DNA of 64,000 bases from Brevibacterium siliguriense (lineage in GTDB: Bacteria; Actinomycetota; Actinomycetes; Actinomycetales; Brevibacteriaceae), in assembly GCF_900105315.1 (NCBI RefSeq), contig NZ_LT629766.1:1674001-1738000 (forward strand). Direction: 5' to 3'. This document shows, piece by piece, positions 1 through 64,000 of this stretch. The translations under genes and the position numbers were made by a program. How positions within the stretch are numbered: position 1 is the first letter of the stretch; each line of letters opens with the position of its first letter. The notes under the pieces are model-generated. The model worked only from the letters and a program-made list of their open reading frames with translations, was not told the origin of the DNA and did no database searches.

Positions 1-542
1 CCGTGCCCAAGGATGAGATGAACGAGTCCTTCCGGGTCAAACTCAAGGACGCCGAGAAGTACGACATCATCAAGGAGACGTTCTCGTCGACTCCCGGAGT
101 GGAAGAGGTCGTCGACCAGAATCAGCTGCTCGACCGCCTGTTCGGGGTGCTCAACATCGCGACCATCGCGGCGATCGCGATCGCCGGCATCATGCTGCTG
201 TGCGCGATGCTGCTCATCGCCACCACCATCAGACTCTCCGCGTTCTCGAGACGCCGGGAGACCGGCATCATGAGACTGGTCGGCGCATCGAACACCTTCA
301 TTCAGATGCCGTTCCTGCTCGAGGGCGTCATCGCCTCCGCCATCGGTGCGACCCTGTCCGCCGGGGTCCTGGGGGTGCTCGTCCACTTCGGCATCAGCGG
401 CTGGCTGCAGTCGCAGGCCACCGGATTCAGCCTCATCTCCGGATGGGACGTCCTCCTCATCACCCCTGTGCTCATCATCATCGGTGTGCTCATGGCCGGA
501 GCATCCTCGCTGATCACATTGAACAAGTACACGAAGGTCTGA
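1..542 (+). CDS. ftsX: Cell-division protein FtsX, C-terminal part (5' end outside the window)
   Basis: This is the end of the permease-like membrane subunit of the FtsEX complex, which couples the divisome to peptidoglycan hydrolases. The visible part holds the end of the extracytoplasmic domain and then three hydrophobic segments typical of the FtsX/MacB permease fold: one around LNIATIAAIAIAGIMLLCAM, the RRRETGIMRLVGAS coupling stretch, then GVIASAIGATLSAGVLGVLV and LLITPVLIIIGVLMAGA. The frame is open to the left edge, so the first in-frame GTG at position 3 is probably not the true start. The next gene begins one base after the stop and encodes a coiled-coil M23 peptidase, the expected hydrolase partner of FtsX, so the two are almost certainly co-transcribed, with ftsE upstream outside the window. 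Confidence 0.9.
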   Translation, partial: VPKDEMNESFRVKLKDAEKYDIIKETFSSTPGVEEVVDQNQLLDRLFGVLNIATIAAIAIAGIMLLCAMLLIATTIRLSAFSRRRETGIMRLVGASNTFIQMPFLLEGVIASAIGATLSAGVLGVLVHFGISGWLQSQATGFSLISGWDVLLITPVLIIIGVLMAGASSLITLNKYTKV

Positions 543-543
543 G

Positions 544-1770
544 ATGAAGCGCCTCGGACTCGTTCTCACGGCGGCCGCACTGGCGGTCCTCATGCCGGCC
601 ACCTCCGTGGTGGCCGATCCGCGCGACGACAAAAGCGCGGTCGACGAACGGGTGAAGGAACTCCAGCAGGAGTTCGAAGGCCTCGACGAGGATCTCGCCC
701 GCGTCATCGCCGAACGCGACGCCGCTCAGGAGAAGCTGCCGGATGCCGAAGCCGCATCGCAGGCCGCCGATGATGCGCTGGCGAAGGCGATCGAGAAGGA
801 CGAGGACATGGCTGCGCGCCTGACCTCGGCGGAGAACGCCCAGAAAGATCTCAAGGACACGATCAAGTCCGGCACGGAGGAGATCGACAAGCACAAGACC
901 TCGGCCGCGCGCATCGGGCGACAGGCCTACCAGAACTCGGGCATCACCTCCGATCTGGCGATGCTTCTGCAGATGGCCGAGGGCACGAGTGCCGACGGCG
1001 GCATCGGCCGCGTGGACTCCGCTGTGCGGTCTCAGCAGCGCACGATCGACAAACTCTCCGAACAGCGGGCGTTGAATAAGAACAACGAAGAGCGGCTATC
1101 GGGCGTGACCGATAAGATCTCCGATCTCAAAGACGAGGCCGCCGAGGCGGTGGTGGCCAAGGAGGCCGCGCAGGTCGACGCGAAGAAGAAGGCCGACAGC
1201 CTCAACGACCTCATCTCCGCGAAGGACGATGCGGAGAAGACGATCTCCGACAACAAGGACAAGACCGAGAAGCAGCTGGCCGACGAGAAGGCCGAGCAGG
1301 ATCGATTGGCAAAGAAGGTCCGGGAGTGGGAGAAGGAGCAGGAGAAGAAGGGCAAGTTCGTCTTCGGTGACGGCGTCCTTGCCAATCCGGCCAAGGGATA
1401 CCCGACGACGTCTCCCTTCGGCTACCGGATCCACCCGATCACCGGCGCCAGGAAGCTGCATTCCGGAATGGACTTCGGCGTCCCCTGCGGAACCCCGATC
1501 CGTGCGGCCGGCGACGGCATCGTCGTCACTTCCGGTTGGACCGGCGGCTACGGCAACCGCGTCGTCATCTCCCACGGCAAGATCAAGGGCAAATCGATCG
1601 CGTCGACCTACAACCACAACACGAAGCTCAAGGTCCACGACGGACAGCGGGTCAAGAAGGGCGACATCATCTCGTACTCCGGCACGACGGGCGCTTCGAC
1701 CGGCTGCCACCTGCATTTCGAGATCATGGAGAACGGCGGCTACGTCGACCCCAAACCCTTCATCTTCTAA
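544..1770 (+). CDS. Secreted coiled-coil M23 peptidase (EnvC/RipC-like FtsEX partner)
   Basis: The 408-residue protein is a putative cell-wall hydrolase that splits peptidoglycan cross-links during division. Residues 1-24 are a signal peptide ending in SVVA. Residues about 30-270 are charged, Lys/Glu/Asp-rich and predicted to form long coiled coils, as in EnvC and PcsB. The C-terminal third is a LytM/M23 domain: YRIHPITG, then HSGMDFG (H306, D310) and HLHFE (H389, H391), which supply the zinc ligands and the catalytic histidine. It follows ftsX with a one-base gap, which supports a role as the hydrolase that FtsEX activates; that role is inferred from family and context. All metal ligands are present, so it should be an active enzyme and not only an activator. 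The gene is followed directly by a strong palindrome that acts as terminator. Confidence 0.85.
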   Translation: MKRLGLVLTAAALAVLMPATSVVADPRDDKSAVDERVKELQQEFEGLDEDLARVIAERDAAQEKLPDAEAASQAADDALAKAIEKDEDMAARLTSAENAQKDLKDTIKSGTEEIDKHKTSAARIGRQAYQNSGITSDLAMLLQMAEGTSADGGIGRVDSAVRSQQRTIDKLSEQRALNKNNEERLSGVTDKISDLKDEAAEAVVAKEAAQVDAKKKADSLNDLISAKDDAEKTISDNKDKTEKQLADEKAEQDRLAKKVREWEKEQEKKGKFVFGDGVLANPAKGYPTTSPFGYRIHPITGARKLHSGMDFGVPCGTPIRAAGDGIVVTSGWTGGYGNRVVISHGKIKGKSIASTYNHNTKLKVHDGQRVKKGDIISYSGTTGASTGCHLHFEIMENGGYVDPKPFIF

Positions 1771-1773
1771 TTG

Positions 1774-1829
1774 CTACCTGACGGGGGCCCAGCAACCTTG
1801 CGCAAGGTTGCTGGGCCCCCGTCAGGTAG
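1774..1829. terminator. 56-bp perfect palindrome, bidirectional terminator-like
   Basis: Starting three bases after the M23 peptidase stop codon, CTACCTGACGGGGGCCCAGC and its continuation through the centre TTGCGCAA form a perfect 28+28 bp palindrome. It would make a very stable hairpin but has no T-run. A near-identical palindrome, with the same TAATTG link to a stop codon, lies after the symporter gene near 20617 and is split there by an insertion sequence. This is therefore a dispersed repeat family and not a one-off terminator. Confidence 0.85.
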
Positions 1830-1933
1830 TTCGGGGAGGGGGCCGGCGTGCGGAAGTGCGCCGATGAGATAGAATTGACAGCTGTGCCCGCAAACGCGCG
1901 CACAGGTGATCGGGAGCAGAGAGGAGGCCGGTC

Positions 1934-2404
1934 ATGCCGAAGGACACAGGCAAGAAAGTCATTGCGAGGAATCGCAAGGCACGCCACGACTATCACATCG
2001 AAGACACGTGGGAGGCCGGACTCGTACTCACCGGCACCGAGGTGAAATCCCTGCGCGAAGGTCGAGCCTCCCTCACCGACGGCTTCGCCCTCATCTTCCA
2101 GAATGAGGCCTGGCTGGAGAACGTCTACATTCCCGAATACCTGCAGGGAACGTGGACGAATCACTCGGCCCGTCGCCGTCGGAAGTTGCTCCTTCACCGC
2201 GAGGAGATCCTCAAGATCTCGCAGAAAGTCAAGGAATCCGGCCGGACCCTGGTCCCGCTGGAGCTGTACTTCGACGGCTCACGCGTGAAGGTCGAGATCG
2301 CCCTGGCCAAGGGCAAGCGCGAATGGGATAAGCGTCAGGCCCTGCGCGAAGCGCAGGACAAACGCGAAGCCGAACGCGCCATGAAGTCCAAGCAGTTCAT
2401 GTAA
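1934..2404 (+). CDS. smpB: SsrA-binding protein SmpB
   Basis: SmpB binds tmRNA and places it in the A site of stalled ribosomes for trans-translation. The 156-residue length is normal for the family. The beta-barrel signature runs [18 protein letters not shown], then [19 protein letters not shown] near residues 30-50, followed by the conserved EYLQGTW region and a basic C-terminal tail ([20 protein letters not shown]) that occupies the mRNA channel. The ATG at 1934 is preceded by GAGAGGAGG, a good ribosome-binding site. The tmRNA gene lies about 220 bases downstream in the same orientation, the usual smpB-ssrA neighbourhood. Confidence 0.96.
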
Positions 2405-2413
2405 GGGCCGGCC

Positions 2414-2439
2414 GGCGACGGGGCTCTGACCCCGTCGCC
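2414..2439 (+). terminator. Hairpin after smpB
   Basis: GGCGACGGGG and CCCCGTCGCC form a 10-bp perfect stem around a 6-base loop, beginning ten bases after the smpB stop. There is no T-run, so termination strength is uncertain. Confidence 0.5.
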
Positions 2440-2526
2440 GCCACCGTCCCTCACCTCCCTCGCCGAGGCGGCCCGACCGCATCCGCGTATGTGCGGTCGC
2501 AGGTTCGCGGAGTCCAGGGAATGCAA

Positions 2527-2556
2527 TTGGCTCGGTGTGTGTTCTACGAGTATGCT
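2527..2556 (+). promoter_or_regulatory. Candidate tmRNA promoter
   Basis: TTGGCT (2527-2532) and TATGCT (2551-2556) with an 18-base spacer resemble a housekeeping sigma promoter about 70 bases upstream of the mature tmRNA 5' end, leaving a short leader for RNase processing. It was chosen by eye only. Confidence 0.35.
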
Positions 2557-2626
2557 GGAGTATCTGATCGGCGCCAGCAGCCGCCTCGGCGGATGAAACA
2601 GCTGATCAGGTTTGGTAACAGAATAT

Positions 2627-3001
2627 GGGGATGATCGGTTTCGACGTTGGACACTGCGTCGGGAGAAGCGGGCCGAGAATGCAGAGTCATCTCGTTAATG
2701 TCCTCTGCAAAACAATAGGTGCTAAGTCTAACAACCGCACCGATTTCGCCCTCGCTGCCTGATAGAGCGCGAGCTGCGAATCCGTCAGCCTAGAGTTGCC
2801 TCTGCTCTAGTTCCTGGCGTCGCTTAAGAGGCCACTGCTTCAGGTACATGTTGGGGGTGCCTGAGGGACTTTCACTCAACTCCGTTCGTTGGCTTACGTG
2901 TTCGTGCGATAGCCAGAACCTAAGACACTACTTCACGAACTGCGCCCGGAGAAGTCCTGACAATCTGCCGACGGACGCGGGTTCGATTCCCGCCATCTCC
3001 A
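2627..3001 (+). ncRNA. ssrA: Transfer-messenger RNA (ssrA, 10Sa RNA)
   Basis: tmRNA rescues stalled ribosomes and tags the nascent protein for proteolysis. The 5' end GGGGATG pairs with CATCTCC at the 3' end to form the acceptor stem, followed by the conserved ATCGGTTTCGAC. The T-arm is present as GGTTCGATTCC just before the 3' end. The resume codon GCT is at 2721, and the reading frame 2721-2762 gives the tag AKSNNRTDFALAA then TGA, with the typical ALAA degradation signal. The genomic sequence after the stem is ACG, so the mature CCA end must be added enzymatically. The last 16 bases of the gene are also the left attachment site of an integrated element, which rebuilds the 3' end on integration. 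Confidence 0.95.
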
Positions 3002-3003
3002 CG
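2986..3003 (+). repeat. attL core, 18-bp direct repeat
   Basis: ATTCCCGCCATCTCCACG covers the end of the tmRNA T-arm and acceptor stem and matches 12920-12937 exactly. Flanking bases differ on both sides of the two copies, so 18 bp is the full extent of identity. Confidence 0.9.
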
Positions 3004-3005
3004 CT

Positions 3006-3038
3006 AAGGCCTCGGGTTCCCAGTGAATCCGGGGCCTT
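3006..3038 (+). terminator. Element-supplied terminator for tmRNA
   Basis: AAGGCCTCGG and CCGGGGCCTT form a 10-bp stem (one G-U pair) three bases after attL. It takes the place of the chromosomal terminator that integration moved to 12944-12972. Confidence 0.75.
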
Positions 3039-3090
3039 CCGCTTGTTTAAGCGGATCGTGAGGGTTTTCCGTTCCGATCACGAATGACCA

Positions 3091-3160
3091 GGACTACCCA
3101 TAGATTAGCACAGGACTAGTCCTATACTAGTCTCATGGCGAACAAATCTAGTTCTAGTGG
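3091..3160 (+). promoter_or_regulatory. Integrase promoter and left arm-type sites
   Basis: ACTAGTCC (3115-3122) and ACTAGTCTC (3126-3134) lie 11 bp apart, and two more CTAGT units follow inside the start of the integrase gene (3148-3152 and 3154-3158). A matching pair with the same 11-bp spacing is found near the right end (12852 and 12863). TATACT at 3123-3128 would be a -10 box only six bases before the integrase ATG, which suggests a leaderless transcript that integrase bound to the arms could repress. Confidence 0.5.
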
Positions 3161-4358
3161 AGATTCCCGGACCAAAGCGAAGAAGCTCCCACCCGGAATC
3201 AACCTCACACCAGGCGGCGAATACCGCGCCCGCGTCTACTTCCAGGGCAAACAACAGTCCATCGGCCAATTCCAGACCATCACCGACGCGAAGGCCGCAC
3301 GCTCAATCGCACAGTCTGAAATCGCGCGTGGCGTGTTCGTCCCCATGAGCGTCCGCAAAGCCAAGGCCAAAGAGGAACAGCAGAAACGTGACCGCGCCAT
3401 GGTCACTGTCGATCACGTTGCGGAACAGTTCTGGAAGTTCCTCAAATCGACCGGCAAAGCTCAGGGCACCATATACACATATCAGTCCCGGTACCGCACC
3501 CATATCGCACCGAGGTTCGGGCAGCAGCCGATAACGGATATAACCGTTACACAGGTTGAGGACTGGCATGCAGGACTACTCAAAGCCAAGGGGCAGGGCG
3601 TGTCCCGCTCCGTGTACCTCACCATTTCGTCACTGTTCAACTACGCAGCCGGTAAGGCAAATGGCCTCAGCTCCGCATTCACCCCATACATCGAGACCTC
3701 ACCAGTACAAGTCTCAGGAGCCACGAAACACCGCCCAGAACGCCGTGAGAGTGAGCCGGTGGCAACCGTGGAGCAGATCGAGTTCCTAGCCTCGCACAGC
3801 GGCAAATACAGGCTGGCGATTCTTCTCTCTGCGTGGGCTGCGGTAAGGCTGGGGGAGTTGCTAGCTTTACAGCGTGCCGACCTCACTCGCGGGGACGGGT
3901 TCTACTGGTTACGCATCTCCAAGCAGGTGCAAGCCCGTGGGAAAGGCCTATATGAGACTGCACCCAAGTCTGAGGCCGGTTATCGCACGGTACCTGTCCC
4001 GGCTGCGTTGAACGATGAAATCGAATCGCACTTGCAGACCATCCCGAACGTCAAAGACTCACTACTGTTCCCTCGACTGGGAGGGGAGTGGACTCACCCC
4101 AATTCTTTGCGGAATGCGTTTAACCGTGCCCGTGACGAGTGGAACGCCGAGAACCCCAAAGACGCGTTGGACAATTTCACTTTCCACGGGTTAAGGCATA
4201 CCGCACTAACTCACATCGGGCAGGCCGGGGCGACGTTGGAGGAATTGAAGCGTTACGCTGGTCATTCGTCTTCCGAGGTCGTGGCGAAGTATCAGCACGC
4301 TACCCGTGATCGTCTGGCTATGTTGGCTGGGAAGCTGTCAGGGCAAATTGGCGGTTGA
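3135..4358 (+). CDS. Tyrosine site-specific integrase of the element
   Basis: The 407-residue recombinase should catalyse integration at, and with the excisionase excision from, the tmRNA 3' end. The N-terminal 60 residues resemble an AP2-like arm-binding domain (GEYRARVYFQGKQQSIGQFQ). A core-binding SAM-like domain follows at about 85-180, and the catalytic domain occupies 210-400. Catalytic residues are visible: R238 (AAVRLGELL), H351-x-x-R354 (HGLRHTALTH), H377 (AGHSSSEV) and the nucleophile Y386 (AKYQHA). The ATG has no clear Shine-Dalgarno sequence but a close -10 box. The family, place next to attL and direction are those of tmRNA/tRNA-targeting integrases of actinobacterial elements. 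It looks intact. Confidence 0.95.
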   Translation: MANKSSSSGDSRTKAKKLPPGINLTPGGEYRARVYFQGKQQSIGQFQTITDAKAARSIAQSEIARGVFVPMSVRKAKAKEEQQKRDRAMVTVDHVAEQFWKFLKSTGKAQGTIYTYQSRYRTHIAPRFGQQPITDITVTQVEDWHAGLLKAKGQGVSRSVYLTISSLFNYAAGKANGLSSAFTPYIETSPVQVSGATKHRPERRESEPVATVEQIEFLASHSGKYRLAILLSAWAAVRLGELLALQRADLTRGDGFYWLRISKQVQARGKGLYETAPKSEAGYRTVPVPAALNDEIESHLQTIPNVKDSLLFPRLGGEWTHPNSLRNAFNRARDEWNAENPKDALDNFTFHGLRHTALTHIGQAGATLEELKRYAGHSSSEVVAKYQHATRDRLAMLAGKLSGQIGG

Positions 4359-4940
4359 CATTTCTGTCTGCTGGTGGGTGGTTAAGGGAACGAAGTATCC
4401 CGATTTTCGACCGCTACCACACAATAATTAGCATATATAAGTGTGGCGTAATTACAAACGACGTCCAAATGCTGAGACTTGAGCCACTGTAATCATATTG
4501 TTACATATGGTGTTTCCCTGTGGATAACACGCATTGCAGGGGCGGCCTCGAAAAGCCGGAATTGCACGACGCGCCGGAAAAGACCTTACGGCACCGGAAT
4601 TAATGCAACAACAAATGGGTGGATGATTTATCCCTAACCTGTGGATAAGCCGGATAAATGCAAACCACGACGAGTAACTACGCTGGTATATCACTTGAAA
4701 TGCCCGTAAAATTATACCCGTGAACAACTGCTAGTGACCGCCTCCGAGTGAGGTTGGTGAAACTCCACCACCAATCACTATGGTTGCTCATGCCGGGGTG
4801 ACCAGATCAAGCCGGGAACAAGCAGAACCGCCTACCCATACTTTGGCGAGTCGAGGTAGACGGTCCTGTCGTTATGTATTTGTCGCGCTGCGGTCTCCTT
4901 CTTGCACCCGTAGCGCAATAGCAGACAGAGAGGTGAATCA
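4359..4940. other. AT-rich intergenic region, candidate replication origin of the element
   Basis: These 582 bases hold no convincing gene. They contain CCACAC (4417-4422) and GTGTGG (4441-4446) as inverted arms around 18 AT-rich bases, two perfect DnaA boxes read as TGTGGATAA (4519-4527 and 4640-4648), and an inverted TTATCC/GGATAA pair around the second box. AT-rich DNA with DnaA boxes beside a RepA-type ATPase gene suggests an origin. The promoter of the excisionase operon should also lie here. Confidence 0.45.
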
Positions 4941-5150
4941 ATGTCTACACGTCACAACAGTACCACCACCATCCCCGCACTTTCAATCTCGGATTGCGCC
5001 AAACGCGGCGAAGTACACGAGAACACCGTCCGCCGCTGGATCGCAGACGGCACCCTCCCCGCCTACAAGCTTGGCAGGCAGGTGCGCATCCACGAAGCCG
5101 ACTTCGCGGCCCTGTACACCCGCATCCCCGCCTACGGGGGTGGCCTGTGA
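4941..5150 (+). CDS. xis: Excisionase-type helix-turn-helix protein
   Basis: This 69-residue protein has the winged-helix fold of excisionase/MerR-like DNA-binding proteins: SISDCAKRGEVHENTVRRW, then IADGTLPAYKLGRQVRIHEADF. It should act as recombination directionality factor for the integrase and may also regulate. GAGAGGTG lies 8 bases before the ATG. The stop codon overlaps the GTG start of the next gene by four bases, so this gene opens the early operon of the element. Confidence 0.8.
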   Translation: MSTRHNSTTTIPALSISDCAKRGEVHENTVRRWIADGTLPAYKLGRQVRIHEADFAALYTRIPAYGGGL

Positions 5151-5509
5151 TCGACCACGAGACGTTCGAGCGCATCAAGGGTCAAGTGGACGCAGAAGTC
5201 GCTCTACGAGGTGTCTCCCGTGGCCGTCGGCAGAAGATGCTGAAACAGGCACTCAGAGACTATGAGCAGCAGACCGCCACTGAGCAGTGGTCTGTCCCTG
5301 CCCCCGGCTTGCAGTCCGGTATCGACCCGCGCACGCGACGTTCTGGTCACACAACCTCGGACCCGACTGTGCGGATCGCACTGCACCGACGTGACTGCAA
5401 GCGGGACGAGTGCGGAACGTGCGGCAAGTCAAAGGTGGCTGCACGTCGAATCGTCACGAACGCGATTCTCCATGACCTCGGGATGAACGGGGCCGGTGGT
5501 GGACGATGA
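5147..5509 (+). CDS. Hypothetical element protein with a Cys motif
   Basis: This 120-residue protein starts at a GTG that overlaps the excisionase stop (GTGA), preceded by GGGGGTGG. The first half is helical and charged (FERIKGQVDAEVALRGVSRGRRQKML). The second half has CKRDECGTCGKSK, a possible metal-binding cluster. I do not recognise the family. Translational coupling to the excisionase and the RepA-type ATPase downstream places it in the replication/excision operon. Confidence 0.6.
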   Translation: MIDHETFERIKGQVDAEVALRGVSRGRRQKMLKQALRDYEQQTATEQWSVPAPGLQSGIDPRTRRSGHTTSDPTVRIALHRRDCKRDECGTCGKSKVAARRIVTNAILHDLGMNGAGGGR

Positions 5510-5624
5510 CCAGGCCCGCCGCCGTGACTTCATCAAGGAAGTCATTACCGGCCTCAACGCGGTAGAAGCACGCCGCACCCATTACCAACGGTTCGACGAA
5601 GCGAAGAACCGCCCGCAGCGGTAA
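5499..5624 (+). CDS. Possible 41-residue small protein
   Basis: A GTG at 5499 opens a short frame overlapping the end of the previous gene by 11 bases and encoding a highly charged peptide (DDDQARRRDFIKEVITGLNA). The overlap style matches the rest of the operon. It has no recognised family, and coding status is uncertain. Confidence 0.4.
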   Translation: MDDDQARRRDFIKEVITGLNAVEARRTHYQRFDEAKNRPQR

Positions 5625-5686
5625 CCGGCCACTCTCGGCCAATTCAATTTTCAGACCCATTTAGGGCTATTCACAAAGGACTCCAA

Positions 5687-6910
5687 TTGGAAGAAACTCT
5701 GAAACTCCGGCGCACAAGCGAGCTTCCCCCGGCCAAGCATCCCCAATGGTTGGGCATCGGCTGGATTCCAAAGGCGGAAATCACCGTCCTCGTCGGCCCC
5801 GAGGGCATCGGTAAATCACTCCTATGGGTGAGAGTCGCAGCAGCAGTCACAACAGGCCGACCCCTCCCGGAAATGCGCATCCCGAAGCGTGCACCGGCAA
5901 CAGTTGTCGTGATCGTCTCCGAGGACGGGCGCGGAGAAGTAGAAGAACGCTTGAAGCTCGCCGGGGCAGATCTAGAGAACATTCTGTGGTTCGGTCCCGA
6001 AGAGGACGGCACGGGCGCACCCACGTTCGCACGAAATCAGGGCGGCGTGCCCATGCAGAACCTCGCCGATGGTGTGCGCGAACTCGAGCAGGCACCCGCA
6101 TTGCTCGTGGTAGACGCTTGGCTCGACACCGTGGACGGTGGCATACAGGTCAAAGACGGGCAGCAGGCACGCGCAGCTCTCGCACCGTGGAAGCGATTCG
6201 CAACGAACTTCGGGACCGCCGTGATGCTGTTGACCCACACGAATCGCATTCAGGGCGCATCCACCCGTGACCGCATGGGCGCGACTGCTGTACTCCGGCA
6301 GAAAGCCCGAATGACGCTGTTCGCAGATCGCCCGGAAGAGGACTTCGACAACATCTATGTGGGGCCGGACAAGGCCAACAACACGGGAATCTCTAACGCC
6401 GTGAAGTACACCAAGAACGTCGTGCAAGTACGGCCAAGAACGGAAGAGGACCAGGGCACTACAGCGCAACTCCTGTACCCGTCCGATGTTGGGCAGACCA
6501 TCCACGCAGAGATTGCTTCATGGGAAGAGCAGCAGAGGCAGGCAAACAAGAAGCCGTCAAAGGCTGAGGAAGTTGCCGAAGAGATTAAGCGGCTCATGGA
6601 GTCGCGCGGCATCAACGTTATGCCTGTGGCTGATCTTGACCGGCACCTAAAGGCAATGGGGTTCGGTGACACCGCTATCAGGAATGGCAAGAAGATTGCC
6701 GGTGATTCTTCCCTTGAGGATCGCGCTGGTGGTGGTTGGAAGTTTCATGCTGACCCTAGTTTCGTTAACTCTTCCATCTCGTTAACTAGTAACGAAACTA
6801 ACGAGACTAACGAAACTGAGCTCTCACTAAACGCCTGGTGTGGCAACTGCGGAGATGCATACCACTTCGAAGGCTCCGAACTTTGCGAGAAATGCGAGAC
6901 CCACAAATGA
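5687..6910 (+). CDS. RepA-type AAA/RecA-fold ATPase with C-terminal zinc ribbon
   Basis: This 407-residue protein has the fold of hexameric replicative helicases of the RSF1010 RepA type. Walker A is GPEGIGKS (residues 37-44), followed by the VVVIVSEDGR strand, Walker B LLVVDAWLD, and a conserved LLTHTNR sensor stretch. After residue about 280 comes a winged-helix-like region, and the last 30 residues hold CGNCGDAYHFEGSELCEKC, a zinc-ribbon pattern. TTG at 5687 is the chosen start, with AAAGGA about seven bases upstream. A role in unwinding DNA for element replication is inferred from fold and from the origin-like region upstream. The 3' end of the gene contains the NET-NET-NET tandem repeat discussed as iteron-like DNA. 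Confidence 0.75.
   Translation: MEETLKLRRTSELPPAKHPQWLGIGWIPKAEITVLVGPEGIGKSLLWVRVAAAVTTGRPLPEMRIPKRAPATVVVIVSEDGRGEVEERLKLAGADLENILWFGPEEDGTGAPTFARNQGGVPMQNLADGVRELEQAPALLVVDAWLDTVDGGIQVKDGQQARAALAPWKRFATNFGTAVMLLTHTNRIQGASTRDRMGATAVLRQKARMTLFADRPEEDFDNIYVGPDKANNTGISNAVKYTKNVVQVRPRTEEDQGTTAQLLYPSDVGQTIHAEIASWEEQQRQANKKPSKAEEVAEEIKRLMESRGINVMPVADLDRHLKAMGFGDTAIRNGKKIAGDSSLEDRAGGGWKFHADPSFVNSSISLTSNETNETNETELSLNAWCGNCGDAYHFEGSELCEKCETHK
6757..6816 (+). repeat. Iteron-like 9-bp repeats, cluster A
   Basis: The unit TAACGARAC occurs three times in perfect tandem (6790-6798, 6799-6807, 6808-6816), preceded by inverted copies GTTTCGTTA (6759-6767) and a near copy ending at 6784. The block lies inside the end of the RepA-type gene. 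A second cluster lies 300 bases downstream. Confidence 0.6.
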
Positions 6911-7104
6911 GCATCTTTACGGAACAACTAGATCAGTACGGATACAACCGGCGCATGGCCGATAGAACCACTGTGCAACCGGCTGTAATGGCGGATGACT
7001 CTAACGGCCTTGTAATTCGTCATGGACGGTCCGTGATTGTCTTAGCTGCCGATGAAGCCGAACGTCTTATTGGCGAAATGACGGAGGTGCTGCACGATGC
7101 CTAA
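6907..7104 (+). CDS. Hypothetical 65-residue protein
   Basis: The ATG at 6907 overlaps the stop of the RepA-type gene by four bases (ATGA). The protein is small, soluble and acidic at the C-terminus (VLAADEAERLIGEMTEVLHDA), with NGLVIRHGRSVIVL as a likely beta hairpin. There is no recognised family. Tight coupling indicates co-expression with the replication protein. Confidence 0.6.
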   Translation: MSIFTEQLDQYGYNRRMADRTTVQPAVMADDSNGLVIRHGRSVIVLAADEAERLIGEMTEVLHDA

Positions 7105-7297
7105 CCCAGTCTCGTTAGTTTCGTTAGATTCGTCATGTGTTAATGACATGGTGAAAGTTAACGAGACTAAGAGAGTCACCGATATGGACGGTCATAAATG
7201 GCCGATCACCGGCTACCTATGCGCTATCTGCAAATGGCCACTAATCCCCGTCAAGAACAGCACCACACACCCTAACTGCGAAACGGAGAGGCCATGA
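7097..7297 (+). CDS. Small zinc-finger-like protein
   Basis: A 66-residue frame starts at ATG 7097 with GGAGGTG nine bases upstream, overlapping the previous stop by eight bases. CAIC and HPNC near the C-terminus could bind one metal ion (LCAICKWPLIPV, then THPNCE). The N-terminal coding DNA carries the second iteron-like cluster. Function is unknown. Confidence 0.6.
   Translation: MPNPVSLVSLDSSCVNDMVKVNETKRVTDMDGHKWPITGYLCAICKWPLIPVKNSTTHPNCETERP
7109..7167 (+). repeat. Iteron-like 9-bp repeats, cluster B
   Basis: GTCTCGTTA (7109-7117) and GTTTCGTTA (7118-7126) lie in tandem, with a degenerate third copy at 7127-7135 and the opposite-strand form TAACGAGAC at 7159-7167. This is the reverse complement of the unit in cluster A. 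The short inverted repeat CATGT/ACATG (7134-7150) lies between them. Confidence 0.55.
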
Positions 7298-7431
7298 CCT
7301 AAGAACAACGCCGTCAAAACCTCCTAACCCTCCTGCACGCACTCAAACACGCTTACCGAACCACACGAGAAGAATGGGAAGAACTTGAGCGACTACATCA
7401 AAGGATCACGCCTACTCCACAATCCCGGTGA
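7294..7431 (+). pseudogene. Small gene with an in-frame stop at codon 3
   Basis: ATG at 7294, with GGAGAGG just upstream and overlapping the previous TGA, reads ATG ACC TAA and then stays open for another 42 codons with a sensible helical peptide (EQRRQNLLTLLHALKHAY and on to TGA at 7429-7431). A single C-to-T change from CAA would restore a 45-residue protein. It is either a recent nonsense mutation or a leader-like stop, and I cannot tell which from one copy. Confidence 0.5.
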
Positions 7432-7699
7432 AGACGAAGGCCTGTCTTTAGCGTTCATGGGCCTCCCCGCCGCCTCAATGAAGACATGGATGCACCTACA
7501 GAACTACTTCGCAGCAGGAGAAACCACACCATGCGCAGGCCGTAACGAATGGCTTAGCAGCCGCGCAGCAGACAAACAAACCGCAATCCGCCTTTGTGGG
7601 GACTGCCCAGCCAAGGCCGCTTGCAGGGACTTCGCCCAGACCAATAATGAGTCATTCGGAATCTGGGGAGGCCACGACTTCTCGAAAGGCAAACCATGA
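7385..7699 (+). CDS. WhiB-like iron-sulfur transcription factor
   Basis: This 104-residue protein has the four cysteines of the Wbl family at 50, 71, 74 and 80 (C-x20-C-x2-C-x5-C, with CGDCPAKAAC) that bind a 4Fe-4S cluster, followed by FGIWGG (residues 91-96), the turn motif needed for sigma-factor contact. The basic C-terminal AT-hook tail of full WhiB proteins is short here (HDFSKGKP). The start is uncertain: TTG 7385 lacks a good ribosome-binding site, and ATG 7457 or 7478 are alternatives that leave all four cysteines. Wbl proteins are common on actinophages, where some modulate host transcription; a regulatory role for this element is inferred. Confidence 0.85.
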   Translation: MSDYIKGSRLLHNPGEDEGLSLAFMGLPAASMKTWMHLQNYFAAGETTPCAGRNEWLSSRAADKQTAIRLCGDCPAKAACRDFAQTNNESFGIWGGHDFSKGKP

Positions 7700-7866
7700 G
7701 CACGCCCAAACTCCATGTGCGCCTAAACCGAGGACAAGACGGCAAACCATACATAGCCATAACCCGAGGACAACTCGCATGGATGCGGGTGAATCTCTCC
7801 GAAGTGCCAAACCTAATCAACGCATTAGCAGATCTAACAGAACAGGAAAACACAAATGACCGATGA
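7696..7866 (+). CDS. Hypothetical 56-residue protein
   Basis: The ATG at 7696 overlaps the WhiB stop by four bases. The protein is MSTPKLHVRLNRGQDG followed by two predicted strands and a helix (LSEVPNLINALADLTEQ). It is not recognised. It belongs to a chain of genes in which each start overlaps or abuts the preceding stop. Confidence 0.55.
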   Translation: MSTPKLHVRLNRGQDGKPYIAITRGQLAWMRVNLSEVPNLINALADLTEQENTNDR

Positions 7867-8014
7867 CCCCGTAGCAAACCTAGTCCGACTCCAACTAGTC
7901 GCCCTCACAGAAATGCGCGGACTTTTGCGCGAACAGAACAGCCAACTAATCAGACTCGAAAACAAAGTCGATGCACTATTCATCGCAGCAACCGAGAGGA
8001 AAACAAATGAGTGA
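7856..8014 (+). CDS. Hypothetical 52-residue coiled-coil protein
   Basis: The ATG lies eleven bases inside the previous gene. The peptide is mostly one amphipathic helix (LVRLQLVALTEMRGLLREQ, NSQLIRLENKVDALF) with leucine spacing of a short coiled coil. There is no recognised family; this type of small helical protein is frequent in phage early regions. Confidence 0.5.
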   Translation: MTDDPVANLVRLQLVALTEMRGLLREQNSQLIRLENKVDALFIAATERKTNE

Positions 8015-8189
8015 CCGGCAGCATGAAATCTCGTGGGGAGTCAGGGTAAACAAACCCCCACACGATATGACACGCGAAGAACTCGAAGACGCTCTCTACT
8101 CAGTCGCCGATTACGCGTCACGGCGACTATCCGAGTGCGTCGCACTGAAAGACATTATCAGCAAATCCATCACGAAGAAAGAAGACTGA
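8007..8189 (+). CDS. Hypothetical 60-residue protein
   Basis: The ATG at 8007 overlaps the preceding stop, with GAGAGGAAA upstream. The sequence is charged and helical (MTREELEDALYSVADYASRR), ending in KKED. It is unrecognised, and it is followed without a gap by the next ATG. Confidence 0.55.
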   Translation: MSDRQHEISWGVRVNKPPHDMTREELEDALYSVADYASRRLSECVALKDIISKSITKKED

Positions 8190-8393
8190 ATGTTCACCGA
8201 AGCTGATCATTTCCATGACCGAAATCGTGTGCTAGCAAAACAGGCCATAGCACAGCCAGCGAACCTCGCAGACGGCACAACCGGAGTAGTGCTGTACTGG
8301 GACAAATACCCACTAACCATGACGAATCCTGAAGCAATCAGGGTTGCAACTCTCATTGCCGACACCGTGGAGGCAAACCGTGACCGACGATAA
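8190..8393 (+). CDS. Hypothetical 67-residue protein
   Basis: The ATG directly follows the stop of the preceding gene. The protein is small and soluble, with LADGTTGVVLYWDKYPLTM and a C-terminal helix (EAIRVATLIADTVEANRDRR). It is not recognised. Its end overlaps the next start by 14 bases. Confidence 0.5.
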   Translation: MFTEADHFHDRNRVLAKQAIAQPANLADGTTGVVLYWDKYPLTMTNPEAIRVATLIADTVEANRDRR

Positions 8394-8511
8394 CCAAAAT
8401 GACCATAAAGCCGCAGCCGAACTATTCGCAGAATGGTTCGAAGACAACATTAAAACCGACAACATAACCGACCAATTCTTCACCACCGAAACCGAAGCAG
8501 AGGACAACTGA
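8380..8511 (+). CDS. Hypothetical 43-residue acidic protein
   Basis: A GTG start lies inside the end of the preceding gene. The peptide is strongly acidic (AAELFAEWFEDNIKTD, then TETEAEDN). Its coding potential rests on the overlap pattern and on the next ATG only three bases after its stop. Confidence 0.45.
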   Translation: MTDDNQNDHKAAAELFAEWFEDNIKTDNITDQFFTTETEAEDN

Positions 8512-8513
8512 CC

Positions 8514-9374
8514 ATGAGCATCAACACCAGCCACAACAACCTGTACACCTACCGTGCACCCCACGACCCCCGCAGCCAGCAACGCAACCTCGACACCCTG
8601 TACTCGATGCTGGGACTCAAACAACCCACCACATACAAAGACACGAGAGACCTCATCCTCGCAGCACCTTCAGCCGACGATGTGGCCCTACGACTCGCAT
8701 ACGCCGCCTACGAAACCGACAACCCTAAGAAACTCGTGGCAGATGCGATCAAAGAACTACAGGCAGCACAAGCAGCCGAAGCACTCAAAGACGCATTCCT
8801 CAGAGCCGAACGCACAGCAGGCAACACCACCATCGGCAACCTCGTAGACCAGGGGGTAGAGGACACCCGGGAAGCGTTCGAGAAGGACACCCGGGCACTC
8901 ATCGAAGCAGCCACCCACCTCGACGCAACTACCCCCCTCGACGCTGAGGCAGCCGTCGCCCTAGACGCAGGGGTCCACCTCACCACAGCCCGGGGTATCC
9001 TCGCACGCCTCGGAACATATGCATCAATCCACACACACGCAGGAGCCAACACAGGCGCACCATCACACCTCACACAGATACTCCCAATCATTGAGCTGCC
9101 CGAGATTGTGAAGGAACAAGTGTACCGAACACCAACAGAGGCAGACCCAACCGCGAACCCCAACGATATCAAGGGAACACTGACAGTTCGACAGCTTGGA
9201 CGTGATGCACAAAGCAACATTGATGACACAATCATCGGCATTGCACGAGGCGACTACGAAGGTGTCACATTCCGTTTCGGCACACGAGGTGAAGCCAACA
9301 GAAATGGTTCAGTGATACGGAACGCATATGTGAAAGATGTGATCGACAACAAGCGTGCATCGTTCGGGTACTGA
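8514..9374 (+). CDS. Hypothetical 286-residue protein, last gene of the early operon
   Basis: This is the largest unassigned gene of the element. The first 160 residues are mostly helical and rich in Ala, Asp and Thr (DVALRLAYAAYETDNPKKL, RTAGNTTIGNLVDQGVEDT). The last 110 residues look like mixed alpha/beta (ILPIIELPEIVKEQVY, TIIGIARGDYEGVTFRFG, ending NKRASFGY). There is no signal peptide, membrane segment or motif I recognise. It follows the previous stop by two bases and is followed by two stem-loops that close the operon. It could be element-specific cargo or a structural or packaging-interference protein; none of these is supported by sequence alone. Confidence 0.65.
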   Translation: MSINTSHNNLYTYRAPHDPRSQQRNLDTLYSMLGLKQPTTYKDTRDLILAAPSADDVALRLAYAAYETDNPKKLVADAIKELQAAQAAEALKDAFLRAERTAGNTTIGNLVDQGVEDTREAFEKDTRALIEAATHLDATTPLDAEAAVALDAGVHLTTARGILARLGTYASIHTHAGANTGAPSHLTQILPIIELPEIVKEQVYRTPTEADPTANPNDIKGTLTVRQLGRDAQSNIDDTIIGIARGDYEGVTFRFGTRGEANRNGSVIRNAYVKDVIDNKRASFGY

Positions 9375-9394
9375 CAACACGTAAGCGAAACCGT

Positions 9395-9491
9395 GTCGGG
9401 CTGAGAGAGTTTTGTTTCACTCTCTCAGCCCCGACGCACCTGATAGGGCACCGCCCGGTCCCGGGGTGGGGTCACAGTCGCCCCACCCGGC
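9395..9491 (+). terminator. Two successive long stem-loops
   Basis: GTCGGGCTGAGAGAGT pairs with ACTCTCTCAGCCCCGAC (9395-9435; one bulged base), and CCGGGGTGGGG pairs with CCCCACCCGG further down, again with one bulge. Neither has a T-run. They separate the early operon from the next gene and may act as terminator or as a processing or packaging signal. Confidence 0.5.
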
Positions 9492-9555
9492 ATAGCGATC
9501 TCTCTACGGCAAACCAAGGACCTTAAAGAACCCTGAGAACATTATTGGAGGCACT

Positions 9556-9825
9556 ATGAGTGCTAGAGAACACCAGGCCGATGACCTGGAATTGGCAAGA
9601 GCCATGCTTGACCGGCTCACTCAACTTTTTGACGATGATATGACTCCGGCGCACGTTGTGGAGAAGCTTCCGGGCCGGATCAAGGAACTACGTGATGATA
9701 TTCGTGCTTTGGAAGCTCTCGCGGCTGAGGCTGCTAAACTTGTCCCGATTCGTGGTGAGTTGTCGCCGGGTGAGGATAAGGCTGCAATGTTCCGGACGAT
9801 CATGGGCGAGGTTGCGGATGGATAA
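9556..9825 (+). CDS. Hypothetical 89-residue helical protein
   Basis: The ATG is preceded by TTGGAGG, an excellent ribosome-binding site. The protein is almost all helix and acidic (ELARAMLDRLTQLFDDDM, RIKELRDDIRALEALAAEA). No family is recognised. It overlaps the next gene by eight bases, so the two are coupled. Confidence 0.6.
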   Translation: MSAREHQADDLELARAMLDRLTQLFDDDMTPAHVVEKLPGRIKELRDDIRALEALAAEAAKLVPIRGELSPGEDKAAMFRTIMGEVADG

Positions 9826-9955
9826 GGAGCAATTCCAGAAATCGTTCGCTCACCTGTCAGCGGATGAGTTCGCTGAACTCGTGGTTGGGTTCAATGAGGA
9901 TGGGCAACCGATCGCTCGTGATGCTGACGCGTTTCGGGTGTTGTGGCATATCTGA
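9818..9955 (+). CDS. Hypothetical 45-residue protein
   Basis: The ATG at 9818 overlaps the preceding gene. The peptide is QFQKSFAHLSADEFAELV followed by a short loop and FRVLWHI. It is unrecognised; coding status is supported by coupling and by codon use like its neighbours. Confidence 0.5.
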   Translation: MDKEQFQKSFAHLSADEFAELVVGFNEDGQPIARDADAFRVLWHI

Positions 9956-10094
9956 TCCGCGCCGTTCCTGGGGTGCCTCTGGAAATCATTAACTACACGC
10001 GCGCGCCGTATGCCGGGTGGGTTATGTCAGTGTAGTGGACTACTATTGCTTTACCGTGTTTGGGCGGTGTCGAGTATTGAATATTGAGGAATAG

Positions 10095-10478
10095 ATGATG
10101 AAGCCTTTTAGGATTGTCGGCGCAACTGTCGATTTGACCGAGGAGTCTCTACGTGAATTCGAGGGTGGCGGGAACGCTCGCGTGACGATTGTGTTCGGAC
10201 GTAAGCTCAATTCGTTTGAGCAAAGGCGCGTTCGTTCTGAAGTTGAGAACCGCGTAAATGATGACGCGCGTGTGAACGTTTCGAGCACGAAAGCTGTTAT
10301 CGAAACACGTGAGTTCGAGGCGGTTAAGTCGTTCATTGAGGCCGCGAATTCTTACTCTCAGGAGTGGACTGAGGATGCTGGCCGGGAGCTTGATCGGGTG
10401 AAGACTGAACTACAGGGCGTGCAGGATGGTCTTAAGTCTCTGGTCCGCTGGCAGAAGCCTCAGCAGCAGTTCCTGTGA
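10095..10478 (+). CDS. Hypothetical 127-residue protein
   Basis: The start is ATG at 10095 or 10098, with TTGAGGAATAG upstream. The N-terminal half looks like an alpha/beta domain (ARVTIVFGRKLNSFEQRRV, ARVNVSSTKAVI). The C-terminal half is a helical stretch that could form a coiled coil (LDRVKTELQGVQDGLKSLV). It is not recognised. A short inverted repeat, GTAGT-GG-ACTAC (10032-10043), lies in the 139-base gap upstream and may be a promoter operator. Confidence 0.6.
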   Translation: MMKPFRIVGATVDLTEESLREFEGGGNARVTIVFGRKLNSFEQRRVRSEVENRVNDDARVNVSSTKAVIETREFEAVKSFIEAANSYSQEWTEDAGRELDRVKTELQGVQDGLKSLVRWQKPQQQFL

Positions 10479-10486
10479 GCCTCTGT

Positions 10487-10560
10487 GTGCCCCGTAGGGG
10501 CACTAACTAACTGAATATGTAGGTGGCCCCAGGGCTGGTCTTTTATGGCTGGTCCTGGGG
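10487..10560 (+). terminator. Stem-loops between two element transcripts
   Basis: GTGCCCC-GTA-GGGGCAC (10487-10503) is a tight 7-bp hairpin. It is followed by CCCCAGG (10527-10533) pairing with CCTGGGG (10554-10560) around a loop that contains two GCTGGTC copies. The second stem would cover an ATG at 10545, which argues for a later start of the HNH gene. Confidence 0.45.
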
Positions 10561-10586
10561 CATTTCTGTACCCAAATGGAGGGGTA

Positions 10587-11075
10587 GTGAAGACATGCAC
10601 TAAGTGCGGTGAGACTAAGCCGCTCGACGAATTTCACAAGAACAGCCGCGCCAGTAGCGGCAAGCGGCCCGACTGTAAGCAGTGCGTCAATGCAAGGAAT
10701 AGAGCGTGGGAGGTCGAGCATAGGGCCGAATATCTCGCTAAGAACCGTGAGCACATTTCCGCTCGCGCCGCTGCCTACTATCGAGGCCTGGACCCTAGCG
10801 TCTTTTGGGAGCGAACCTATCGTCAGAGGGCCGTGGCGTTCGGGTTCGTGCCGGTCATGGAGGCGTTTACCCGCGATGACCTGATCACCCAATATGGGGA
10901 TGTTTGTTTCCACTGCGGAGGCGAGTGGTCCGAGCTTGATCACTTCCCTGTTCCTGTGTCCCGTGGCGGTAGTCATGTGATCGAAAACGTGAAGCCCAGT
11001 TGCGGGCCTTGCAATCGACGATCATGGCGTGATGCATTGAATGATGCATCCAGTGATGCAATACTTGAGGCATGA
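10587..11075 (+). CDS. HNH endonuclease with N-terminal zinc ribbon
   Basis: The protein has CTKCGETKPLDEFHKN and CKQC at the N-terminus (a four-cysteine ribbon typical of small actinophage HNH proteins) and, in the C-terminal half, FHCGGEWSELDHFPVPVSRG followed by NVKPSCGPCNRRS, the His-Asn-His/ββα-metal nuclease core. GTG 10587 is chosen (162 residues), with GGAGG four bases upstream; ATG 10545 is possible but lies within a stem-loop. The stop overlaps the antitoxin start by four bases. In phages such nucleases act near packaging or as homing enzymes; which applies here cannot be seen. Confidence 0.8.
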   Translation: MKTCTKCGETKPLDEFHKNSRASSGKRPDCKQCVNARNRAWEVEHRAEYLAKNREHISARAAAYYRGLDPSVFWERTYRQRAVAFGFVPVMEAFTRDDLITQYGDVCFHCGGEWSELDHFPVPVSRGGSHVIENVKPSCGPCNRRSWRDALNDASSDAILEA

Positions 11076-11392
11076 ATGATACGAAGGTCAGGATGAACCC
11101 GAGCCGTAGGCAAGCGAAGCGTCTTTCGGTGTCGCTCACTGAGCGGGACATGACGGATTTGAAGGCTGTAGAAAACAGCCCAGAACACCTGGCAGAACTG
11201 CCGGGGAACCTCACCCCGGAGTCATCAGAGGCTGCTCTGGTCCATGCGATTTTTGAAGAAGGGATGAGGGCTGTGAAGGAACGTGCGCTAGAAGAGGTCT
11301 ATCGCCGGATCGGACAGGAAGAGCGGGAAGAGTCCCAGCAGAGACGCGCCCGCCTTAAGGGCCGCAATCGTGGTGGTTCGGACCTGCTGTGA
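11072..11392 (+). CDS. Putative antitoxin of a MazEF-type pair
   Basis: This 106-residue basic protein overlaps the HNH gene upstream and the toxin downstream by four bases each. The N-terminus has SRRQAKRLSVSLTERDMTDL, which resembles the ribbon-helix-helix start of plasmid antitoxins. The middle is helical (SEAALVHAIFEEGMRAVKER) and the C-terminus Arg-rich. The antitoxin role is inferred mainly from position directly before a MazF-like gene. Confidence 0.65.
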   Translation: MNDTKVRMNPSRRQAKRLSVSLTERDMTDLKAVENSPEHLAELPGNLTPESSEAALVHAIFEEGMRAVKERALEEVYRRIGQEEREESQQRRARLKGRNRGGSDLL

Positions 11393-11712
11393 CGAAGATG
11401 CTGCGCGGTGAGGTTTGGAGGGCCACTGTCAGCGAAGCCGGGCCGAAATTGTGGGTGGTCGTGTCGCATAATGCCAGGAACCGTGGGTTCGATTCTGTAC
11501 TGGCCGTGCGCGTGACCACTACCAATAAGAATGCTCAGCTGCCTACCGCGTTTGAAGTGCCACCAAATGAATGTATTCATGGCTGGATCATGTGTGACAC
11601 TCTCACGGAGATTTGGGAGGACGATCTGGTGGAGCAGAGTGCGGTGGGTGCAGTGAGTTCGGCTGTGATGAAGCCGCTTGAATCACATTTGCTTGCCGCG
11701 CTTGGATACTGA
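11389..11712 (+). CDS. MazF/PemK-family endoribonuclease toxin
   Basis: This 107-residue protein shows the family pattern: LRGEVWRATVSEAGPKLWVV at the N-terminus, the VLAVRVTTTNK strand, FEVPPNECIHGW, then IMCDTLTEIWEDDLVE and the C-terminal helix AVMKPLESHLLAAL. Family members cleave mRNA at short motifs. GTG 11389 overlaps the antitoxin stop; ATG 11398 would be an alternative. It probably stabilises the element in the host or acts in phage defence; both are inference. Confidence 0.8.
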   Translation: MTKMLRGEVWRATVSEAGPKLWVVVSHNARNRGFDSVLAVRVTTTNKNAQLPTAFEVPPNECIHGWIMCDTLTEIWEDDLVEQSAVGAVSSAVMKPLESHLLAALGY

Positions 11713-11722
11713 TCGATTTATG

Positions 11723-11755
11723 CCGGGGTGCCCTTTGTGGAGTGCCCCGGTTTTT
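11723..11755 (+). terminator. Rho-independent terminator after the toxin
   Basis: CCGGGG (11723-11728) and CCCCGG (11745-11750), extended by weaker pairs, are followed by TTTTT. It closes the HNH-antitoxin-toxin transcript before the convergent regulator module. Confidence 0.75.
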
Positions 11756-11841
11756 CGTGATTCACGGGTCTGTGTCATTTGGCACAGACACTCAGGTGTC
11801 GCAAATGTGATAGCTGGGGTCCGAGAACCCACCTATTCGTA

Positions 11842-12114
11842 TCACTCGAATGTCTCCGCTGTGAGTTCGTCCCCGTCCTCGACCGCGTAGAGAGCCATGC
11901 TCGAACGTGCGTAGAGGCGTTGTAGGGGTTTGATCGTGTCATCGTTGACCGTGAGCCGCCATGCACGGAGTTCGGGCCTGTATGACGCGCCTAGAGTCTG
12001 TAAGGCTTTCCGGGCGGCATGGAACTTGTGTGAGCGCGGCTGGTAGACGAGCGTAGCGAAGACCTCACTACCAGGGGCAGTGAGGTCTAGGCTATGACCA
12101 TCTATCTCGCGCAT
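11842..12114 (-). CDS. Hypothetical 90-residue protein
   Basis: It starts immediately after the stop of the regulator gene upstream (TGA then ATG). The sequence is alpha/beta (EVFATLVYQPRSHKFHAARK, LRAWRLTVNDDTIKPLQRLY) with an acidic end. It is not recognised. It is the last gene of a three-gene opposite-strand operon and is convergent with the toxin gene. Confidence 0.55.
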   Translation of the reverse strand: MREIDGHSLDLTAPGSEVFATLVYQPRSHKFHAARKALQTLGASYRPELRAWRLTVNDDTIKPLQRLYARSSMALYAVEDGDELTAETFE

Positions 12115-12369
12115 TCACACCACATGCAGTTCGCCGGTCGGCACAAAGTCCGCATCCACACCGAAGGCACGCTGGTCCTGCCCTGTGCGATGCAGGAGCG
12201 CGGCGCAGACATTGAGGTCGAGGTGCCCGCTCATGAGCTGTAGGCGCAGATCGTGCTGAGGCACCCCGCACAGGGTGGCCAGTTCGGGAACGGTCACCCC
12301 GTGATCTTTCATGCAGGCGCGAATGTTGCCCATGAACTTCGCTACTTGCTCTCTCACTGATTCATCCAT
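12115..12369 (-). CDS. Cro/CI-like helix-turn-helix regulator
   Basis: The 84-residue protein has a helical segment, NIRACMKDHGVTVPELATLC, followed by GVPQHDLRLQLMSGHLDLN, spaced like the five-helix XRE fold. GGAG lies eight bases before the ATG. As the only opposite-strand regulator near the right end it is the best candidate for the element's repressor. The match to the XRE family was judged by eye and is moderate. Confidence 0.55.
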   Translation of the reverse strand: MDESVREQVAKFMGNIRACMKDHGVTVPELATLCGVPQHDLRLQLMSGHLDLNVCAALLHRTGQDQRAFGVDADFVPTGELHVV

Positions 12370-12371
12370 GA

Positions 12372-12605
12372 TTACTCTCCATTGAGTGCGTTGTTGTATG
12401 CCTGTTTTGCTGTGGCGTGCTGGTCCCGTGTGGCCTTGTACATGTACACCAGGGATTCGAACACGCTGCTGTCAGTGTCACCATCCGCCGCTGCCGAGGC
12501 AATACCCCCAGCAAGATAGGTGAGCTGTGAATAAAGGCGTTCGACTTCACGGCTGTACATGAGCAGTTCGTCGGCTTTTGATTCGAGTGTGGTGGTCATT
12601 GTCAT
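12372..12605 (-). CDS. Hypothetical 77-residue helical protein
   Basis: This is the first gene of the opposite-strand operon. The chosen ATG (12605) is followed two codons later by another ATG with GGAAAAA upstream. The protein is helical throughout (LLMYSREVERLYSQLTYLAG, YMYKATRDQHATAKQAYNNA). No family is recognised. Confidence 0.5.
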   Translation of the reverse strand: MTMTTTLESKADELLMYSREVERLYSQLTYLAGGIASAAADGDTDSSVFESLVYMYKATRDQHATAKQAYNNALNGE

Positions 12606-12919
12606 TTTTCCAATCGGACTAAAGGCTGAAGTGTGAACCCTCCTCCCAAAACCCGAGCAACCGCAGAACACCCGATATCTCTACTTCGGGGATGACTCGC
12701 AACCTCCCTGTGTTGGGAAGCTGTGAGTCATGTCCTGAGCCGCCCGTAGCCATTGGGAGACCTCCACCCGGCCCCTAGGTGGATTGTGTTCCTTTGAGCC
12801 TCAGACTTGGTTTGGGTGCAACGCTGATGAAGAACCACCCGCACGAGACCAACTAGTCTCCTGCTAGTCCCGAAAATCAGTGATGAAACGTTCTCCCAGG
12901 TGAGCGGCGAACAATGGAT
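12606..12919. other. Right-end non-coding region with arm-type sites
   Basis: I see no gene here. ACTAGTCTC (12852-12860) and GCTAGTCC (12863-12870) repeat the 11-bp-spaced pair found at the left end. The promoter of the opposite-strand operon must lie in the first part of this region. Confidence 0.5.
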
Positions 12920-12937
12920 ATTCCCGCCATCTCCACG
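12920..12937 (+). repeat. attR core, 18-bp direct repeat
   Basis: ATTCCCGCCATCTCCACG, identical to 2986-3003. It marks where the original tmRNA 3' end was before integration. Confidence 0.9.
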
Positions 12938-12943
12938 TGTCAC

Positions 12944-12976
12944 AGCCCCGGAGTCCGCAAGGATCCGGGGCTTTTC
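12944..12976 (+). terminator. Original tmRNA terminator, displaced by the element
   Basis: AGCCCCGGA (12944-12952) and TCCGGGGCT (12964-12972) form a 9-bp stem followed by TTTTC, six bases after attR. In the uninterrupted chromosome it would follow ssrA directly. Confidence 0.8.
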
Positions 12977-13386
12977 GCTGTCCGAAAACTCTCGGATCAG
13001 CACCGTCGATATACCGGCGAACACCCTCGCCGAGGCGGCCGGACAGTTCCGATCCAATGTTGCCGCGGTCTCGGGGAGGCTGATCATCCTCGGCCTCTTA
13101 ATCAGAGTCTGGACGACTGCCAACCGTGCTGCCCAGTCCGCGGACGGCTGACCTTCCGCAGCGACGGCTGGCAACGCCTGCCTGAGAGAAGCTCACCCCG
13201 AGTCACGCTCACGGGGTCATCACTCTTCCGGCCACTCGGCCGAGCACGATCAGCCATTCGGCCGAGGTCCGGCCGACGCGAAACCGGAAAGATCGAAGAC
13301 GTCAGACAGCAGCCACCCGCCGGCCGCGAACCAGCGACCGCGCACGGTGACTGCCCACTTCGATCCGACAAGGACGCCCATCACCT
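12977..13386. other. Host intergenic region without a recognisable gene
   Basis: There are about 410 bases between the displaced tmRNA terminator and the next gene. High GC returns here. One copy of the recurrent CGCCGAGGCG motif is at 13028-13037. Short frames on both strands lack ribosome-binding sites and family features. Confidence 0.5.
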
Positions 13387-13956
13387 ATGAAGAAGGCACT
13401 TATCGCCCTCGGCACCATCGTCATCATCCTCATCGCCCTCGTCGGCGGACTCATTGTCGCCGAACAGCGTGCGAAAGCCTCACTCGAGGCCGATGTCGCC
13501 GAATACCTGGACAGCTGCGCAATCACCCCCGACAGGGTGGACGTCCACGGCCGCCCCTACCTGGTCTACGCCGCACAGCACACCGCCGACCTCACCTACG
13601 TCGACCTCGAACCCGCGAAAGGAACGAACAAGGACCAGGTTCTCGTCCACCACCTCGTCGATGGCCACGCCGACAGGCTCACTCGGTTCATCACTTTCGA
13701 CTACCCATCCGGCACGGTCCGACCGGTGAAGAATGCCGACGATTCCTACACCGAGGTGGCCGAGATCGACGGCGAAGAAGTGACCTTCTCCGCCCGCACC
13801 GATCCCAGCGACGACGGCACCCGCCTCGACGTGCTCGCGAACGGACGGCAGCACGCCCGTTTCACTCTGCCCCGAACCGCCGAGGTGCGCGCCGTCAGCG
13901 CCGGCGACGACGGAGTCATCGTCGAGATCGAATACGCGGACCCGAACTGCCGCTGA
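13387..13956 (+). CDS. Membrane-anchored DUF2993/LmeA-like protein
   Basis: This 189-residue protein begins with a signal anchor (ALIALGTIVIILIALVGGLI). The periplasmic part has VDVHGRPYLVYAAQ and later a repeat of short beta strands, the pattern of the DUF2993 (LmeA) family of actinobacterial envelope proteins. LmeA binds phospholipids and affects mannan maturation in mycobacteria; for this protein that is only a family-level guess. A stand-alone gene 31 bases before a histidine kinase. Confidence 0.6.
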   Translation: MKKALIALGTIVIILIALVGGLIVAEQRAKASLEADVAEYLDSCAITPDRVDVHGRPYLVYAAQHTADLTYVDLEPAKGTNKDQVLVHHLVDGHADRLTRFITFDYPSGTVRPVKNADDSYTEVAEIDGEEVTFSARTDPSDDGTRLDVLANGRQHARFTLPRTAEVRAVSAGDDGVIVEIEYADPNCR

Positions 13957-13987
13957 ACCACAACAGGGCTGACTAGACTGTGAGCAA

Positions 13988-15196
13988 ATGAGACGACTCC
14001 TCACCTGGCTGTGGCTGGTCCCGATCCCGCTGACCTTCGCACTCGAACTGCTCATCGGCAGCGGGTGGCTGTTGATCCTCGGCAATATCATCGCCGTTGC
14101 CCTCGGCCTGCCCATCCTCATTCGGGCCCAACTGCGCCCAGTCCGGTCCGCACGACCGGAGTGGGCCGTCCTCGGTCTGCTCGTCGGCCTCGCTCTGGCC
14201 GCCGTCGCCGCCACGTTGAGCCTGACAACCGTGTGGTTGAGCTTGGCTGCGTTGGCGATGCTCGCCAGAGCCGCCTCGGGCCGGCTGAGCATCCTGTCCA
14301 TCGTCGTCCTCGCGGTCGCGAACGTCGTCTGCCCCCTGGTCATGGCCGACGGTGCGACCTTCGCACTCATGGTGTTGGGTCTCGTCATCGCCGCGATTGC
14401 GATCGGACTGATGCTGCGGTCGAACGATCGCACCTTGATCGAGAGGCAGGCCACCGCCGCCGAGGCAGAACGACGTCGAATCGCCACTGAACTCCACGAC
14501 CTCATCGCTCACGAGGTGACCGGGATCGTCGTCCTCGCCCAAGCCGCCGGGCGCAGCGACAACCCGGATCTGAGGACGACAGCCCTGACCAAGATCGAGG
14601 AATCGGGGACCCGCGCGCTCGAGGAGATCCGTCGCCTCGTCTCCGACGCCCGCAGCGACACCCGCGCCGATGTTGCGCCGGTGAGAGCCGCCAGTGCGAC
14701 CTCCGACCCCAGCTCGGCGGCGGCTTCCCGCACCCCGGTCGCCACCGGCCCGCAAGCCCTGCACGACCGGATCGCGGCGTTCGGTGAGTCCGCGACGATC
14801 ACGATCGACACCCCCGCCGAGGTGGCCGCCCCGGTCTGGCCCGTCCTCGACCGTGTGCTCGTCGAATCCCTGACCAACGTGCGCCGCCACGCCGGCGCCG
14901 ATGCCCCGGTGACGGTCACCGTCACGTCCGAACCCACCGACCTGACCGCTCCGGACGGCACCGAGAACTGCGTCGGCTCCGACGGTCCCACCACCCTGAT
15001 CATGACCGTGGCCAACGGTCCCGGGTCAGGCGGAATCGGCGCCGGAAGCGGTACGGGACTGAACAGTCTGCGGGTGAGGGCGGGCCACCTCGGCGGGAGG
15101 GTCTCGGCGGGACCCGAACACGGGGGAGGGTGGAGCGTGGTCGCGCGACTGCCGCTCAACCCGCAGGTCAGCTATCGAACAGGGGAGAACCGATGA
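13988..15196 (+). CDS. Two-component sensor histidine kinase, NarL-type
   Basis: This 402-residue protein has an N-terminal domain of about five to six membrane helices (residues 1-145), then a HisKA_3 dimerisation helix with RRRIATELHDLIAHEV (phospho-acceptor H170), and a C-terminal HATPase domain with the N-box ESLTNVRRHA and GTGLNSLRVRAGHLGG. A Ser/Ala-rich linker (about 235-255) is longer than usual. There is no extracellular sensing domain, so it probably senses a membrane signal. The stop overlaps the regulator start by four bases. Confidence 0.88.
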   Translation: MRRLLTWLWLVPIPLTFALELLIGSGWLLILGNIIAVALGLPILIRAQLRPVRSARPEWAVLGLLVGLALAAVAATLSLTTVWLSLAALAMLARAASGRLSILSIVVLAVANVVCPLVMADGATFALMVLGLVIAAIAIGLMLRSNDRTLIERQATAAEAERRRIATELHDLIAHEVTGIVVLAQAAGRSDNPDLRTTALTKIEESGTRALEEIRRLVSDARSDTRADVAPVRAASATSDPSSAAASRTPVATGPQALHDRIAAFGESATITIDTPAEVAAPVWPVLDRVLVESLTNVRRHAGADAPVTVTVTSEPTDLTAPDGTENCVGSDGPTTLIMTVANGPGSGGIGAGSGTGLNSLRVRAGHLGGRVSAGPEHGGGWSVVARLPLNPQVSYRTGENR

Positions 15197-15831
15197 TCAG
15201 AGTCGCCGTCGTCGACGACCAGGAGATGGTGCGAATGGGATTCTCGCTCATCCTCGACGCCGAGCCCGATATCAGTGTCATCGGACAAGCCGCCGACGGC
15301 GTCGACGCGATCGATCTGGTCAGACGCGAACAGCCCGATGTGGTCCTTCTCGATATCCGGATGCCGCGCCTCGACGGTTTGGCCGCGCTGCCGAGGTTGA
15401 CTCCGTATTCGCAGGTCATCATGGTCACGACGTTCGACGATGACGACTATGTCGATGCGGCTCTCGCCGGGGGAGCCAGCGGATTCTTGCTCAAGGACGC
15501 CGGAGCCGACCTTCTGCTCGCCGGTGTCAGGGCGGCAGCGAACGGGGATGCGCTCATCTCACCAACGCTGACTCTCGACCTGCTCAGAAGACGCACCGCC
15601 GCACCTCGGCCCGAGACCGCGCATGTCGACCGCCTCAGCGACCGGGAGACCGAGATCGCGAAGCTCGTGGCCGTGGGGCGCACGAACCAGGAGATCTGTG
15701 CCGAACTCTTCATCTCACTCGGCACAGTCAAGACTCACCTGGGCAGCATTCAGACGCGACTCGATGCCCGCAACAGAGTCGAGATCGCCGCCCGAATGTG
15801 GGAATCGGGGGTCATGCACTCCCGCGACTGA
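15193..15831 (+). CDS. Response regulator, LuxR/NarL family
   Basis: The 212-residue protein has an N-terminal receiver domain (VVDDQEMVRMG; phosphorylation site D54 in VVLLDIRMP; VTTFDDDDYVDAAL) and a C-terminal LuxR-type helix-turn-helix (LSDRETEIAKLVAVGRTNQE, LFISLGTVKTHLGSIQTRL). ATG 15193 lies within the stop of the kinase gene, with GGGGAG upstream. Targets are not visible; the YeiB-like gene 200 bases downstream is a possible one. Confidence 0.9.
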   Translation: MIRVAVVDDQEMVRMGFSLILDAEPDISVIGQAADGVDAIDLVRREQPDVVLLDIRMPRLDGLAALPRLTPYSQVIMVTTFDDDDYVDAALAGGASGFLLKDAGADLLLAGVRAAANGDALISPTLTLDLLRRRTAAPRPETAHVDRLSDRETEIAKLVAVGRTNQEICAELFISLGTVKTHLGSIQTRLDARNRVEIAARMWESGVMHSRD

Positions 15832-16034
15832 GCCTGCGCACTCGTCTCCAGCTTCGCACTCGTCTCCCGCTCCGCCCTCTCCCACCTCAGGTGCGCCCAC
15901 CCCGCGCTCGCCCTCCTCAGGTGCGCGTTCAACTCACTCGACCGGTCAGGGTCGGCCGAATGGCCGACCTGGTTGGTCAGTTCTCGGTCGCACGGCCGAT
16001 GTGTGCCGTTCTGGTCCGAGGAAGGATTGAAGTC

Positions 16035-17081
16035 ATGACAGAAACACAGACTCACACCTCATCGCCTCCCAAGGACCGGACCCGCATCGCCGCACTCGAC
16101 GTCATCCGCGGTTTCGCCCTGTGCGGGATTCTGCTGGTCAACCTGCCACCCATCTTCGACCTCGGCGTCGAAGGTGGGGCCCTCGGCTTCTACCGCTTCT
16201 ACGAAGACTTCGTGCAGAACCGGTTCTTCCCGATCTTCTCGTTCCTCTTCGGAATCGGATTCGGGCTCATGTGGCTGACCGCCCGCGACCGCAGCCCCCG
16301 ACCGCGATTGGCGCTGCTGCGCAGATTCGCTTTCCTCGGAGTCCTCGGTGGCCTGCATCAGCTCCTCCAACCCGGCGAGGCCCTGTTGCCGTATGCTCTT
16401 GCCGGGATCGTCGTCCTGCTCCCGGTCACATGGATCGCCGATCGGTGGAGAAACGGCATCACAGCGGTCCTCGGAGTCATTCTGCTCGTCGCCGGAGTGG
16501 CTGCCGGGGGAGGGCTGACCCTCATTCCCGGCCTGTTCCTGCTCGGCTTCGCCATCGGCGGCAGCGGATTCATCCGCGCGGTGCTCAGGCATCCGGGGCG
16601 CGTGGCGATCGCAGGTGCCATCGCTCTGGCGATCACGATCGCCGGTTTCGCCGGCACGGACTACTTGACTCGCCAGATCAACGGGTGGATCAATGCCGGG
16701 CTGGGTCTGACCATGGCGCTGACCTATATCGTCGTCCTTCTGCTGCTCCTGCGCACCCCCGCCGAGGCGGTCCTGAAGTCCGTGTTCGCACCGCTGGGTC
16801 GGATGGCGCTGAGCAACTACCTCGGCGCGACCGTCATTCTCGTGGTCGTGCGGCTGGTCGCGCCCGACCTCGCGCGGTTCGATGAATACGGCGGGTACCT
16901 CGCCGGTCTCCTCATCTGTCTTGGAACCATCGTCGTCCAGCTCATCGTCTCGACCATGTGGCTTCGCCGCTTCGGGCAGGGTCCGCTGGAGAAGCTGTGG
17001 CGACTGGTCACCTGGGGTCGGTCGGCACGACGGGACCAGCGTCGAGACCAGCCGAATGCACTCACGAGTTCACGCGAATGA
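16035..17081 (+). CDS. YeiB/DUF418-family membrane protein
   Basis: This 348-residue polytopic protein has the family start ALDVIRGFALCGILLVNLPP, about nine or ten hydrophobic segments, and the C-terminal DUF418 signature with PLGRMALSNYLGATVI near residue 255. Function is unsettled in the family; solute handling in the membrane is often assumed. ATG 16035 has AGGAAGG upstream; the open frame extends further back but without a start signal. Its 3' end overlaps the convergent ThDP enzyme gene by 20 bases. Confidence 0.8.
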   Translation: MTETQTHTSSPPKDRTRIAALDVIRGFALCGILLVNLPPIFDLGVEGGALGFYRFYEDFVQNRFFPIFSFLFGIGFGLMWLTARDRSPRPRLALLRRFAFLGVLGGLHQLLQPGEALLPYALAGIVVLLPVTWIADRWRNGITAVLGVILLVAGVAAGGGLTLIPGLFLLGFAIGGSGFIRAVLRHPGRVAIAGAIALAITIAGFAGTDYLTRQINGWINAGLGLTMALTYIVVLLLLLRTPAEAVLKSVFAPLGRMALSNYLGATVILVVVRLVAPDLARFDEYGGYLAGLLICLGTIVVQLIVSTMWLRRFGQGPLEKLWRLVTWGRSARRDQRRDQPNALTSSRE

Positions 17082-18738
17082 CCTCTTCCTGGTACGGCGC
17101 GATGACCTCGCCGGAGATCCGCAGATCGAGGAGCAGGAAGGGCCGATCGTCGACCGGGCGGGCCTTCCACTCGTCGACGACGGCCAGATCGGACAGGGAC
17201 CGCACGGCGACTCCGTGCCCGCCGGCGGCCGTCGCCAGCGCCGCGAAGTCGATCTCGTCGATGAGCATCGGCGACTTCTCCAGACCCTTGAGCCCGTACA
17301 GGTTGACCTCGGCACCGTAGGCCGCGTCGTTGAAGACCACGGCGATGCCGCGACCGCCGGCCACCCTGATCGCGGTGTCGAGGTCGGACAGCGCCATCGC
17401 TCCGCCGCCGTCTCCCGTGGTCAGCACGATGGCTGAGCCCGGGTTCGCGCGGGCTGCTCCGGCGACGCTGTGCCAGCCGAGCCCGATCGATTGGAAGGCG
17501 GTGCCGACCATCGCCAGACGGTCCGGTGCGCTGGGCTCCCAGAACATGTTCGCCCAGGCGATGAAATGTCCGCCGTCGGAGACGACGACCCGATCCTCGG
17601 GCAGAATTTCCCCGAGGCGGCTCGCCGCCGCACGCGGATCGAGTCGGCCATCCTCGGCGAGCTCCGACCCGACGACGTAGGCACGATCGGCAGCGGTGCC
17701 GACGGAATCGTGCCAGCGAGTGGTCGGCCCGTCCGGATGCCCTGCACCGGCGATGTCGCCCGCCGTGAGCCGGGCGTTGAGTTCAGCGGCAGCAAGTTTC
17801 GCATCGGCTCGGACGAAGCCGCTGATGCGAGCATTCGTGGCACGGTCGTCGGTGTCGATCTGCCACACCGTCGTCGAGGGATGGAAGAGCTCGCCGAAGC
17901 GCATGGTGAACTGGTTGAGGGAGGCACCGAAGACCACGGCCACATCTGCTTCGCGGACCCGTTCCATCGCAGCCGGGGCACCGAATCCGCCGGCGACTCC
18001 AAGGTCGTGTTCGGCGGCCGGGAAGATGTTGCGTCCCAATGCGGTCGTCACCGTCAGCGCACCCGTGATCTCGACGAGTTCACCGAGTTCGGTTTCGGCT
18101 CCGGCCAGCCAGGCACCGCGGCCGGCGAGCAGCAGAGGACGTTCGGCTGCGGCAAGATCGGCCGCGAGGCGATCGAGAGCAGCATGGGCGAACTCGCCGG
18201 TCGGAGCCATCGGCGCCGGGCGGCTGGGACCGGGAACGGCCGGAATCTCACCGATCTCCAGGGTGGCGACATCGTAGGGGATAGCCAGGACGACGGGTAC
18301 CCGGTAGGTCAGCGCATGCTCGATGGCCGTCACCGTCGCAGCGGCGGCATCGACACGACCGACGGTGTAGGTGCGCACTCCCACCGCCGATGCCATCGCG
18401 ATCTGATCGACATCCCACGGTCGCGGACCTGAGGTGGGTTCATCTCCGACGACGAGGACGAGGGGAACCCTGGCCTGAGCCGCCTCGGCGAGTGCGGTGA
18501 GCGTATTCGTGAACCCGGCACCATAGGTTGTGGTGGCTGCGGCGATCCGCCCGGAGGTGCGGAAGTGAGCATCGGCGGCGACGACGGCGCCGGCTTCATG
18601 CCGGACGGCGGTGTACGTTGCCGAGGTCTCACGCAGCAGGGCGTCGAGGAAGTAGGCGTTGCCGTTGCCCATGAGGCCGAAGACCTCGTCGATGTGGGCG
18701 GCAAGTGTGTGCGCGACGTGCGCGGAGGTATGAGCCAT
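17062..18738 (-). CDS. Thiamine-diphosphate-dependent enzyme, acetolactate synthase/decarboxylase family
   Basis: This 558-residue protein has the three-domain arrangement of the family. The catalytic glutamate is E48 in TAVRHEAGAVVAADAH; YGAGFTNTLTAL follows; the C-terminal ThDP domain has TTGDGGGAMALSDLD and then VVFNDAAYGAEVN as the Mg/ThDP motif. ATG 18738 is preceded by GAAAGG. It is probably a 2-keto acid decarboxylase and not a true acetolactate synthase, judged by its neighbours: a ureohydrolase, a second ThDP enzyme and a symporter. It is separated from those by an IS element and has its own upstream region. Substrate unknown. Confidence 0.75.
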   Translation of the reverse strand: MAHTSAHVAHTLAAHIDEVFGLMGNGNAYFLDALLRETSATYTAVRHEAGAVVAADAHFRTSGRIAAATTTYGAGFTNTLTALAEAAQARVPLVLVVGDEPTSGPRPWDVDQIAMASAVGVRTYTVGRVDAAAATVTAIEHALTYRVPVVLAIPYDVATLEIGEIPAVPGPSRPAPMAPTGEFAHAALDRLAADLAAAERPLLLAGRGAWLAGAETELGELVEITGALTVTTALGRNIFPAAEHDLGVAGGFGAPAAMERVREADVAVVFGASLNQFTMRFGELFHPSTTVWQIDTDDRATNARISGFVRADAKLAAAELNARLTAGDIAGAGHPDGPTTRWHDSVGTAADRAYVVGSELAEDGRLDPRAAASRLGEILPEDRVVVSDGGHFIAWANMFWEPSAPDRLAMVGTAFQSIGLGWHSVAGAARANPGSAIVLTTGDGGGAMALSDLDTAIRVAGGRGIAVVFNDAAYGAEVNLYGLKGLEKSPMLIDEIDFAALATAAGGHGVAVRSLSDLAVVDEWKARPVDDRPFLLLDLRISGEVIAPYQEEVIRVNS

Positions 18739-19015
18739 GGCTGGCCTTTCACGAATGAGATATGGAAAAGAGAGATCCCATATATGTCTCACACGCTGAC
18801 TCGGCCTTCTGCGACCCGATCGGACCCTGCGGTCCAATCGACTGCCGGCCCGGCGGCTTCGTGCCCCTTTTTCGAGCACCGGCTGATGTGCGCTCGCCCT
18901 CTTCGCCGGTGAACGGCGGTGCTGAGAGCGGCTCAGCCTGACTCTTCGAATATAGGTGACTGTGGCCTGAGCCACCAAGTCGAGTGGGGCCTGTGCGCAG
19001 ATCACCTCACCAAAA
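18739..19015. promoter_or_regulatory. Upstream region of the ThDP enzyme gene, with an inverted repeat
   Basis: ATATGG (18760-18765) and CCATAT (18778-18783) lie 12 bases apart, 22-45 bases before the start codon, within GAGATATGG / CCATATATGTCTC. They could be an operator for a cluster regulator. No gene is seen in the remaining 230 bases. Confidence 0.35.
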
Positions 19016-19045
19016 CTACCTGACGGCGGCCCAGCAACCTCGCGC
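19016..19045. repeat. Left half of a palindromic terminator split by the IS
   Basis: CTACCTGACGGCGGCCCAGC followed by AACCTCGCGC is one arm of a palindrome whose other arm is 20585-20614. With one GCGC removed the two arms join to a perfect 56-bp palindrome of the same family as 1774-1829. Confidence 0.85.
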
Positions 19046-19079
19046 TGGAGTGGTCCCCAATAGTTGGACTGCTGTGGGG

Positions 19080-19889
19080 TCAGCATAGAGCGGTTACGGC
19101 CTCTGTGGCATTGGCGGTCTTGGTCCGATACTCCATCGGAGCAAGACCGCCAAGTCGTGTCGAGATCCTCTCAAAGTTATACCAGTGAATGTACTCATCG
19201 ATCGCGGTCTTGAGGTCCTCGACAGTGTCGAACTTCTGCAGATAGAACATTTCAGACTTCAATTGCCCGAAGAAGTTCTCCGCGACCGCGTTATCCCAAC
19301 AATTTCCCTTCCGCGACATCGACGGTGTGGCACCATACTCGGCCAAGATCGCCGCCCACGACACGTGCTGGTACTGAAACCCCTGGTCCGTGTGCACCAA
19401 CGGTGCCTGACCCGGCCGAAGCCCCTGGCATGCCCTGATCAGTGACTCGTTCGTCAACGCCGTGTTCGGTGACGTCGACATCGAGTACGACACCACACTG
19501 GTATCGAAGAGATCAATGACCGGTGACAGATACAGTTTCTGATCCGCCACAGCGAATTCCGTGACGTCAGAGACCCATTTCTCATTCGGTTCCTCAGCAG
19601 TGAAGTCCCGGTTGAGGACATTGCCAGCCACACGGCCGACCGTGCCGCGGTGGGAGTTGTACCGCTTCCGGCGCACCTTGGTCTTGATCCCCATGTCCTG
19701 CATCAACCGCAGCACGGTCTTCTTCGCAATCGACAGGCCCTCTTTGACCAAGACAGTCATAATCTTGCGGTGCCCGTAGCGTTCGTTGCTGTCGGTGAAG
19801 ATCTCCCGGATCCGGGCCCTCACCTGCACATACGGGTCAGGTCTCTGACCGAAGCGTTTCTGGTGATAGAAAAACGTCGACCGCGCCAA
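19080..19889 (-). CDS. IS3-family transposase OrfB (DDE integrase domain)
   Basis: The part from its first ATG is 269 residues: an HTH_21 segment (IREIFTDSNERYGHRKIMTV) and the rve/DDE core with WVSDVTEF, LSPVIDLFD, the second Asp in LVHTDQGFQYQ and Glu in NAVAENFFGQLKSE. The frame is open well upstream of the ATG to the A7 slippery run at 19988-19994. Read in the -1 frame there it continues as an EAERAAVKARIVASLKADYP stretch, so the active product should be the OrfAB fusion. Confidence 0.9.
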   Translation of the reverse strand: MARSTFFYHQKRFGQRPDPYVQVRARIREIFTDSNERYGHRKIMTVLVKEGLSIAKKTVLRLMQDMGIKTKVRRKRYNSHRGTVGRVAGNVLNRDFTAEEPNEKWVSDVTEFAVADQKLYLSPVIDLFDTSVVSYSMSTSPNTALTNESLIRACQGLRPGQAPLVHTDQGFQYQHVSWAAILAEYGATPSMSRKGNCWDNAVAENFFGQLKSEMFYLQKFDTVEDLKTAIDEYIHWYNFERISTRLGGLAPMEYRTKTANATEAVTALC

Positions 19890-19954
19890 CCCCGCAATGC
19901 TCAGCAGCAGTGACAGTGGGTAGTCCGCCTTGAGACTGGCAACAATGCGTGCTT

Positions 19955-20524
19955 TTACAGCTGCCCGTTCTGCCTCAAGGCCTTCAGTTTTTTTAAGTAC
20001 GCGTTCTCCGCTTCCGCCCGCAGCAGCCGGTCTTGTAGCTGCCGGTACTCGGCCAGGCTGATGTCCTCGACCCGAGTCTTCTTCGCCATCACATCCGGCT
20101 TCGACGGTGCCGGGTCGGCATCCGGGTCCTGCCCGTGATCGATCGCGCGCATGCGAGCTGTTTTGCCCTTCCCCGATGCTTTGCGTGGGGTGAAAGCGTC
20201 CTCGCCCTTGTCTCGGTATTCCTTGACCCAGTCGAGGATCGGTCGCGATGATGCCAGGCCGAGTTCCTTGGCGAGTTCGACTTTGTGTTCACCGTCGAGG
20301 TATCGCTTCGCGGTCGCGATCTTCTGCTCTGCTGGTATGCGCCGGGGCTGGTGGGGTTCCATGAACGATATTGTTCCACGCACTAACCACCGGTCGTGGA
20401 GGAGTTTGAGTGTGGGTTTGTGGACGTCGAGCTTCGTGGCTGTCGCAGCGTATCCGTAGCCGTGGTCGAACAGTTCGATCGCGGCACGGGCTTGGACGTT
20501 GGTGATCAGACAGTCCTTGCGCAT
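19955..20524 (-). CDS. IS3-family OrfA (helix-turn-helix protein)
   Basis: The 189-residue protein has two helix-turn-helix segments, RAAIELFDHGYGYAATATKL and VELAKELGLASSRPILDWV, and a leucine-zipper-like end (AEYRQLQDRLLRAEAENAYL). Near its end the codons TTA AAA AAA CTG contain seven A residues (complement of 19988-19994), the frameshift site typical of the family; without shifting the protein ends 11 codons later. Confidence 0.88.
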   Translation of the reverse strand: MRKDCLITNVQARAAIELFDHGYGYAATATKLDVHKPTLKLLHDRWLVRGTISFMEPHQPRRIPAEQKIATAKRYLDGEHKVELAKELGLASSRPILDWVKEYRDKGEDAFTPRKASGKGKTARMRAIDHGQDPDADPAPSKPDVMAKKTRVEDISLAEYRQLQDRLLRAEAENAYLKKLKALRQNGQL

Positions 20525-20584
20525 GGAGTAGTCCCTTCAAGTTGGTTTGTGTTGATCACAGTCCAACTTTCGGGGACCACTCCA

Positions 20585-20614
20585 GCGCGAGGTTGCTGGG
20601 CCGCCGTCAGGTAG
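20585..20614. repeat. Right half of the split palindromic terminator
   Basis: GCGCGAGGTTGCTGGGCCGC and the following CGTCAGGTAG complete the palindrome of 19016-19045. The arm is joined to the symporter stop codon through TAATTG, exactly as the palindrome at 1774 is joined to the M23 gene. Confidence 0.85.
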
Positions 20615-20617
20615 CAA

Positions 20618-22177
20618 TTAGCGGTTGAGGCGGTCCTTCCATGCGGCCATGACCTCGGGCGAGGTCGGTTTCGACACGAGGGACCCGACGAGGTAACCGA
20701 CCAGCGAGGCGATGAGTCCCAGGTAGATGGCCGACTCGGCATAGATGCCTGAGACGATCATGACGACGATGGTGGTCACGGCACCGAGGATCATGCCGGC
20801 CATCACACCGACGATCGTGCCGCGTTTGAACACGAGACCGCCGAGGATCGGGATGAACAGGCCGGCCACCAGCAGGTTGTAGGCCACCGTGAGGGCCTCG
20901 ACGACGCTGGGCATGATCATCGCGAGCACGAGCGTCACGACACCGAGAACGATGAGATAGATGCGCGAGTCGCGCACTTCGTCACCGGTCTCGCGCACCA
21001 GCGACCGTACGAGCGTCGACCGCGCACCGGAACCGGAGCCCGCAACGCCGGACGCACTCGCCGAGGCGGCCGATCCACCCGTCGCCGCGCCGACCGCGCC
21101 ACCGCCGGCTGCTCCGCTTTCCGTGCCGCCGCCCGCATCAGACACGGTGTCCTTGCGGGCGAGGATCGGCTCGACGATGTCCTGGCGGCACACAGTCGAG
21201 GCGGCCATCAGCGACCCCGACGCCGTCGACATCATCGCGGCCAGAGCCGCAGCGAGCACGACTCCGGCGAGAACCGGAGACATGGAGGCATCGACGACGG
21301 CGACGAACACATCGTCCTGGACCTCGATGCCGGGCACGATCTTCGTCGCGGCCATGCCGATGAGCGCACCGGCGACCGCGTAGAGCAGGCAGTAGACGCC
21401 GGCGGAGAAACCGCCCCAGCGGGCCACAGCCGGGCTGCGCGCGGTGAACACACGCTGCCAGATGTCCTGGCCGATGAGCAGCCCGAGGGTGTAGATGAGG
21501 ATGTAGCCGAGGATCGCCTGCCAGCCGATGCCCACCGGTGAGGTGTGCGTCTCAGGCAGCGAGGAGAACAGCTGACCGATGCCTCCGGACTTCGAGAGCA
21601 CGAGCGGCAGCATGATGAGGAAGATGCCGATCGTCTGGATGAAGAACTGCACGAAGTCCGTCAGCGTGATCGACCACATGCCGCCGAGCATCGAATAGAG
21701 GATGACGATGCCGCCGCCGATGAGCACCGACCACACCTTACTGAGGTCGAACAGGGCGTGGAAGACCGTGGCATAGGCGACCGTTGACGTCGTCGAGATC
21801 ATCAGACCGTAGGCGGTCATGATCGCTCCCGAGACGAAGCGGGAGCCCTTGCCGTAGCGGAGTTCGAGCATCTGCGAAACCGTGTAGATCTCGAGCTTCT
21901 GAATCTTCGGGGCGAAGAACAGCGAGAGGGCGATGATGCCCAAGCCGATCGAGAACACGAGCCACATTCCCGACAGGCCGGCGGTGTAGCCCAGGCCCAC
22001 ACCGCCGATCGTCGACGCGCCGCCGAGGACGACGGCCGACATCGTGCCGGTGTACAGCAGCCCTCCGAGGCGGCGCCCAGCGACCAGGAAGTCCTCCTGG
22101 TTATGGGCCTTGAAGCGGCCCCAGACTCCGAATCCCACCATGGCGGCGAGATAGATGATGACTACCAAAGAGTCCAC
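20618..22177 (-). CDS. Sodium:solute symporter (SSS family)
   Basis: This 519-residue membrane protein has about 13 hydrophobic segments. The start, MDSLVVIIYLAAMVGFGVW, and RLGGLLYTGTMSAVVLGGAS then GYTAGLSGMWLVFSIGLG, are typical of the SSS/PutP family, as are the WSITLTDFVQFFIQTIGIF and ALAAMMSTASGSLMAASTVC segments. A Gly/Ala/Ser-rich insertion lies in the cytoplasmic loop around residues 350-380. It is 24 bases downstream of the second ThDP enzyme gene and should import that pathway's substrate. The split palindrome follows its stop codon, so readthrough towards the IS may be altered. Confidence 0.88.
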   Translation of the reverse strand: MDSLVVIIYLAAMVGFGVWGRFKAHNQEDFLVAGRRLGGLLYTGTMSAVVLGGASTIGGVGLGYTAGLSGMWLVFSIGLGIIALSLFFAPKIQKLEIYTVSQMLELRYGKGSRFVSGAIMTAYGLMISTTSTVAYATVFHALFDLSKVWSVLIGGGIVILYSMLGGMWSITLTDFVQFFIQTIGIFLIMLPLVLSKSGGIGQLFSSLPETHTSPVGIGWQAILGYILIYTLGLLIGQDIWQRVFTARSPAVARWGGFSAGVYCLLYAVAGALIGMAATKIVPGIEVQDDVFVAVVDASMSPVLAGVVLAAALAAMMSTASGSLMAASTVCRQDIVEPILARKDTVSDAGGGTESGAAGGGAVGAATGGSAASASASGVAGSGSGARSTLVRSLVRETGDEVRDSRIYLIVLGVVTLVLAMIMPSVVEALTVAYNLLVAGLFIPILGGLVFKRGTIVGVMAGMILGAVTTIVVMIVSGIYAESAIYLGLIASLVGYLVGSLVSKPTSPEVMAAWKDRLNR

Positions 22178-22201
22178 AGCGACCCTTTCTGTTGGATCGG
22201 C

Positions 22202-23854
22202 TCAGTGACCGACGGTGATGTGAATGGCGGTGGGCACGGTGCGATCGAGGGCCTCAGCGATGGCCGCAGGCAGAGCGGAATCGATGTCCGCCTCGGCGAT
22301 CGTCACCCCGGCCCCACCCATGGACGCTCCGAGCTTCGCGAAGTCCGGACGGGCGAGCCTGACGGCGAAGGGTTCGATGTCGCGGTCGACCATCTGCCCT
22401 TCGATCTCCGCGTAGCCGCCGTTGTCGACGACGACGAAGGGAATGCCCAGTCCCAGCTCGGCCGCGGTCATGAGCTCCTGGATGGAGAACATGGCCGCAC
22501 CGTCGCCGAGGATGCACACGACCGGACGCGCAGGATCGGCGAGCTTCGCCCCGAGCGCGGCCGGAATGCCGTAGCCCAGGGTTGCGAATCCGGGCATGTA
22601 GAGCAGCTGGTCGGGCGTGCTCGCCGTCAGCGCGTGCACCGTGCCGTCGTAGGTGACCTGCGAGGAGTCACCGGAGATGACGACGTTCGATCCGGCACCG
22701 TCTTCGACGAGCCGGGTGACCCGGGCTCCGATCGCTTCGAAGTCGAAATCGGTGGCCCAGCTCTCCCTGATCCGGGCGACCCGTTCGGACCCGGATTCCT
22801 TCGCCGAGGCGGCGGTGGCCGATTCGGACTCGAGCGCGCTCATGAGCGCGGTGAGGAATTCGCCGGTGTCCGCGCAGGCGAGGATGTCTCCGGGCAGATT
22901 CTTGTTCAGCTGGTCGGGGTCGATATCGCAGCGGATGACGGTCTGCCGGGCGGCCTCGTCACGCACACCGATGCGCGTCTGGGCACCGATGACTCCGCCC
23001 CACAGATCCGAGTCGGCCAGTTCGGACCCGAGCACGATGAGCACATCGGCGGCCGCGGACTCCGCCTGCACGCTGGGGAAGCGCACGTTCGAACCCAGCG
23101 ACAGCGGATGGGTCTCGGACACGATGCCCTTGCCGTTGGCCGTCGTCGCCAGGGGAGCGTCGAGGGCCTCGACGAGACGAGCCACCTCGGCGTGGGCTCT
23201 TCTGGCACCGCCGCCGGCGATGACCATCGGACGCTTCGCCGAACCGATCGCCTCGGCGGCGCGGGTCACGACATGGTCATCGAGTCCGGGGCGACGGCCC
23301 GTGAACGGGACCGGAACGCTGCCGTTCCAGGCTCCCTCGAGAACGTCGAGGGGAACCTCGATGTGCACGGGCCCGGGACGGGCCGAGTCGAACATGGCGA
23401 ACGCCTCGGCGACGGCCTGTGCGGCGCCTTCGGCGGTGCGAGTGCGCTGGGAGGACACGAGCAGACGTCCCACCGCTCCGGAGGAGTCCTTCGTCTCGTG
23501 CAGCATTCCGACGTCGGCGCGCTCGAACCCGGTGGGCACACCGGGGGAGAGGATGAGCATCGGGCGGGATTCGGCATAGGCGGTTGCGGCGGCGGTGAGG
23601 ACATTCGTCAGCCCCGGCCCCGAGGTCGTGATGACGACCCCGGGTTTGCCGGAGACGAGGAAGTACCCGTCGGCACCGTAGCCGGCTCCCTGCTCGTGAC
23701 GAGGAGTCACGGCGCGGATCCCGAACTCAGGCAGATGCCGATAGAACTCGAGATTGTGTGTGCCGGGGATGCCGAAGATCGTATCGACACCGTGGGCGGC
23801 GAGGGTCGCCACCACAGCACGACCGCCGTTGCGGACAATGAGTTCGGTGCTCAT
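22202..23854 (-). CDS. Thiamine-diphosphate-dependent enzyme (2-keto acid decarboxylase-like)
   Basis: This 550-residue protein has catalytic E54 in VTPRHEQGAGYGADGYF, TTSGPGLTNVLTAAA, a central domain with RPMVIAGGGARRAHAEV, and the ThDP/Mg motif in CILGDGAAMFSIQEL to VVVDNGGYAEI. It is annotated by family as acetolactate-synthase-like. AruI, the 2-ketoarginine decarboxylase of arginine catabolism, belongs to this family, and the gene directly follows a ureohydrolase gene (TGA then ATG), so a guanidino-keto acid is a reasonable substrate guess. The identity of the substrate is not visible in sequence. Confidence 0.8.
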   Translation of the reverse strand: MSTELIVRNGGRAVVATLAAHGVDTIFGIPGTHNLEFYRHLPEFGIRAVTPRHEQGAGYGADGYFLVSGKPGVVITTSGPGLTNVLTAAATAYAESRPMLILSPGVPTGFERADVGMLHETKDSSGAVGRLLVSSQRTRTAEGAAQAVAEAFAMFDSARPGPVHIEVPLDVLEGAWNGSVPVPFTGRRPGLDDHVVTRAAEAIGSAKRPMVIAGGGARRAHAEVARLVEALDAPLATTANGKGIVSETHPLSLGSNVRFPSVQAESAAADVLIVLGSELADSDLWGGVIGAQTRIGVRDEAARQTVIRCDIDPDQLNKNLPGDILACADTGEFLTALMSALESESATAASAKESGSERVARIRESWATDFDFEAIGARVTRLVEDGAGSNVVISGDSSQVTYDGTVHALTASTPDQLLYMPGFATLGYGIPAALGAKLADPARPVVCILGDGAAMFSIQELMTAAELGLGIPFVVVDNGGYAEIEGQMVDRDIEPFAVRLARPDFAKLGASMGGAGVTIAEADIDSALPAAIAEALDRTVPTAIHITVGH

Positions 23855-24865
23855 TCAGATACCCAGGGCACTGCCGGACGGGCCGGAGGGCGCCGTGATT
23901 CCGTTGTTCTCCGCCGCCCACAGGGACAGAATCTCGTAGCCGACATGGGCGGCGGCGAGTCCGGTGACCTCGGCATGGTCGTAGGCGGGGGCGACCTCGA
24001 CGATCTCGCCGCCGACGACGTTGAGGCCCTGGAGCCCACGGATCGAATTGAGCAGCTCGCGGCTGGTCATCCCGCCGGCCTCGGGGGTGCCGGTGCCGGG
24101 AGCGGCCGCGGGATCGAGGACGTCGATGTCGACGGAGATGTAGACCGGGGCATCGCCGAGGCGCTTGCGCATGCGGGCGACGACGTCGGCGACCGAGGTG
24201 AATTGGTATTCGTCGCTGCGGATGATCTGGAAGCCGAGCACCTCGTCGTCCTCGAGGTCCTTCTGTCCGTAGAGGGGACCGCGGATGCCGATGTGCATCG
24301 ACGAGGTCATATCGATCAGCCCCTCTTCGCTGGCGCGACGGAAAGGCGTGCCGTGCGTGTAGGGGGCACCGAAATAGGTGTCCCAGGTATCGAGGTGAGC
24401 GTCGAAGTGGAGGACGGCGATCTTCCCGTGCGTCTTGTGCAGGGAACGCAGGTTCGGCAGGGCCAGGGTGTGGTCTCCGCCGAGAGTGAGCAGCTTGGCT
24501 CCGTCGGCGCGCAGGGCGTCTGCGTTGGCTTCGACGGTGGTGATCGCCTCTTCGATGTCGAAGGGATTGACGCCGAGGTCACCGCAGTCGGCGACCTGCT
24601 GCCAGCTGAACGGGTGGACGTTCGTCGCCTGGTTGTAGGGGCGCAGCAGCTTCGAGGACTGGCGGATGTGAGCGGGTCCGAAGCGGGCGCCGGGACGATA
24701 GCTGACACCGGCGTCGAAGGGGATGCCGATGACCTTGACGTCGATCTTCTCACCGGGACGCTCGGCTTCGACTTCATCGATGCGCGGCAGCAGTCCGAAC
24801 GTCGGGGGTCCTGCGTAGCGGGGTGTCTTGCTGTAGTCGGCTGGGCCGAGCGGCTGAGACGTCAC
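23855..24865 (-). CDS. Agmatinase/guanidinobutyrase-family ureohydrolase
   Basis: The 336-residue enzyme hydrolyses a guanidino group to release urea. Manganese ligands are present in order: [20 protein letters not shown] and [19 protein letters not shown]. The C-terminal [13 protein letters not shown] extension is seen in several actinobacterial members. It is the first gene of an operon with a ThDP enzyme and a symporter, facing a PucR regulator. The context favours 4-guanidinobutyrate over agmatine, because no agmatine-forming enzyme is nearby. The assignment to ureohydrolase is firm; the substrate is inference. Confidence 0.88.
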
Positions 24866-24956
24866 TGGCTTGCTCCTTCGTCGTTGCGGCTGACCCGACC
24901 CGGACGGGCCGGAGGCTGTTTGCCCAGCCTAGGACGTGGCTCACACAACACCGATA

Positions 24957-24976
24957 TCCAAATGGGACTATTTGGA
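24957..24976. promoter_or_regulatory. Inverted repeat between ureohydrolase and PucR genes
   Basis: TCCAAATGGGACTATTTGGA has perfect 7-bp arms around 6 bases, in the 145-base divergent region. It is a good candidate operator for the PucR protein acting on both directions. Confidence 0.5.
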
Positions 24977-25010
24977 ACCACCGCTATACAAGATGGATAG
25001 AATCGGGTGC

Positions 25011-26432
25011 ATGGTCACCTTGGAACAGATCTGGTCACGCACAGAACTCGCGCTCGAGGTCATCGTCGATTCGGCCACCGCAGCGGAACAGAATGTCACG
25101 ATCGTCCACTCCTCTGAGCTGCCGGAGGTCGACGAATGGCTGGCCGGCGGTGAGGTGCTGCTGACGATCGGGGTCGGTCAGGACCTCAGCGGGGAGACGG
25201 TCAGGGACTATGTGCGGCGGCTCAAGGCCGTCGGCGTTCATGCACTCGGCATCGGTCTGGGCTCCGACCTGCCGTGGCAGCAGGTCCCACCGGGGCTCGT
25301 CGCCGCCGCAGAAGAGGCGGGTCTGGCGCTGTTCGGGGTCCCCGAGCCCGTTCCGTTCGTCGCCGTCGTCGATGCCTTCACCCGGATGCGTGAGGCCGAG
25401 ACCAACAGAGAGCTGACCCGGGCGAGCAGTGCCGCTCGCCGTTTCGCGACCGCGTTGGCCGCACGGGGGCCCGCGGCTCTCGTGACCGACCTGGCGGAGA
25501 CGCTGAAGGCGCCGGTCCGGTTCGTCTCGCCCACCGGCAGAGCGCTGAGCGGAGAGGATGCCGAGGACGACGTGCGTTCGGCGCTCATCGAGGAATCGGC
25601 GAAACCGACTGCGGGGCCCCGCCTGATCCGCACGGTCTCGCGGATCGTCGAGGCCGTACCGATAGGGGGTGACCGTCCGCTCGGATGGATCCTCACTCCC
25701 GCCGAGGTGGCAGGATCTCCGAAGACGCGTGCCCTGCTGCTGTCGACCGCCTCGGCGCTGTTGGCGATGTCGCTGGCAGATCTGCCCGTTCCATCTGGTC
25801 GGGCGCTGCTCTTCGAGGCTGATCTGAGCGAAGACGAAGCGCGCGGGGAGTGGACACGGGCGACAGGGCTGGCGCCGGTGGCGACGGTGGGGATGCGCAT
25901 CTTCGGGGGAGTCCGCGGGGACCTCGCCGAACGCCTCATCTCCGACATCGTCGGCGGGAGTCTGCATACTCGCACCGGTTCGCTCCTCGGGGTCATCGGC
26001 GCGCGAGAGCGGGGGCTCGATGCGTTGGTGACGACGGCCGCCGAGGTCGCTGGCCTGGATGAGCTCGCGGAGAAGAGACCGCCCTTGGGGCAGCTCCATC
26101 ACACGTGGATGCTGTGGCGGACGCAGCACGAATCTGAGGCCTCCGAGGTCAGGGCGCTGCTGTCGGCGGTCGATGAGGAGGCCGCCGACCGGTTCGTCGA
26201 TCGGGTCCTCGGAGAACTCTTCCGGGCACGCGGCGGTCAGGAGCTGTTGGAGACTCTGCGGACCTATATCGCCGAGTCTGGAACACGGGAGCGCATTGCC
26301 GCCCAGTTGGGCATCCATCGGCACACGGTGCGGGCGCGGTTGGCGAAGATCGAAACGCTGCTCGGCCGCGACCTCTCCCGCGCCGAGACGCTGCAGGCGG
26401 TGTCGTTGGCTCTCGAGCTCGCCGAAATCTAG
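25011..26432 (+). CDS. PucR-family transcriptional regulator
   Basis: The 473-residue protein has an N-terminal PucR-type ligand domain (VIVDSATAAEQNVTIVHSSE, DEWLAGGEVLLTIGVG), a central GGDEF-like CdaR region and a C-terminal HTH_30 helix-turn-helix (RERIAAQLGIHRHTVRARLA). Members respond to a pathway substrate and control nitrogen-compound catabolism. ATG 25011 is chosen; ATG 24993 is also possible. Divergent transcription from the ureohydrolase operon suggests it controls that operon. Confidence 0.85.
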   Translation: MVTLEQIWSRTELALEVIVDSATAAEQNVTIVHSSELPEVDEWLAGGEVLLTIGVGQDLSGETVRDYVRRLKAVGVHALGIGLGSDLPWQQVPPGLVAAAEEAGLALFGVPEPVPFVAVVDAFTRMREAETNRELTRASSAARRFATALAARGPAALVTDLAETLKAPVRFVSPTGRALSGEDAEDDVRSALIEESAKPTAGPRLIRTVSRIVEAVPIGGDRPLGWILTPAEVAGSPKTRALLLSTASALLAMSLADLPVPSGRALLFEADLSEDEARGEWTRATGLAPVATVGMRIFGGVRGDLAERLISDIVGGSLHTRTGSLLGVIGARERGLDALVTTAAEVAGLDELAEKRPPLGQLHHTWMLWRTQHESEASEVRALLSAVDEEAADRFVDRVLGELFRARGGQELLETLRTYIAESGTRERIAAQLGIHRHTVRARLAKIETLLGRDLSRAETLQAVSLALELAEI

Positions 26433-26442
26433 GTGCACCTCT

Positions 26443-26470
26443 CGCCGACCGTGCGGCCCGGTGGTCGGCG
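26443..26470. terminator. Hairpin between convergent genes
   Basis: CGCCGACC (26443-26450) and GGTCGGCG (26463-26470) form an 8-bp stem between the ends of the PucR and aminotransferase genes. It has no T-run. Confidence 0.45.
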
Positions 26471-26486
26471 CGGCTGTGTTCGCTGA

Positions 26487-27629
26487 CTACTTCTCGAAGT
26501 GTTCGAAGCGAAAGCGTTCGGCGATCTCAAGCACCCGGGCGAGGGCGTCGTCCTCGCCGATGCTGATGCGCACACCGTCACCGAGGTTGCGCACCGCCAC
26601 AGCCTGTTCGACGCATGCATCTTCGAAGGCATCCGATTTCTCCCCGAGCGGCAGCCAGACATAGTTCGCCTGTGCTTCGGGCACATCCCAGCCCTGTTCC
26701 CGCAGTGCAGCTGCGAAGGTGTCACGAGTCTGCCCGATGCGGGCTGCCCGGTCGAGCACTTCGTCCCAGTGTTTGAGGGATTCGAGAGCGGCGGCCTGGC
26801 TGAGGTCGGTGACGCCGAAGGGGATGACGGCCTTGAGGAGGCCCTCGATGACGGGCGGGTGGGCGACGGCGTAGCCTACGCGCAGCCCGGCGAGTCCGTG
26901 CGCCTTGGAGAAGGTGCGGAGCAGAACGAGGTTCGGGTAGTCCCGAACGAGGCTGAGTCCATCGGCTCGACCGGGTGCTGTGGCGAACTCCCAGTACGCT
27001 TCGTCGAGAGCGACGAGGACGTGGGACGGCACCTTGTCGAGGAAGGTGCGGACTTCGTCATCGCGCAGCACCGGACCGGTCGGGTTGTTCGGGGAGCAGA
27101 GGATGATGAAGCTTGTGCGATCGGTGATCGCCTCAGCCATGGCGTCGAGGTCGTGGCGGCCGTCTGCCGTCAGCGGCACCTCGTGGCGGGTGGAGCCGAC
27201 GAGTCCGGTGGTCTGTGGATACATCTCGAACGACGGCCACGGATAGATCGCCTCGGTAGTGGTGTCCGAAGTGATCTGAGTCAGAGCGACAAGCAGTTCG
27301 CTGGCACCGGTGGTGACGATGAGCTGATCCAGCCCGACACCGAGGCGGTCGGACAGTCCCTGACGCAGGGCCAGTGCCGCATCGTCGGGGTAGAGGGCGG
27401 GGTTCGTCGCATGAGCGACCATGGCGTCGAGGACGGCCGGAAGCGGAGGCAGAAAGTTCTCATTCGAGGAGAGCTTGAATGGCTCCAGGCCCTCTACCTG
27501 ACGAGGAGGTTTGCCCGGAATATAGGGCGGGAACGTCTCCAGAGCGCCTCGCAGTCTCGGCGAAGCTGCACAGGCGCCAGATACCGAAGCGGAAGAGGGG
27601 ACAGAATCTGAGGCGGCGGAGTCGTTCAT
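26487..27629 (-). CDS. HisC/Pat-type PLP aminotransferase
   Basis: This 380-residue fold-type I aminotransferase resembles the actinobacterial aromatic/histidinol-phosphate group. Features are LSSNENFLPPLP, the SPNNPTGPVL motif, the ALDEAYWEF Asp-containing strand, the PLP lysine in LLRTFSKAHGLAGLRVGYA, and the arginine in DGVRISIG. The ATG at 27629 is followed by an Ala/Ser-rich leader. It is convergent with the PucR gene. As it is not in the ureohydrolase operon, a role in making 2-ketoarginine is possible but unsupported. Confidence 0.85.
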   Translation of the reverse strand: MNDSAASDSVPSSASVSGACAASPRLRGALETFPPYIPGKPPRQVEGLEPFKLSSNENFLPPLPAVLDAMVAHATNPALYPDDAALALRQGLSDRLGVGLDQLIVTTGASELLVALTQITSDTTTEAIYPWPSFEMYPQTTGLVGSTRHEVPLTADGRHDLDAMAEAITDRTSFIILCSPNNPTGPVLRDDEVRTFLDKVPSHVLVALDEAYWEFATAPGRADGLSLVRDYPNLVLLRTFSKAHGLAGLRVGYAVAHPPVIEGLLKAVIPFGVTDLSQAAALESLKHWDEVLDRAARIGQTRDTFAAALREQGWDVPEAQANYVWLPLGEKSDAFEDACVEQAVAVRNLGDGVRISIGEDDALARVLEIAERFRFEHFEK

Positions 27630-27699
27630 GGACTCATGATGCCACAGGCGATCACCGCCGCCGCCACCCGCCGGTGGGATCAGGTCCCAGCTCGGTCGA

Positions 27700-28482
27700 T
27701 CACCAGGGCTTCTCCGGAGTCGACCGGCCTCCGTCGCCGCCGGGGCCCTGCTGACGCTGGTGCCGTTCGGAGTCCTCGCGGCGCTTCTCCAGCTCGTCAC
27801 GCTTCTTCTCTCGTTCGGACTTGCCTGAGGAATCGTCCGGCTTCTCCTCCTCGCCGGACTCCTTGCCGTCGTCTCCCGAGGACTTCTTGTCCTCGGAATC
27901 CTGGTCCTGCGACTCTTTGTCATCGGACTCGCTGTCGTCGGTGCCGTCCTCCTTGGTTTTCTCACCCTGCTTCTTGTCCTCGACGCGCTCCTTGGCCTGG
28001 CTGCTCTTCTGCTTCTCTTCGCTCTTCTTCGGCTGGCATTCCTCGGGCGCGTCCTCAAGGGTCTTCAGCGAACGGTCGTAGAGTTCCTGCGACTGGTCGG
28101 GATCCTGTGAAGCGATCTGATCTGCCTGCTTCTCATAGACATAGGACAGATTGATCCGCACCGCGCATTCTGCCGAGGTCGGAGCGATCTCCAATGCGGA
28201 TTCGAGATCGGTCTGGGCAGCATCGAAATCGCCGACGGCCGCCTCGGCGGTGCCGCGATTGAAGTAGCCGATATGGCGTTGGAACGGGCTGACCCGAAGG
28301 AACGCCGACGCCGCCTTCTTCGCACCGGGGAAGTCATTCGAGGTGTATCGGACCTGGGAGGCGGTTCCGAAGTACGTGGCCATCGCGATATAGCCGAACA
28401 GCAGAGCGAAGACGGTGCCGAGGATGAGGTTGATCTTCGTGATCCGGCGCAGCCGTGACCACAGGGTCTTCACACGGTTCAT
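27700..28482 (-). CDS. TPR protein with membrane anchor (BatC-like)
   Basis: This 260-residue protein has one N-terminal membrane segment (INLILGTVFALLFGYIAMAT), two or three TPR-like helices (AFLRVSPFQRHIGYFNRGTA, FDAAQTDLESALEIAPTSAE), and a low-complexity Lys/Glu/Asp/Ser tail from about residue 135 to the end. It is the last gene of the Bat-type operon and its ATG overlaps the stop of the second VWA gene. The charged tail is probably extracytoplasmic or disordered in the cytoplasm; topology is not certain. Confidence 0.7.
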   Translation of the reverse strand: MNRVKTLWSRLRRITKINLILGTVFALLFGYIAMATYFGTASQVRYTSNDFPGAKKAASAFLRVSPFQRHIGYFNRGTAEAAVGDFDAAQTDLESALEIAPTSAECAVRINLSYVYEKQADQIASQDPDQSQELYDRSLKTLEDAPEECQPKKSEEKQKSSQAKERVEDKKQGEKTKEDGTDDSESDDKESQDQDSEDKKSSGDDGKESGEEEKPDDSSGKSEREKKRDELEKRREDSERHQRQQGPGGDGGRSTPEKPW

Positions 28483-29651
28483 CGCGGACCTCCCTGGTGG
28501 GGCATGCCCTGCTGAGGCACTGGCTGGTAGGGAACCGGACCACCGGGACCGGCTGGACCACCGGGACCGTACGGTCCGGGCGGGCCGCCTCGGCGAGGGC
28601 GCTTCGGGATGATCGCCTTGAGGCGAAGGTATTCGCGGACGCCGAAGACGAGTTCCACGGCGATCCACGCGAAGACGAGGATGAGCGGGACCCAATAGTA
28701 TTCGTCGACGGTGACCCGGCCGTCCTTCTTCACCAGAGCCTGATCATATTTCGGAGCGGTGTAGACGCTGGAGATCGCGCCCTTTCCGTTGCGGTGGTGA
28801 TAGTCGACGCCGAGGTCCGATGCGATCGTGCGCAGGTTGCCTTCGTCGATCTTCGAGATCCCCGGATTGCCGTCGCGGTCCTGGATGTATTCGGGCGGTG
28901 CCTGATCGTCATCGGGATCATCGGGGTCGCCGATTCCCGGGGCATTGCCGGGATTTCCGACACCGGACCCGTAGCCGAACGGCTGGCTGTCGCGCATCTT
29001 CCCACCCTGTTCGGTGCCGTATCCGAAGACGGCTCCGCTGTCCAAGCGCGAGGCGAAAGACGACCATGATTCCGGGGATTCCGACACGGTCTGCTCACCG
29101 TCGCCGAAGTAGAACACGACGTTCTTGTTCTCCGGGCGATCCTCATCGTTCGAGGTCATCCGCTTATCGAGCTCCTCACCGGCCTCGGTGATCGATGATC
29201 CCCGGGAGTTCATGGACGACTCGGGTTCGAGGACGTCGACGGCGGAGGCGAAGGCGGCGTGATCGGTCGTCAGCGGCATCACGGTGGCTGCGGTCGAGGC
29301 GAAGGTGATGATGCTCAGCCGGGTGCCGGGGAAGGCATCGGCGAGCTCGAGCATGTCCTCTTTGACCCCCTCGAGGCGCGTCTTGTCCCCGTCGAAGTCC
29401 TCGGCGGCCATCGACGTCGTGACGTCGACGACGAAGTACACATCGGCTCGTGCCTCGTACTCTTCGGTCGAGGATTTGATGGGGACGCCGGGGCGTGCCA
29501 GAGCGAGCGCGAGCAGGGCGACGACACCCAGGCGGGCAAACCACTTCCAGCGTGCTCCGTCGCCGCGGATGGCCGGGATGATGCACACAGTGAGCAAGGC
29601 GAGGACGATGAAGCCCCAGCCGAACCAGGTGAAGACGGGATCGAAGATCAT
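28479..29651 (-). CDS. VWA-domain membrane protein (BatB-like)
   Basis: The 390-residue protein has two N-terminal membrane segments (GWGFIVLALLTVCIIPAI; GVVALLALALARPG), a von Willebrand A domain with the metal-site pattern DVTTSMAAEDFDGDKTR, a long Asp/Gly/Pro-rich insertion (about 245-275), a third membrane segment (VPLILVFAWIAVELVFG) and a Pro/Gly-rich tail. ATG 29651 is chosen, with GGAGG upstream and a 4-base overlap with the preceding stop. It forms a pair with the other VWA protein and should interact with MoxR. Confidence 0.8.
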   Translation of the reverse strand: MIFDPVFTWFGWGFIVLALLTVCIIPAIRGDGARWKWFARLGVVALLALALARPGVPIKSSTEEYEARADVYFVVDVTTSMAAEDFDGDKTRLEGVKEDMLELADAFPGTRLSIITFASTAATVMPLTTDHAAFASAVDVLEPESSMNSRGSSITEAGEELDKRMTSNDEDRPENKNVVFYFGDGEQTVSESPESWSSFASRLDSGAVFGYGTEQGGKMRDSQPFGYGSGVGNPGNAPGIGDPDDPDDDQAPPEYIQDRDGNPGISKIDEGNLRTIASDLGVDYHHRNGKGAISSVYTAPKYDQALVKKDGRVTVDEYYWVPLILVFAWIAVELVFGVREYLRLKAIIPKRPRRGGPPGPYGPGGPAGPGGPVPYQPVPQQGMPHQGGPR

Positions 29652-30622
29652 GATTTCGTCCTCCAAGCCAGCACGAACACACCGGCGAGGCCGAAGACGG
29701 CGATTCCGAGCGGAATCACCGGCATATCGTGGACGACCGTGTACGACCGTCCTGGGGTGTTCGCCGCTTCCTGACTCTGGATCTCCTCGACGATGCGGTC
29801 GATCGTCGAGGCCGAGCCCATGTCGAACTGTTCGCCTCCGGTGCGGTCGGACACGGAACGCAGCTCCTTCGTCTGGGTGGTCGTCAGCACCGAGGGCGGG
29901 GAGAGGCTGTAGACGCGGACCTTCGCGTCGACGGCGATATCGGCGGCCTCATTGAGTTCGAACAGCGGCTCTCCGGCGAGCATATTGTCCGTGGCGAAGA
30001 TGATCGACCGGGATCGGTCCTCGTCCTGACGGTCGAAGTTGTCGACGCAGCTCACGAGCCCGTCGCCGATGAGTGAGGATCCGCCGATGTTCGGCGGCGA
30101 GGTCGACCATGAGTAGTCGGTGCCCTCGGCGCCCCAGGTGCGGAATCCCTCCTCGGCTTCGGCGAGGTAGTTCTGGACCATGCCGTAGTCGTCGGTGAGT
30201 GGGAACGCTGAGACCGCGGTGGCGTTGAACACAGTCAAGCCGATGCGTTCGCCGTCGAAGCGGTCGACGAGCTCCTGATAGGACTCGAGCAGATCGGCAT
30301 CGTAGCCGAGCATCGACCCGGATACGTCGAGACAGAGCATGACGTCGCGCATCTTCCGCTCCGGGTTGACGGTCTCGACCCAGGCCGGACGGGCGATTCC
30401 CGCCAGAGCGGACAGCCCGGTGAGAACGACGACCCCGAGGAGGGCGACCGTGGTCACCAACCGTCTGCGCATGGCTCTGCGGAAGCTCGGCAGGTTCGTC
30501 ATCCGTCCGCTGTGAGCCACGGCCAGCGAGGACTCCGTCGACTTCGGACGGCGGAACCAGAACACAGCGGCCGCGGCGAGGACCAGCAGGATGAGTGCCA
30601 GCCACCAGAACATCAGGACCAT
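29648..30622 (-). CDS. VWA-domain membrane protein (BatA-like)
   Basis: This 324-residue protein begins with a membrane helix (FWWLALILLVLAAAAVFWF), has a second at LVTTVALLGVVVLTGLSAL, a VWA domain with MLCLDVSGSMLGYD as MIDAS, and a C-terminal helix (VIPLGIAVFGLAGVFVLAW). It overlaps both neighbours by a few bases. Such proteins may act as metal-dependent adaptor scaffolds for a MoxR ATPase; the process in this organism is unknown. Confidence 0.82.
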   Translation of the reverse strand: MVLMFWWLALILLVLAAAAVFWFRRPKSTESSLAVAHSGRMTNLPSFRRAMRRRLVTTVALLGVVVLTGLSALAGIARPAWVETVNPERKMRDVMLCLDVSGSMLGYDADLLESYQELVDRFDGERIGLTVFNATAVSAFPLTDDYGMVQNYLAEAEEGFRTWGAEGTDYSWSTSPPNIGGSSLIGDGLVSCVDNFDRQDEDRSRSIIFATDNMLAGEPLFELNEAADIAVDAKVRVYSLSPPSVLTTTQTKELRSVSDRTGGEQFDMGSASTIDRIVEEIQSQEAANTPGRSYTVVHDMPVIPLGIAVFGLAGVFVLAWRTKS

Positions 30623-31065
30623 CGCGCCACCAACTTCCGAGCTTCGGCGATCTGCGGCTGCAGACCGGCCGGTTCGGTTTCGGCGAACTCCGCTTCATAG
30701 AGGCCGAGCAGGCAGTCGGCGAGGTCGTCGAGACCGGCGACGGTCGCATCACGGTACGTCAGATGTTCGGCTTTGACTCCCCACGCATCATGAGCGAACT
30801 CGCGCACGATCGTCGCCAGCTGCTGTGCCGATTCGCGCACGTCCGCGGCATCGGTGCTCAATCCCTTCTCCACCGCGCTGATGCGGGAGAAGTAGGTGCT
30901 GCGCACAGGTATCGGGATGCGCGGTCCCGCCGATCCGGTGGCCCCGGCCGCGGCACGGAAGAGCGGGGCGAAGAAGTTCCCGAGCGTCAGCAGCAGCACG
31001 AAGCAGGCTGCCACGTACCACGCCGGTGAGACCTCCAGCGGCCCGATGAGCTCAGCGGGGCCCAC
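30613..31065 (-). CDS. Small membrane-anchored protein of the Bat operon
   Basis: This 150-residue protein starts at GTG 31065 within the end of the DUF58 gene. One membrane helix (WYVAACFVLLLTLGNFFAP) is followed by a cytoplasmic helical domain (ATIVREFAHDAWGVKAEHLT, GLDDLADCLLGLYEAEFAE). Position and layout match the DUF4381-type small proteins of MoxR operons, though sequence similarity cannot be judged here. Confidence 0.65.
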   Translation of the reverse strand: MGPAELIGPLEVSPAWYVAACFVLLLTLGNFFAPLFRAAAGATGSAGPRIPIPVRSTYFSRISAVEKGLSTDAADVRESAQQLATIVREFAHDAWGVKAEHLTYRDATVAGLDDLADCLLGLYEAEFAETEPAGLQPQIAEARKLVARWS

Positions 31066-31936
31066 GACGGTGCCTCAGCAGAAGGGTGTGCAGCCGTTCG
31101 AGGGCCGACTTCGGATGATCGATGTCGATGTGGGCGATCCCCAGTTTGGCGAGAAGGTCGATGCGCTGTTGACGGCGGGCCGCCTCGGCGAGGGCGAACT
31201 CGTGTCTGACCTCGGGCTTCGTCATCACCGAGGTCGGCAGTCCGTGTTCGGGACGGGCGACGTCGAAGGGCGCCGAGGCGGCCGGGAGCCCTGCGAGGTC
31301 CGCGTCGGTGATCGTGATCCACAGGACCTCGTGTTGGGCGCGCAGCCGTCGGATCGTCGCTTCGGCCTCTGGGCCCAGGGGAGCCTGGTCGGAGATGACG
31401 ACCAACAGCATCCGATGGTTGATATGGCTGGTGATCCACTGCAGCTGGGTGTTGATCGACCCGGGGGAATTGCTGCCGGATTCTGCGAGGATCTGCTGCA
31501 GGAGGTGCTCGAGGTGGGCTTCGCTGCCTTTCCGCGGAGAGGCGGTGGTGTGGTCGGCGTGTCCGTGGATGAGCATGACGTCGTCGGCGTGGCGGACGGC
31601 GAGGTAGCCGACCATCCCGGCCATGAGGATGGCCAGATGGCGTTTGTCTGCTCCGGCGGAGGTGACGGCGTCGAAGTTCCTGGAAGTGTCGACGACCAGG
31701 CCGAGAATGTGCCGGCGGTGGGCGACATAGCGTTTGACCAGAGGCTCGGTGTGTCGGGCCGTGGCTTTCCAATCGATGTCGCGGATCTCGTCACCGGGGA
31801 TGTAGTCGCGCAGATCATCGAAGTCGAGGCTGTGGCCGTGGAAGACCGAGGAGTAGTCGCCGTCGAGGAGGCGCCGGGTCCGCCTGTGGGCGTGGATGGT
31901 CATCCGCGCCTTGATGCGATTGAGCAGGACAGTCAT
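31052..31936 (-). CDS. DUF58-family protein
   Basis: This 294-residue protein has the DUF58 signature: GDYSSVFHGHSLDFDDLRDY, then DEIRDIDWKATARH and the VWA-like strand ILGLVVDTSRNFDAV. DUF58 proteins are obligate neighbours of MoxR ATPases. The ATG at 31936 lies 12 bases after the stop that the moxR frame would have without its frameshift. Confidence 0.85.
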   Translation of the reverse strand: MTVLLNRIKARMTIHAHRRTRRLLDGDYSSVFHGHSLDFDDLRDYIPGDEIRDIDWKATARHTEPLVKRYVAHRRHILGLVVDTSRNFDAVTSAGADKRHLAILMAGMVGYLAVRHADDVMLIHGHADHTTASPRKGSEAHLEHLLQQILAESGSNSPGSINTQLQWITSHINHRMLLVVISDQAPLGPEAEATIRRLRAQHEVLWITITDADLAGLPAASAPFDVARPEHGLPTSVMTKPEVRHEFALAEAARRQQRIDLLAKLGIAHIDIDHPKSALERLHTLLLRHRRGPR

Positions 31937-31948
31937 CGGTATCGCCGA

Positions 31949-32943
31949 TCAGGGGGTGGGCACGGCCATGAGGAGGGCATCGACGATCTGGGTGCTCGTG
32001 ATGTTCTCGGCGGCGGCTTCGAAGTTGAGCTGGATGCGGTGTGCCAGCACGCGGTGGGCGAGGTCCTTGATGTCTTCGGGATGACGTAGTTGCGGCCGCG
32101 GATCATTGCCAGCGCCCGGCCGGCGTTCGTGAACGCGATGGAGGCACGCGGGCTGGCCCCGTATTCGATGAACGGGGCGAAACGGCCGAGGTACTTCGTA
32201 GTATTGCGGGTGGCATGGACGAGCTCGACGAGGTATCGGGTGATGGCGGGATCGATGTAGACGGTGCCGGCGTAGCGCTGCATGGTCACGACATCGTCGA
32301 GAGTGCAGGCCGGATCGGGCACCGAGTCCTTGTCGAAGACCCCGGAGTCGAGACGGGAGAGGATCTCGACCTCTTCGCCGGGGTTCGGATGGGTGAGCAG
32401 ATCCTTGATCATGAACCGGTCGAGCTGGGCCTCGGGCAACTGGTAGGTGCCCTCCTGCTCGATCGGGTTCTGAGTGGCCATGACGAGGAAGGGGCGGGGG
32501 AGTTCGAAGCGTTTGCCGCCGATCGTCGTCTGCTTCTCCTGCATGGCCTCAAGCATCGCCGACTGGGTCTTCGCCGATGACCGGTTGATCTCGTCGAGGA
32601 GGACGATGTTCGCATGCACGGGACCGAGCACGGTGTTGAACGAGCCTTCGTGCGCGTTGTAGATCTGCGAGCCGATGATGTCGGCCGGCAGCAGATCCGG
32701 GGTGCACTGGATGCGGGAGAACCTTCCGTCCACTGCATTGGCCAGAGCGGCAGCCGCCGTGGTCTTCGCCAGTCCAGGCACGCTCTCCAACAGCAGGTGA
32801 CCGCTTGAAAGGAGCCCGATGAGCAGGGATTCGCGCAGCCGCTGCTGCCCGACGACGAAATGGTCGAGATAGGACTCCAGGGCCTTGAGGATCGTCTGCG
32901 CATGTGCGATCTCCTGCGTGTTCGCCGGTGCCGTTGCCGTCAT
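31949..32943 (-). CDS. moxR: MoxR-type AAA ATPase, frameshifted near the C-terminus
   Basis: The protein has the AAA-3 fold of MoxR: LLLESVPGLAKTTAAAALAN as Walker A, IVLLDEINRSSAKTQSAML as Walker B, MATQNPIEQEGTYQLPEAQL, and GASPRASIAF. After MIRGRNYVIP (residue about 288) the frame is lost because of a run of three C where four are expected (complement of 32078-32080). With one added base the frame reads EDIKDLAHRVLAHRIQLNF and ends at 31949 with about 331 residues; as given it runs in a wrong frame to 31933. Everything upstream is intact. A sequencing error is more likely than decay. Confidence 0.8.
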
Positions 32944-33625
32944 GGTCCCTCAGTCTCTCGGTGTCACTGGTGTCTCGGTGCCGCTGCGGTCTTTCGACCT
33001 CGCAGTGCGGTGTGTCTCTGTGGTCTCCAGCATATTGGCTGGCACTGACGCGGAACAGCCGAGAACGTTGCAGTGCTGACACACTTGAGCGCGGCGTCCC
33101 GCTGAGTCCGTTCTCCACCCTCCGTTCACGACGGGGCCACCTCATGTCAGGACCGGGCTGTAGCGTCGATGGGACCGATGACGGATTGGGAGGAGGTGCT
33201 GTGACGCTCGCCTCCGCCTCGACGTGATCGGCACCGCATGCTGTGGTTCGGAACCGTCGGTCGAGGGTTCCGCGACATGCCCACAGGCAAAAATTTTTCC
33301 TGTGGACAGAGGTGGAAAACGTCTGCGGAGAACGGACCGAGAATCGGCCTGAAAGCCGCTGATGCCAGCGTCCGCGCAGGTGATGGAACTACACGAGTGT
33401 CGTTCACAGCCTGTGGACGATTGTGGACGGTGAGGACACAGGGTGTGGAACCTTCAAATGACACTGGTGTAACACTGGATATAGGGGTAAGGTCTAACCC
33501 GAACACAACATCTAGTGGTCACCCCTGAGCCTGCGCGCCGTGATTTTCATCATGATCGGGCAGTTGACGGGACACGGTCACAGCCATCAGAATGCCGAAC
33601 TGCACAGCAGAATGAAGGAGTCGTC
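32944..33625. promoter_or_regulatory. Divergent regulatory region between moxR and nrdH
   Basis: These 682 bases contain no convincing gene. Features: a palindrome CCACAGG (33281-33287) / CCTGTGG (33299-33305) around an AAAAATTTTT core; TGTGGAC-type sites resembling actinobacterial DnaA boxes at 33301 and twice near 33413-33429; and two NrdR-like boxes listed separately. The nrd promoter should lie between the NrdR boxes and 33600. Confidence 0.5.
33472..33518 (+). promoter_or_regulatory. Two NrdR boxes upstream of nrdH
   Basis: ACACTGGATATAGGGG (33472-33487) and ACACAACATCTAGTGG (33503-33518) both fit the NrdR palindrome pattern ACACWATATATWGTGT loosely. They start 31 bases apart, the three-turn spacing usual for paired NrdR boxes. 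NrdR represses ribonucleotide reductase genes when dATP is plentiful. Confidence 0.65.
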
Positions 33626-33871
33626 ATGATCACCGTGTACACCAAGCCAGCTTGCGTCCAGTGCAACGCCACCTACCGTGCTCTCGACGCCAAGGGCCTG
33701 AAGTACAAGTCGGTCGATCTCAGCGTCGACGAGAACGCCCTCGACGTCGTCAAGGCCATGGGCTACATGCAGGCTCCCGTCGTCGTCACCGACAACGATC
33801 ACTGGTCGGGCTTCCGTCCGGACAAGATCGCCACCCTGACCGGCGAACAGTCTGCGTCCGTCGTGGCCTGA
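33626..33871 (+). CDS. nrdH: Glutaredoxin-like protein NrdH
   Basis: This 81-residue electron donor for class Ib ribonucleotide reductase has the redox motif CVQC (C10, C13) in [10 protein letters not shown], and the thioredoxin-like APVVV and WSGFRPDKI elements near the C-terminus. AAGGAG lies seven bases before ATG 33626. It opens the operon nrdH-nrdI-nrdE-nrdF behind paired NrdR boxes. Confidence 0.95.
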
Positions 33872-33873
33872 CA

Positions 33874-34287
33874 ATGCTGCTGGTCTACTTCTCTGCCAAC
33901 TCCGAGTACACGCACCGCTTCGTCGCGAAGCTGCGGCACCCGGCAGTGCGGCTGCCGACGTTGACCAAGGAGCCGACGCTGCGAGTGGACGAGCCATTCG
34001 TCCTCGTCACCCCCACCTATGGGGCCGGTCGCAATCGCGGGGCCGTTCCCAAACAAGTCATCAAATTCCTCAATGTCGAAGACAACCGACGCCATCTGAT
34101 CGGTGTCATCGGCGCCGGAAACACGAACTTCGGCGAGGACTTCTGCCGCGCGGCCTTCAAAGTCGCGGCGAAGTGTCAAGTACCCCTCATGTATCGAGTC
34201 GAACTCCTGGGCACTCAGGAGGATGTCGACGCTGTTAACCAAGGATTGGACAAACTGTGCGCGAGCTCGCTGAAGACCGCAATGTAG
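33874..34287 (+). CDS. nrdI: Flavodoxin-like protein NrdI
   Basis: This 137-residue flavoprotein supplies the oxidant for assembly of the NrdF dimanganese-tyrosyl cofactor. Features are [37 protein letters not shown] and [15 protein letters not shown]. The ATG follows the nrdH stop by two bases, and the 3' end overlaps the nrdE start by 31 bases. Confidence 0.94.
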
Positions 34288-36419
34288 AGGACATCATCCG
34301 CGAAGAGACGGATCTGGATTACCACGCGCTCAACGCGATGCTGAACCTGTACGACGAGGACGGCAGGATCCAGTTCGAACGTGACAAGCAGGCAGCCCGG
34401 CAGTACTTCCTGCAGCACGTGAACAACAACACCGTCTTCTTCCACAACCTCAAGGAGAAGCTCGACTACCTCGTCGAGAAGGACTACTACGAGCCCGAGG
34501 TCCTCGAGCAGTACTCCTTCGAGTTCATCGAGCAGCTGTCGACGCGCGCCTACGATCAGAAGTTCCGCTTCCAGACCTTCCTCGGCGCCTTCAAGTTCTA
34601 CACCTCCTACACGCTGAAGACCTTCGATGGAAAGCGCTACCTCGAACGCTTCGAGGACCGCGTCGTCATGGTCGCTCTCTTCCTGGCGCGCGGCGACGAG
34701 ACGCTGGCCACCCAGCTCGTTGACGAGATCATCTCCGGTCGCTTCCAGCCGGCCACCCCGACGTTCCTCAACGCCGGAAAGAGGCAGCGCGGTGAACTCG
34801 TCTCCTGCTTCCTGCTGCGCATCGAAGACAATATGGAGTCGATCGGCCGTTCCATCAACTCCGCTCTGCAGCTGTCCAAGCGCGGCGGTGGTGTGGCCTT
34901 CGCGCTGACGAACATCCGCGAGTCCGGCGCCCCGATCAAGAAGATCGAGAACCAGTCCTCCGGCGTCATCCCCGTCATGAAGCTGCTCGAAGACTCGTTC
35001 TCCTACGCCAACCAGCTCGGAGCCCGCCAGGGTGCCGGTGCCGTGTACCTGCACGCCCACCACCCCGACATCTACAACTTCCTCGACACCAAGCGCGAGA
35101 ACGCCGATGAGAAGATCCGGATCAAGACCCTGTCCCTGGGCGTCGTGATCCCGGACATCACCTTCGAACTGGCCAAGCGCAACGAGGACATGTACCTCTT
35201 CAGCCCCTACGACGTTGAGCGTGTCTACGGTGTGCCCTTCTCCGACATCAATGTCACCGAGAAGTACACGGAGATGGTCGACAATGCCGCGATCAAGAAG
35301 AAGAAGATCAACGCGCGTGAGTTCTTCCAGACTCTGGCAGAGATCCAGTTCGAGTCCGGTTACCCGTACGTGATGTTCGAGGACACCGTCAACAAGGCGA
35401 ACCCGATCGACGGCAAGATCATCATGTCCAATCTGTGCTCGGAGATCCTCCAGGTCTCCGAACCCAGCAAATACGACGATGATCTCGGCTATGACGTCGT
35501 CGGCAAGGACATCTCCTGCAACCTCGGTTCGCTCAACATCGCCCTGACGATGGACTCGAGCAACTTCGGCCAGACCATCGAGACCGCGATCCGCGGACTC
35601 ACTGCCGTCGCCGAGACCTCGAACATCCAGTCCGTGCCTTCGATCGCACGCGGCAACGACATGTCGCACGCCATCGGCCTGGGACAGATGAACCTCCACG
35701 GCTACCTGGCTCGGGAGCACATCTACTACGGCTCCGATGAGGGCCTGGACTTCACGAACATGTACTTCTACACCGTTGCCTACCACTGCGTGCGGGCCTC
35801 GATGGAGATCGCGAAGGAGCGCGGTGAGACCTTCGCCGGCTTCGAACGGTCGAAGTACGCCACCGGCGAATACTTCGACAAATACACCGATGAGATCTGG
35901 CAGCCGCGCACCGCTCGTGTGGCTGAACTGTTCTCCGAGGCGGGCGTGCATCTCCCGACGCAGGACGACTGGCGCGAGCTCAAGGCCCAAGTGGCCGAGC
36001 ACGGCATCTACAACCAGAACCTCCAGGCCGTGCCGCCGACCGGTTCGATCTCGTACATCAATAACTCGACCTCGTCGATCCACCCGGTGGCCTCGAAGAT
36101 CGAAATCCGCAAGGAGGGCAAGGTCGGTCGCGTGTACTACCCTGCTCCCTTCATGGACAACGAGAACCTCGAGTACTACCAGGATGCCTACGAGATCGGC
36201 TACGAGAAGATCATCGACACGTATGCCGAGGCCACGAAGCACGTGGACCAGGGGCTGTCGCTGACGCTGTTCTTCATGGACACCGCCACCACTCGTGACA
36301 TCAACAAGGCGCAGATCTACGCCTGGCGCAAGGGAATCAAGACTATCTACTACATTCGGCTCCGGCAGCTCGCTCTGCAGGGCACGGAGGTCGAGGGCTG
36401 CGTTTCCTGCATGCTCTGA
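34257..36419 (+). CDS. nrdE: Class Ib ribonucleoside-diphosphate reductase, large subunit NrdE
   Basis: The 720-residue catalytic subunit has [20 protein letters not shown] (active-site Cys), the SNLCSEI region with the second Cys and the radical Cys-Glu motif, [12 protein letters not shown], and a C-terminal VEGCVSCML with the redox CxxC pair re-reduced by NrdH. The first 50 residues are a short form without an allosteric ATP cone, as in class Ib. GTG 34257 is chosen as start inside nrdI. Confidence 0.96.
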
Positions 36420-36429
36420 TCAATGGAAT

Positions 36430-36457
36430 CGGCGGACCGATGTGAATCGGTCCGCCG
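36430..36457 (+). terminator. Perfect hairpin between nrdE and nrdF
   Basis: CGGCGGACCGAT and ATCGGTCCGCCG (12 bp each) around GTGA, ten bases after nrdE. There is no T-run; it may attenuate or set mRNA ends so that nrdE and nrdF levels differ. Confidence 0.6.
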
Positions 36458-36468
36458 GCTTCGTGTGA

Positions 36469-37536
<1,068 letters not shown>

Positions 37537-37561
37537 GTCCTCGTCCCACACACACCGAAAC

Positions 37562-37598
37562 GGCCCATTCGAGCACATACGCTCGGGTGGGCCTTTCG
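37562..37598 (+). terminator. Terminator of the nrd operon
   Basis: GGCCCATTCGAGC (37562-37574) and GCTCGGGTGGGCC (37581-37593) pair over 13 positions with two G-U pairs, followed by TTTCGTCTT. Confidence 0.7.
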
Positions 37599-37647
37599 TC
37601 TTGATGAGCGGAGACGAGGCGACGCCGGGACTGGCTCAGCCGTGAAC

Positions 37648-37697
37648 GACAGACGCCCACCCGCTGCGTAAAACCCGGCAGCAAGTGGGCGTCTGTC
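37648..37697 (-). terminator. Long hairpin downstream of a small minus-strand gene
   Basis: GACAGACGCCCAC and GTGGGCGTCTGTC form a perfect 13-bp stem, with an inner GCTGC/GCAGC pair. It lies between the convergent ends of nrdF and the 56-residue gene. Confidence 0.6.
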
Positions 37698-37767
37698 AAT
37701 CAGTCCGGATCAGGCCGACCCTATGTGGCCGTGCTGATCCCTGCAGATCATGGTGACCGATGTTGGG

Positions 37768-37938
37768 TCAGGCGGCGGCCAGCGGCGTGATCTCACGCAG
37801 CGAGGTGCCGGTGAACAGCACGATACGGCCGGTCGCATCTTCGATCGTGATCTCGCCAGGAGCCTGACGACAGATCCGGGGATCGATCATTCCTGCGTGG
37901 GCGAGTCCGCGCTGGACCCACTGTGGGAACTCAGACAT
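37768..37938 (-). CDS. Small hypothetical protein, 56 residues
   Basis: AAAGGAGGG lies just upstream of an ATG that opens a 56-codon frame (MSEFPQWVQRGLAHAGMID, CRQAPGEITIEDATGRIVLF, ending TPLAAA). The strong ribosome-binding site, the downstream hairpin and the sensible composition support a real gene. It has no membrane segment and no motif I recognise; the EITIEDATGRIVLFTG stretch suggests a small beta sheet. Confidence 0.65.
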   Translation of the reverse strand: MSEFPQWVQRGLAHAGMIDPRICRQAPGEITIEDATGRIVLFTGTSLREITPLAAA

Positions 37939-38291
37939 GGTTCCCTCCTTTCTTCAATTGTGAATAGCAGGCAACGACGCACGCTATTCTTCAGGTTCTC
38001 AATACGGCGATTGGGTGATCGCCATGGGGATCTGCGATTCGAAGAGACACAGTGTCCGGAACATTCATCTGCAAAGTCGAACCACGATCGGGGCCTACGA
38101 CTTCAAAAGCTTGTCGTCAGGAGCAACGCAACGATCGGTTCGATGAATGCGGACAACTTCGAACGCAAGAAACAATCATAACGCGTCAATGCTCGAGTTG
38201 TCCATTCGACGTCAGAGATCGCGACTTGTGTTCGCGAATGCCTCCCCGACACCTGCGCCGACTCGCTCGCCGAGGCGACCCTGGAGCTCGG
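37939..38291. other. Intergenic region of lower GC, no gene seen
   Basis: There are about 350 bases between the small gene and the carboxypeptidase gene. The part next to the small gene is clearly less GC-rich than the surroundings and should hold its promoter. One CGCCGAGGCG motif is at 38268-38277. Confidence 0.5.
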
Positions 38292-39524
38292 TTATCGTCG
38301 TCCCTGCATGCGTGCTCGCAGTCGCAACCACAGGACCACGGTGAGGACGAACAGCACGACTCCGCCGGCCAGGAGACCGAGCGCGAGTGGATTCTCCAGT
38401 GCCACACCGACGGACTGGGTCGCCATCGACGATTCCGACTCGTCTGAGTCCTGAGCTCTCACCGCTCCACTGGAATCCGGTTCGGCACCGCCGGCATCAC
38501 TCGAGCTTCCGGTGGTGGTGAGATCCGCCTCGGCGGTGGCCTGTACCCCTACGGGGACGGTCTGCAGCGATTTCGGGTCCTTCTGGGCGAATTCCCATTC
38601 GAGCAGGTCCTTGGCGACTTGGCGGGAATTGTTGTCGATGCCGAGCATCGTCGCGACCACGCGGTGCCCATCGCGTTCGGCCACGGCCACATAGGAGCCC
38701 TTCGCGGCCCGGGTGAACCCGTTCTTCAGGCCCAGCCCGCCATCGACCTGGCCGACGATCTTCGTGTGGTTCTGGATCTCGTAGCCTTTGAATTTCTCTT
38801 TCGTCTGCGGGTTCTTCCCGCCCGGGAACTTGAACGTCTCCGTCCCGATGACTTTCATCAGGTAATCGTCCTCGCACACCGCCCACGCGAGCTTCATGAG
38901 GTCCTCAGCGGTCGTGTACTGGCCTTTCGCATCCAGCCCCGAAGTGTTCTTCGCCTGCGTGTTCGACATGCCCAGCTCCGCAGCCTTCTCATTCATCAGC
39001 TTCACTGCCTTGGCCTGCCCGCCTGCTGCGCGACCGAGAGCATTCGCCGCATCATTGGCGCTCGACATCAGCATCGCGTGGAAGAGCAGATCGATGGAGT
39101 ACTTGTTCGTCTGCATGAGACCGACCTTCGTCCCATCGACTTGCATGTCCTCGAACTCGGCGGTCACCTTCTTCTTCTTGTCATCGAACTCGTCGACCAG
39201 TGCCAGAGCCGTGAGCAGCTTGATCGTCGACGCCGGAGCGTGGCGCTTCTCGACGTTCTTCGCCACATGCAGCTCGCCGGAGTCGAGGTCGCCCACGAGC
39301 CAGGAGGTGCCCGTCGGCTTCGGTGGCTTGGCCCCATCGCCGAGGTCGTCGGGACTCACGTACGCCGGTGCCGTCGACTCCGCCGGTTGAGGCACCGCCT
39401 GCGCGGCAGCGGGGGAGTGGACGAGCTGGGCGGCGAGCATGAGCATTGCGGCAGCCATGCCGATGACACTCAGGTGCAGAGTCCGAGGTGAGGAAGCGGT
39501 CGAGCGGGTGAAACGCATGCGCAC
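38292..39524 (-). CDS. dacA: D-alanyl-D-alanine carboxypeptidase (low-molecular-weight PBP)
   Basis: This 410-residue enzyme of peptidase family S11 trims pentapeptide stems in the cell wall. It has a signal peptide (LHLSVIGMAAAMLMLAAQLV), then SxxK as STIKLLTAL, SxN as SSANDAANAL, and KNG in GLGLKNGFTRAAKGSY in place of the common KTG, a variant known in this family. A Ser/Asp/Ala linker leads to a C-terminal membrane helix (ALGLLAGGVVLFVLTVVLWL) and a basic end. It is monocistronic. Confidence 0.9.
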   Translation of the reverse strand: MRMRFTRSTASSPRTLHLSVIGMAAAMLMLAAQLVHSPAAAQAVPQPAESTAPAYVSPDDLGDGAKPPKPTGTSWLVGDLDSGELHVAKNVEKRHAPASTIKLLTALALVDEFDDKKKKVTAEFEDMQVDGTKVGLMQTNKYSIDLLFHAMLMSSANDAANALGRAAGGQAKAVKLMNEKAAELGMSNTQAKNTSGLDAKGQYTTAEDLMKLAWAVCEDDYLMKVIGTETFKFPGGKNPQTKEKFKGYEIQNHTKIVGQVDGGLGLKNGFTRAAKGSYVAVAERDGHRVVATMLGIDNNSRQVAKDLLEWEFAQKDPKSLQTVPVGVQATAEADLTTTGSSSDAGGAEPDSSGAVRAQDSDESESSMATQSVGVALENPLALGLLAGGVVLFVLTVVLWLRLRARMQGRR

Positions 39525-39832
39525 CAGTCTACTTTCGCCCCCATCGGCTCGTCCTCAGGTTTTCCTCACTGGGACGAACCAGCACCGAGGCGACCCCGAC
39601 CACCCACCGAAGCGGACCCGCCGGGTCGGGTCAGTGATTGGCACAGATTCTTCCGGACTGCTCAGGTTCCTCGCTGTGCACTTGAGAGAAATGTGTGCCG
39701 CAACCAGGTCGGAACGTCGTCGAGGCGGCACCCCTGCCACCGAGGCGGCCGCTTCCGTGCAATCGGCACAGACGAAAGCGGCCCCGCACCACTCGGTGCG
39801 GGGCCGCTGCAGTCTGGCTCAGGCTGACGCGA
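39525..39832. other. Intergenic region between the dacA start and sdhB end
   Basis: It holds the dacA promoter region and the sdh terminator hairpin at 39778-39807. No gene is recognisable. Confidence 0.5.
39778..39807 (-). terminator. Terminator hairpin of the sdh operon
   Basis: GCGGCCCCGCACC and GGTGCGGGGCCGC form a perfect 13-bp stem around ACTC, 26 bases after the sdhB stop on the minus strand. Confidence 0.75.
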
Positions 39833-40621
39833 TCAGAACGCGCGCTGGAGGATCGCCTGCTTCACCTCGGCGATGGCCTTGGTGATCTCGATGCCACGAG
39901 GGCAGGCCTCGGTGCAGTTGAAGGTGGTGCGGCAGCGCCACACGCCTTCCTTGTCGTTGAGGACCTCGAGGCGCATGTCTCCGCCTTCGTCACGCGAATC
40001 GAAGATGAAACGGTGCGCGTTGACGATCGCGGCCGGACCGAAGTACTGGCCGTCGGTCCAGAACACGGGGCACGACGAGGTGCACGCAGCGCAGAGGATG
40101 CATTTCGTGGTGTCGTCGAAGGCCGCACGCTGTTCGGCCGACTGCAGACGCTCACGCGTGGGCTCGTGTCCCGAGGTGACGAGGAACGGCATGACCTCGC
40201 GGTACGACTGGAAGAAGGGCTCCATGTCGACGATCATGTCCTTCTCGAGCGGAAGGCCCTTGATCGCCTCGACGGTGATCGGTTTGGACGTGTCGAGGTC
40301 CTTGAGCAGCGTCTTGCAGGCCAGGCGGTTGCGACCGTTGATGCGCATCGCATCGGAGCCGCAGACGCCGTGGGCGCAGGACCGGCGGAAGGACAGCGAG
40401 CCGTCGATCTCCCACTTGATCTTGTGGAGAGCATCAAGCACACGGTCGGTGCCGTACATCGTGACGTTGTATTCCTCCCAGTGCGGCTCTGTGTCGACCT
40501 CGGGGTCGAAACGGGCGATCCGGAAGGTGCAGTCGAAGGACGGGATAGTTCCGCCTTCGCCTGACACGTGCGTAGGCAGGTCGATCTTCGACGCTGGCTC
40601 TGGGGTGGTATCGGTGCTCAT
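39833..40621 (-). CDS. sdhB: Succinate dehydrogenase iron-sulfur subunit
   Basis: This 262-residue subunit carries three clusters: the plant-type 2Fe-2S ligands in CAHGVCGSDAM and the following Cys, and CILCAACTSSCPVFW with CTEACPRGIEI for the 4Fe-4S and 3Fe-4S clusters. It passes electrons from FAD in SdhA to quinone in the membrane anchors. It directly follows sdhA (stop and start overlap by one base) as the last gene of the operon. Confidence 0.96.
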   Translation of the reverse strand: MSTDTTPEPASKIDLPTHVSGEGGTIPSFDCTFRIARFDPEVDTEPHWEEYNVTMYGTDRVLDALHKIKWEIDGSLSFRRSCAHGVCGSDAMRINGRNRLACKTLLKDLDTSKPITVEAIKGLPLEKDMIVDMEPFFQSYREVMPFLVTSGHEPTRERLQSAEQRAAFDDTTKCILCAACTSSCPVFWTDGQYFGPAAIVNAHRFIFDSRDEGGDMRLEVLNDKEGVWRCRTTFNCTEACPRGIEITKAIAEVKQAILQRAF

Positions 40622-42380
40622 CAGTACTTACGCTCCATCGGCTGGTAACGGGTGACGATGACGGGCTTCGTCTCAAGACGCATGCCCTTGATGCCGTCGG
40701 TCTCCGCTTCGGGATCGAGGTAGGTCATCGTGTGGTGCATGAAGTTCTCGTCGTCACGATCCGGGAAGTCCTCGCGGAAGTGTCCTCCACGCGATTCCTT
40801 GCGGTGGATGGCGGCGACGGAGATGACCTCGGCGAGCTCGAGCAGGAAGCCGAGCTCGACAGCCTCGAGCAGATCGAGGTTGTAGCGCTTGCCGCGGTCC
40901 TGGATGCCCACGTTGTTGTAGCGCTCGCGCAGCTTGGCGATCTCGTCGAGAGCCTCACGCAGAGTCTCATCTGTGCGGAACACCTGGACGTTGGCATCCA
41001 TGAGGTCCTGCAGGTCCTTGCGGATGGCGGCGATGCGTTCGGTGCCGTCCGAGGTGCGCATCTTCTCGAGCATGTCGACGACCTCGGTCTCCGGGCTCTC
41101 GGGGAGCTCGACGACCTCAGCGGTCTTCGCGTATTCAGCAGCGGCGATGCCGGCGCGCTTGCCGAAGACGTTGATGTCGAGCAGCGAGTTCGTGCCCAGG
41201 CGGTTCGAGCCGTGCACGGACACGCAGGCAACCTCACCGGCGGCGTAGAGGCCGGGGATGATGTTGTCGTTGTCGGCCAGCACCTCGGCCTTGATGTTCG
41301 TCGGGATGCCTCCCATCGCGTAGTGCGCGGTCGGGAAGACCGGCACCGGCTCCGTGTAGGGCTCGACACCGAGGTAGGTGCGAGCGAACTCGGTGATGTC
41401 GGGCAGCTTCTCATCGATGTGCGAGGGCTCGAGGTGGGTGAGGTCGAGCAGGACGTAGTCCTTGTTCGGTCCGCAGCCGCGGCCTTCGCGGACTTCGTTG
41501 GCCATCGAGCGGGCCACGATGTCACGTGGGGCGAGGTCCTTGATCGTGGGGGCGTAGCGCTCCATGAAGCGCTCACCCTCGGAGTTGCGGAGGATTCCGC
41601 CCTCACCACGTGCAGCTTCGGACAGGAGGATGCCCAGGCCGGCGAGGCCTGTGGGGTGGAACTGGAAGAACTCCATGTCCTCCAGCGGAATGCCGCGATT
41701 GTAGGCCACAGCCATGCCGTCACCGGTCAGGGTGTGGGCGTTCGAGGTGGTCTTGAAGACCTTGCCGACACCACCGGTGGCGAAGACGACCGACTTGGCC
41801 TGGAAGACGTGGATCTCGCCGGTGGCCAGTTCGTAGGACACAACTCCGGCAGGACGCTTGACCCCGTCGACCTCGGTCATGATGAGGTCAAGGACGTAGA
41901 ACTCGTTGTAGAACTCCACGCCGTGTTTGACGCACTGTTGGTACAGGGTCTGGAGGATCATGTGACCGGTGCGGTCGGCGGCGTAGCAGGAGCGGCGCAC
42001 GGCGGACTTGCCGTGGTCGCGAGTGTGCCCGCCGAAGCGACGCTGGTCGATCTTGCCCTCGGGGTGCGGTTGAACGGCAGCCCCATCTTCTCGAGGTCGA
42101 GGACGGCGTCGATGGCTTCCTTGGCCATCACCTCGGCGGCGTCCTGGTCGACCAGGTAGTCACCGCCCTTGACGGTGTCGAAGGTGTGCCATTCCCAGTT
42201 GTCCTCTTCCACGTTCGCCAGTGCGGCGCACATTCCGCCCTGGGCGGCACCGGTGTGCGAACGGGTGGGGTAGAGCTTGGTGAGAACGGCGGTGCGGGCA
42301 CGCTGGCCCGACTCGATCGCCGCACGCATGCCGGCGCCGCCGGCACCGACGATGACGACGTCGTAATGATGTACCTGCAT
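40621..42380 (-). CDS. sdhA: Succinate dehydrogenase flavoprotein subunit, with a single-base frameshift
   Basis: The subunit oxidises succinate with covalently bound FAD. The N-terminus has [15 protein letters not shown] (FAD site) and [11 protein letters not shown] with the flavin-linking His. After LPFNRTP (residue about 106) the frame breaks at a run of four C (complement of 42061-42064) where five are expected; adding one base gives [20 protein letters not shown] and joins the two frames into about 586 residues, the normal length. The downstream part is complete ([32 protein letters not shown]). The other sdh genes are intact, so a sequencing error is the simplest reading. Confidence 0.9.
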
Positions 42381-42389
42381 GTTTCTCCT

Positions 42390-42839
42390 TTAGGCCTTGC
42401 AGAACTCAGCCAGGACCGCGGGGTCCGCTCCGGCCGGGCAGGGATCGAACGTGAAGATGACGAGCGTGCCGAGCACGATGACGATGACCGAGGCGATGTA
42501 GAGGATCACCTGGAGGGACATGCGTGTGCCGGGCTTCTCGGAGTAGTCCATGATGATGGTGCGCAGACCGTTGGTGCCGTGCAGCATCGCCAGCCACAGC
42601 ATGAGCAGATCCCAGATCTGCCAGAACGGGCTGGCCCACTTGCCTGCGACGAAGCCGAAGTCGATGGCCTGGACGCCGTCGCCGGCCCACAGGTTCACGA
42701 ACAGGTGGCCGAAGATGAGGATGACGAGGACGACACCCGAAATGCGCATGAACAGCCATGCGAACATCTCGAACTTCGAGCGCGTCGACTTGTGCCGGGA
42801 GTAGCCGGTCCGCGGAGCCGGAATGGATGTTGTGCTCAT
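42390..42839 (-). CDS. sdhD: Succinate dehydrogenase membrane anchor SdhD
   Basis: The 149-residue protein has three membrane helices (LFMRISGVVLVILIFGHLFV; LLMLWLAMLHGTNGLRTI; VILYIASVIVIVLGTLVIFT) with a His near the end of helix 1 and the HGTNGLR stretch in helix 2, as in heme-binding anchors. Nine bases separate it from sdhA; one base separates it from sdhC. Confidence 0.9.
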   Translation of the reverse strand: MSTTSIPAPRTGYSRHKSTRSKFEMFAWLFMRISGVVLVILIFGHLFVNLWAGDGVQAIDFGFVAGKWASPFWQIWDLLMLWLAMLHGTNGLRTIIMDYSEKPGTRMSLQVILYIASVIVIVLGTLVIFTFDPCPAGADPAVLAEFCKA

Positions 42840-42840
42840 G

Positions 42841-43218
42841 TCAGCCTCCGAAGGTGTGCATCAGCTGGCGGGGAATGAAGGCGATCATGATGATGAGCCA
42901 CACGATCATGACTCCCCAGAACAGCTTCTTCTGGTTTTTCGGGCCACTCTTCGAGAAATCGACGAGAATGACGCGCAGACCGTTGAACGCATGGAATGCG
43001 ATAGCGGCGACGAGCGCGATCTCACCGAACGCCATGACTGGTGTCTTATAGGTTCCGATCACTGCGTTGTAGGCCTCGGGCGAGACGCGGACGAGGGCAG
43101 TATCGAGCACGTGGACCAGAAGGAAGAAGAAGATTCCGACGCCTGTGACGCGATGCGCGACCCAGGACCACATTCCTTCGTTTCCTCGGTACAGAGTGCC
43201 CGTAGACGCTTTGGCCAC
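42841..43218 (-). CDS. sdhC: Succinate dehydrogenase cytochrome b subunit SdhC
   Basis: This 125-residue protein has three membrane helices; the first contains HRVTGVGIFFFLLVHVLD with the conserved heme-ligand His, and the second AFHAFNGLRVILVDF. The start is GTG 43218 with GGAGG upstream. First gene of sdhCDAB. Confidence 0.92.
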   Translation of the reverse strand: MAKASTGTLYRGNEGMWSWVAHRVTGVGIFFFLLVHVLDTALVRVSPEAYNAVIGTYKTPVMAFGEIALVAAIAFHAFNGLRVILVDFSKSGPKNQKKLFWGVMIVWLIIMIAFIPRQLMHTFGG

Positions 43219-43563
43219 GGAGCATCCTCCATCTTGAATATTCGGGTGTGTACGTCTAGAAACTACGCCGAAGACCGCTTCCGTGCCAGTCGAGACACGG
43301 CTGGGCGTCCCGGATCACAGCGCAACCCTGGCAATTCCCTCAAAACTGGGATTCACCGTCTCACGGAATTTCATTTACATCACAGGCGTGTGCTCTAAAT
43401 TGTTCTGCTCCCGGTCTGACCTGGACGGCACGGGAACTCAGGCAGACCATCACCGAGGCGGACTCGAGGTGGGGATCTCCCCACCGTAAGCCTGGGGTAC
43501 AGCTCATCCGACACGGCGGGCAACCTCGGGGAAGGTGTGACCGAACTCTGAGACACTGAAATC
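43219..43563. other. Divergent intergenic region between sdhC and manC
   Basis: These 345 bases should hold the promoters of sdhCDAB (leftward) and manC (rightward). I see no gene, and no operator that I can support. Confidence 0.5.
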
Positions 43564-44673
43564 GTGAACACGCACTTCCACGCCATCATCCCCGCCGGCG
43601 GATCCGGAACGCGACTGTGGCCGCTGTCGCGTCGGGCGACGCCGAAGTTCCTCCACGATGTCCTCGGCCTCGGCCGCAGCCTCATCCAGGCCACCTGGGA
43701 CCGGGTCGCGCCCATCGTCGGCGAAGACAGAGTCTGGGTGGTCACCGGTGAGAGTCACTTCGATCAGGTCGCCGAGCAGCTTCCGCATATCGCCCACGGC
43801 CAGATCATCACCGAACCCTCCCCGAAGGATTCCGCCGCCGCCATCGGACTCGCCGCCATGATCATCGCCCGCGAGGATCCCGACGCCATCGTCGGATCGT
43901 TCTCCGCCGACCATTCGATCACGAACGTCGACGAATTCCGTCTCGTCATCGACCAGGCCGTCGCGGCCGCAGAGACCGGGGACATCGTCACGATCGGCAT
44001 CATGCCCCGCAATCCCGCCACCGCCTACGGCTATATCGAGACCGGTGATCTGCTCGGTCTCGACCGGGCGCCCACTGCCAGGCGGGCACTGGCCTTCGCG
44101 GAGAAGCCGGAGGCGAGCACGGCCCGTCAGTACGTGAACTCCGGACACTACCGCTGGAACGCGGGCATGTTCATCGCAAAGGCCTCCTCCCTGCTCGACA
44201 TCCTCGCCGAGGAGGACCCCGACCTCTACTCCGGACTGGCCCGGATCGCCGAGGCCTGGGACACCCCCGACCACGACGACGTCGTGCGTGCGGTATGGCC
44301 CGGACTGGAGAAGCGCGCCATCGACTATGTGGTGGCAGAACCCGCGGCCGCGGCCGGGCGAGTCATCGTCATCCCCGGCGACTTCGGCTGGGACGACGTC
44401 GGCGACTTCGATTCGGTGGCCCGACTGCGGCAGCCGGTGCCGGGGGAGCCCCGGGGAGTCATCTCGATCGGCGGGAACACTGATCTGCTCGAAGTCGATG
44501 CCTCGGGAGTCGTGTTCTCCGAAGGTCCGCGGACTGTTGCGATCGTCGGACTCGAGGACCTCGTCGTCGTCGACACCGATGACGTCCTGCTCATCACCTC
44601 CCGCTCGCATGCTCAGGATGTGAAGAAGGCAGTGTCCGTCGCCGGTGAGCGCGGACTCGACGAACTTCTCTGA
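43564..44673 (+). CDS. manC: Mannose-1-phosphate guanylyltransferase
   Basis: The 369-residue enzyme makes GDP-mannose from mannose-1-phosphate and GTP for glycans and lipoglycans. The N-terminal nucleotidyltransferase motif is IPAGGSGTRLWPLSRRATPK, followed by ITEPSPKDSAAAIGLAA, FSADHSI, GYGYIETG-type residues in AYGYIETGDLLG, FAEKPE and YRWNAGMF. It lacks the long C-terminal phosphomannose isomerase domain of bifunctional forms. GTG 43564 is the start. It is monocistronic here. Confidence 0.9.
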   Translation: MNTHFHAIIPAGGSGTRLWPLSRRATPKFLHDVLGLGRSLIQATWDRVAPIVGEDRVWVVTGESHFDQVAEQLPHIAHGQIITEPSPKDSAAAIGLAAMIIAREDPDAIVGSFSADHSITNVDEFRLVIDQAVAAAETGDIVTIGIMPRNPATAYGYIETGDLLGLDRAPTARRALAFAEKPEASTARQYVNSGHYRWNAGMFIAKASSLLDILAEEDPDLYSGLARIAEAWDTPDHDDVVRAVWPGLEKRAIDYVVAEPAAAAGRVIVIPGDFGWDDVGDFDSVARLRQPVPGEPRGVISIGGNTDLLEVDASGVVFSEGPRTVAIVGLEDLVVVDTDDVLLITSRSHAQDVKKAVSVAGERGLDELL

Positions 44674-44765
44674 GCCTCGGCGAGGCAGGGAAGCACGGCG
44701 CGAAGTATGTCGAAATTGGTCGCAATGGGCACATTTATGACATCGAGTGCCTAGCATTGCTTCCA

Positions 44766-45986
44766 ATGTTCGACATCGCCCATCCCCGCCCTCCCCGCAC
44801 TGAAGGACCCGACGTGATCAGCTCGACAATCGCAGAGATCGGTGCAGAGCTCATCGATTTCCGCCGCGACATCCATGCCCACCCGGAACTGTCCTTCCAG
44901 GAGTTCGAGACCACCGAGAAGATCGTCGCCCGGCTCGAAGCCGCCGGTCTCGAGCCGCGGCGACTCGACGGAACCGGGGTCGTCTGCGAGGTCGGCGAAG
45001 GACCGGTGGCCGTGGGACTGCGGGCCGATATCGACGCCCTGCCCGTCGATGACCTCATCGATGAGGAATTCCGCTCCACCGTTCCCGGCGTCGCCCATGC
45101 CTGCGGCCACGACGTCCATCTGACCGCCCTCATCGGTGCAGGCATCGCCCTGCAGAAGATCCACGAATCACGTCCCGGCGGGCTCGGCGGACGCGTGCGT
45201 CTGATCTTCCAACCCGGTGAGGAGGTCACCCCGGGCGGAGCGCTGCGCGTGATCTCGCAAGGCGTCCTCGACGACGTGCCCGAGGTCTACGCCGTCCACT
45301 GCGACCCCAACGTCGACATCGGCAAGGTCGGTTCGCGCATCGGCGCCATCACCGCAGCCGGCGACACCGTCATCATCCGCCTCTCCGGCCATGGCGGGCA
45401 CACCTCCCGTCCGCACTTGACCGAAGATCTCGTCTATGCGCTGGGCAAACTCGCCACCGACCTGCCCTCGACCCTGGGCCGGCTGATCGATCCGAGGCAC
45501 GCGATCTCTCTGGTGTGGGGCGAGATCAGCGCCGGCCACGCCGCGAACGTCGTCCCCAGCGAGGGCATTCTGCGCGGGACCCTGCGCTGCCTCGACGTCG
45601 ACGGTTGGAACCAGGTTGCCGAGGTGCTGCCCGAGCTCGTCGATCGCATCGCCGGACCCTACGGAGTCGAGGTCGACCTCGAACACCGCCGAGGCGTCCC
45701 ACCGGTGGTCAACACCGAAGACCAGGTGACACTTATCGAATCGGCCGTGCGCGGCGAACTCGGCGAGAACTCCGTCCAGCTGACACCGCAGTCGATGGGC
45801 GGTGAGGACTTCGCGTGGTATCTCACCCACTGCCCGGGTGCACTCATCAGACTGGGCACCCGCACGCCCGGCGGCATCACCTACGACATCCACCAGGGTG
45901 ATCTGCTCATCGACGAACGCGCTGTGGAGATCGCCGCCCGAGTGTTCACGGCCACCGCGCTCAAGGTCCTCGACCGCAATCGCTGA
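44766..45986 (+). CDS. M20-family amidohydrolase (amino-acid N-acyl hydrolase type)
   Basis: This enzyme of about 406 residues has the M20D pattern: DIHAHPELSFQEFETTEKIV, the metal ligands in HACGHDVHLTAL, EVYAVHCDPNVDIGKVG, GHGGHTSRPH in the lid domain, and MGGEDFAWYL near the C-terminus. Relatives remove acyl or acetyl groups from amino acids or hydrolyse indole conjugates; substrate cannot be told. ATG 44766 is chosen; TTG 44757 is an alternative. The next gene follows after 38 bases. Confidence 0.85.
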   Translation: MFDIAHPRPPRTEGPDVISSTIAEIGAELIDFRRDIHAHPELSFQEFETTEKIVARLEAAGLEPRRLDGTGVVCEVGEGPVAVGLRADIDALPVDDLIDEEFRSTVPGVAHACGHDVHLTALIGAGIALQKIHESRPGGLGGRVRLIFQPGEEVTPGGALRVISQGVLDDVPEVYAVHCDPNVDIGKVGSRIGAITAAGDTVIIRLSGHGGHTSRPHLTEDLVYALGKLATDLPSTLGRLIDPRHAISLVWGEISAGHAANVVPSEGILRGTLRCLDVDGWNQVAEVLPELVDRIAGPYGVEVDLEHRRGVPPVVNTEDQVTLIESAVRGELGENSVQLTPQSMGGEDFAWYLTHCPGALIRLGTRTPGGITYDIHQGDLLIDERAVEIAARVFTATALKVLDRNR

Positions 45987-46024
45987 TTACCCGACGGCAG
46001 TGCCGGGCCGATAATCTGGATGCC

Positions 46025-47191
46025 ATGAGTCCGAGCGCCCGCAGCATCTCCCTCGCCGCCTTCGCCGCGGTGGGCACCCTGGTGCTGACCGGCTGCTCCG
46101 TCACGGCCCCCGAAGCACTCGAAGAGGAACGGCTGGGGTGTCTCATCTCCGCACCAGCCGGCTTCGACGACCATTCCGCCGGTGCACTCACCCTCGAGGA
46201 GGCGGAACTCGCCCGTGGAGCCGGGGTCTTCTCGGGCACCTCGAGCCAGCGGGTTTCGGGTGGGTCGGCCACCTCGGCGGCTTTGGATCGGATGCACCGA
46301 CACGACTGTGCACTGACCACGGTCATCGGGCCCGGCGGAGCGGACGAACTCGCGGACTTCGCCGCGGCCCACCCCGGTGACCTGTTCCTCGGGGTCGCCA
46401 GCGGCACCGACGACCTGCCGAAGAACGTTCTCAGCATGGACTTCGACCTCGTGCCGCCGGCCTTCATCGCCGGCTACACCGCGGCCACGGCCTCAGAGAC
46501 CGGGAAGGTCGGCGCCGTCGTCTCGCACGGATTCCCGCAGTCCGACCGCATCCTGGCCGCCTTCGACGCGGGCGTCGATCTGTACAACAAGGAGAAGGAC
46601 GAGGACCTGCCGAAGGCGGAGTCGTACCGGCCCTCCACGGGAGGGGCCGCCTCGGCGAGCGGTTCGCCCCGGGCGATCGACGATACTCGCGATGCGGGGA
46701 AGGACTACTTCGAACGATCCTTCGCCTCCGACGTCGACGTGCTCGTCCCATTCGGGTCGGCGGCGGCAATGGGGGTGGTCGCCTCGGCGGATGAGAAGCG
46801 GATCGACCTGACCACGGCCACGCAGGGCCCGGAAGTTGACGGGGAGGGACCGAGCCTGCCGAAGGTCGTCTGGTACGGCACCGCGGGCGGATTCTCCAAA
46901 ACGATCGTGGCCACCGTGGAGCCGAACGTGCGCCGCGGCCTGCGCACGATGTTCCCCGATTGGCCGCAGAGCAAGAACCCCGACGAGGCGGCCCCCGCGC
47001 CGAAGACCGGGCCCGAGGAGATCGGCGGCTTCCGCGTCGCCGACCGCCGCTACTGGGGCACTCTCGACAACGGAGGTGTGCGCATCGTCGCCGAGGACGG
47101 ATTCCTCTCCCGCGTCTCCGACGCCGGGCGCGGAATCACGGACCTCCGGGAACGGATCAAGAGCGGGGAGATCGACCCGGAGAAAGGATGA
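46025..47191 (+). CDS. BMP-family substrate-binding lipoprotein
   Basis: This 388-residue lipoprotein has a signal peptide ending in the lipobox LVLTGCS. The mature part has the periplasmic-binding fold of the Bmp/Med family: VIGPGGADELADFAAAHPGD, FDLVPPAFIAGYTAATASE, GKVGAVVSHGFPQSDRI, VLVPFGSAAAMGVV. Family members bind nucleosides. No ABC transporter genes follow, but adenosine deaminase does, which supports a purine nucleoside link. Confidence 0.78.
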   Translation: MSPSARSISLAAFAAVGTLVLTGCSVTAPEALEEERLGCLISAPAGFDDHSAGALTLEEAELARGAGVFSGTSSQRVSGGSATSAALDRMHRHDCALTTVIGPGGADELADFAAAHPGDLFLGVASGTDDLPKNVLSMDFDLVPPAFIAGYTAATASETGKVGAVVSHGFPQSDRILAAFDAGVDLYNKEKDEDLPKAESYRPSTGGAASASGSPRAIDDTRDAGKDYFERSFASDVDVLVPFGSAAAMGVVASADEKRIDLTTATQGPEVDGEGPSLPKVVWYGTAGGFSKTIVATVEPNVRRGLRTMFPDWPQSKNPDEAAPAPKTGPEEIGGFRVADRRYWGTLDNGGVRIVAEDGFLSRVSDAGRGITDLRERIKSGEIDPEKG

Positions 47192-47223
47192 GGGGCGCGC
47201 GTCGCATCGGATAAGCTGAGACG

Positions 47224-48330
47224 GTGATGAATGTACCCGCCGGCGTCGCATCGGACGACCCCATCCTGCAGCTGCCCAAAGTCTCCCTCCACGATCACCT
47301 CGACGGCGGTCTGCGCCCGTCGACGATGATCGAGTTGGCCGACTCGATCGGTCACACCCTGCCCGCCACCGACGCCGAGGCGCTGGGACGGTGGTTCTCC
47401 GAATCCGCGAACTCCGGTGACCTCGTCCGCTACCTCGAGACGTTCTCGCACACCGTGGCGGTCATGCAGAGCGAGGACAATCTGCGCCGTGTGGCCAAGG
47501 AATGGGTCCTCGATCAGGTGGCCGACGGAGTGTTCTACGCCGAGGCCCGGTGGGCTCCCGAACAGCATCTCGAAGGCGGGCTCGAGCTCGACGCCGTCGT
47601 CGAAGCCGTCCAGGACGGTTTGGAGGCCGGTGTCTCCGAGGCTGCAGCCGACGGCAAGTACATCCGCGTCGGACAGCTCATCACGGCCATGCGGCAGGCC
47701 GACAATGCGCTGGCGATCGCCGAACTGGCCATCCGTCATCGTGAGAAGGGCGCGGATTCCGGTGTCGTCGGCTTCGACATCGCCGGACCCGAGAACGGCT
47801 TCCCGCCGTCAGCGCATCTCTCCGCCTTCAACGCCCTGCACCAGGCATACGTGCCGGTGACGATCCATGCCGGTGAGGCCGCCGGCAAGGAATCCATCCA
47901 CGAAGCAGTCACCATCTGCCACGCTCAGCGTCTGGGCCATGGTGCGCGCATCGTCGAGGATATGGACATCGTCGACGGTCAGGGCCAGCTCGGCAGTCTC
48001 GCCGCCTGGGTCCTCGACCAGCAGATCCCGCTCGAACTGTGCCCGAGCTCCAACCTGCAGACCGACATCGGCGGCACCATCGCCAGCCATCCGATCACGG
48101 GGCTCAAGGACCTCGGATTCGCGGTCACCATCAACCCGGACAACCGGCTCATGTCCGGCACATCCGTGTCGCGGGAGATGCGTCTGCTCGTCGACGAGGC
48201 CGGTTGGAATCAGACCGATCTCGAATGGGCGACGGTCAACGCCGTGACCGCCGCCTTTCTGCCGCTGGATGTGCGCGAGCGCATGCTCGATGAGATCCTC
48301 ATCCCCGGATTCGCCCGGGTGACCATTTGA
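47224..48330 (+). CDS. add: Adenosine deaminase
   Basis: The 368-residue enzyme converts adenosine to inosine. Zinc and catalytic residues: HDHLDGGLRP (HxH with the usual H-x-H-L-D-G form), HAGEAAGKESI with the catalytic Glu, RLGHGARI and the C-terminal ELCPSSNLQT, then INPDNRLMSGTS. The start is GTG 47224 or ATG 47227. The stop overlaps the next gene by four bases. Confidence 0.93.
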   Translation: MMNVPAGVASDDPILQLPKVSLHDHLDGGLRPSTMIELADSIGHTLPATDAEALGRWFSESANSGDLVRYLETFSHTVAVMQSEDNLRRVAKEWVLDQVADGVFYAEARWAPEQHLEGGLELDAVVEAVQDGLEAGVSEAAADGKYIRVGQLITAMRQADNALAIAELAIRHREKGADSGVVGFDIAGPENGFPPSAHLSAFNALHQAYVPVTIHAGEAAGKESIHEAVTICHAQRLGHGARIVEDMDIVDGQGQLGSLAAWVLDQQIPLELCPSSNLQTDIGGTIASHPITGLKDLGFAVTINPDNRLMSGTSVSREMRLLVDEAGWNQTDLEWATVNAVTAAFLPLDVRERMLDEILIPGFARVTI

Positions 48331-48767
48331 GCTCAGGCAATGACCGGGCGGCAGCACCCGGTGCTTCACCGGAGCCCGAGGGGCACGGAGTTCCGACCCC
48401 ACGGGCGATGCTGCTGCCCGCAAGCGTCCTCGGCGTTCAGGCGCTGGCCCTGGTCGGGGCGGCGGTGTCGTTCGTCATCACGGCGATCTCCGCGGGTCCG
48501 TTGGCGGCCTCGCTGATCGGTCTGGCCGTCATGTTCCTCATCTTCGCGGCCGGTGTCGGCGCCGCGGCCCGTGGAGCCTGGCGTATTCATCGGTGGGCGC
48601 GTCCGGCGGCGATCGCCTTCGAGCTGCTCGTCATCGTCTTCGCATTCAGCGTCATCGGCGGTTCCCTGCTGCTGGGCCTGGCCTGCCTCGTCACCGCCAT
48701 CGCCGTGATCATGGGCTTCTTCCTCCCGCCCGTCGTCGACGCCTACAACCGCGCCCTGACCGACTAG
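48327..48767 (+). CDS. Small integral membrane protein
   Basis: This 146-residue protein has four hydrophobic segments after an N-terminal Pro/Gly-rich tail: VLGVQALALVGAAVSFVITA, ASLIGLAVMFLIFAAGVGAA, AAIAFELLVIVFAFSVIGGS and LLGLACLVTAIAVIMGFFLP. The start overlaps the adenosine deaminase stop. Small membrane proteins of this layout often accompany actinobacterial housekeeping genes; no function is known to me. Confidence 0.7.
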   Translation: MSSGNDRAAAPGASPEPEGHGVPTPRAMLLPASVLGVQALALVGAAVSFVITAISAGPLAASLIGLAVMFLIFAAGVGAAARGAWRIHRWARPAAIAFELLVIVFAFSVIGGSLLLGLACLVTAIAVIMGFFLPPVVDAYNRALTD

Positions 48768-48846
48768 GCTGGCGGACCGCTGAGTAGGCTGCTCGCTGGC
48801 GAGCTGGCCTCGCACTGACGTGCCAGCAGGGGCAGGCGTCGCATCC

Positions 48847-50031
48847 TCACACTGTCGGAGGTGACCATTTCTGGACGCTCGCGGCCTGTGCGGCGATGAG
48901 TCTCGACGGGACGGCGGAGAAGACAGCATTGCGCAGCCCCGCCAACAGCGGCGATTCGAGCTGGAACACCTGACCCATGAGGCGGGACTTCTGCGCGATC
49001 GACTGCGTCCGCGGCCGACGCAGCGCATCATGGCGCCGCAGGGCCGACTCGAGCGCGGCTGACGATTCGGCAGCGTTTCCTGCCTCGCGGTGCGCGAGCA
49101 CCGGCGTGAGCAGGACAGTGAGGGTCGCAGCGTCTTCGAGCGCCTGACCTCCGCCCTGGCCGAGGTTCGGTGTCATCGCATGCGCGGCATCCCCGATGAG
49201 CACGACACGGCCACGATGGAACCTGGCCAATCGGCGGGAGAGGTCGGAGATCGCAGTGCGGCGGACCTCCTCGGCGGGGGTGGCTGCGATGAGATCGGCG
49301 ATGGGGGAGTGCCAGCCGGAGAACATCTGCTCGACGGTGGCCTTCTCATCGGTGAAGACCGCGTTCTGCGGCATATTCGCCACCGCGAACCAGTAGACGC
49401 GGCCGTCGGCCAACGGGGCGATGCCGAAGCGGCGCCCGTGCCTGACCGATTCCCCGGCTTCACCGGACAGATCCACCGGCACCGAGGTGATGCCCCGCCA
49501 CGCGGAATACCCGGAGTACCGCGGGGCGACCGTCTCCCCGTCGACGACGGTGCGGGTCCGGCTGTGCAGACCGTCGGCGCCGATGATGAGGTCGAAGGAC
49601 TCAGACCCCGCGGACCCGGCCGACCCGGCTTCGACTCTCAGCTTCCCACCGGTGCTGGTCACGGCCACCTCGGAGCCGGTGCGCACCGTCGCCGGGGCCA
49701 GAGCGTCGAGGAGGATGCGGTGGAGATCGGCACGGTCGACAATGCGCAGCGCACCGACCGATTCATTGGGCACCTGAGCGATCCAGCGCCCGTCGGCGCG
49801 ACGCTGACCTGCCGCGAATACATCGACGCCGGCGTCGGTGACGGCAGCGAACGCCTCGCTCAGCCCCAGGGTCTCCAGCGCGGCGAGACCGTTGGCGAAG
49901 ATCGACAGTCCCGAACCTCCGGCTCTCACCTCGGGGGCGCGTTCGAACACGGTGACGTCGGCACCGGCTCTCTGCAGTCCCACGGCCGCCGAGAGTCCGC
50001 CGATTCCGGCTCCGATCACAGCGATCCTCAT
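48847..50031 (-). CDS. FAD-dependent aromatic monooxygenase-like protein
   Basis: This 394-residue flavoprotein has the Rossmann motif IGAGIGGLSAAVGLQRAGAD at the N-terminus, the DG motif LIIGADGLHSRTR, and the GD motif VVLIGDAAHAMTPNLGQGGG. This is the group A hydroxylase family (salicylate or zeaxanthin-type relatives). No partner gene indicates the substrate. Monocistronic on the minus strand. Confidence 0.82.
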   Translation of the reverse strand: MRIAVIGAGIGGLSAAVGLQRAGADVTVFERAPEVRAGGSGLSIFANGLAALETLGLSEAFAAVTDAGVDVFAAGQRRADGRWIAQVPNESVGALRIVDRADLHRILLDALAPATVRTGSEVAVTSTGGKLRVEAGSAGSAGSESFDLIIGADGLHSRTRTVVDGETVAPRYSGYSAWRGITSVPVDLSGEAGESVRHGRRFGIAPLADGRVYWFAVANMPQNAVFTDEKATVEQMFSGWHSPIADLIAATPAEEVRRTAISDLSRRLARFHRGRVVLIGDAAHAMTPNLGQGGGQALEDAATLTVLLTPVLAHREAGNAAESSAALESALRRHDALRRPRTQSIAQKSRLMGQVFQLESPLLAGLRNAVFSAVPSRLIAAQAASVQKWSPPTV

Positions 50032-50097
50032 AGAATCATCGTCGCACGCAGAAGGTCGTGTGACGAGGGACCGCAGAGGAGAGGCGGAACGGAGCGA

Positions 50098-50808
50098 CTA
50101 CTGGAGGTACTCTCCGCAGGCTTCGGTGAGGAAGTCGCCGGCGACTCCGCCCTCTTCGCCGAGGCTGATGGCGGTCTTCTGAATGCCCCACCACACGCGC
50201 GGCGAACCGCCCCACTGCTGCCGGAACTCTTCGCGGCGGCCGGGATCCTCGGCGAGGTCATCGGCGGCCAGGCCGATGCGGTCCTGAGCGTCCTCGGCGG
50301 TGCAGCGCTTCTCGTCGTCCGGGCCCTTCGGGTCCAGCTCGGGGATGTCCTCGTCGTCGACGGTTGTGAGCCTGTACGCCGAGTTGCCGATCTCTTCGAC
50401 GTCGAAGGTGCCGTGGATGAGCAGGAACGGGGACGCATCGTCGTCGACGTTCTTCGCATCGACGGTGACGCTGACGCTGTCTGGGCTGTCGGCGGTCACG
50501 GTGGTCTCGCCGGAATCGGGGACCTCGGGGTTGCCGGTGTGCACGTAGACCTTGAGGTAGGCCTCGGTCTTCTTCTCGGCCGCCTCGGCGAGGCCCTGCC
50601 ACAGCGGGTCGCTGTCCTTCGCGCCGCCGGGGGAGGAGTCGACGATGGACACCTTCGGTGCATCGTCAGGCGTCTCGATCGGGGTGACCTCTTCCTTGCT
50701 CACCGACGGGCGCGGCTGCGGGCGGGTCTCTTCGGGCGTCGACACACAGGCCGTCGTCGTGGCAACAATCGCAGCGGCGGACAGCAGGGCAAGGGGGCGA
50801 AGTCGCAT
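50098..50808 (-). CDS. Lipoprotein of unknown function
   Basis: This 236-residue protein starts with MRLRPLALLSAAAIVATTTA and a lipobox cysteine (TTTACVS), then a Pro/Glu-rich linker. The mature domain is beta-rich and acidic (SGETTVTADSPDSVSVTVDA, PFLLIHGTFDVEEIGNSAYR). I do not recognise a family. It is monocistronic. Confidence 0.7.
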   Translation of the reverse strand: MRLRPLALLSAAAIVATTTACVSTPEETRPQPRPSVSKEEVTPIETPDDAPKVSIVDSSPGGAKDSDPLWQGLAEAAEKKTEAYLKVYVHTGNPEVPDSGETTVTADSPDSVSVTVDAKNVDDDASPFLLIHGTFDVEEIGNSAYRLTTVDDEDIPELDPKGPDDEKRCTAEDAQDRIGLAADDLAEDPGRREEFRQQWGGSPRVWWGIQKTAISLGEEGGVAGDFLTEACGEYLQ

Positions 50809-50947
50809 GGTTCCTCGAGGTGTCGTCAGCGTCCAAGTGGTATCACCTCCAGCCTAATGCGCGGGACAGCCCGAGTCCGGGTGGACGCGCGGCGAGGCGG
50901 CGAAAGCGGAGGGGTGCGGAGGCAGCCGCGGGTGCGGCGCCCATGCC

Positions 50948-51637
50948 TCAGCTCAGACGGGACTCGGAGATGAGTTCGCGCAGGCTCTGCCGTTGGGCAC
51001 CTGAATCGTCGAAGTTCGCTTCGTCGAGCCATGCCTCGTACGCCGATCGCAGCACTGGCCATTCGCTGTCGATGATCGAGAACCAGGCGGTGTCGCGGTT
51101 GCGGCCCTTGTACACGAGGTGCTGCCGGAACACTCCTTCGAAGGTGAACCCGAATCGCTTGGCTGCCGCCTTCGACGGCGCATTCGCATCGTCACATTTC
51201 CACTCGAACCGACGGAAGCCGGAGGCGAAGGCGAGATCGGCGCAGAGGAAGAGCGCCTCGGTGGCCGCCCGCGTCCGTCTGAGTGCCGGCCCCCAGAGGA
51301 TGTGCCCGATCTCCATGACCCCGTTGGCAGCGTCGATGCGCATGAGCGCCTGTCGACCCTCGGCCCGGCCCGTGGATCGATCCACGACGGCGAAGAAGAG
51401 GGGATCGGGGCTGTCGGCCGCCTCGGCGATCCAGGAATCGAAGTCGCCGCGTTCGGTCTGCGGGGACTGGGGCAGGTAGCGGAACCGCTCCTCGACCCCG
51501 ACCGGGTCCGAGACCGCAGAGAAGAGATCATCACCATGCATGGGCGAATCGAGCGGTTCGAGGTCGACGTACTGACCGTGGATGGGCTCTCGCCGAGGCG
51601 GCCGTGCGCCCGTGAAATTCGTGAGGTAATCGTGCAT
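50948..51637 (-). CDS. GNAT-family N-acetyltransferase (RimJ/RimL-like)
   Basis: The 229-residue protein has the RimJ-like layout: an N-terminal HGQYVDLEPLDSPMHGDDLF region, RAEGRQALMRIDAANGVMEI, the acetyl-CoA loop in the RRTRAATEALFLCADLAF helix, and FRRFEWKCDDANAPSKAAAK with the C-terminal strand. The target is unknown. It follows the MarR gene by three bases and is probably controlled by it. Confidence 0.82.
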   Translation of the reverse strand: MHDYLTNFTGARPPRREPIHGQYVDLEPLDSPMHGDDLFSAVSDPVGVEERFRYLPQSPQTERGDFDSWIAEAADSPDPLFFAVVDRSTGRAEGRQALMRIDAANGVMEIGHILWGPALRRTRAATEALFLCADLAFASGFRRFEWKCDDANAPSKAAAKRFGFTFEGVFRQHLVYKGRNRDTAWFSIIDSEWPVLRSAYEAWLDEANFDDSGAQRQSLRELISESRLS

Positions 51638-51640
51638 GGC

Positions 51641-52135
51641 TCAGTCCTCGCTGCCGTCGAAACCGGTGGACAGTTCCCGCAGCAGCGTGGCCAGTTTGCG
51701 ACTGCCTGAGGGGGTGAGCCCGCTGAGGATCTCTCGCTCCTTCACAAGCAGATCCGCCAGAGCGGAGTCGACCGTGGCGCGTCCGCTGTCGGTGAGCTGG
51801 ACGAGCACTCCGCGTCGATCCCCGGGATCAGGACGGCGTTCGACCCACCCGCGGGCGACGAGCCGGTCGATGCGATTGGTCATCGTGCCGCTCGTGACCA
51901 GAGTCTCCTGCAGCAGCGTCGAGGGCGAGAGCTGATAGGGCTCGCCAGCTCGGCGGAGGGCCGAGAGCACGTCGAAGGCCCAGCCCTCGATACCGTAATC
52001 GGAGAAGCTCGCCTTCCGTGCCAGGTCCAACTGCCTGGCCAGACGCGAGACTCGGGAGAGGATCTCCATCGGGGAGACGTCGAGATCCGGGCGCTCACGT
52101 CGCCAGGCTGCGACTATTCGATCCACTTCGTCCAT
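51641..52135 (-). CDS. MarR-family transcriptional regulator
   Basis: The 164-residue protein has the MarR winged helix: DYGIEGWAFDVLSALRRAGE, SPSTLLQETLVTSGTMTNRI, DRLVARGWVERRPDPGDRRG and VLVQLTDSGRATVDSAL. There is no conserved redox Cys. A perfect inverted repeat lies 20 bases upstream, suggesting autoregulation together with the GNAT gene. Confidence 0.88.
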   Translation of the reverse strand: MDEVDRIVAAWRRERPDLDVSPMEILSRVSRLARQLDLARKASFSDYGIEGWAFDVLSALRRAGEPYQLSPSTLLQETLVTSGTMTNRIDRLVARGWVERRPDPGDRRGVLVQLTDSGRATVDSALADLLVKEREILSGLTPSGSRKLATLLRELSTGFDGSED

Positions 52136-52155
52136 GAATCGATTTTACGTCCATA

Positions 52156-52168
52156 TCAAGAATCTTGA
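52156..52168. promoter_or_regulatory. Likely MarR operator
   Basis: TCAAGAATCTTGA has perfect 6-bp arms around one base, 21 bases upstream of the MarR start. The TCAAGA/TCTTGA half-site is common among MarR-family operators. Confidence 0.6.
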
Positions 52169-52332
52169 AGGGAAAGATACTTTTTGACGAGAGATTGCTT
52201 ACGCCCAGGGCCCATTTAACCTGCGGGTTTGGATGGACGGGTGCGTTTGGGAATATGGTTGTCCTTGGTTGTTGCATCCGTCAACGAACCTGCAGGGGCA
52301 AACCACCCGGCAGCAGAAACGAAGGAATACAC

Positions 52333-53502
52333 GTGGATCTTTTCGAGTATCAAGCACGTGACCTGTTCGAGAAGCACGGAGTGCCCGTGCTCAAGGCCCA
52401 GGTCGCGACGACGCCAGAAGCAGCGAAGAAGGCAGCCGAAGATCTTGGCGGCGGTGTCGTCGTCGTCAAGTCTCAGGTCAAGATCGGCGGCCGCGGCAAG
52501 GCCGGCGGCGTCAAGGTCGCCAAGAACCCGGATGAGGCCGAGGCTCGCGCCAAGGACATCCTGGGACTCGACATCAAGGGCCACATCACCGAAAAGGTGA
52601 TGATCGCCGAAGGTGCCGACATTGCTGAGGAGTACTACTTCTCCGTGCTCCTCGACCGGTCCAACCGCACCTATCTGGCCATGTGCTCGAAGGAAGGCGG
52701 CATGGAGATCGAGCAGCTGGCCGTGGAACGTCCGGAAGCGCTCGCCAAGATCCCCGTCTCCGCCATCGACGGAATCAACGATGCCAAGGCAGCAGAGATC
52801 GCCGAGGCGGCCGGCTTCGATGCCGACACCGCCGCGAAGGTCGCGCCCGTGCTGACCAGCCTGTGGACCGTCTTCGAGAAGGAAGACGCCACCCTGGTCG
52901 AGGTCAACCCGCTGGTCAAGACCGGCGCCGGCGACATCATCGCCCTCGACGGCAAGGTCTCGCTCGACGACAACGCCGACTTCCGCCAGAAGGAGCACGA
53001 GGAGCTGCGCGACATCAGCGCAGAGAACCCACTGGAGCTCAAGGCAAAGAAGCTCGACCTCAACTATGTCAAGCTCGACGGCGAGGTCGGAATCATCGGC
53101 AACGGCGCAGGACTGGTCATGTCGACTCTCGACGTCGTCGCCTATGCAGGTGAGAACCACAACGGCGTCAAGCCCGCTAACTTCCTCGACATCGGAGGCG
53201 GCGCTTCGGCTGAGGTCATGGCCAACGGACTCGACGTCATCCTCGGCGATGATCAGGTGAAGTCCGTGTTCGTCAACGTCTTCGGCGGAATCACCGCGTG
53301 TGACGCTGTGGCCGACGGCATCGTCCAGGCCCTTGAGATTCTTGGGCCGCAGGCCACCAAGCCGCTCGTCGTCCGCCTCGACGGCAACAACGTGGAAGAG
53401 GGACGCGCCATCCTGCAGAAGGCTGCGCACCCGCTCGTCACGCTCACTGACACGATGGACGGTGGAGCCGACAAGGCCGCCGAACTGGCTGCTGCCAAGT
53501 AA
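52333..53502 (+). CDS. sucC: Succinate-CoA ligase (ADP-forming), beta subunit
   Basis: The 389-residue subunit has the ATP-grasp start [59 protein letters not shown] and the C-terminal [20 protein letters not shown]. With SucD it makes ATP or GTP from succinyl-CoA in the TCA cycle. GTG 52333 is chosen, with AAGGA ten bases upstream. The alpha subunit follows after 18 bases. Confidence 0.96.
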
Positions 53503-53520
53503 GGAAAGGTCTTTACAACA

Positions 53521-54417
53521 ATGTCTATCTTCCTGAATTCCGATTCGAAGATCATCGTCCAGGGCATCACCGGCGGAGAGGGCTCGAAGCACACCGCCCG
53601 CATGCTCGCCGCCGGATCGAACGTCGTCGGCGGTGTCAACGCCCGCAAGGCCGGCACCACCGTCAAGCACAACGACCAGGCTGGCAACGGGGTCGAACTC
53701 CCTGTCTTCGGAACCGTCGCCGAGGCGATGGAAGCCACCGGTGCCGACGTGTCTGTGGCCTTCGTGCCGCCGGCATTCTCCAAAGACGCCGCGATCGAGG
53801 CCATCGACGCGAAGATCGGCCTGCTCGTCATCATCACCGAGGGCATCCCGGTGCAGGACTCGGCAGAGGTCTGGGCCCGTGCGCAGGCGGCGGGCAACGC
53901 CACCCGCATCATCGGACCCAACTGCCCGGGCATCATCACCCCCGGTGAGTCGCTGGCCGGCATCATCCCGGCGAACATCACGAAGAAGGGCAAGCTGGGC
54001 CTCGTCTCGAAGTCCGGCACGCTGACCTACCAGATGATGTACGAGCTGCGTGACCTCGGCTTCTCGACCGCCATCGGCATCGGCGGAGACCCGGTCATCG
54101 GCACCACGCACATCGACGCGCTCGAGGCCTTCGAGGCCGACCCCGAGACCGAAGCCATCGTCATGATCGGCGAGATCGGCGGAGACGCCGAAGAGCGCGC
54201 TGCCGCCTTCATCAAGGAGAACGTGACGAAGCCGGTCGTCGGCTACGTCGCAGGCTTCACCGCTCCCGAAGGTAAGACCATGGGCCACGCCGGCGCCATC
54301 GTCTCCGGTTCCTCGGGAACCGCTCAGGCCAAGAAGGAAGCCCTCGAGGCTGCAGGCGTCAAGGTCGGCAAGACCCCGACCGAGACCGCCGAGCTCATGC
54401 GCGGACTCCTGGGCTGA
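53521..54417 (+). CDS. sucD: Succinate-CoA ligase, alpha subunit
   Basis: This 298-residue subunit binds CoA ([20 protein letters not shown]) and carries the phosphorylated His in AGHAGAIV-type context, here [31 protein letters not shown] and [15 protein letters not shown] are also typical. AAGGAAAGG lies upstream of the ATG. It ends the sucCD operon. Confidence 0.96.
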
Positions 54418-54468
54418 GTCGAGCACTCCCGCATCGGGTGAACGCCTGACCGGCACCGACCTGAACCA

Positions 54469-54508
54469 CACTGCGGCCCGCCTCCACGAACGGAGGCGGG
54501 CCGCAGTG
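54469..54508 (+). terminator. Terminator of sucCD
   Basis: CACTGCGGCCCGCCTCC and GGAGGCGGGCCGCAGTG form a perfect 17-bp stem around ACGAAC, 51 bases after the sucD stop. It has no T-run. Confidence 0.75.
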
Positions 54509-54619
54509 CGTTGCGGTCCGTTGGGGTCGCGCCGGCGTACTGCTGCAACTGCTTCACAGCGTGATTGCCGTGCCCGGACCGCACTGCACACGTCGCGGTG
54601 CACGTACTAGTCTGAGATC

Positions 54620-55762
54620 GTGAACTCCCAGACATCTGATCAGACAGCGCAGTCGACGAACCCCGCGGACACCCTCCCAGACACCGGCACCGCCGCCCCA
54701 CCCGTCGACACCAGCCCGACCGCACATCCCCGCAGCTTCGGCTCCGACAATTGGGCCGGAGTCCACCCCGAGGTCATCACGGCCATCGCCGAGGCCAACG
54801 TCGGCCACACGCCCGGCTACGGCGGCGACCCGTGGACACAACGTTTCCACGACATCATGACCCACCATTTCGGGCCCGATGCCCAGTCGTTTCCCGTCTT
54901 CAACGGCACCGGCGCCAACGTCCTCGCCCTGCAGTCGGCGCTGCCGCGCTGGGCAGCGGTGATCACGGCCGCCTCGGCGCATATCAACTACGACGAAACC
55001 GGTGCCCCGGAGAAGGTCGGCGGACTCAAGATCATCGGTGCCGCCACCGAGGACGGCAAGCTCACCCCCGAGACGATCAAGGGTGCGATCATCGGCCGCG
55101 GCAATGAGCACAATGCGCAGCCGCTGGCCGTCTCGATCTCCCAATCCACCGAATGGGGCACGACCTACACCCCGGACGAGATCGCGGCGATCGCGACCAC
55201 CGCCCACGACCATGACATGATTCTCCACGTCGACGGGTCCCGACTCGGCAATGCGGCCGCCCACCTCGGCGTCGGACTCGGCGACATCACCACCGCGGTC
55301 GGAGTCGACATCCTCAGCCTCGGCGGGACGAAGAACGGACTGCTCGGCGCCGAGGCGGTCATCGTCCTGGACACCGGCATCGGCCATGGCCTGCGGTTCC
55401 TGCGTAAGATGAACCTGCAGCTGGCCTCGAAGATGCGCTTCCTCTCCGCACAGCTGGGAGCCTTGTACGAAGGTGAACTGTGGCGGACCTCGGCGACCAG
55501 ATCGAACACGATGGCGCAATACCTCGCCGATCTGCTCACCGAGGCGGTCGACAGCGGCCGTGTCCCCGGAGTCGAGATCGTGCAGAAGGTCGAGTCGAAC
55601 GTCGTGTTCGTCCGGATGCCCGCCGAGGTGGCCGCCCGGGCTCGGCAGAAGTTCGCCTTCGCGGACTGGCCCTTGGAGAAGGACATCGTCCGCCTCATGT
55701 GCGCCTTCGACACGACGACCGAGGACGTCGACGCCCTCGTCGCCGCGATCGTCGGTGGCTGA
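54620..55762 (+). CDS. Low-specificity L-threonine aldolase
   Basis: This 380-residue PLP enzyme splits threonine to glycine and acetaldehyde. Features: SFGSDNWAGVHPEVITAIAE, YGGDPWTQRFHD, VFNGTGANVLALQSAL, the Asp of LHVDGSRLGNAAAHLG, and the PLP lysine in LSLGGTKNGLLGAEAV. The N-terminus is extended by about 40 Thr/Pro/Ser residues if GTG 54620 is the true start. It is the only gene of its transcript. Confidence 0.88.
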   Translation: MNSQTSDQTAQSTNPADTLPDTGTAAPPVDTSPTAHPRSFGSDNWAGVHPEVITAIAEANVGHTPGYGGDPWTQRFHDIMTHHFGPDAQSFPVFNGTGANVLALQSALPRWAAVITAASAHINYDETGAPEKVGGLKIIGAATEDGKLTPETIKGAIIGRGNEHNAQPLAVSISQSTEWGTTYTPDEIAAIATTAHDHDMILHVDGSRLGNAAAHLGVGLGDITTAVGVDILSLGGTKNGLLGAEAVIVLDTGIGHGLRFLRKMNLQLASKMRFLSAQLGALYEGELWRTSATRSNTMAQYLADLLTEAVDSGRVPGVEIVQKVESNVVFVRMPAEVAARARQKFAFADWPLEKDIVRLMCAFDTTTEDVDALVAAIVGG

Positions 55763-55845
55763 GGGACCTGCCGCCGGCCAGCGGTGACAGCCGGTGAAGA
55801 ACAGATTTCTGCTGAATAACTGATAACACTGAAGAAAGAAGATGA

Positions 55846-56643
55846 ATGAAGAAGGCCCTCGTTCCTGGCCTGACGATTCTGCTCGTGCTCATCGTCGGGG
55901 TGATCGGATACATCCTCAATTCGGGTCCGAACACCGGGGAGAATACTGCTGAGTCTTCGGACGACTGCGACGTCTCGAAATACACCATGGGTGTGAAATG
56001 GCAGCAGCAGAGCGCCGAAGCCATGGCTCTGCAGGGCCAGACCTACGAGATGGCAACACGCCAGCTCGACAGAGCCGTCGCTGCTGCTCCAGATGATGAG
56101 GATCTGGCCATCATGACCGATCTCGACGAGACTGCCATCGACAATTCGAAGCTGCTGGCTCGCGACATCGCCGAGTGCCACGACTTCAGCGGCTGGGACA
56201 CTTGGGACGACTGGGAGGAGAACGGAGAGCCAACCATGATCCCCGGTGCGTTGGAATTCTTCGAACACGCCGACCAGCTCGGAGTCGACATCTACTACGT
56301 CTCGGACCGGACGGAGGAGAATCGGGCGGCGAATGTCGAAGCCATCGCCAAGTTGGGCCTGCCCCAGGCCGATGACGAACACGTGATGCTGCTTGGCCCG
56401 CCGAAGGACGAACGTCGCGCGAAGGTGGAATCGAACCACACGCTGCTCATGCAGCTCGGTGACACCCTCCACGATTTCGACGGTGCGTTCGAAGACACGT
56501 CCGTCGACGAACAGAGGAAACTGGTGGAGAAGAACCGTGCGAAGTTCGGCACCGAATGGATCGTCCTGCCCAATCCGACTTATGGTGACTGGAGCGAATC
56601 CGACTTGGACGAATGGGAAGCACCGGTTCGCGCTGATGACTGA
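55846..56643 (+). CDS. Membrane-anchored HAD acid phosphatase (class B/e(P4)-like)
   Basis: The 265-residue protein has an N-terminal signal anchor (KALVPGLTILLVLIVGVIGY) and a HAD phosphatase domain of the acid phosphatase/5'-nucleotidase family: DLDETAIDNS with the nucleophile Asp pair, SDRTEENRAANVEAIAKLGL, and GDTLHDFDGAF as the Mg motif. It probably removes phosphate from nucleotides outside the membrane. Monocistronic, followed by a perfect terminator hairpin. Confidence 0.85.
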   Translation: MKKALVPGLTILLVLIVGVIGYILNSGPNTGENTAESSDDCDVSKYTMGVKWQQQSAEAMALQGQTYEMATRQLDRAVAAAPDDEDLAIMTDLDETAIDNSKLLARDIAECHDFSGWDTWDDWEENGEPTMIPGALEFFEHADQLGVDIYYVSDRTEENRAANVEAIAKLGLPQADDEHVMLLGPPKDERRAKVESNHTLLMQLGDTLHDFDGAFEDTSVDEQRKLVEKNRAKFGTEWIVLPNPTYGDWSESDLDEWEAPVRADD

Positions 56644-56704
56644 AGTCGGTCTGCGAACCGACCGCGGGCCCGGCTGAACGCCGACCCAAGCAGCGATCCC
56701 ATTG

Positions 56705-56740
56705 AGAATGCCCCGCACTGACGACAGTGCGGGGCATTCT
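56705..56740. terminator. Bidirectional terminator between convergent genes
   Basis: AGAATGCCCCGCACTG and CAGTGCGGGGCATTCT form a perfect 16-bp stem around ACGA. It serves the phosphatase gene and the universal stress gene on the other strand. Confidence 0.85.
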
Positions 56741-56763
56741 CGTTCCTGCGAACCGGTGCGCGA

Positions 56764-57174
56764 CTACTTCTTACTCCTCCGGTCGACCTTGACGGAGACG
56801 ACGGGGACGTCGGAGTCGAGGATGATCCGCTGGGCCGTCGAGCCCATGATGAGCTTGCCGACGGGAGAGCGTCGACGTGAACCGATGACGATCATGCGGG
56901 TGTCGGCGGTCGCCTCGGCGAGGGCCAGGAGCTCCTCGACGGGATCATTGCCGCGGAGGAACTGAAGGATCTCGTGCGAGACCTCGGAAGACTTCAGCGT
57001 CTCCTTGAGTTCCTCGATGTCTTTGCTGGTGGCGACGCCGCGCTCGTCGGGAGTCTCTCCGATTCCGGCGTTGAGCACGACGAGGACATCGTCGAATGCG
57101 CGGGCCTGTTCGATACCGAATTCGACAGCGGCCTTGCCTTCGGGCGAGGGGGAATAACCGACGAGGATTGTCAT
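56764..57174 (-). CDS. Universal stress protein (UspA family)
   Basis: This 136-residue protein has the UspA fold: TILVGYSPSPEGKAAVEFGI, and the ATP-binding GSRRRSPVGKLIMGSTAQRI followed by DVPVVSVKV. ATG 57174, with CCAGGAGAG upstream, is preferred over an in-frame start 16 codons earlier. It probably binds ATP and works in stress adaptation. Confidence 0.88.
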   Translation of the reverse strand: MTILVGYSPSPEGKAAVEFGIEQARAFDDVLVVLNAGIGETPDERGVATSKDIEELKETLKSSEVSHEILQFLRGNDPVEELLALAEATADTRMIVIGSRRRSPVGKLIMGSTAQRIILDSDVPVVSVKVDRRSKK

Positions 57175-57478
57175 GATCTCTCCTGGTGCGACATTGGACG
57201 AAGCTCTCTCAATTAGTAGCATATCCGCCCTGTTCGGACGGGCGGCAGTTCACTCTGTGGGGAGAGAGAAGGAGAGTTTCGACTGAGATCTTCCTCACCC
57301 GACCGGAGGCGGGCCTCTCGCCATCGAGGGCTTCTGCACTGTATCTGCGCGAAAACCGCGTGGAATCGGGGATCGGGGCGCAGCATTCGATTACCGACCG
57401 AATCGTCGGTTCCGCCGGTACGGCAGTAAGGTGACCTGGGCGCTTTATGCGCCGCGTACGAGTGAGAAAGAAGAAGCA

Positions 57479-58855
57479 TTGACAGATCAGAACACGCGCC
57501 TCGGCCAGGCGAAAGCCGGTGAGAGCCACACGCAGAAGAAGTCCGAATGGCAGACGGTCAAGGCCATCATGGCTGCATCGTCGGGCAACCTCGTCGAATG
57601 GTTCGACTTCTACATCTACGCCTTCTTCAGCGTCTACTTCGCCGACCAGTTCTTCGTCGCTGACAACCAGGCGCTGTCCCTGATGCAGGCCGCCGGCGTG
57701 TTCTTCGTCGGCTTCCTCATGCGTCCCATCGGTGGTTACATCTTCGGTCGCGCCGCCGACCGCCTCGGGCGCAAGAACTCGATGCTCATCTCCATTCTGC
57801 TCATGTGCGCCGGTTCGCTGATGATGGCACTGCTGCCCACAAGCGCGGTCGTCGGCTCCTGGGCCGCGATCCTGCTGCTCATCGTGCGCATGATCCAGGG
57901 CCTTGCCGTCGGCGGCGAATACGGTGCCACCGCCACCTACATGTCCGAGGTCGCCACCGAAGGCAAACGCGGCTTCTACTCCTCCTTCCAGTACGTCACC
58001 CTCATCGGCGGCCAGCTGCTGGCCAGCCTGCTGGCCGTGGTCATGACCCACACGCTGGGCACCGACCAGATCGAAGCCGGCTGGTGGCGACTGCCCTTCG
58101 CCATCGGCGCCGCCGCCGCGATCGTCTCCCTGTGGCTGCGCCGCGGACTCGAGGAGACCACCTCGGCGGGTACTCGCAAGGACGAGAACTCCGGCAGCTT
58201 CCGCGAGGTGCTGCGCCACCCGCGGGCCTTCTTCGTCGTCCTCGGCATCACCAGCGTCGGATCGCTCGTCTTCTACGTCTTCACCACGTACATGCAGAAG
58301 TTCCTGCTCCTGCAGAACGAAGGCACCCCGGGCGAAGCAGTCTTCAACAAGGGCTCCATCGCCGACCTCATGACCATCTGCCTGCTCATCTTCGTCGTCA
58401 TGCAGCCCATCGCCGGCAAGATCTCGGACAAGATCGGCCGCAAGAACAACATGCTCATCTTCGTCATCGGCATGATTGCGCTGCCCGTCCCGCTGCTGGG
58501 CTTGATCGGCAAGGCCGATTCCGTCATCACCGCCGGCATCCTCATCGTCATCGCCATGGCGTTCATCAGCATGTACACCTCGATCTCCGGGATCGTGAAG
58601 GCCGAGATGTTCCCAGCCCACATCCGCGGAATCGGCGTCGGCTTCACCTACGCGATCGGCAACTCGCTCTTCGGCGGCTCCGCCGAGTACGTTGCGCTGT
58701 GGTTCCGCAACGCCGGAATCGGCACCTGGTTCGCCGTCTACGTCGTCGTCATCGCGATCGTCGGCTTCGTCGCCGTGGCCTTCATGCACGACAACCGCAA
58801 ACACTCGACGATCGACAACGCCGATTCCTCGGCGTACAAGCGCATCGGCAGCTGA
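57479..58855 (+). CDS. MFS transporter, metabolite:H+ symporter family
   Basis: This 458-residue protein has 12 membrane helices and the MHS family motifs: GNLVEWFDFYIYAFFSVYF in helix 1, RPIGGYIFGRAADRLGRKNS in loop 2-3, GGEYGATATYMSEVATEGKR, and KISDKIGRKNNMLIF in loop 8-9. Family members import dicarboxylates, proline, betaine or shikimate; substrate is not determinable. TTG 57479 is chosen, with GAAAGAAGAAG upstream. Confidence 0.85.
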   Translation: MTDQNTRLGQAKAGESHTQKKSEWQTVKAIMAASSGNLVEWFDFYIYAFFSVYFADQFFVADNQALSLMQAAGVFFVGFLMRPIGGYIFGRAADRLGRKNSMLISILLMCAGSLMMALLPTSAVVGSWAAILLLIVRMIQGLAVGGEYGATATYMSEVATEGKRGFYSSFQYVTLIGGQLLASLLAVVMTHTLGTDQIEAGWWRLPFAIGAAAAIVSLWLRRGLEETTSAGTRKDENSGSFREVLRHPRAFFVVLGITSVGSLVFYVFTTYMQKFLLLQNEGTPGEAVFNKGSIADLMTICLLIFVVMQPIAGKISDKIGRKNNMLIFVIGMIALPVPLLGLIGKADSVITAGILIVIAMAFISMYTSISGIVKAEMFPAHIRGIGVGFTYAIGNSLFGGSAEYVALWFRNAGIGTWFAVYVVVIAIVGFVAVAFMHDNRKHSTIDNADSSAYKRIGS

Positions 58856-58906
58856 TCGCCAGACGACCGACCCATCGCCGAGGCGGCCCACCCCCGACCG
58901 TGAACG

Positions 58907-58943
58907 ACGAGTGTCCCAGAACGCTGAGTTCTGGGGCACTCGT
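58907..58943 (+). terminator. Terminator after the MFS transporter
   Basis: ACGAGTGTCCCAGAAC and GTTCTGGGGCACTCGT pair over 16 positions with one G-U pair, 51 bases after the stop. Confidence 0.75.
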
Positions 58944-58961
58944 CATCTGATCCGGCCGTCA

Positions 58962-59010
58962 TGTGGGAATACGTGGATATGTGTTGGAATGTGATTGACG
59001 TTGCGTGAAT
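58962..59010 (+). promoter_or_regulatory. Direct repeats upstream of fruR
   Basis: TGTGGGAAT (58962-58970) and TGTTGGAAT (58982-58990) lie 20 bases apart, with a looser GCGTGAAT at 59003-59010. Such direct repeats two helical turns apart are a plausible operator for the DeoR-type regulator encoded just downstream. Confidence 0.4.
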
Positions 59011-59097
59011 AGAGCCCTAAAATCGGTCGAACCAACAGATATCCACGCAGCTGTCCGTCCGTATCGACGTTGAGCCGCGCGAAGGAAAGGGCCGGAC

Positions 59098-59892
59098 GTG
59101 TTCGCTGAAGAACGGCAACGCCGCATCGCTGAACTGGTCAGCGAGGCTGGACGGGTCAATGTCACCGACCTGGCCGCCGATTTCGACATCACCACGGAGA
59201 CCGTCCGACGCGACCTCGCCGCACTCGAAAAGGTCGGAGCCCTCCAGCGCGTCCACGGGGGAGCGGTTCCCTGCCGTCCCCACAGCCTTGAAGAGCCGAC
59301 CTTCGACGACCGCGAGATCCACAATCTCGATGAGAAGACCGCGATCGCACGGTCCGCGCTGAGCCTGTTGGAGGAGACGATGAGCATCTCCGTGGACGGC
59401 GGCACGACCTGCGCGGCCTTCGCCCGTGCCATCGCAGACGAAGCCCATGACCGACTCGCCGCCGGGCAGGCCCCGCGACAGCTGCGTGTCATCACGAACT
59501 CCCTGTCCGCCATCGACAGCCTGGCCGGCGCGCCCGGTGTCGAGATCTTCGTCCTCCCCGGCCGATTCCGACCGGTCACCCGGGCCATGGTCGGACCGCA
59601 GACGATCACGGCCATCGACGGTCACCGAGTCGATCTTGCGGTGCTCGGGGCCAACGGACTCAGTGACAACGGCGTCTCCACACCCGACCACGACGAGGCG
59701 GCGACGAAGTCGGCGTTCGTGCACTCCGGACGGCGGGTCGCCGTGCTCGCCGACTCCGCGAAGTTCGATGCCGTCTCCCTGGTGCGGTTCGCCGAACTTG
59801 ACCAGATCGATGTCCTCATGACAGACGACGCCCCGGAAGAACCGTTGGCAGCCCATCTGGAGACTGCGGAAGTCGAGGTCGTCACTCCATGA
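59098..59892 (+). CDS. fruR: DeoR-family regulator of the fructose operon
   Basis: The 264-residue protein has the DeoR helix-turn-helix (EERQRRIAELVSEAGRVNVT, TTETVRRDLAALEKVGALQR, VHGGAVP) and the phospho-sugar-binding DeoRC domain (SVDGGTTCAAFARAI, ANGLSDNGVSTPDHDEAATK). It probably represses the operon until fructose-1-phosphate appears. GTG 59098 has AAGGAAAGG upstream. The stop overlaps fruK by four bases. Confidence 0.9.
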   Translation: MFAEERQRRIAELVSEAGRVNVTDLAADFDITTETVRRDLAALEKVGALQRVHGGAVPCRPHSLEEPTFDDREIHNLDEKTAIARSALSLLEETMSISVDGGTTCAAFARAIADEAHDRLAAGQAPRQLRVITNSLSAIDSLAGAPGVEIFVLPGRFRPVTRAMVGPQTITAIDGHRVDLAVLGANGLSDNGVSTPDHDEAATKSAFVHSGRRVAVLADSAKFDAVSLVRFAELDQIDVLMTDDAPEEPLAAHLETAEVEVVTP

Positions 59893-61031
59893 TCCTCACC
59901 CTCACCGCCAACCCCAGTCTCGACCGCACCATCGAATTGTCTGGTCCGGTCCTCCGCGGCCAGGTGCAGCGCGCCGTCTGGGCCGGACAGCAGCCCGGCG
60001 GCAAGGGAGTCAACGTCTCCCGTGCCGTCGCGGCCGCCGACCGTGACACCCTGGCGGTCCTCCCCGGAGACCTCGACGACCCAGTGCTCACCGGACTCGA
60101 CACGATCGGACTGGCCCATCGCTCCGTTCCCACCGGCACCCCGCTGCGCTCCAATATCACCGTCACCGAGCCCGATGGGACGACGACGAAGATCAACGAA
60201 CCGGGCTCGCCTCTGAGCTCGCAGACTCAGAACGCACTGCTCGACCTCATGGCCGAGCAGGCAACAGACGCGAGCTGGGTCGTCCTGGCCGGTTCGCTGC
60301 CACCAGGAGTCGACGATGACTTCTACGCTCGCGCCATCGAACGCATCCGCGAGCTTCCTGCCCCGCCGCTGATCGTCGTCGACACCTCGGGTGCTCCCCT
60401 GGCTGCGGCCCTGACGGCCTCACCGGATCTCATCAAGCCCAATGCCGAAGAACTCGCCGAGCTCCTCCACGCCGCCGGACTTCTGCGCGCCGCCGGTCTC
60501 CGCGACGTTGTCGAACCCCGTGACGCAGCCGAACCCCTCGGCACCGCCGAGCTGCACGCGATCGCCGACAGGCTGGAATCATCACCGCAGCTCACGGCTC
60601 GCGCTGCATCGACCCTGCTCAACGTACACGGCCCCCGCCCGCGGTCGATCCTTGCGACCCTGGGTGCCGGCGGCGCAGTCCTCGCTCAGCCGGAGACTGC
60701 ATGGCATGCCCAGCATCCGCCGATGGAGGTCGTGAGCACCGTGGGCGCGGGCGACTCCACCCTTGCCGGGTACCTGCTGGGTCTGATCGGCGGCCGTGAA
60801 CCCGATGCGGCCCTGGCCCGAGCCGTCGCCTATGGAGCCGCAGCCGCCCGGCTGCGCGGCACCGGAGTGCCGAGCCCGGTGGCCGCCCGGACCGACGCGG
60901 TGACCGTGACGCCGCTGGAGACTTCTGCGGCAGCACCAGCAGGCACACCCGCAGTGCTTTCGGCGACTTCCGCAGACCACTCGCTCCACCGACATGAGGG
61001 CACAGCCCCCGAAGCCGAGGAGGCACGATGA
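59889..61031 (+). CDS. fruK: 1-phosphofructokinase
   Basis: This 380-residue PfkB-family enzyme turns fructose-1-phosphate into fructose-1,6-bisphosphate. Features are LTANPSLDRTIELSG, GGKGVNVSRAVAAADRD, LAGSLPPGVDDDFYARAI, KPNAEELAELL and the catalytic Asp in TVGAGDSTLAGYLLG. It is longer than typical members: an insertion of about 35 residues follows KPNAEELAEL, and a tail of about 50 Ala/Thr/Pro-rich residues ends the protein. Both neighbours overlap it by four bases. Confidence 0.92.
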   Translation: MILTLTANPSLDRTIELSGPVLRGQVQRAVWAGQQPGGKGVNVSRAVAAADRDTLAVLPGDLDDPVLTGLDTIGLAHRSVPTGTPLRSNITVTEPDGTTTKINEPGSPLSSQTQNALLDLMAEQATDASWVVLAGSLPPGVDDDFYARAIERIRELPAPPLIVVDTSGAPLAAALTASPDLIKPNAEELAELLHAAGLLRAAGLRDVVEPRDAAEPLGTAELHAIADRLESSPQLTARAASTLLNVHGPRPRSILATLGAGGAVLAQPETAWHAQHPPMEVVSTVGAGDSTLAGYLLGLIGGREPDAALARAVAYGAAAARLRGTGVPSPVAARTDAVTVTPLETSAAAPAGTPAVLSATSADHSLHRHEGTAPEAEEAR

Positions 61032-63157
61032 CATCGCTGATCACAACGGACCTGGTGGTCCTCGACGCGGATCAGGGGACGGAGCCGTCCGCTGTCATCC
61101 GCGCTCTGGCCGCCATGATCGCCGAACACGGCCGCGCGAACTCCGCAGACGGATTGGCGGACGCGGCGACCGCCCGCGAAGAGAAGACCCCGACGGGTGT
61201 TCCCGGAGGAATCGCCATCCCGCACGCCCGCACCGAGGCGGTCACCGAACCCAGCCTCGCAATGGCTCGCTTGAACCCGCCAGTCGACTTCGGCGCCAAG
61301 GACGGCCCCGCCGACCTCGTGTTCATGATCGCCGCTCCCGAGGGCACCGGAAAGGACCACCTCAAGCTGCTGTCGAAGCTTGCCCGGTCGCTGGTGAAGA
61401 AGGACTTCGTCGCCTCCCTGCGTGCGGCGACGACCGAGCAGGAAGTCGTCGACCTCGTCGAAACCGCCCTCGGCCTGCGCGAGACACCCGAAGAGCCGAC
61501 CAGCACCGAGGCGACCGCACCGGCGTCGGCCGACCGCCCCCGCCGCGTCGTCGCCGTCACGGCCTGCCCGACGGGAATCGCCCACACCTATATGGCTGCC
61601 GACGCCCTCGCCCAAGCCGGAGCCGAGATGGGCATCGACGTCGTCGCCGAGACCCAGGGATCGAGCGGCACGACTCCGATCGACCAATCCGTCATCGATG
61701 CCGCCGATGCTGTCGTCTTCGCCGTCGACGTGGATGTCCGCGACAAGGCCCGGTTCTCCGGCAAACCTTATGTGCAGGTGCCCGTCAAGGCCGGAATCGA
61801 CGATCCCCAAGGGCTCATCACACAGGCCCTCGCCGAGGCGGACGCCCCCAACGGCCGCAGGCTGGCCGCCGCTCACGCCGCCGAAGACGACTCGTCCGAC
61901 GCGCAGTCCGGCTCCCGCGAAAGCATAGGTGGCCAACTCAAGCGCGTGCTGCTGACCGGCGTCAGCTATATGATCCCCTTCGTCGCCGCCGGCGGTCTGC
62001 TCATGGCCCTGGGCTTCCTCCTCGGCGGATTCGACATCCCCGACTACTCCGAGGACATCGTCCTGGGCAGCTCCCTGTGGAACCTGCCCACCGAATACGG
62101 CGACCTGGCCCTCGGACCCGTCGGCGCCTACCTGGGTGCCGTGGCCTTCCAGATCGGCAACCTGTCGATGAGCTTCCTCGTCGCCGCCCTGGCCGGGTAC
62201 ATCGCCTACGGCATCGCCGACCGCCCCGGAATCGCCCCCGGCTTCACCGTCGGTGCCGTCGCCGTGCTCATGGGCGCCGGTTTCATCGGCGGCATCATCG
62301 GCGGACTGCTGGCCGGCTATATCGCCCACTGGATCGGTTCCTTCGCCGCACCGAGGTGGCTGCGCGGACTCATGCCCGTCGTCATCATTCCGCTGGTGGC
62401 CTCCCTCGTCTCCTCGGGGCTGATGTTCATGGTCCTCGGCGGGCCGATCAGCGCCCTGACCAAGGGCCTCGACGCCTGGCTGAGCTCGATGACCGGAACC
62501 GCCGCCGTCGTCCTCGGACTCATCCTCGGCGCGATGATGGCCGTCGACCTGGGCGGCCCCGTCAACAAGGTCGCGTATTCGTTCGCCGTCGCCGGGCTCG
62601 CCGCCGGCTCCGTCGACAACCCCGTGCCGTGGGAGATCATGGCCACGGTCATGGCCGCCGGAATGGTTCCGCCCCTGGCCATGGCATTGGCCACGGCTGT
62701 CCGTCCACGCAGCTTCTCCCAAGCGGAGAAGGAGAACGGCAAGGCCGCCTGGCTGCTCGGTGCTGCGTTCATCTCCGAAGGCGCGATTCCCTTCGCCGCC
62801 TCCGATCCGCTGCGCGTGATCCCGGCCTCGGTCGTCGGAGCCGGTGTCACCGGCGGCATGACGATGGCGTTCTCCGTCACCAGCCAGGCCCCGCATGGCG
62901 GTGTGTTCGTCTTCTTCGCCATCGACTCGTTCCTGCTGTTCCTGCTCTCCGTCGTCGTCGGCACGATCACCAGCGCCGTGCTGGTGCTCACGCTCAAGAT
63001 CTTCGTCGGCAAGGGCGGAGCGGCAGGCCTCGCCGAGGCGACCGACCCGTCCGCAGCGACCGTGACCGCAGCCGCGTCGACCGTTGGATCGGCTTCGACC
63101 GACGAGGCGAAGCCGACCGAACCTGTATCGTCGAACGCTGACGCCACGCGAGTCTGA
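61028..63157 (+). CDS. fruA: PTS fructose transporter EIIABC
   Basis: The 709-residue permease has three fused domains: EIIA at about 1-150 with phospho-His H66 in GGIAIPHARTEAV; EIIB at about 170-270 with phospho-Cys C180 in VVAVTACPTGIAHTYMAADA; EIIC from about 300 with eight or more membrane helices (GVSYMIPFVAAGGLLMALGF, DLGGPVNKVAYSFAV). It imports fructose as fructose-1-phosphate, the substrate of fruK. A Thr/Ala/Asp-rich tail ends it. Confidence 0.94.
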   Translation: MTSLITTDLVVLDADQGTEPSAVIRALAAMIAEHGRANSADGLADAATAREEKTPTGVPGGIAIPHARTEAVTEPSLAMARLNPPVDFGAKDGPADLVFMIAAPEGTGKDHLKLLSKLARSLVKKDFVASLRAATTEQEVVDLVETALGLRETPEEPTSTEATAPASADRPRRVVAVTACPTGIAHTYMAADALAQAGAEMGIDVVAETQGSSGTTPIDQSVIDAADAVVFAVDVDVRDKARFSGKPYVQVPVKAGIDDPQGLITQALAEADAPNGRRLAAAHAAEDDSSDAQSGSRESIGGQLKRVLLTGVSYMIPFVAAGGLLMALGFLLGGFDIPDYSEDIVLGSSLWNLPTEYGDLALGPVGAYLGAVAFQIGNLSMSFLVAALAGYIAYGIADRPGIAPGFTVGAVAVLMGAGFIGGIIGGLLAGYIAHWIGSFAAPRWLRGLMPVVIIPLVASLVSSGLMFMVLGGPISALTKGLDAWLSSMTGTAAVVLGLILGAMMAVDLGGPVNKVAYSFAVAGLAAGSVDNPVPWEIMATVMAAGMVPPLAMALATAVRPRSFSQAEKENGKAAWLLGAAFISEGAIPFAASDPLRVIPASVVGAGVTGGMTMAFSVTSQAPHGGVFVFFAIDSFLLFLLSVVVGTITSAVLVLTLKIFVGKGGAAGLAEATDPSAATVTAAASTVGSASTDEAKPTEPVSSNADATRV

Positions 63158-63189
63158 ACGCTTTCACCGGAGAGGCAGGAGAGGAAGAA

Positions 63190-64000
63190 ATGGAGATGTC
63201 CGCAGAGTTCTCAGGCATCGGAGTCGTACCCGGACGGGTCATCGCCCTGGCGCTGAACATGCCCGCACCCGTGTCCGCACCCGTGGCGAAGCCCGCCCCG
63301 GCCGATCCCGAGGCGGAGGCGAACAGGATCCGAGAGGCCTCGGCCGCGGTCCACGCCGAATTGCGTGAGCGGGCGGAATCCGTCACCAGAGACGCCCGCG
63401 ACGTGCTCAAGGCGACCGCCCTCATGGCCAAGGACCCCACTCTGGTGAAGACGGCGATCAAACGCCTGTCAGACACCGACGCGGAGACCGCGATCTGGAC
63501 GGTGGCCGCGGAGACCGCTGCGCAGTTGGAGAAGCTCGGCGGCTATATGGCCGAACGAGCAGCCGATGTCCTCGATGTCCGTGCCCGCCTCGTCGCCCAC
63601 CTGCGCGGAGTGCCGGCACCCGGCATCCCGCACTCGACCGAGCCCTTTGTGCTCATCGCCACCGATCTCGCCCCCGCCGACACCGCGACCCTGGACCCCG
63701 AACTCGTGATCGGACTCGTCTGCGCGGAAGGCGGACCACAGAGCCATACGGCGATCCTCGCCCGATCACTGGGCATACCCGCCGTGGTCGCGGCCGCCGG
63801 AGTTCTCGAGATCACCGACCGCACCCCCGTCTTCCTCGACGGCGGCGCCGGCGTCCTGCGCACCGAACCCGGTGCGCAGGAGACCGGCCTCGTCGAGGCG
63901 TGGACGGAGACGGCCGGCCGTCTGCAGTCCTTCACCGGACCCTGTCTGCTGGGTGACGGCACACGGATTCCGCTGCGTGCGAATGTCGGCGACGGAGCCC
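63190..64000 (+). CDS. ptsI: PTS enzyme I, N-terminal part (cut by the window end)
   Basis: The frame starts at ATG 63190 after GGAGAGGAAG and runs off the right edge. It shows the EI N-terminal domain: FSGIGVVPGRVIAL, the HPr-binding helices (AAVHAELRERAESVTRDARD, ALMAKDPTLVKTAIKRL) and the active-site His H186 in GGPQSHTAILARSLGIPAVV. It passes phosphate from PEP to HPr. Its place after fruA means general PTS and fructose PTS are co-expressed; HPr is presumably further downstream. Confidence 0.93.
   Translation, partial: MEMSAEFSGIGVVPGRVIALALNMPAPVSAPVAKPAPADPEAEANRIREASAAVHAELRERAESVTRDARDVLKATALMAKDPTLVKTAIKRLSDTDAETAIWTVAAETAAQLEKLGGYMAERAADVLDVRARLVAHLRGVPAPGIPHSTEPFVLIATDLAPADTATLDPELVIGLVCAEGGPQSHTAILARSLGIPAVVAAAGVLEITDRTPVFLDGGAGVLRTEPGAQETGLVEAWTETAGRLQSFTGPCLLGDGTRIPLRANVGDGA

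Follow-up and report, generated by a model that had tools for sequence, protein, structure and literature searches.

The window analysed here is a stretch of 64,000 nucleotides of the Brevibacterium siliguriense chromosome, and it contains an island at the 3′ end of the ssrA (tmRNA) gene (2627..3002, forward strand; ARAGORN), which is the integration target. The island is bounded by two perfect copies of an 18-bp direct repeat, attL (2986..3003), at the 3′ end of ssrA, and attR (12920..12937), identified by repeat match, whose start-to-start distance of 9,934 bp gives its length. The ssrA gene was matched in 55 of the 57 genomes of the genus; 30 loci were fetched and 29 were tested, the island's own locus being left out. 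Empty sites, in which the sequence matching the left flank (ssrA up to base 3003) directly abuts that matching the right flank (base 12938 onwards), were found at six of these loci (L042, L043, L044, L045, L046 and L052) and confirm the attL junction; at the other 23 the downstream flank was diverged, missing or partly aligned. An earlier note on this DNA had proposed that an 18-bp repeat delimits a unit of about 9.9 kb at ssrA, which is borne out by the perfect repeats and by the empty sites in relatives. It had also held that homologous loci devoid of the att repeats would speak against such a unit, and we found both repeats in L014, an element of another Brevibacterium, and in L015, a sister element at ssrA.

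The first gene after attL encodes a tyrosine integrase of 407 aa (3135..4358, +; PF00589, 1e-15) that is 68-69% identical to those of L014 and the related element L016, and 55% identical to that of L015. It is followed by a putative replication origin in low-GC DNA (4400..4700), where two perfect TTATCCACA DnaA boxes (4519-4527 and 4640-4648), the only two within the window (0.10 expected; two reached in none of 100 shuffles), sit in the 400-base block where the GC content of the element is lowest (0.47). No perfect box occurs in any of the eight other elements scanned. Then come an excisionase-like HTH_17 protein of 69 aa (4941..5150, +; PF12728, 3e-11; TIGR01764, 9e-12) with homologues in L014, L015 and L016, a 120-aa protein (5147..5509, +) with a weak DUF7169 match below the cut-off, and an AAA_25 (RepA-type) replication ATPase of 407 aa with a TTG start (5687..6910, +; PF13481, 1e-25), which also matches phage primase/helicase PHROGs.

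A run of small genes begins with a 65-aa protein (6907..7104, +; no family), a paralogue of a 67-aa protein further down (8190..8393, +; homologues in L014 and L016), both matching one and the same L016 gene. Between them lie a 66-aa protein with a Cys pattern that looks zinc-ribbon-like by eye (7097..7297, +; 61% identical to an L015 gene), a WhiB-like regulator of 104 aa (7385..7699, +; PF02467, 3e-9; 59% identity to L016, 54% to L014), and proteins of 56 aa (7696..7866, +; 57% to L014), 52 aa (7856..8014, +; an ORF with no convincing family) and 60 aa (8007..8189, +; homologues in L014 and L016), and a 43-aa ORF with a GTG start (8380..8511, +) ends the run. Further downstream are p286, an orphan protein of 286 residues (8514..9374, +), an 89-aa protein (9556..9825, +) whose PHROG matches, to a terminase small subunit (E 0.02) and to an integrase (E 0.01), are all very weak, a 45-aa protein without a family (9818..9955, +), p127, of 127 aa (10095..10478, +), and an HNH/endonuclease VII-like protein of 176 aa (10545..11075, +; PHROG_1035, 9e-26) with 41-45% identity to two L016 genes. 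A 106-aa putative antitoxin, so named from its position (11072..11392, +; no convincing family), overlaps the gene of a PemK/MazF-type toxin of 107 aa (11389..11712, +; PF02452, 2e-10). On the opposite strand are a 90-aa ORF without a family (11842..12114, −), an 84-aa HTH-like regulator (12115..12369, −; weak repressor PHROG match, E 0.008, and no Pfam match), 56% identical to an L014 homologue that has a weak HTH_26 match, and a protein of about 77 aa (12372..12605, −; 48% to L014). Much of what had first been proposed for the island holds: Pfam and PHROGs bear out the integrase, excisionase, RepA-type ATPase, WhiB, HNH and toxin genes, the last of PemK type, the origin-like DNA is supported by the two boxes in the lowest-GC block, the genes from 6907 to 8511 mostly overlap or abut, and the opposite-strand module consists of three minus-strand genes (11842-12605).

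Searches of the ten main proteins and of the small proteins of the island against Pfam and PHROGs gave no family of capsid, terminase, portal, lysin, relaxase or FtsK type, the 43-aa protein and that at 12372-12605 being searched by PHROGs only. The claim that the island has no virion or conjugation genes stands as far as recognised families go, but it has to be qualified on two counts, since p286 occupies the position of a sister's capsid gene and the homologue of p127 lies in a head gene module, between the scaffold and capsid genes of element L037 (score 83 versus 29 ± 5 in 5000 shuffles, none reaching 83; BLASTP 6e-7 as a single pair and 3e-4 among 684 proteins). Against a link to phages, there is no PF05065 (capsid) match in the island's own genome, no phage record matching the island was found, and no shared packaging site emerged, the stretch 9375-10095 matching only its own genome, one of 57. 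In favour of such a link, a tailed prophage is present in the genus (L097, with a 2082-aa protein; PF10145, 5e-20).

Integrases are common in actinobacterial prophages. So are WhiB genes, according to passages of PMC10023795, and a decayed prophage that had lost its late genes could have left both behind. We hold this to be very improbable, given that the reading frames of the listed main genes are intact, that truncated or broken late genes were not found in the element, that the order of ten genes is conserved in a sister of another genome, that repeat-bounded elements at other sites are of comparably compact size, and that 39 of the 48 database relatives of p286 have kept a length of 279-286 aa. 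A prophage remnant was the other outcome that the earlier note had regarded as fatal to its reading, and nothing marking decay was found.

The sister, L014, has ten genes homologous to those of the window element (int, xis, AAA_25, p65, WhiB, p56, p60, p67b and two opposite-strand genes) in identical order. The p286 slot of L014 holds a 281-aa HK97 major capsid protein (PF05065, 4e-16; PHROG_10, 3e-22; TIGR01554, 1e-15), and there is no room among its listed ORFs for a large terminase or portal. A second capsid gene of this kind (53% identity; PF05065, 4e-21) is found in L035, with small genes and then chromosome downstream of it, the upstream side being cut by a contig end. In L015 and L016 the slot is taken by a protein of 255 and 250 aa, respectively, modelled as all-helical, whose homologues adjoin a small terminase (PHROG_1496, 5e-18), with no large terminase, in the att-bounded L023, and a tape measure in L024 (PF20155, 1e-22). 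The att-bounded L037 (10.46 kb) carries HNH, terminase, portal, scaffold, capsid and head-closure genes, with no tail genes seen. Likewise, no tail genes were seen in L038, which has its own capsid-module genes by homology and PF05065, and whose 15-bp repeat, no longer than the chance repeats listed, was chosen for its place beside the integrase. The seven repeat-bounded elements measure 8.96, 9.00, 9.51, 9.93, 10.01, 10.20 and 10.46 kb.

Integrase, excisionase, replication ATPase and toxin pair occur also on mini-AICE and integrated-plasmid islands, and a self-replicating integrative island of that sort, spreading by mobilisation or transformation with no tie to phages and with p286 doing something else, would agree with the island's lack of virion families and of matching phage records. 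We think it unlikely in view of the phage head and packaging genes in sisters or in relatives of the slot genes, the sharing of p127 with a head module, and the similar size of the elements; the island's proteins scanned also have no FtsK-type translocase or relaxase, in which they differ from AICEs and conjugative islands. The lone capsid gene, small terminase, tape measure, capsid modules and 9-10.5 kb sizes of the related elements favour a satellite, and with a probability of about 80% we read the unit, from its sequence, as an intact integrative phage satellite of Brevibacterium, PICI-like in mode. The earlier note had left the choice between a satellite and a replicating cryptic island, and the sister-element comparison clearly favours the former. 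Its suggestion of an undescribed system went too far, since satellites of phages, satellites that form capsids and proteins that switch capsids are already known as kinds; going by the literature searched, it is the satellite family in Brevibacterium and the p286 and p250 proteins that appear to be undescribed.

As such a satellite, the element would use its integrase to recombine the 18-bp core at the ssrA 3′ end, as the gene family and att site suggest, and the HTH_17 excisionase together with the integrase could reverse integration. The excised circle would then replicate from the DnaA-box region using the AAA_25 ATPase, and, since no tail, portal, terminase, capsid or lysis genes are recognised, a helper phage would be needed to package and release it. 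WhiB and the opposite-strand HTH-like protein probably form the switch; cargo or interference may be the role of the PemK pair and of the HNH gene. From its position, p286, possibly with p127, would act on the head of the helper, most likely redirecting assembly to a small capsid that fits the roughly 10-kb unit, in the manner of Ccm and Rcm in staphylococcal islands.

The 48 database relatives of p286 share 42-86% identity with it; the 39 that kept its length are 68-84% identical, four of 270-278 aa are at 42-49%, and five of 160-199 aa are probably fragments. Some relatives lie on contigs of roughly 10 kb, the longest being of 10,348, 10,376 and 10,524 bases. Its structure model is all-helical, with moderate confidence (pLDDT 72.5), and neither Pfam and PHROGs nor Foldseek with that model gave a convincing sequence or fold match to capsid factors; no family or Foldseek match tied it to the known switches Ccm, CpmB, Rcm, Sid and TcaP. 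Since p286 was not found in phage records or by pattern scans of IMG/VR and genome contigs, it is position that links it to particles, and on this ground there is nearly an even chance that it is a capsid-assembly or size factor. Comparison with the 250-aa family, less widely sampled (12 database matches versus 48), did not establish homology. A somewhat more tentative proposal is that p286 and the members of the p250 family, both helical, are new capsid remodellers of an actinobacterial satellite family, in which one slot is refilled by a capsid homologue or a helical switch around a constant excision-replication backbone. It is also possible, although we would not back it at even odds, that p286 is cargo of the satellite, for example a defence or superinfection protein, and that full-size helper heads are used; the slot may be a hot spot for cargo genes, p286 matches no capsid protein, and Vibrio PICMIs manage without capsid remodelling according to passages of PMC10803314, whereas the capsid, small terminase and tape-measure genes in or beside the slot in other elements, and the lack of a PADLOC match for p286, argue against it.

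According to passages of PMC6092414, PICIs carry an integrase and a replication module, sit between att repeats at a specific site that prophages never occupy, lack structural or lytic phage genes, typically measure about 12-15 kb, have a master transcriptional regulator, and show phage-dependent induction, packaging and helper interference. The window element likewise has the integrase, replication module and site-specific repeats, and no structural or lytic genes by Pfam and PHROGs, p127 having a head-module homologue; it measures 9.93 kb against that typical size, and its candidate regulators are the 84-aa protein with its weak repressor match and WhiB. We have not filed it as a PICI because ssrA is also the site of a second kind of element, that of G027, a prophage or fragment with an integrase, the lysis-type gene Amidase_2 and an att copy 10.1 kb away. 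The capsid, portal, connector and terminase genes proper to cf-PICIs, by the definition cited in a passage of PMC10690885, are absent from the window element, whereas such a module, with genes for terminase, portal, scaffold, capsid and a connector-type protein, is present in L037 and L038, which belong to this genus and size class, and L037 has p127 in common with the window element.

Among published satellites, passages of PMC12409344 and PMC8569155 describe one locus that holds either a capsid homologue of HK97 type or a helical switch: the staphylococcal islands SaPIbov5 (Ccm) and SaPIpT1028 (Rcm) are likewise compact, and SaPIpT1028 carries a MazF-like protein, comparable to the PemK/MazF-type toxin of the window. 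The host phylum differs, however, no sequence relation of p286 to a known family was found, and its role is putative. The Vibrio PICMIs, as passages of PMC10803314 present them, are also very small, with an integrase, an excision factor, a replication gene and little else, but their genes and host differ and they are described there without a capsid factor. The Streptomyces MulchRoom and MiniFlayer are, like the window element, satellites of Actinomycetota, and one has an integrase; in the passages of PMC10690885 on them they encode packaging and capsid genes without replication genes, the reverse of what is seen here.

Should p286 and p250 prove to be capsid switches, they would represent a further independent invention of capsid switching. 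Much work has been done on phage satellites in staphylococci, Vibrio and enterobacteria; for Actinobacteria, the best described ones that we found are the packaging-rich, replication-poor satellites of Streptomyces. Brevibacterium holds a series, all near 10 kb, from backbone-only through lone-capsid to capsid-forming elements, in which it can be tested directly whether capsid genes were gained or lost step by step.

The ssrA island proposed in the earlier note is real: a perfect 18-bp repeat marks the 3′ end of ssrA and recurs 9,934 bp downstream, and in 6 of the 29 ssrA loci of relatives the island flanks are exactly adjacent, giving the empty site. The integrase, excisionase, AAA_25 ATPase, WhiB, HNH and PemK genes of the element are clear by family, and family searches returned no convincing family for p286, p127, p120, p89 (named by residue length) and the small proteins. 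The 64-kb window contains only two perfect DnaA boxes, both located between the integrase and excisionase genes; none was found in the eight other elements scanned. The window backbone has genes for excision and replication.

In order to find sister elements we searched 57 Brevibacterium genomes with the integrase (E <= 1e-30), which gave matches in 11 genomes, the own one included. Beyond it, three matches were close (69, 68 and 56%) and the other seven were 32-34% relatives of another kind. The close integrases belong to L016 (genome G023, tRNA-Ala), which runs off its contig, to L014 (G461, tRNA-Ala), with both att repeats of 17 bp, and to L015 (G446), inserted at ssrA as in the window, with both att repeats of 20 bp. 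Ten homologous genes are common to the window and L014, six or seven to the window and L016 (int, xis, WhiB, p60, HNH and one gene matching both p65 and p67b) and four to the window and L015 (int, xis, AAA_25 and p66); the replication protein of L016 is a DUF3987 protein, of another family than that of the window. The window and L014 each encode two or more paralogous proteins of 65-68 aa: p65 (6907-7104) and p67b (8190-8393) in the window, and those at 7520-7723 and 8819-9025 in L014.

In the window p286 stands after the chain of small genes. The same slot encodes a 281-aa HK97 major capsid protein in L014, where all ORFs are too short to encode a large terminase or a portal, and a 250/255-aa protein, modelled as helical, in L016/L015. 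Homologues of p60 lie shortly upstream of the slot in L014 and L016, as does a p67b homologue in L014; the equivalence in L015 rests on its homology with L016. Staphylococcal islands are alike in having one slot for either a capsid homologue or a helical protein, their capsid-switch position being described in PMC12409344 and PMC8569155 as occupied by Ccm in the first case and CpmB or Rcm in the second. Given its slot, we propose a capsid-switch role for p286 as a hypothesis, since no relation to a known family or to the 250-aa proteins was detectable. Of its 48 database relatives, the 44 with a stated source-contig size all come from contigs of at most 10,524 bases, which fits units near 10 kb in size, either free or packaged, but may simply result from short assemblies.

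Members of the 250-aa family were found in 4 genomes when 396 from the order were searched: the Brevibacterium genomes of L015 and L016, and those of L023 and L024. Among its 12 database matches two are the own proteins of these two Brevibacterium genomes. In L023, att-bounded and 10.2 kb long, the relative occurs with a small terminase. In L024 (6746-12470), from another family of the order, the relative (E 1.6e-5) adjoins an AAA_25-like gene and the gene of an 855-aa tape measure; no integrase or att repeat of its own was found up to the contig end.

The L014 capsid protein had 7 matches in 6 of the 57 genomes, its own included; we examined four of the other loci, L035, L036, L037 and L038, and the further matches lie in G450:C55 and G014. 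The L035 gene (53%) has no head or packaging neighbour downstream, and upstream it is cut by the contig end. Two Brevibacterium genomes therefore each have a satellite-like element in which an HK97 major capsid gene stands alone (L014:9708-10553 and L035:819-1661), the two genes being 53% alike. A tblastn search of the lone L014 gene against the phage collection gave no match. L036 (1782-10830, 9.0 kb, tRNA-Tyr) has two ORFs that make up a large terminase, a capsid gene and a weak match to a scaffold, with no portal seen, and L037 and L038 carry terminase, portal, scaffold, capsid and connector-type genes, with tail genes not seen. The large terminase of L037 matched 18 loci in IMG/VR, and for 10 of these the L037 portal, scaffold and capsid gave matches as well; in the ORFs of four of these ten (L071, L072, L074 and L083), with ends as set by the database, no tail genes were seen. 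L071 and L037 are one and the same element, and the replication gene of L074 is identical to that of L038. The portal search gave matches in 4 of the 57 genomes, G010, G450 (two) and, distantly (30-32%), G013 and G456, the G013 match sitting in a tailed prophage.

The head module of L037 also has, between its scaffold and capsid genes, a gene for a 126-aa protein, which aligns nearly end to end with p127 at 19% identity. The score of 83, against 29 +/- 5 for shuffles, was reached by 0 of 5,000 shuffles; the next best of the 301 predicted proteins compared with p127 scored 50, and the E-value was 3e-4 in a 684-protein comparison. A profile of both proteins matched 2 of the 57 genus genomes, those two themselves, and the database added one further close relative (91%). 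The p127-type gene is absent from L038 and thus accessory, since the module is otherwise similar (DNA identity of 76% along the 3.8 kb that precede the gap and of 67% along the 1.6 kb that follow).

Across the family, backbone or slot proteins are repeatedly associated with phage head or packaging genes, once (L024) with a tape measure, and never with a complete complement of genes for tail or lysis. This is the satellite pattern, and the window element probably works like a PICI-type phage satellite. The search for a shared packaging site was negative, and PF05065 had no match in the own genome. Seven repeat-bounded elements span 8.96-10.46 kb, at ssrA (window, L015), tRNA-Ala (L014), tRNA-Tyr (L036), tRNA-Val (L037) and the 3′ end of a gene that we take to be yajQ-like (L023 and L038, the latter with a repeat of only 15 bp). 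Actinobacterial prophages shorter than 15 kb have been suggested to be possible satellites (PMC10023795), and satellites are to be expected in Actinomycetota since predicted PICIs are mentioned there (PMC10690885); in searches of the open-access literature no title concerned Brevibacterium satellites.

A strict filing as a PICI was rejected, as ssrA in G027 holds an element with integrase and amidase genes; the window element is therefore called PICI-type in mode and is not filed as a PICI. This different element (L096) also has a glycosyltransferase gene and an att copy 10.1 kb off, and the ssrA site is common to unrelated elements. In several Brevibacterium genomes (L042, L043, L044 and others), the 3′ end of ssrA is present in a second copy of 24-34 bp about 180 bases upstream of the gene, perhaps the scar of older integrations.
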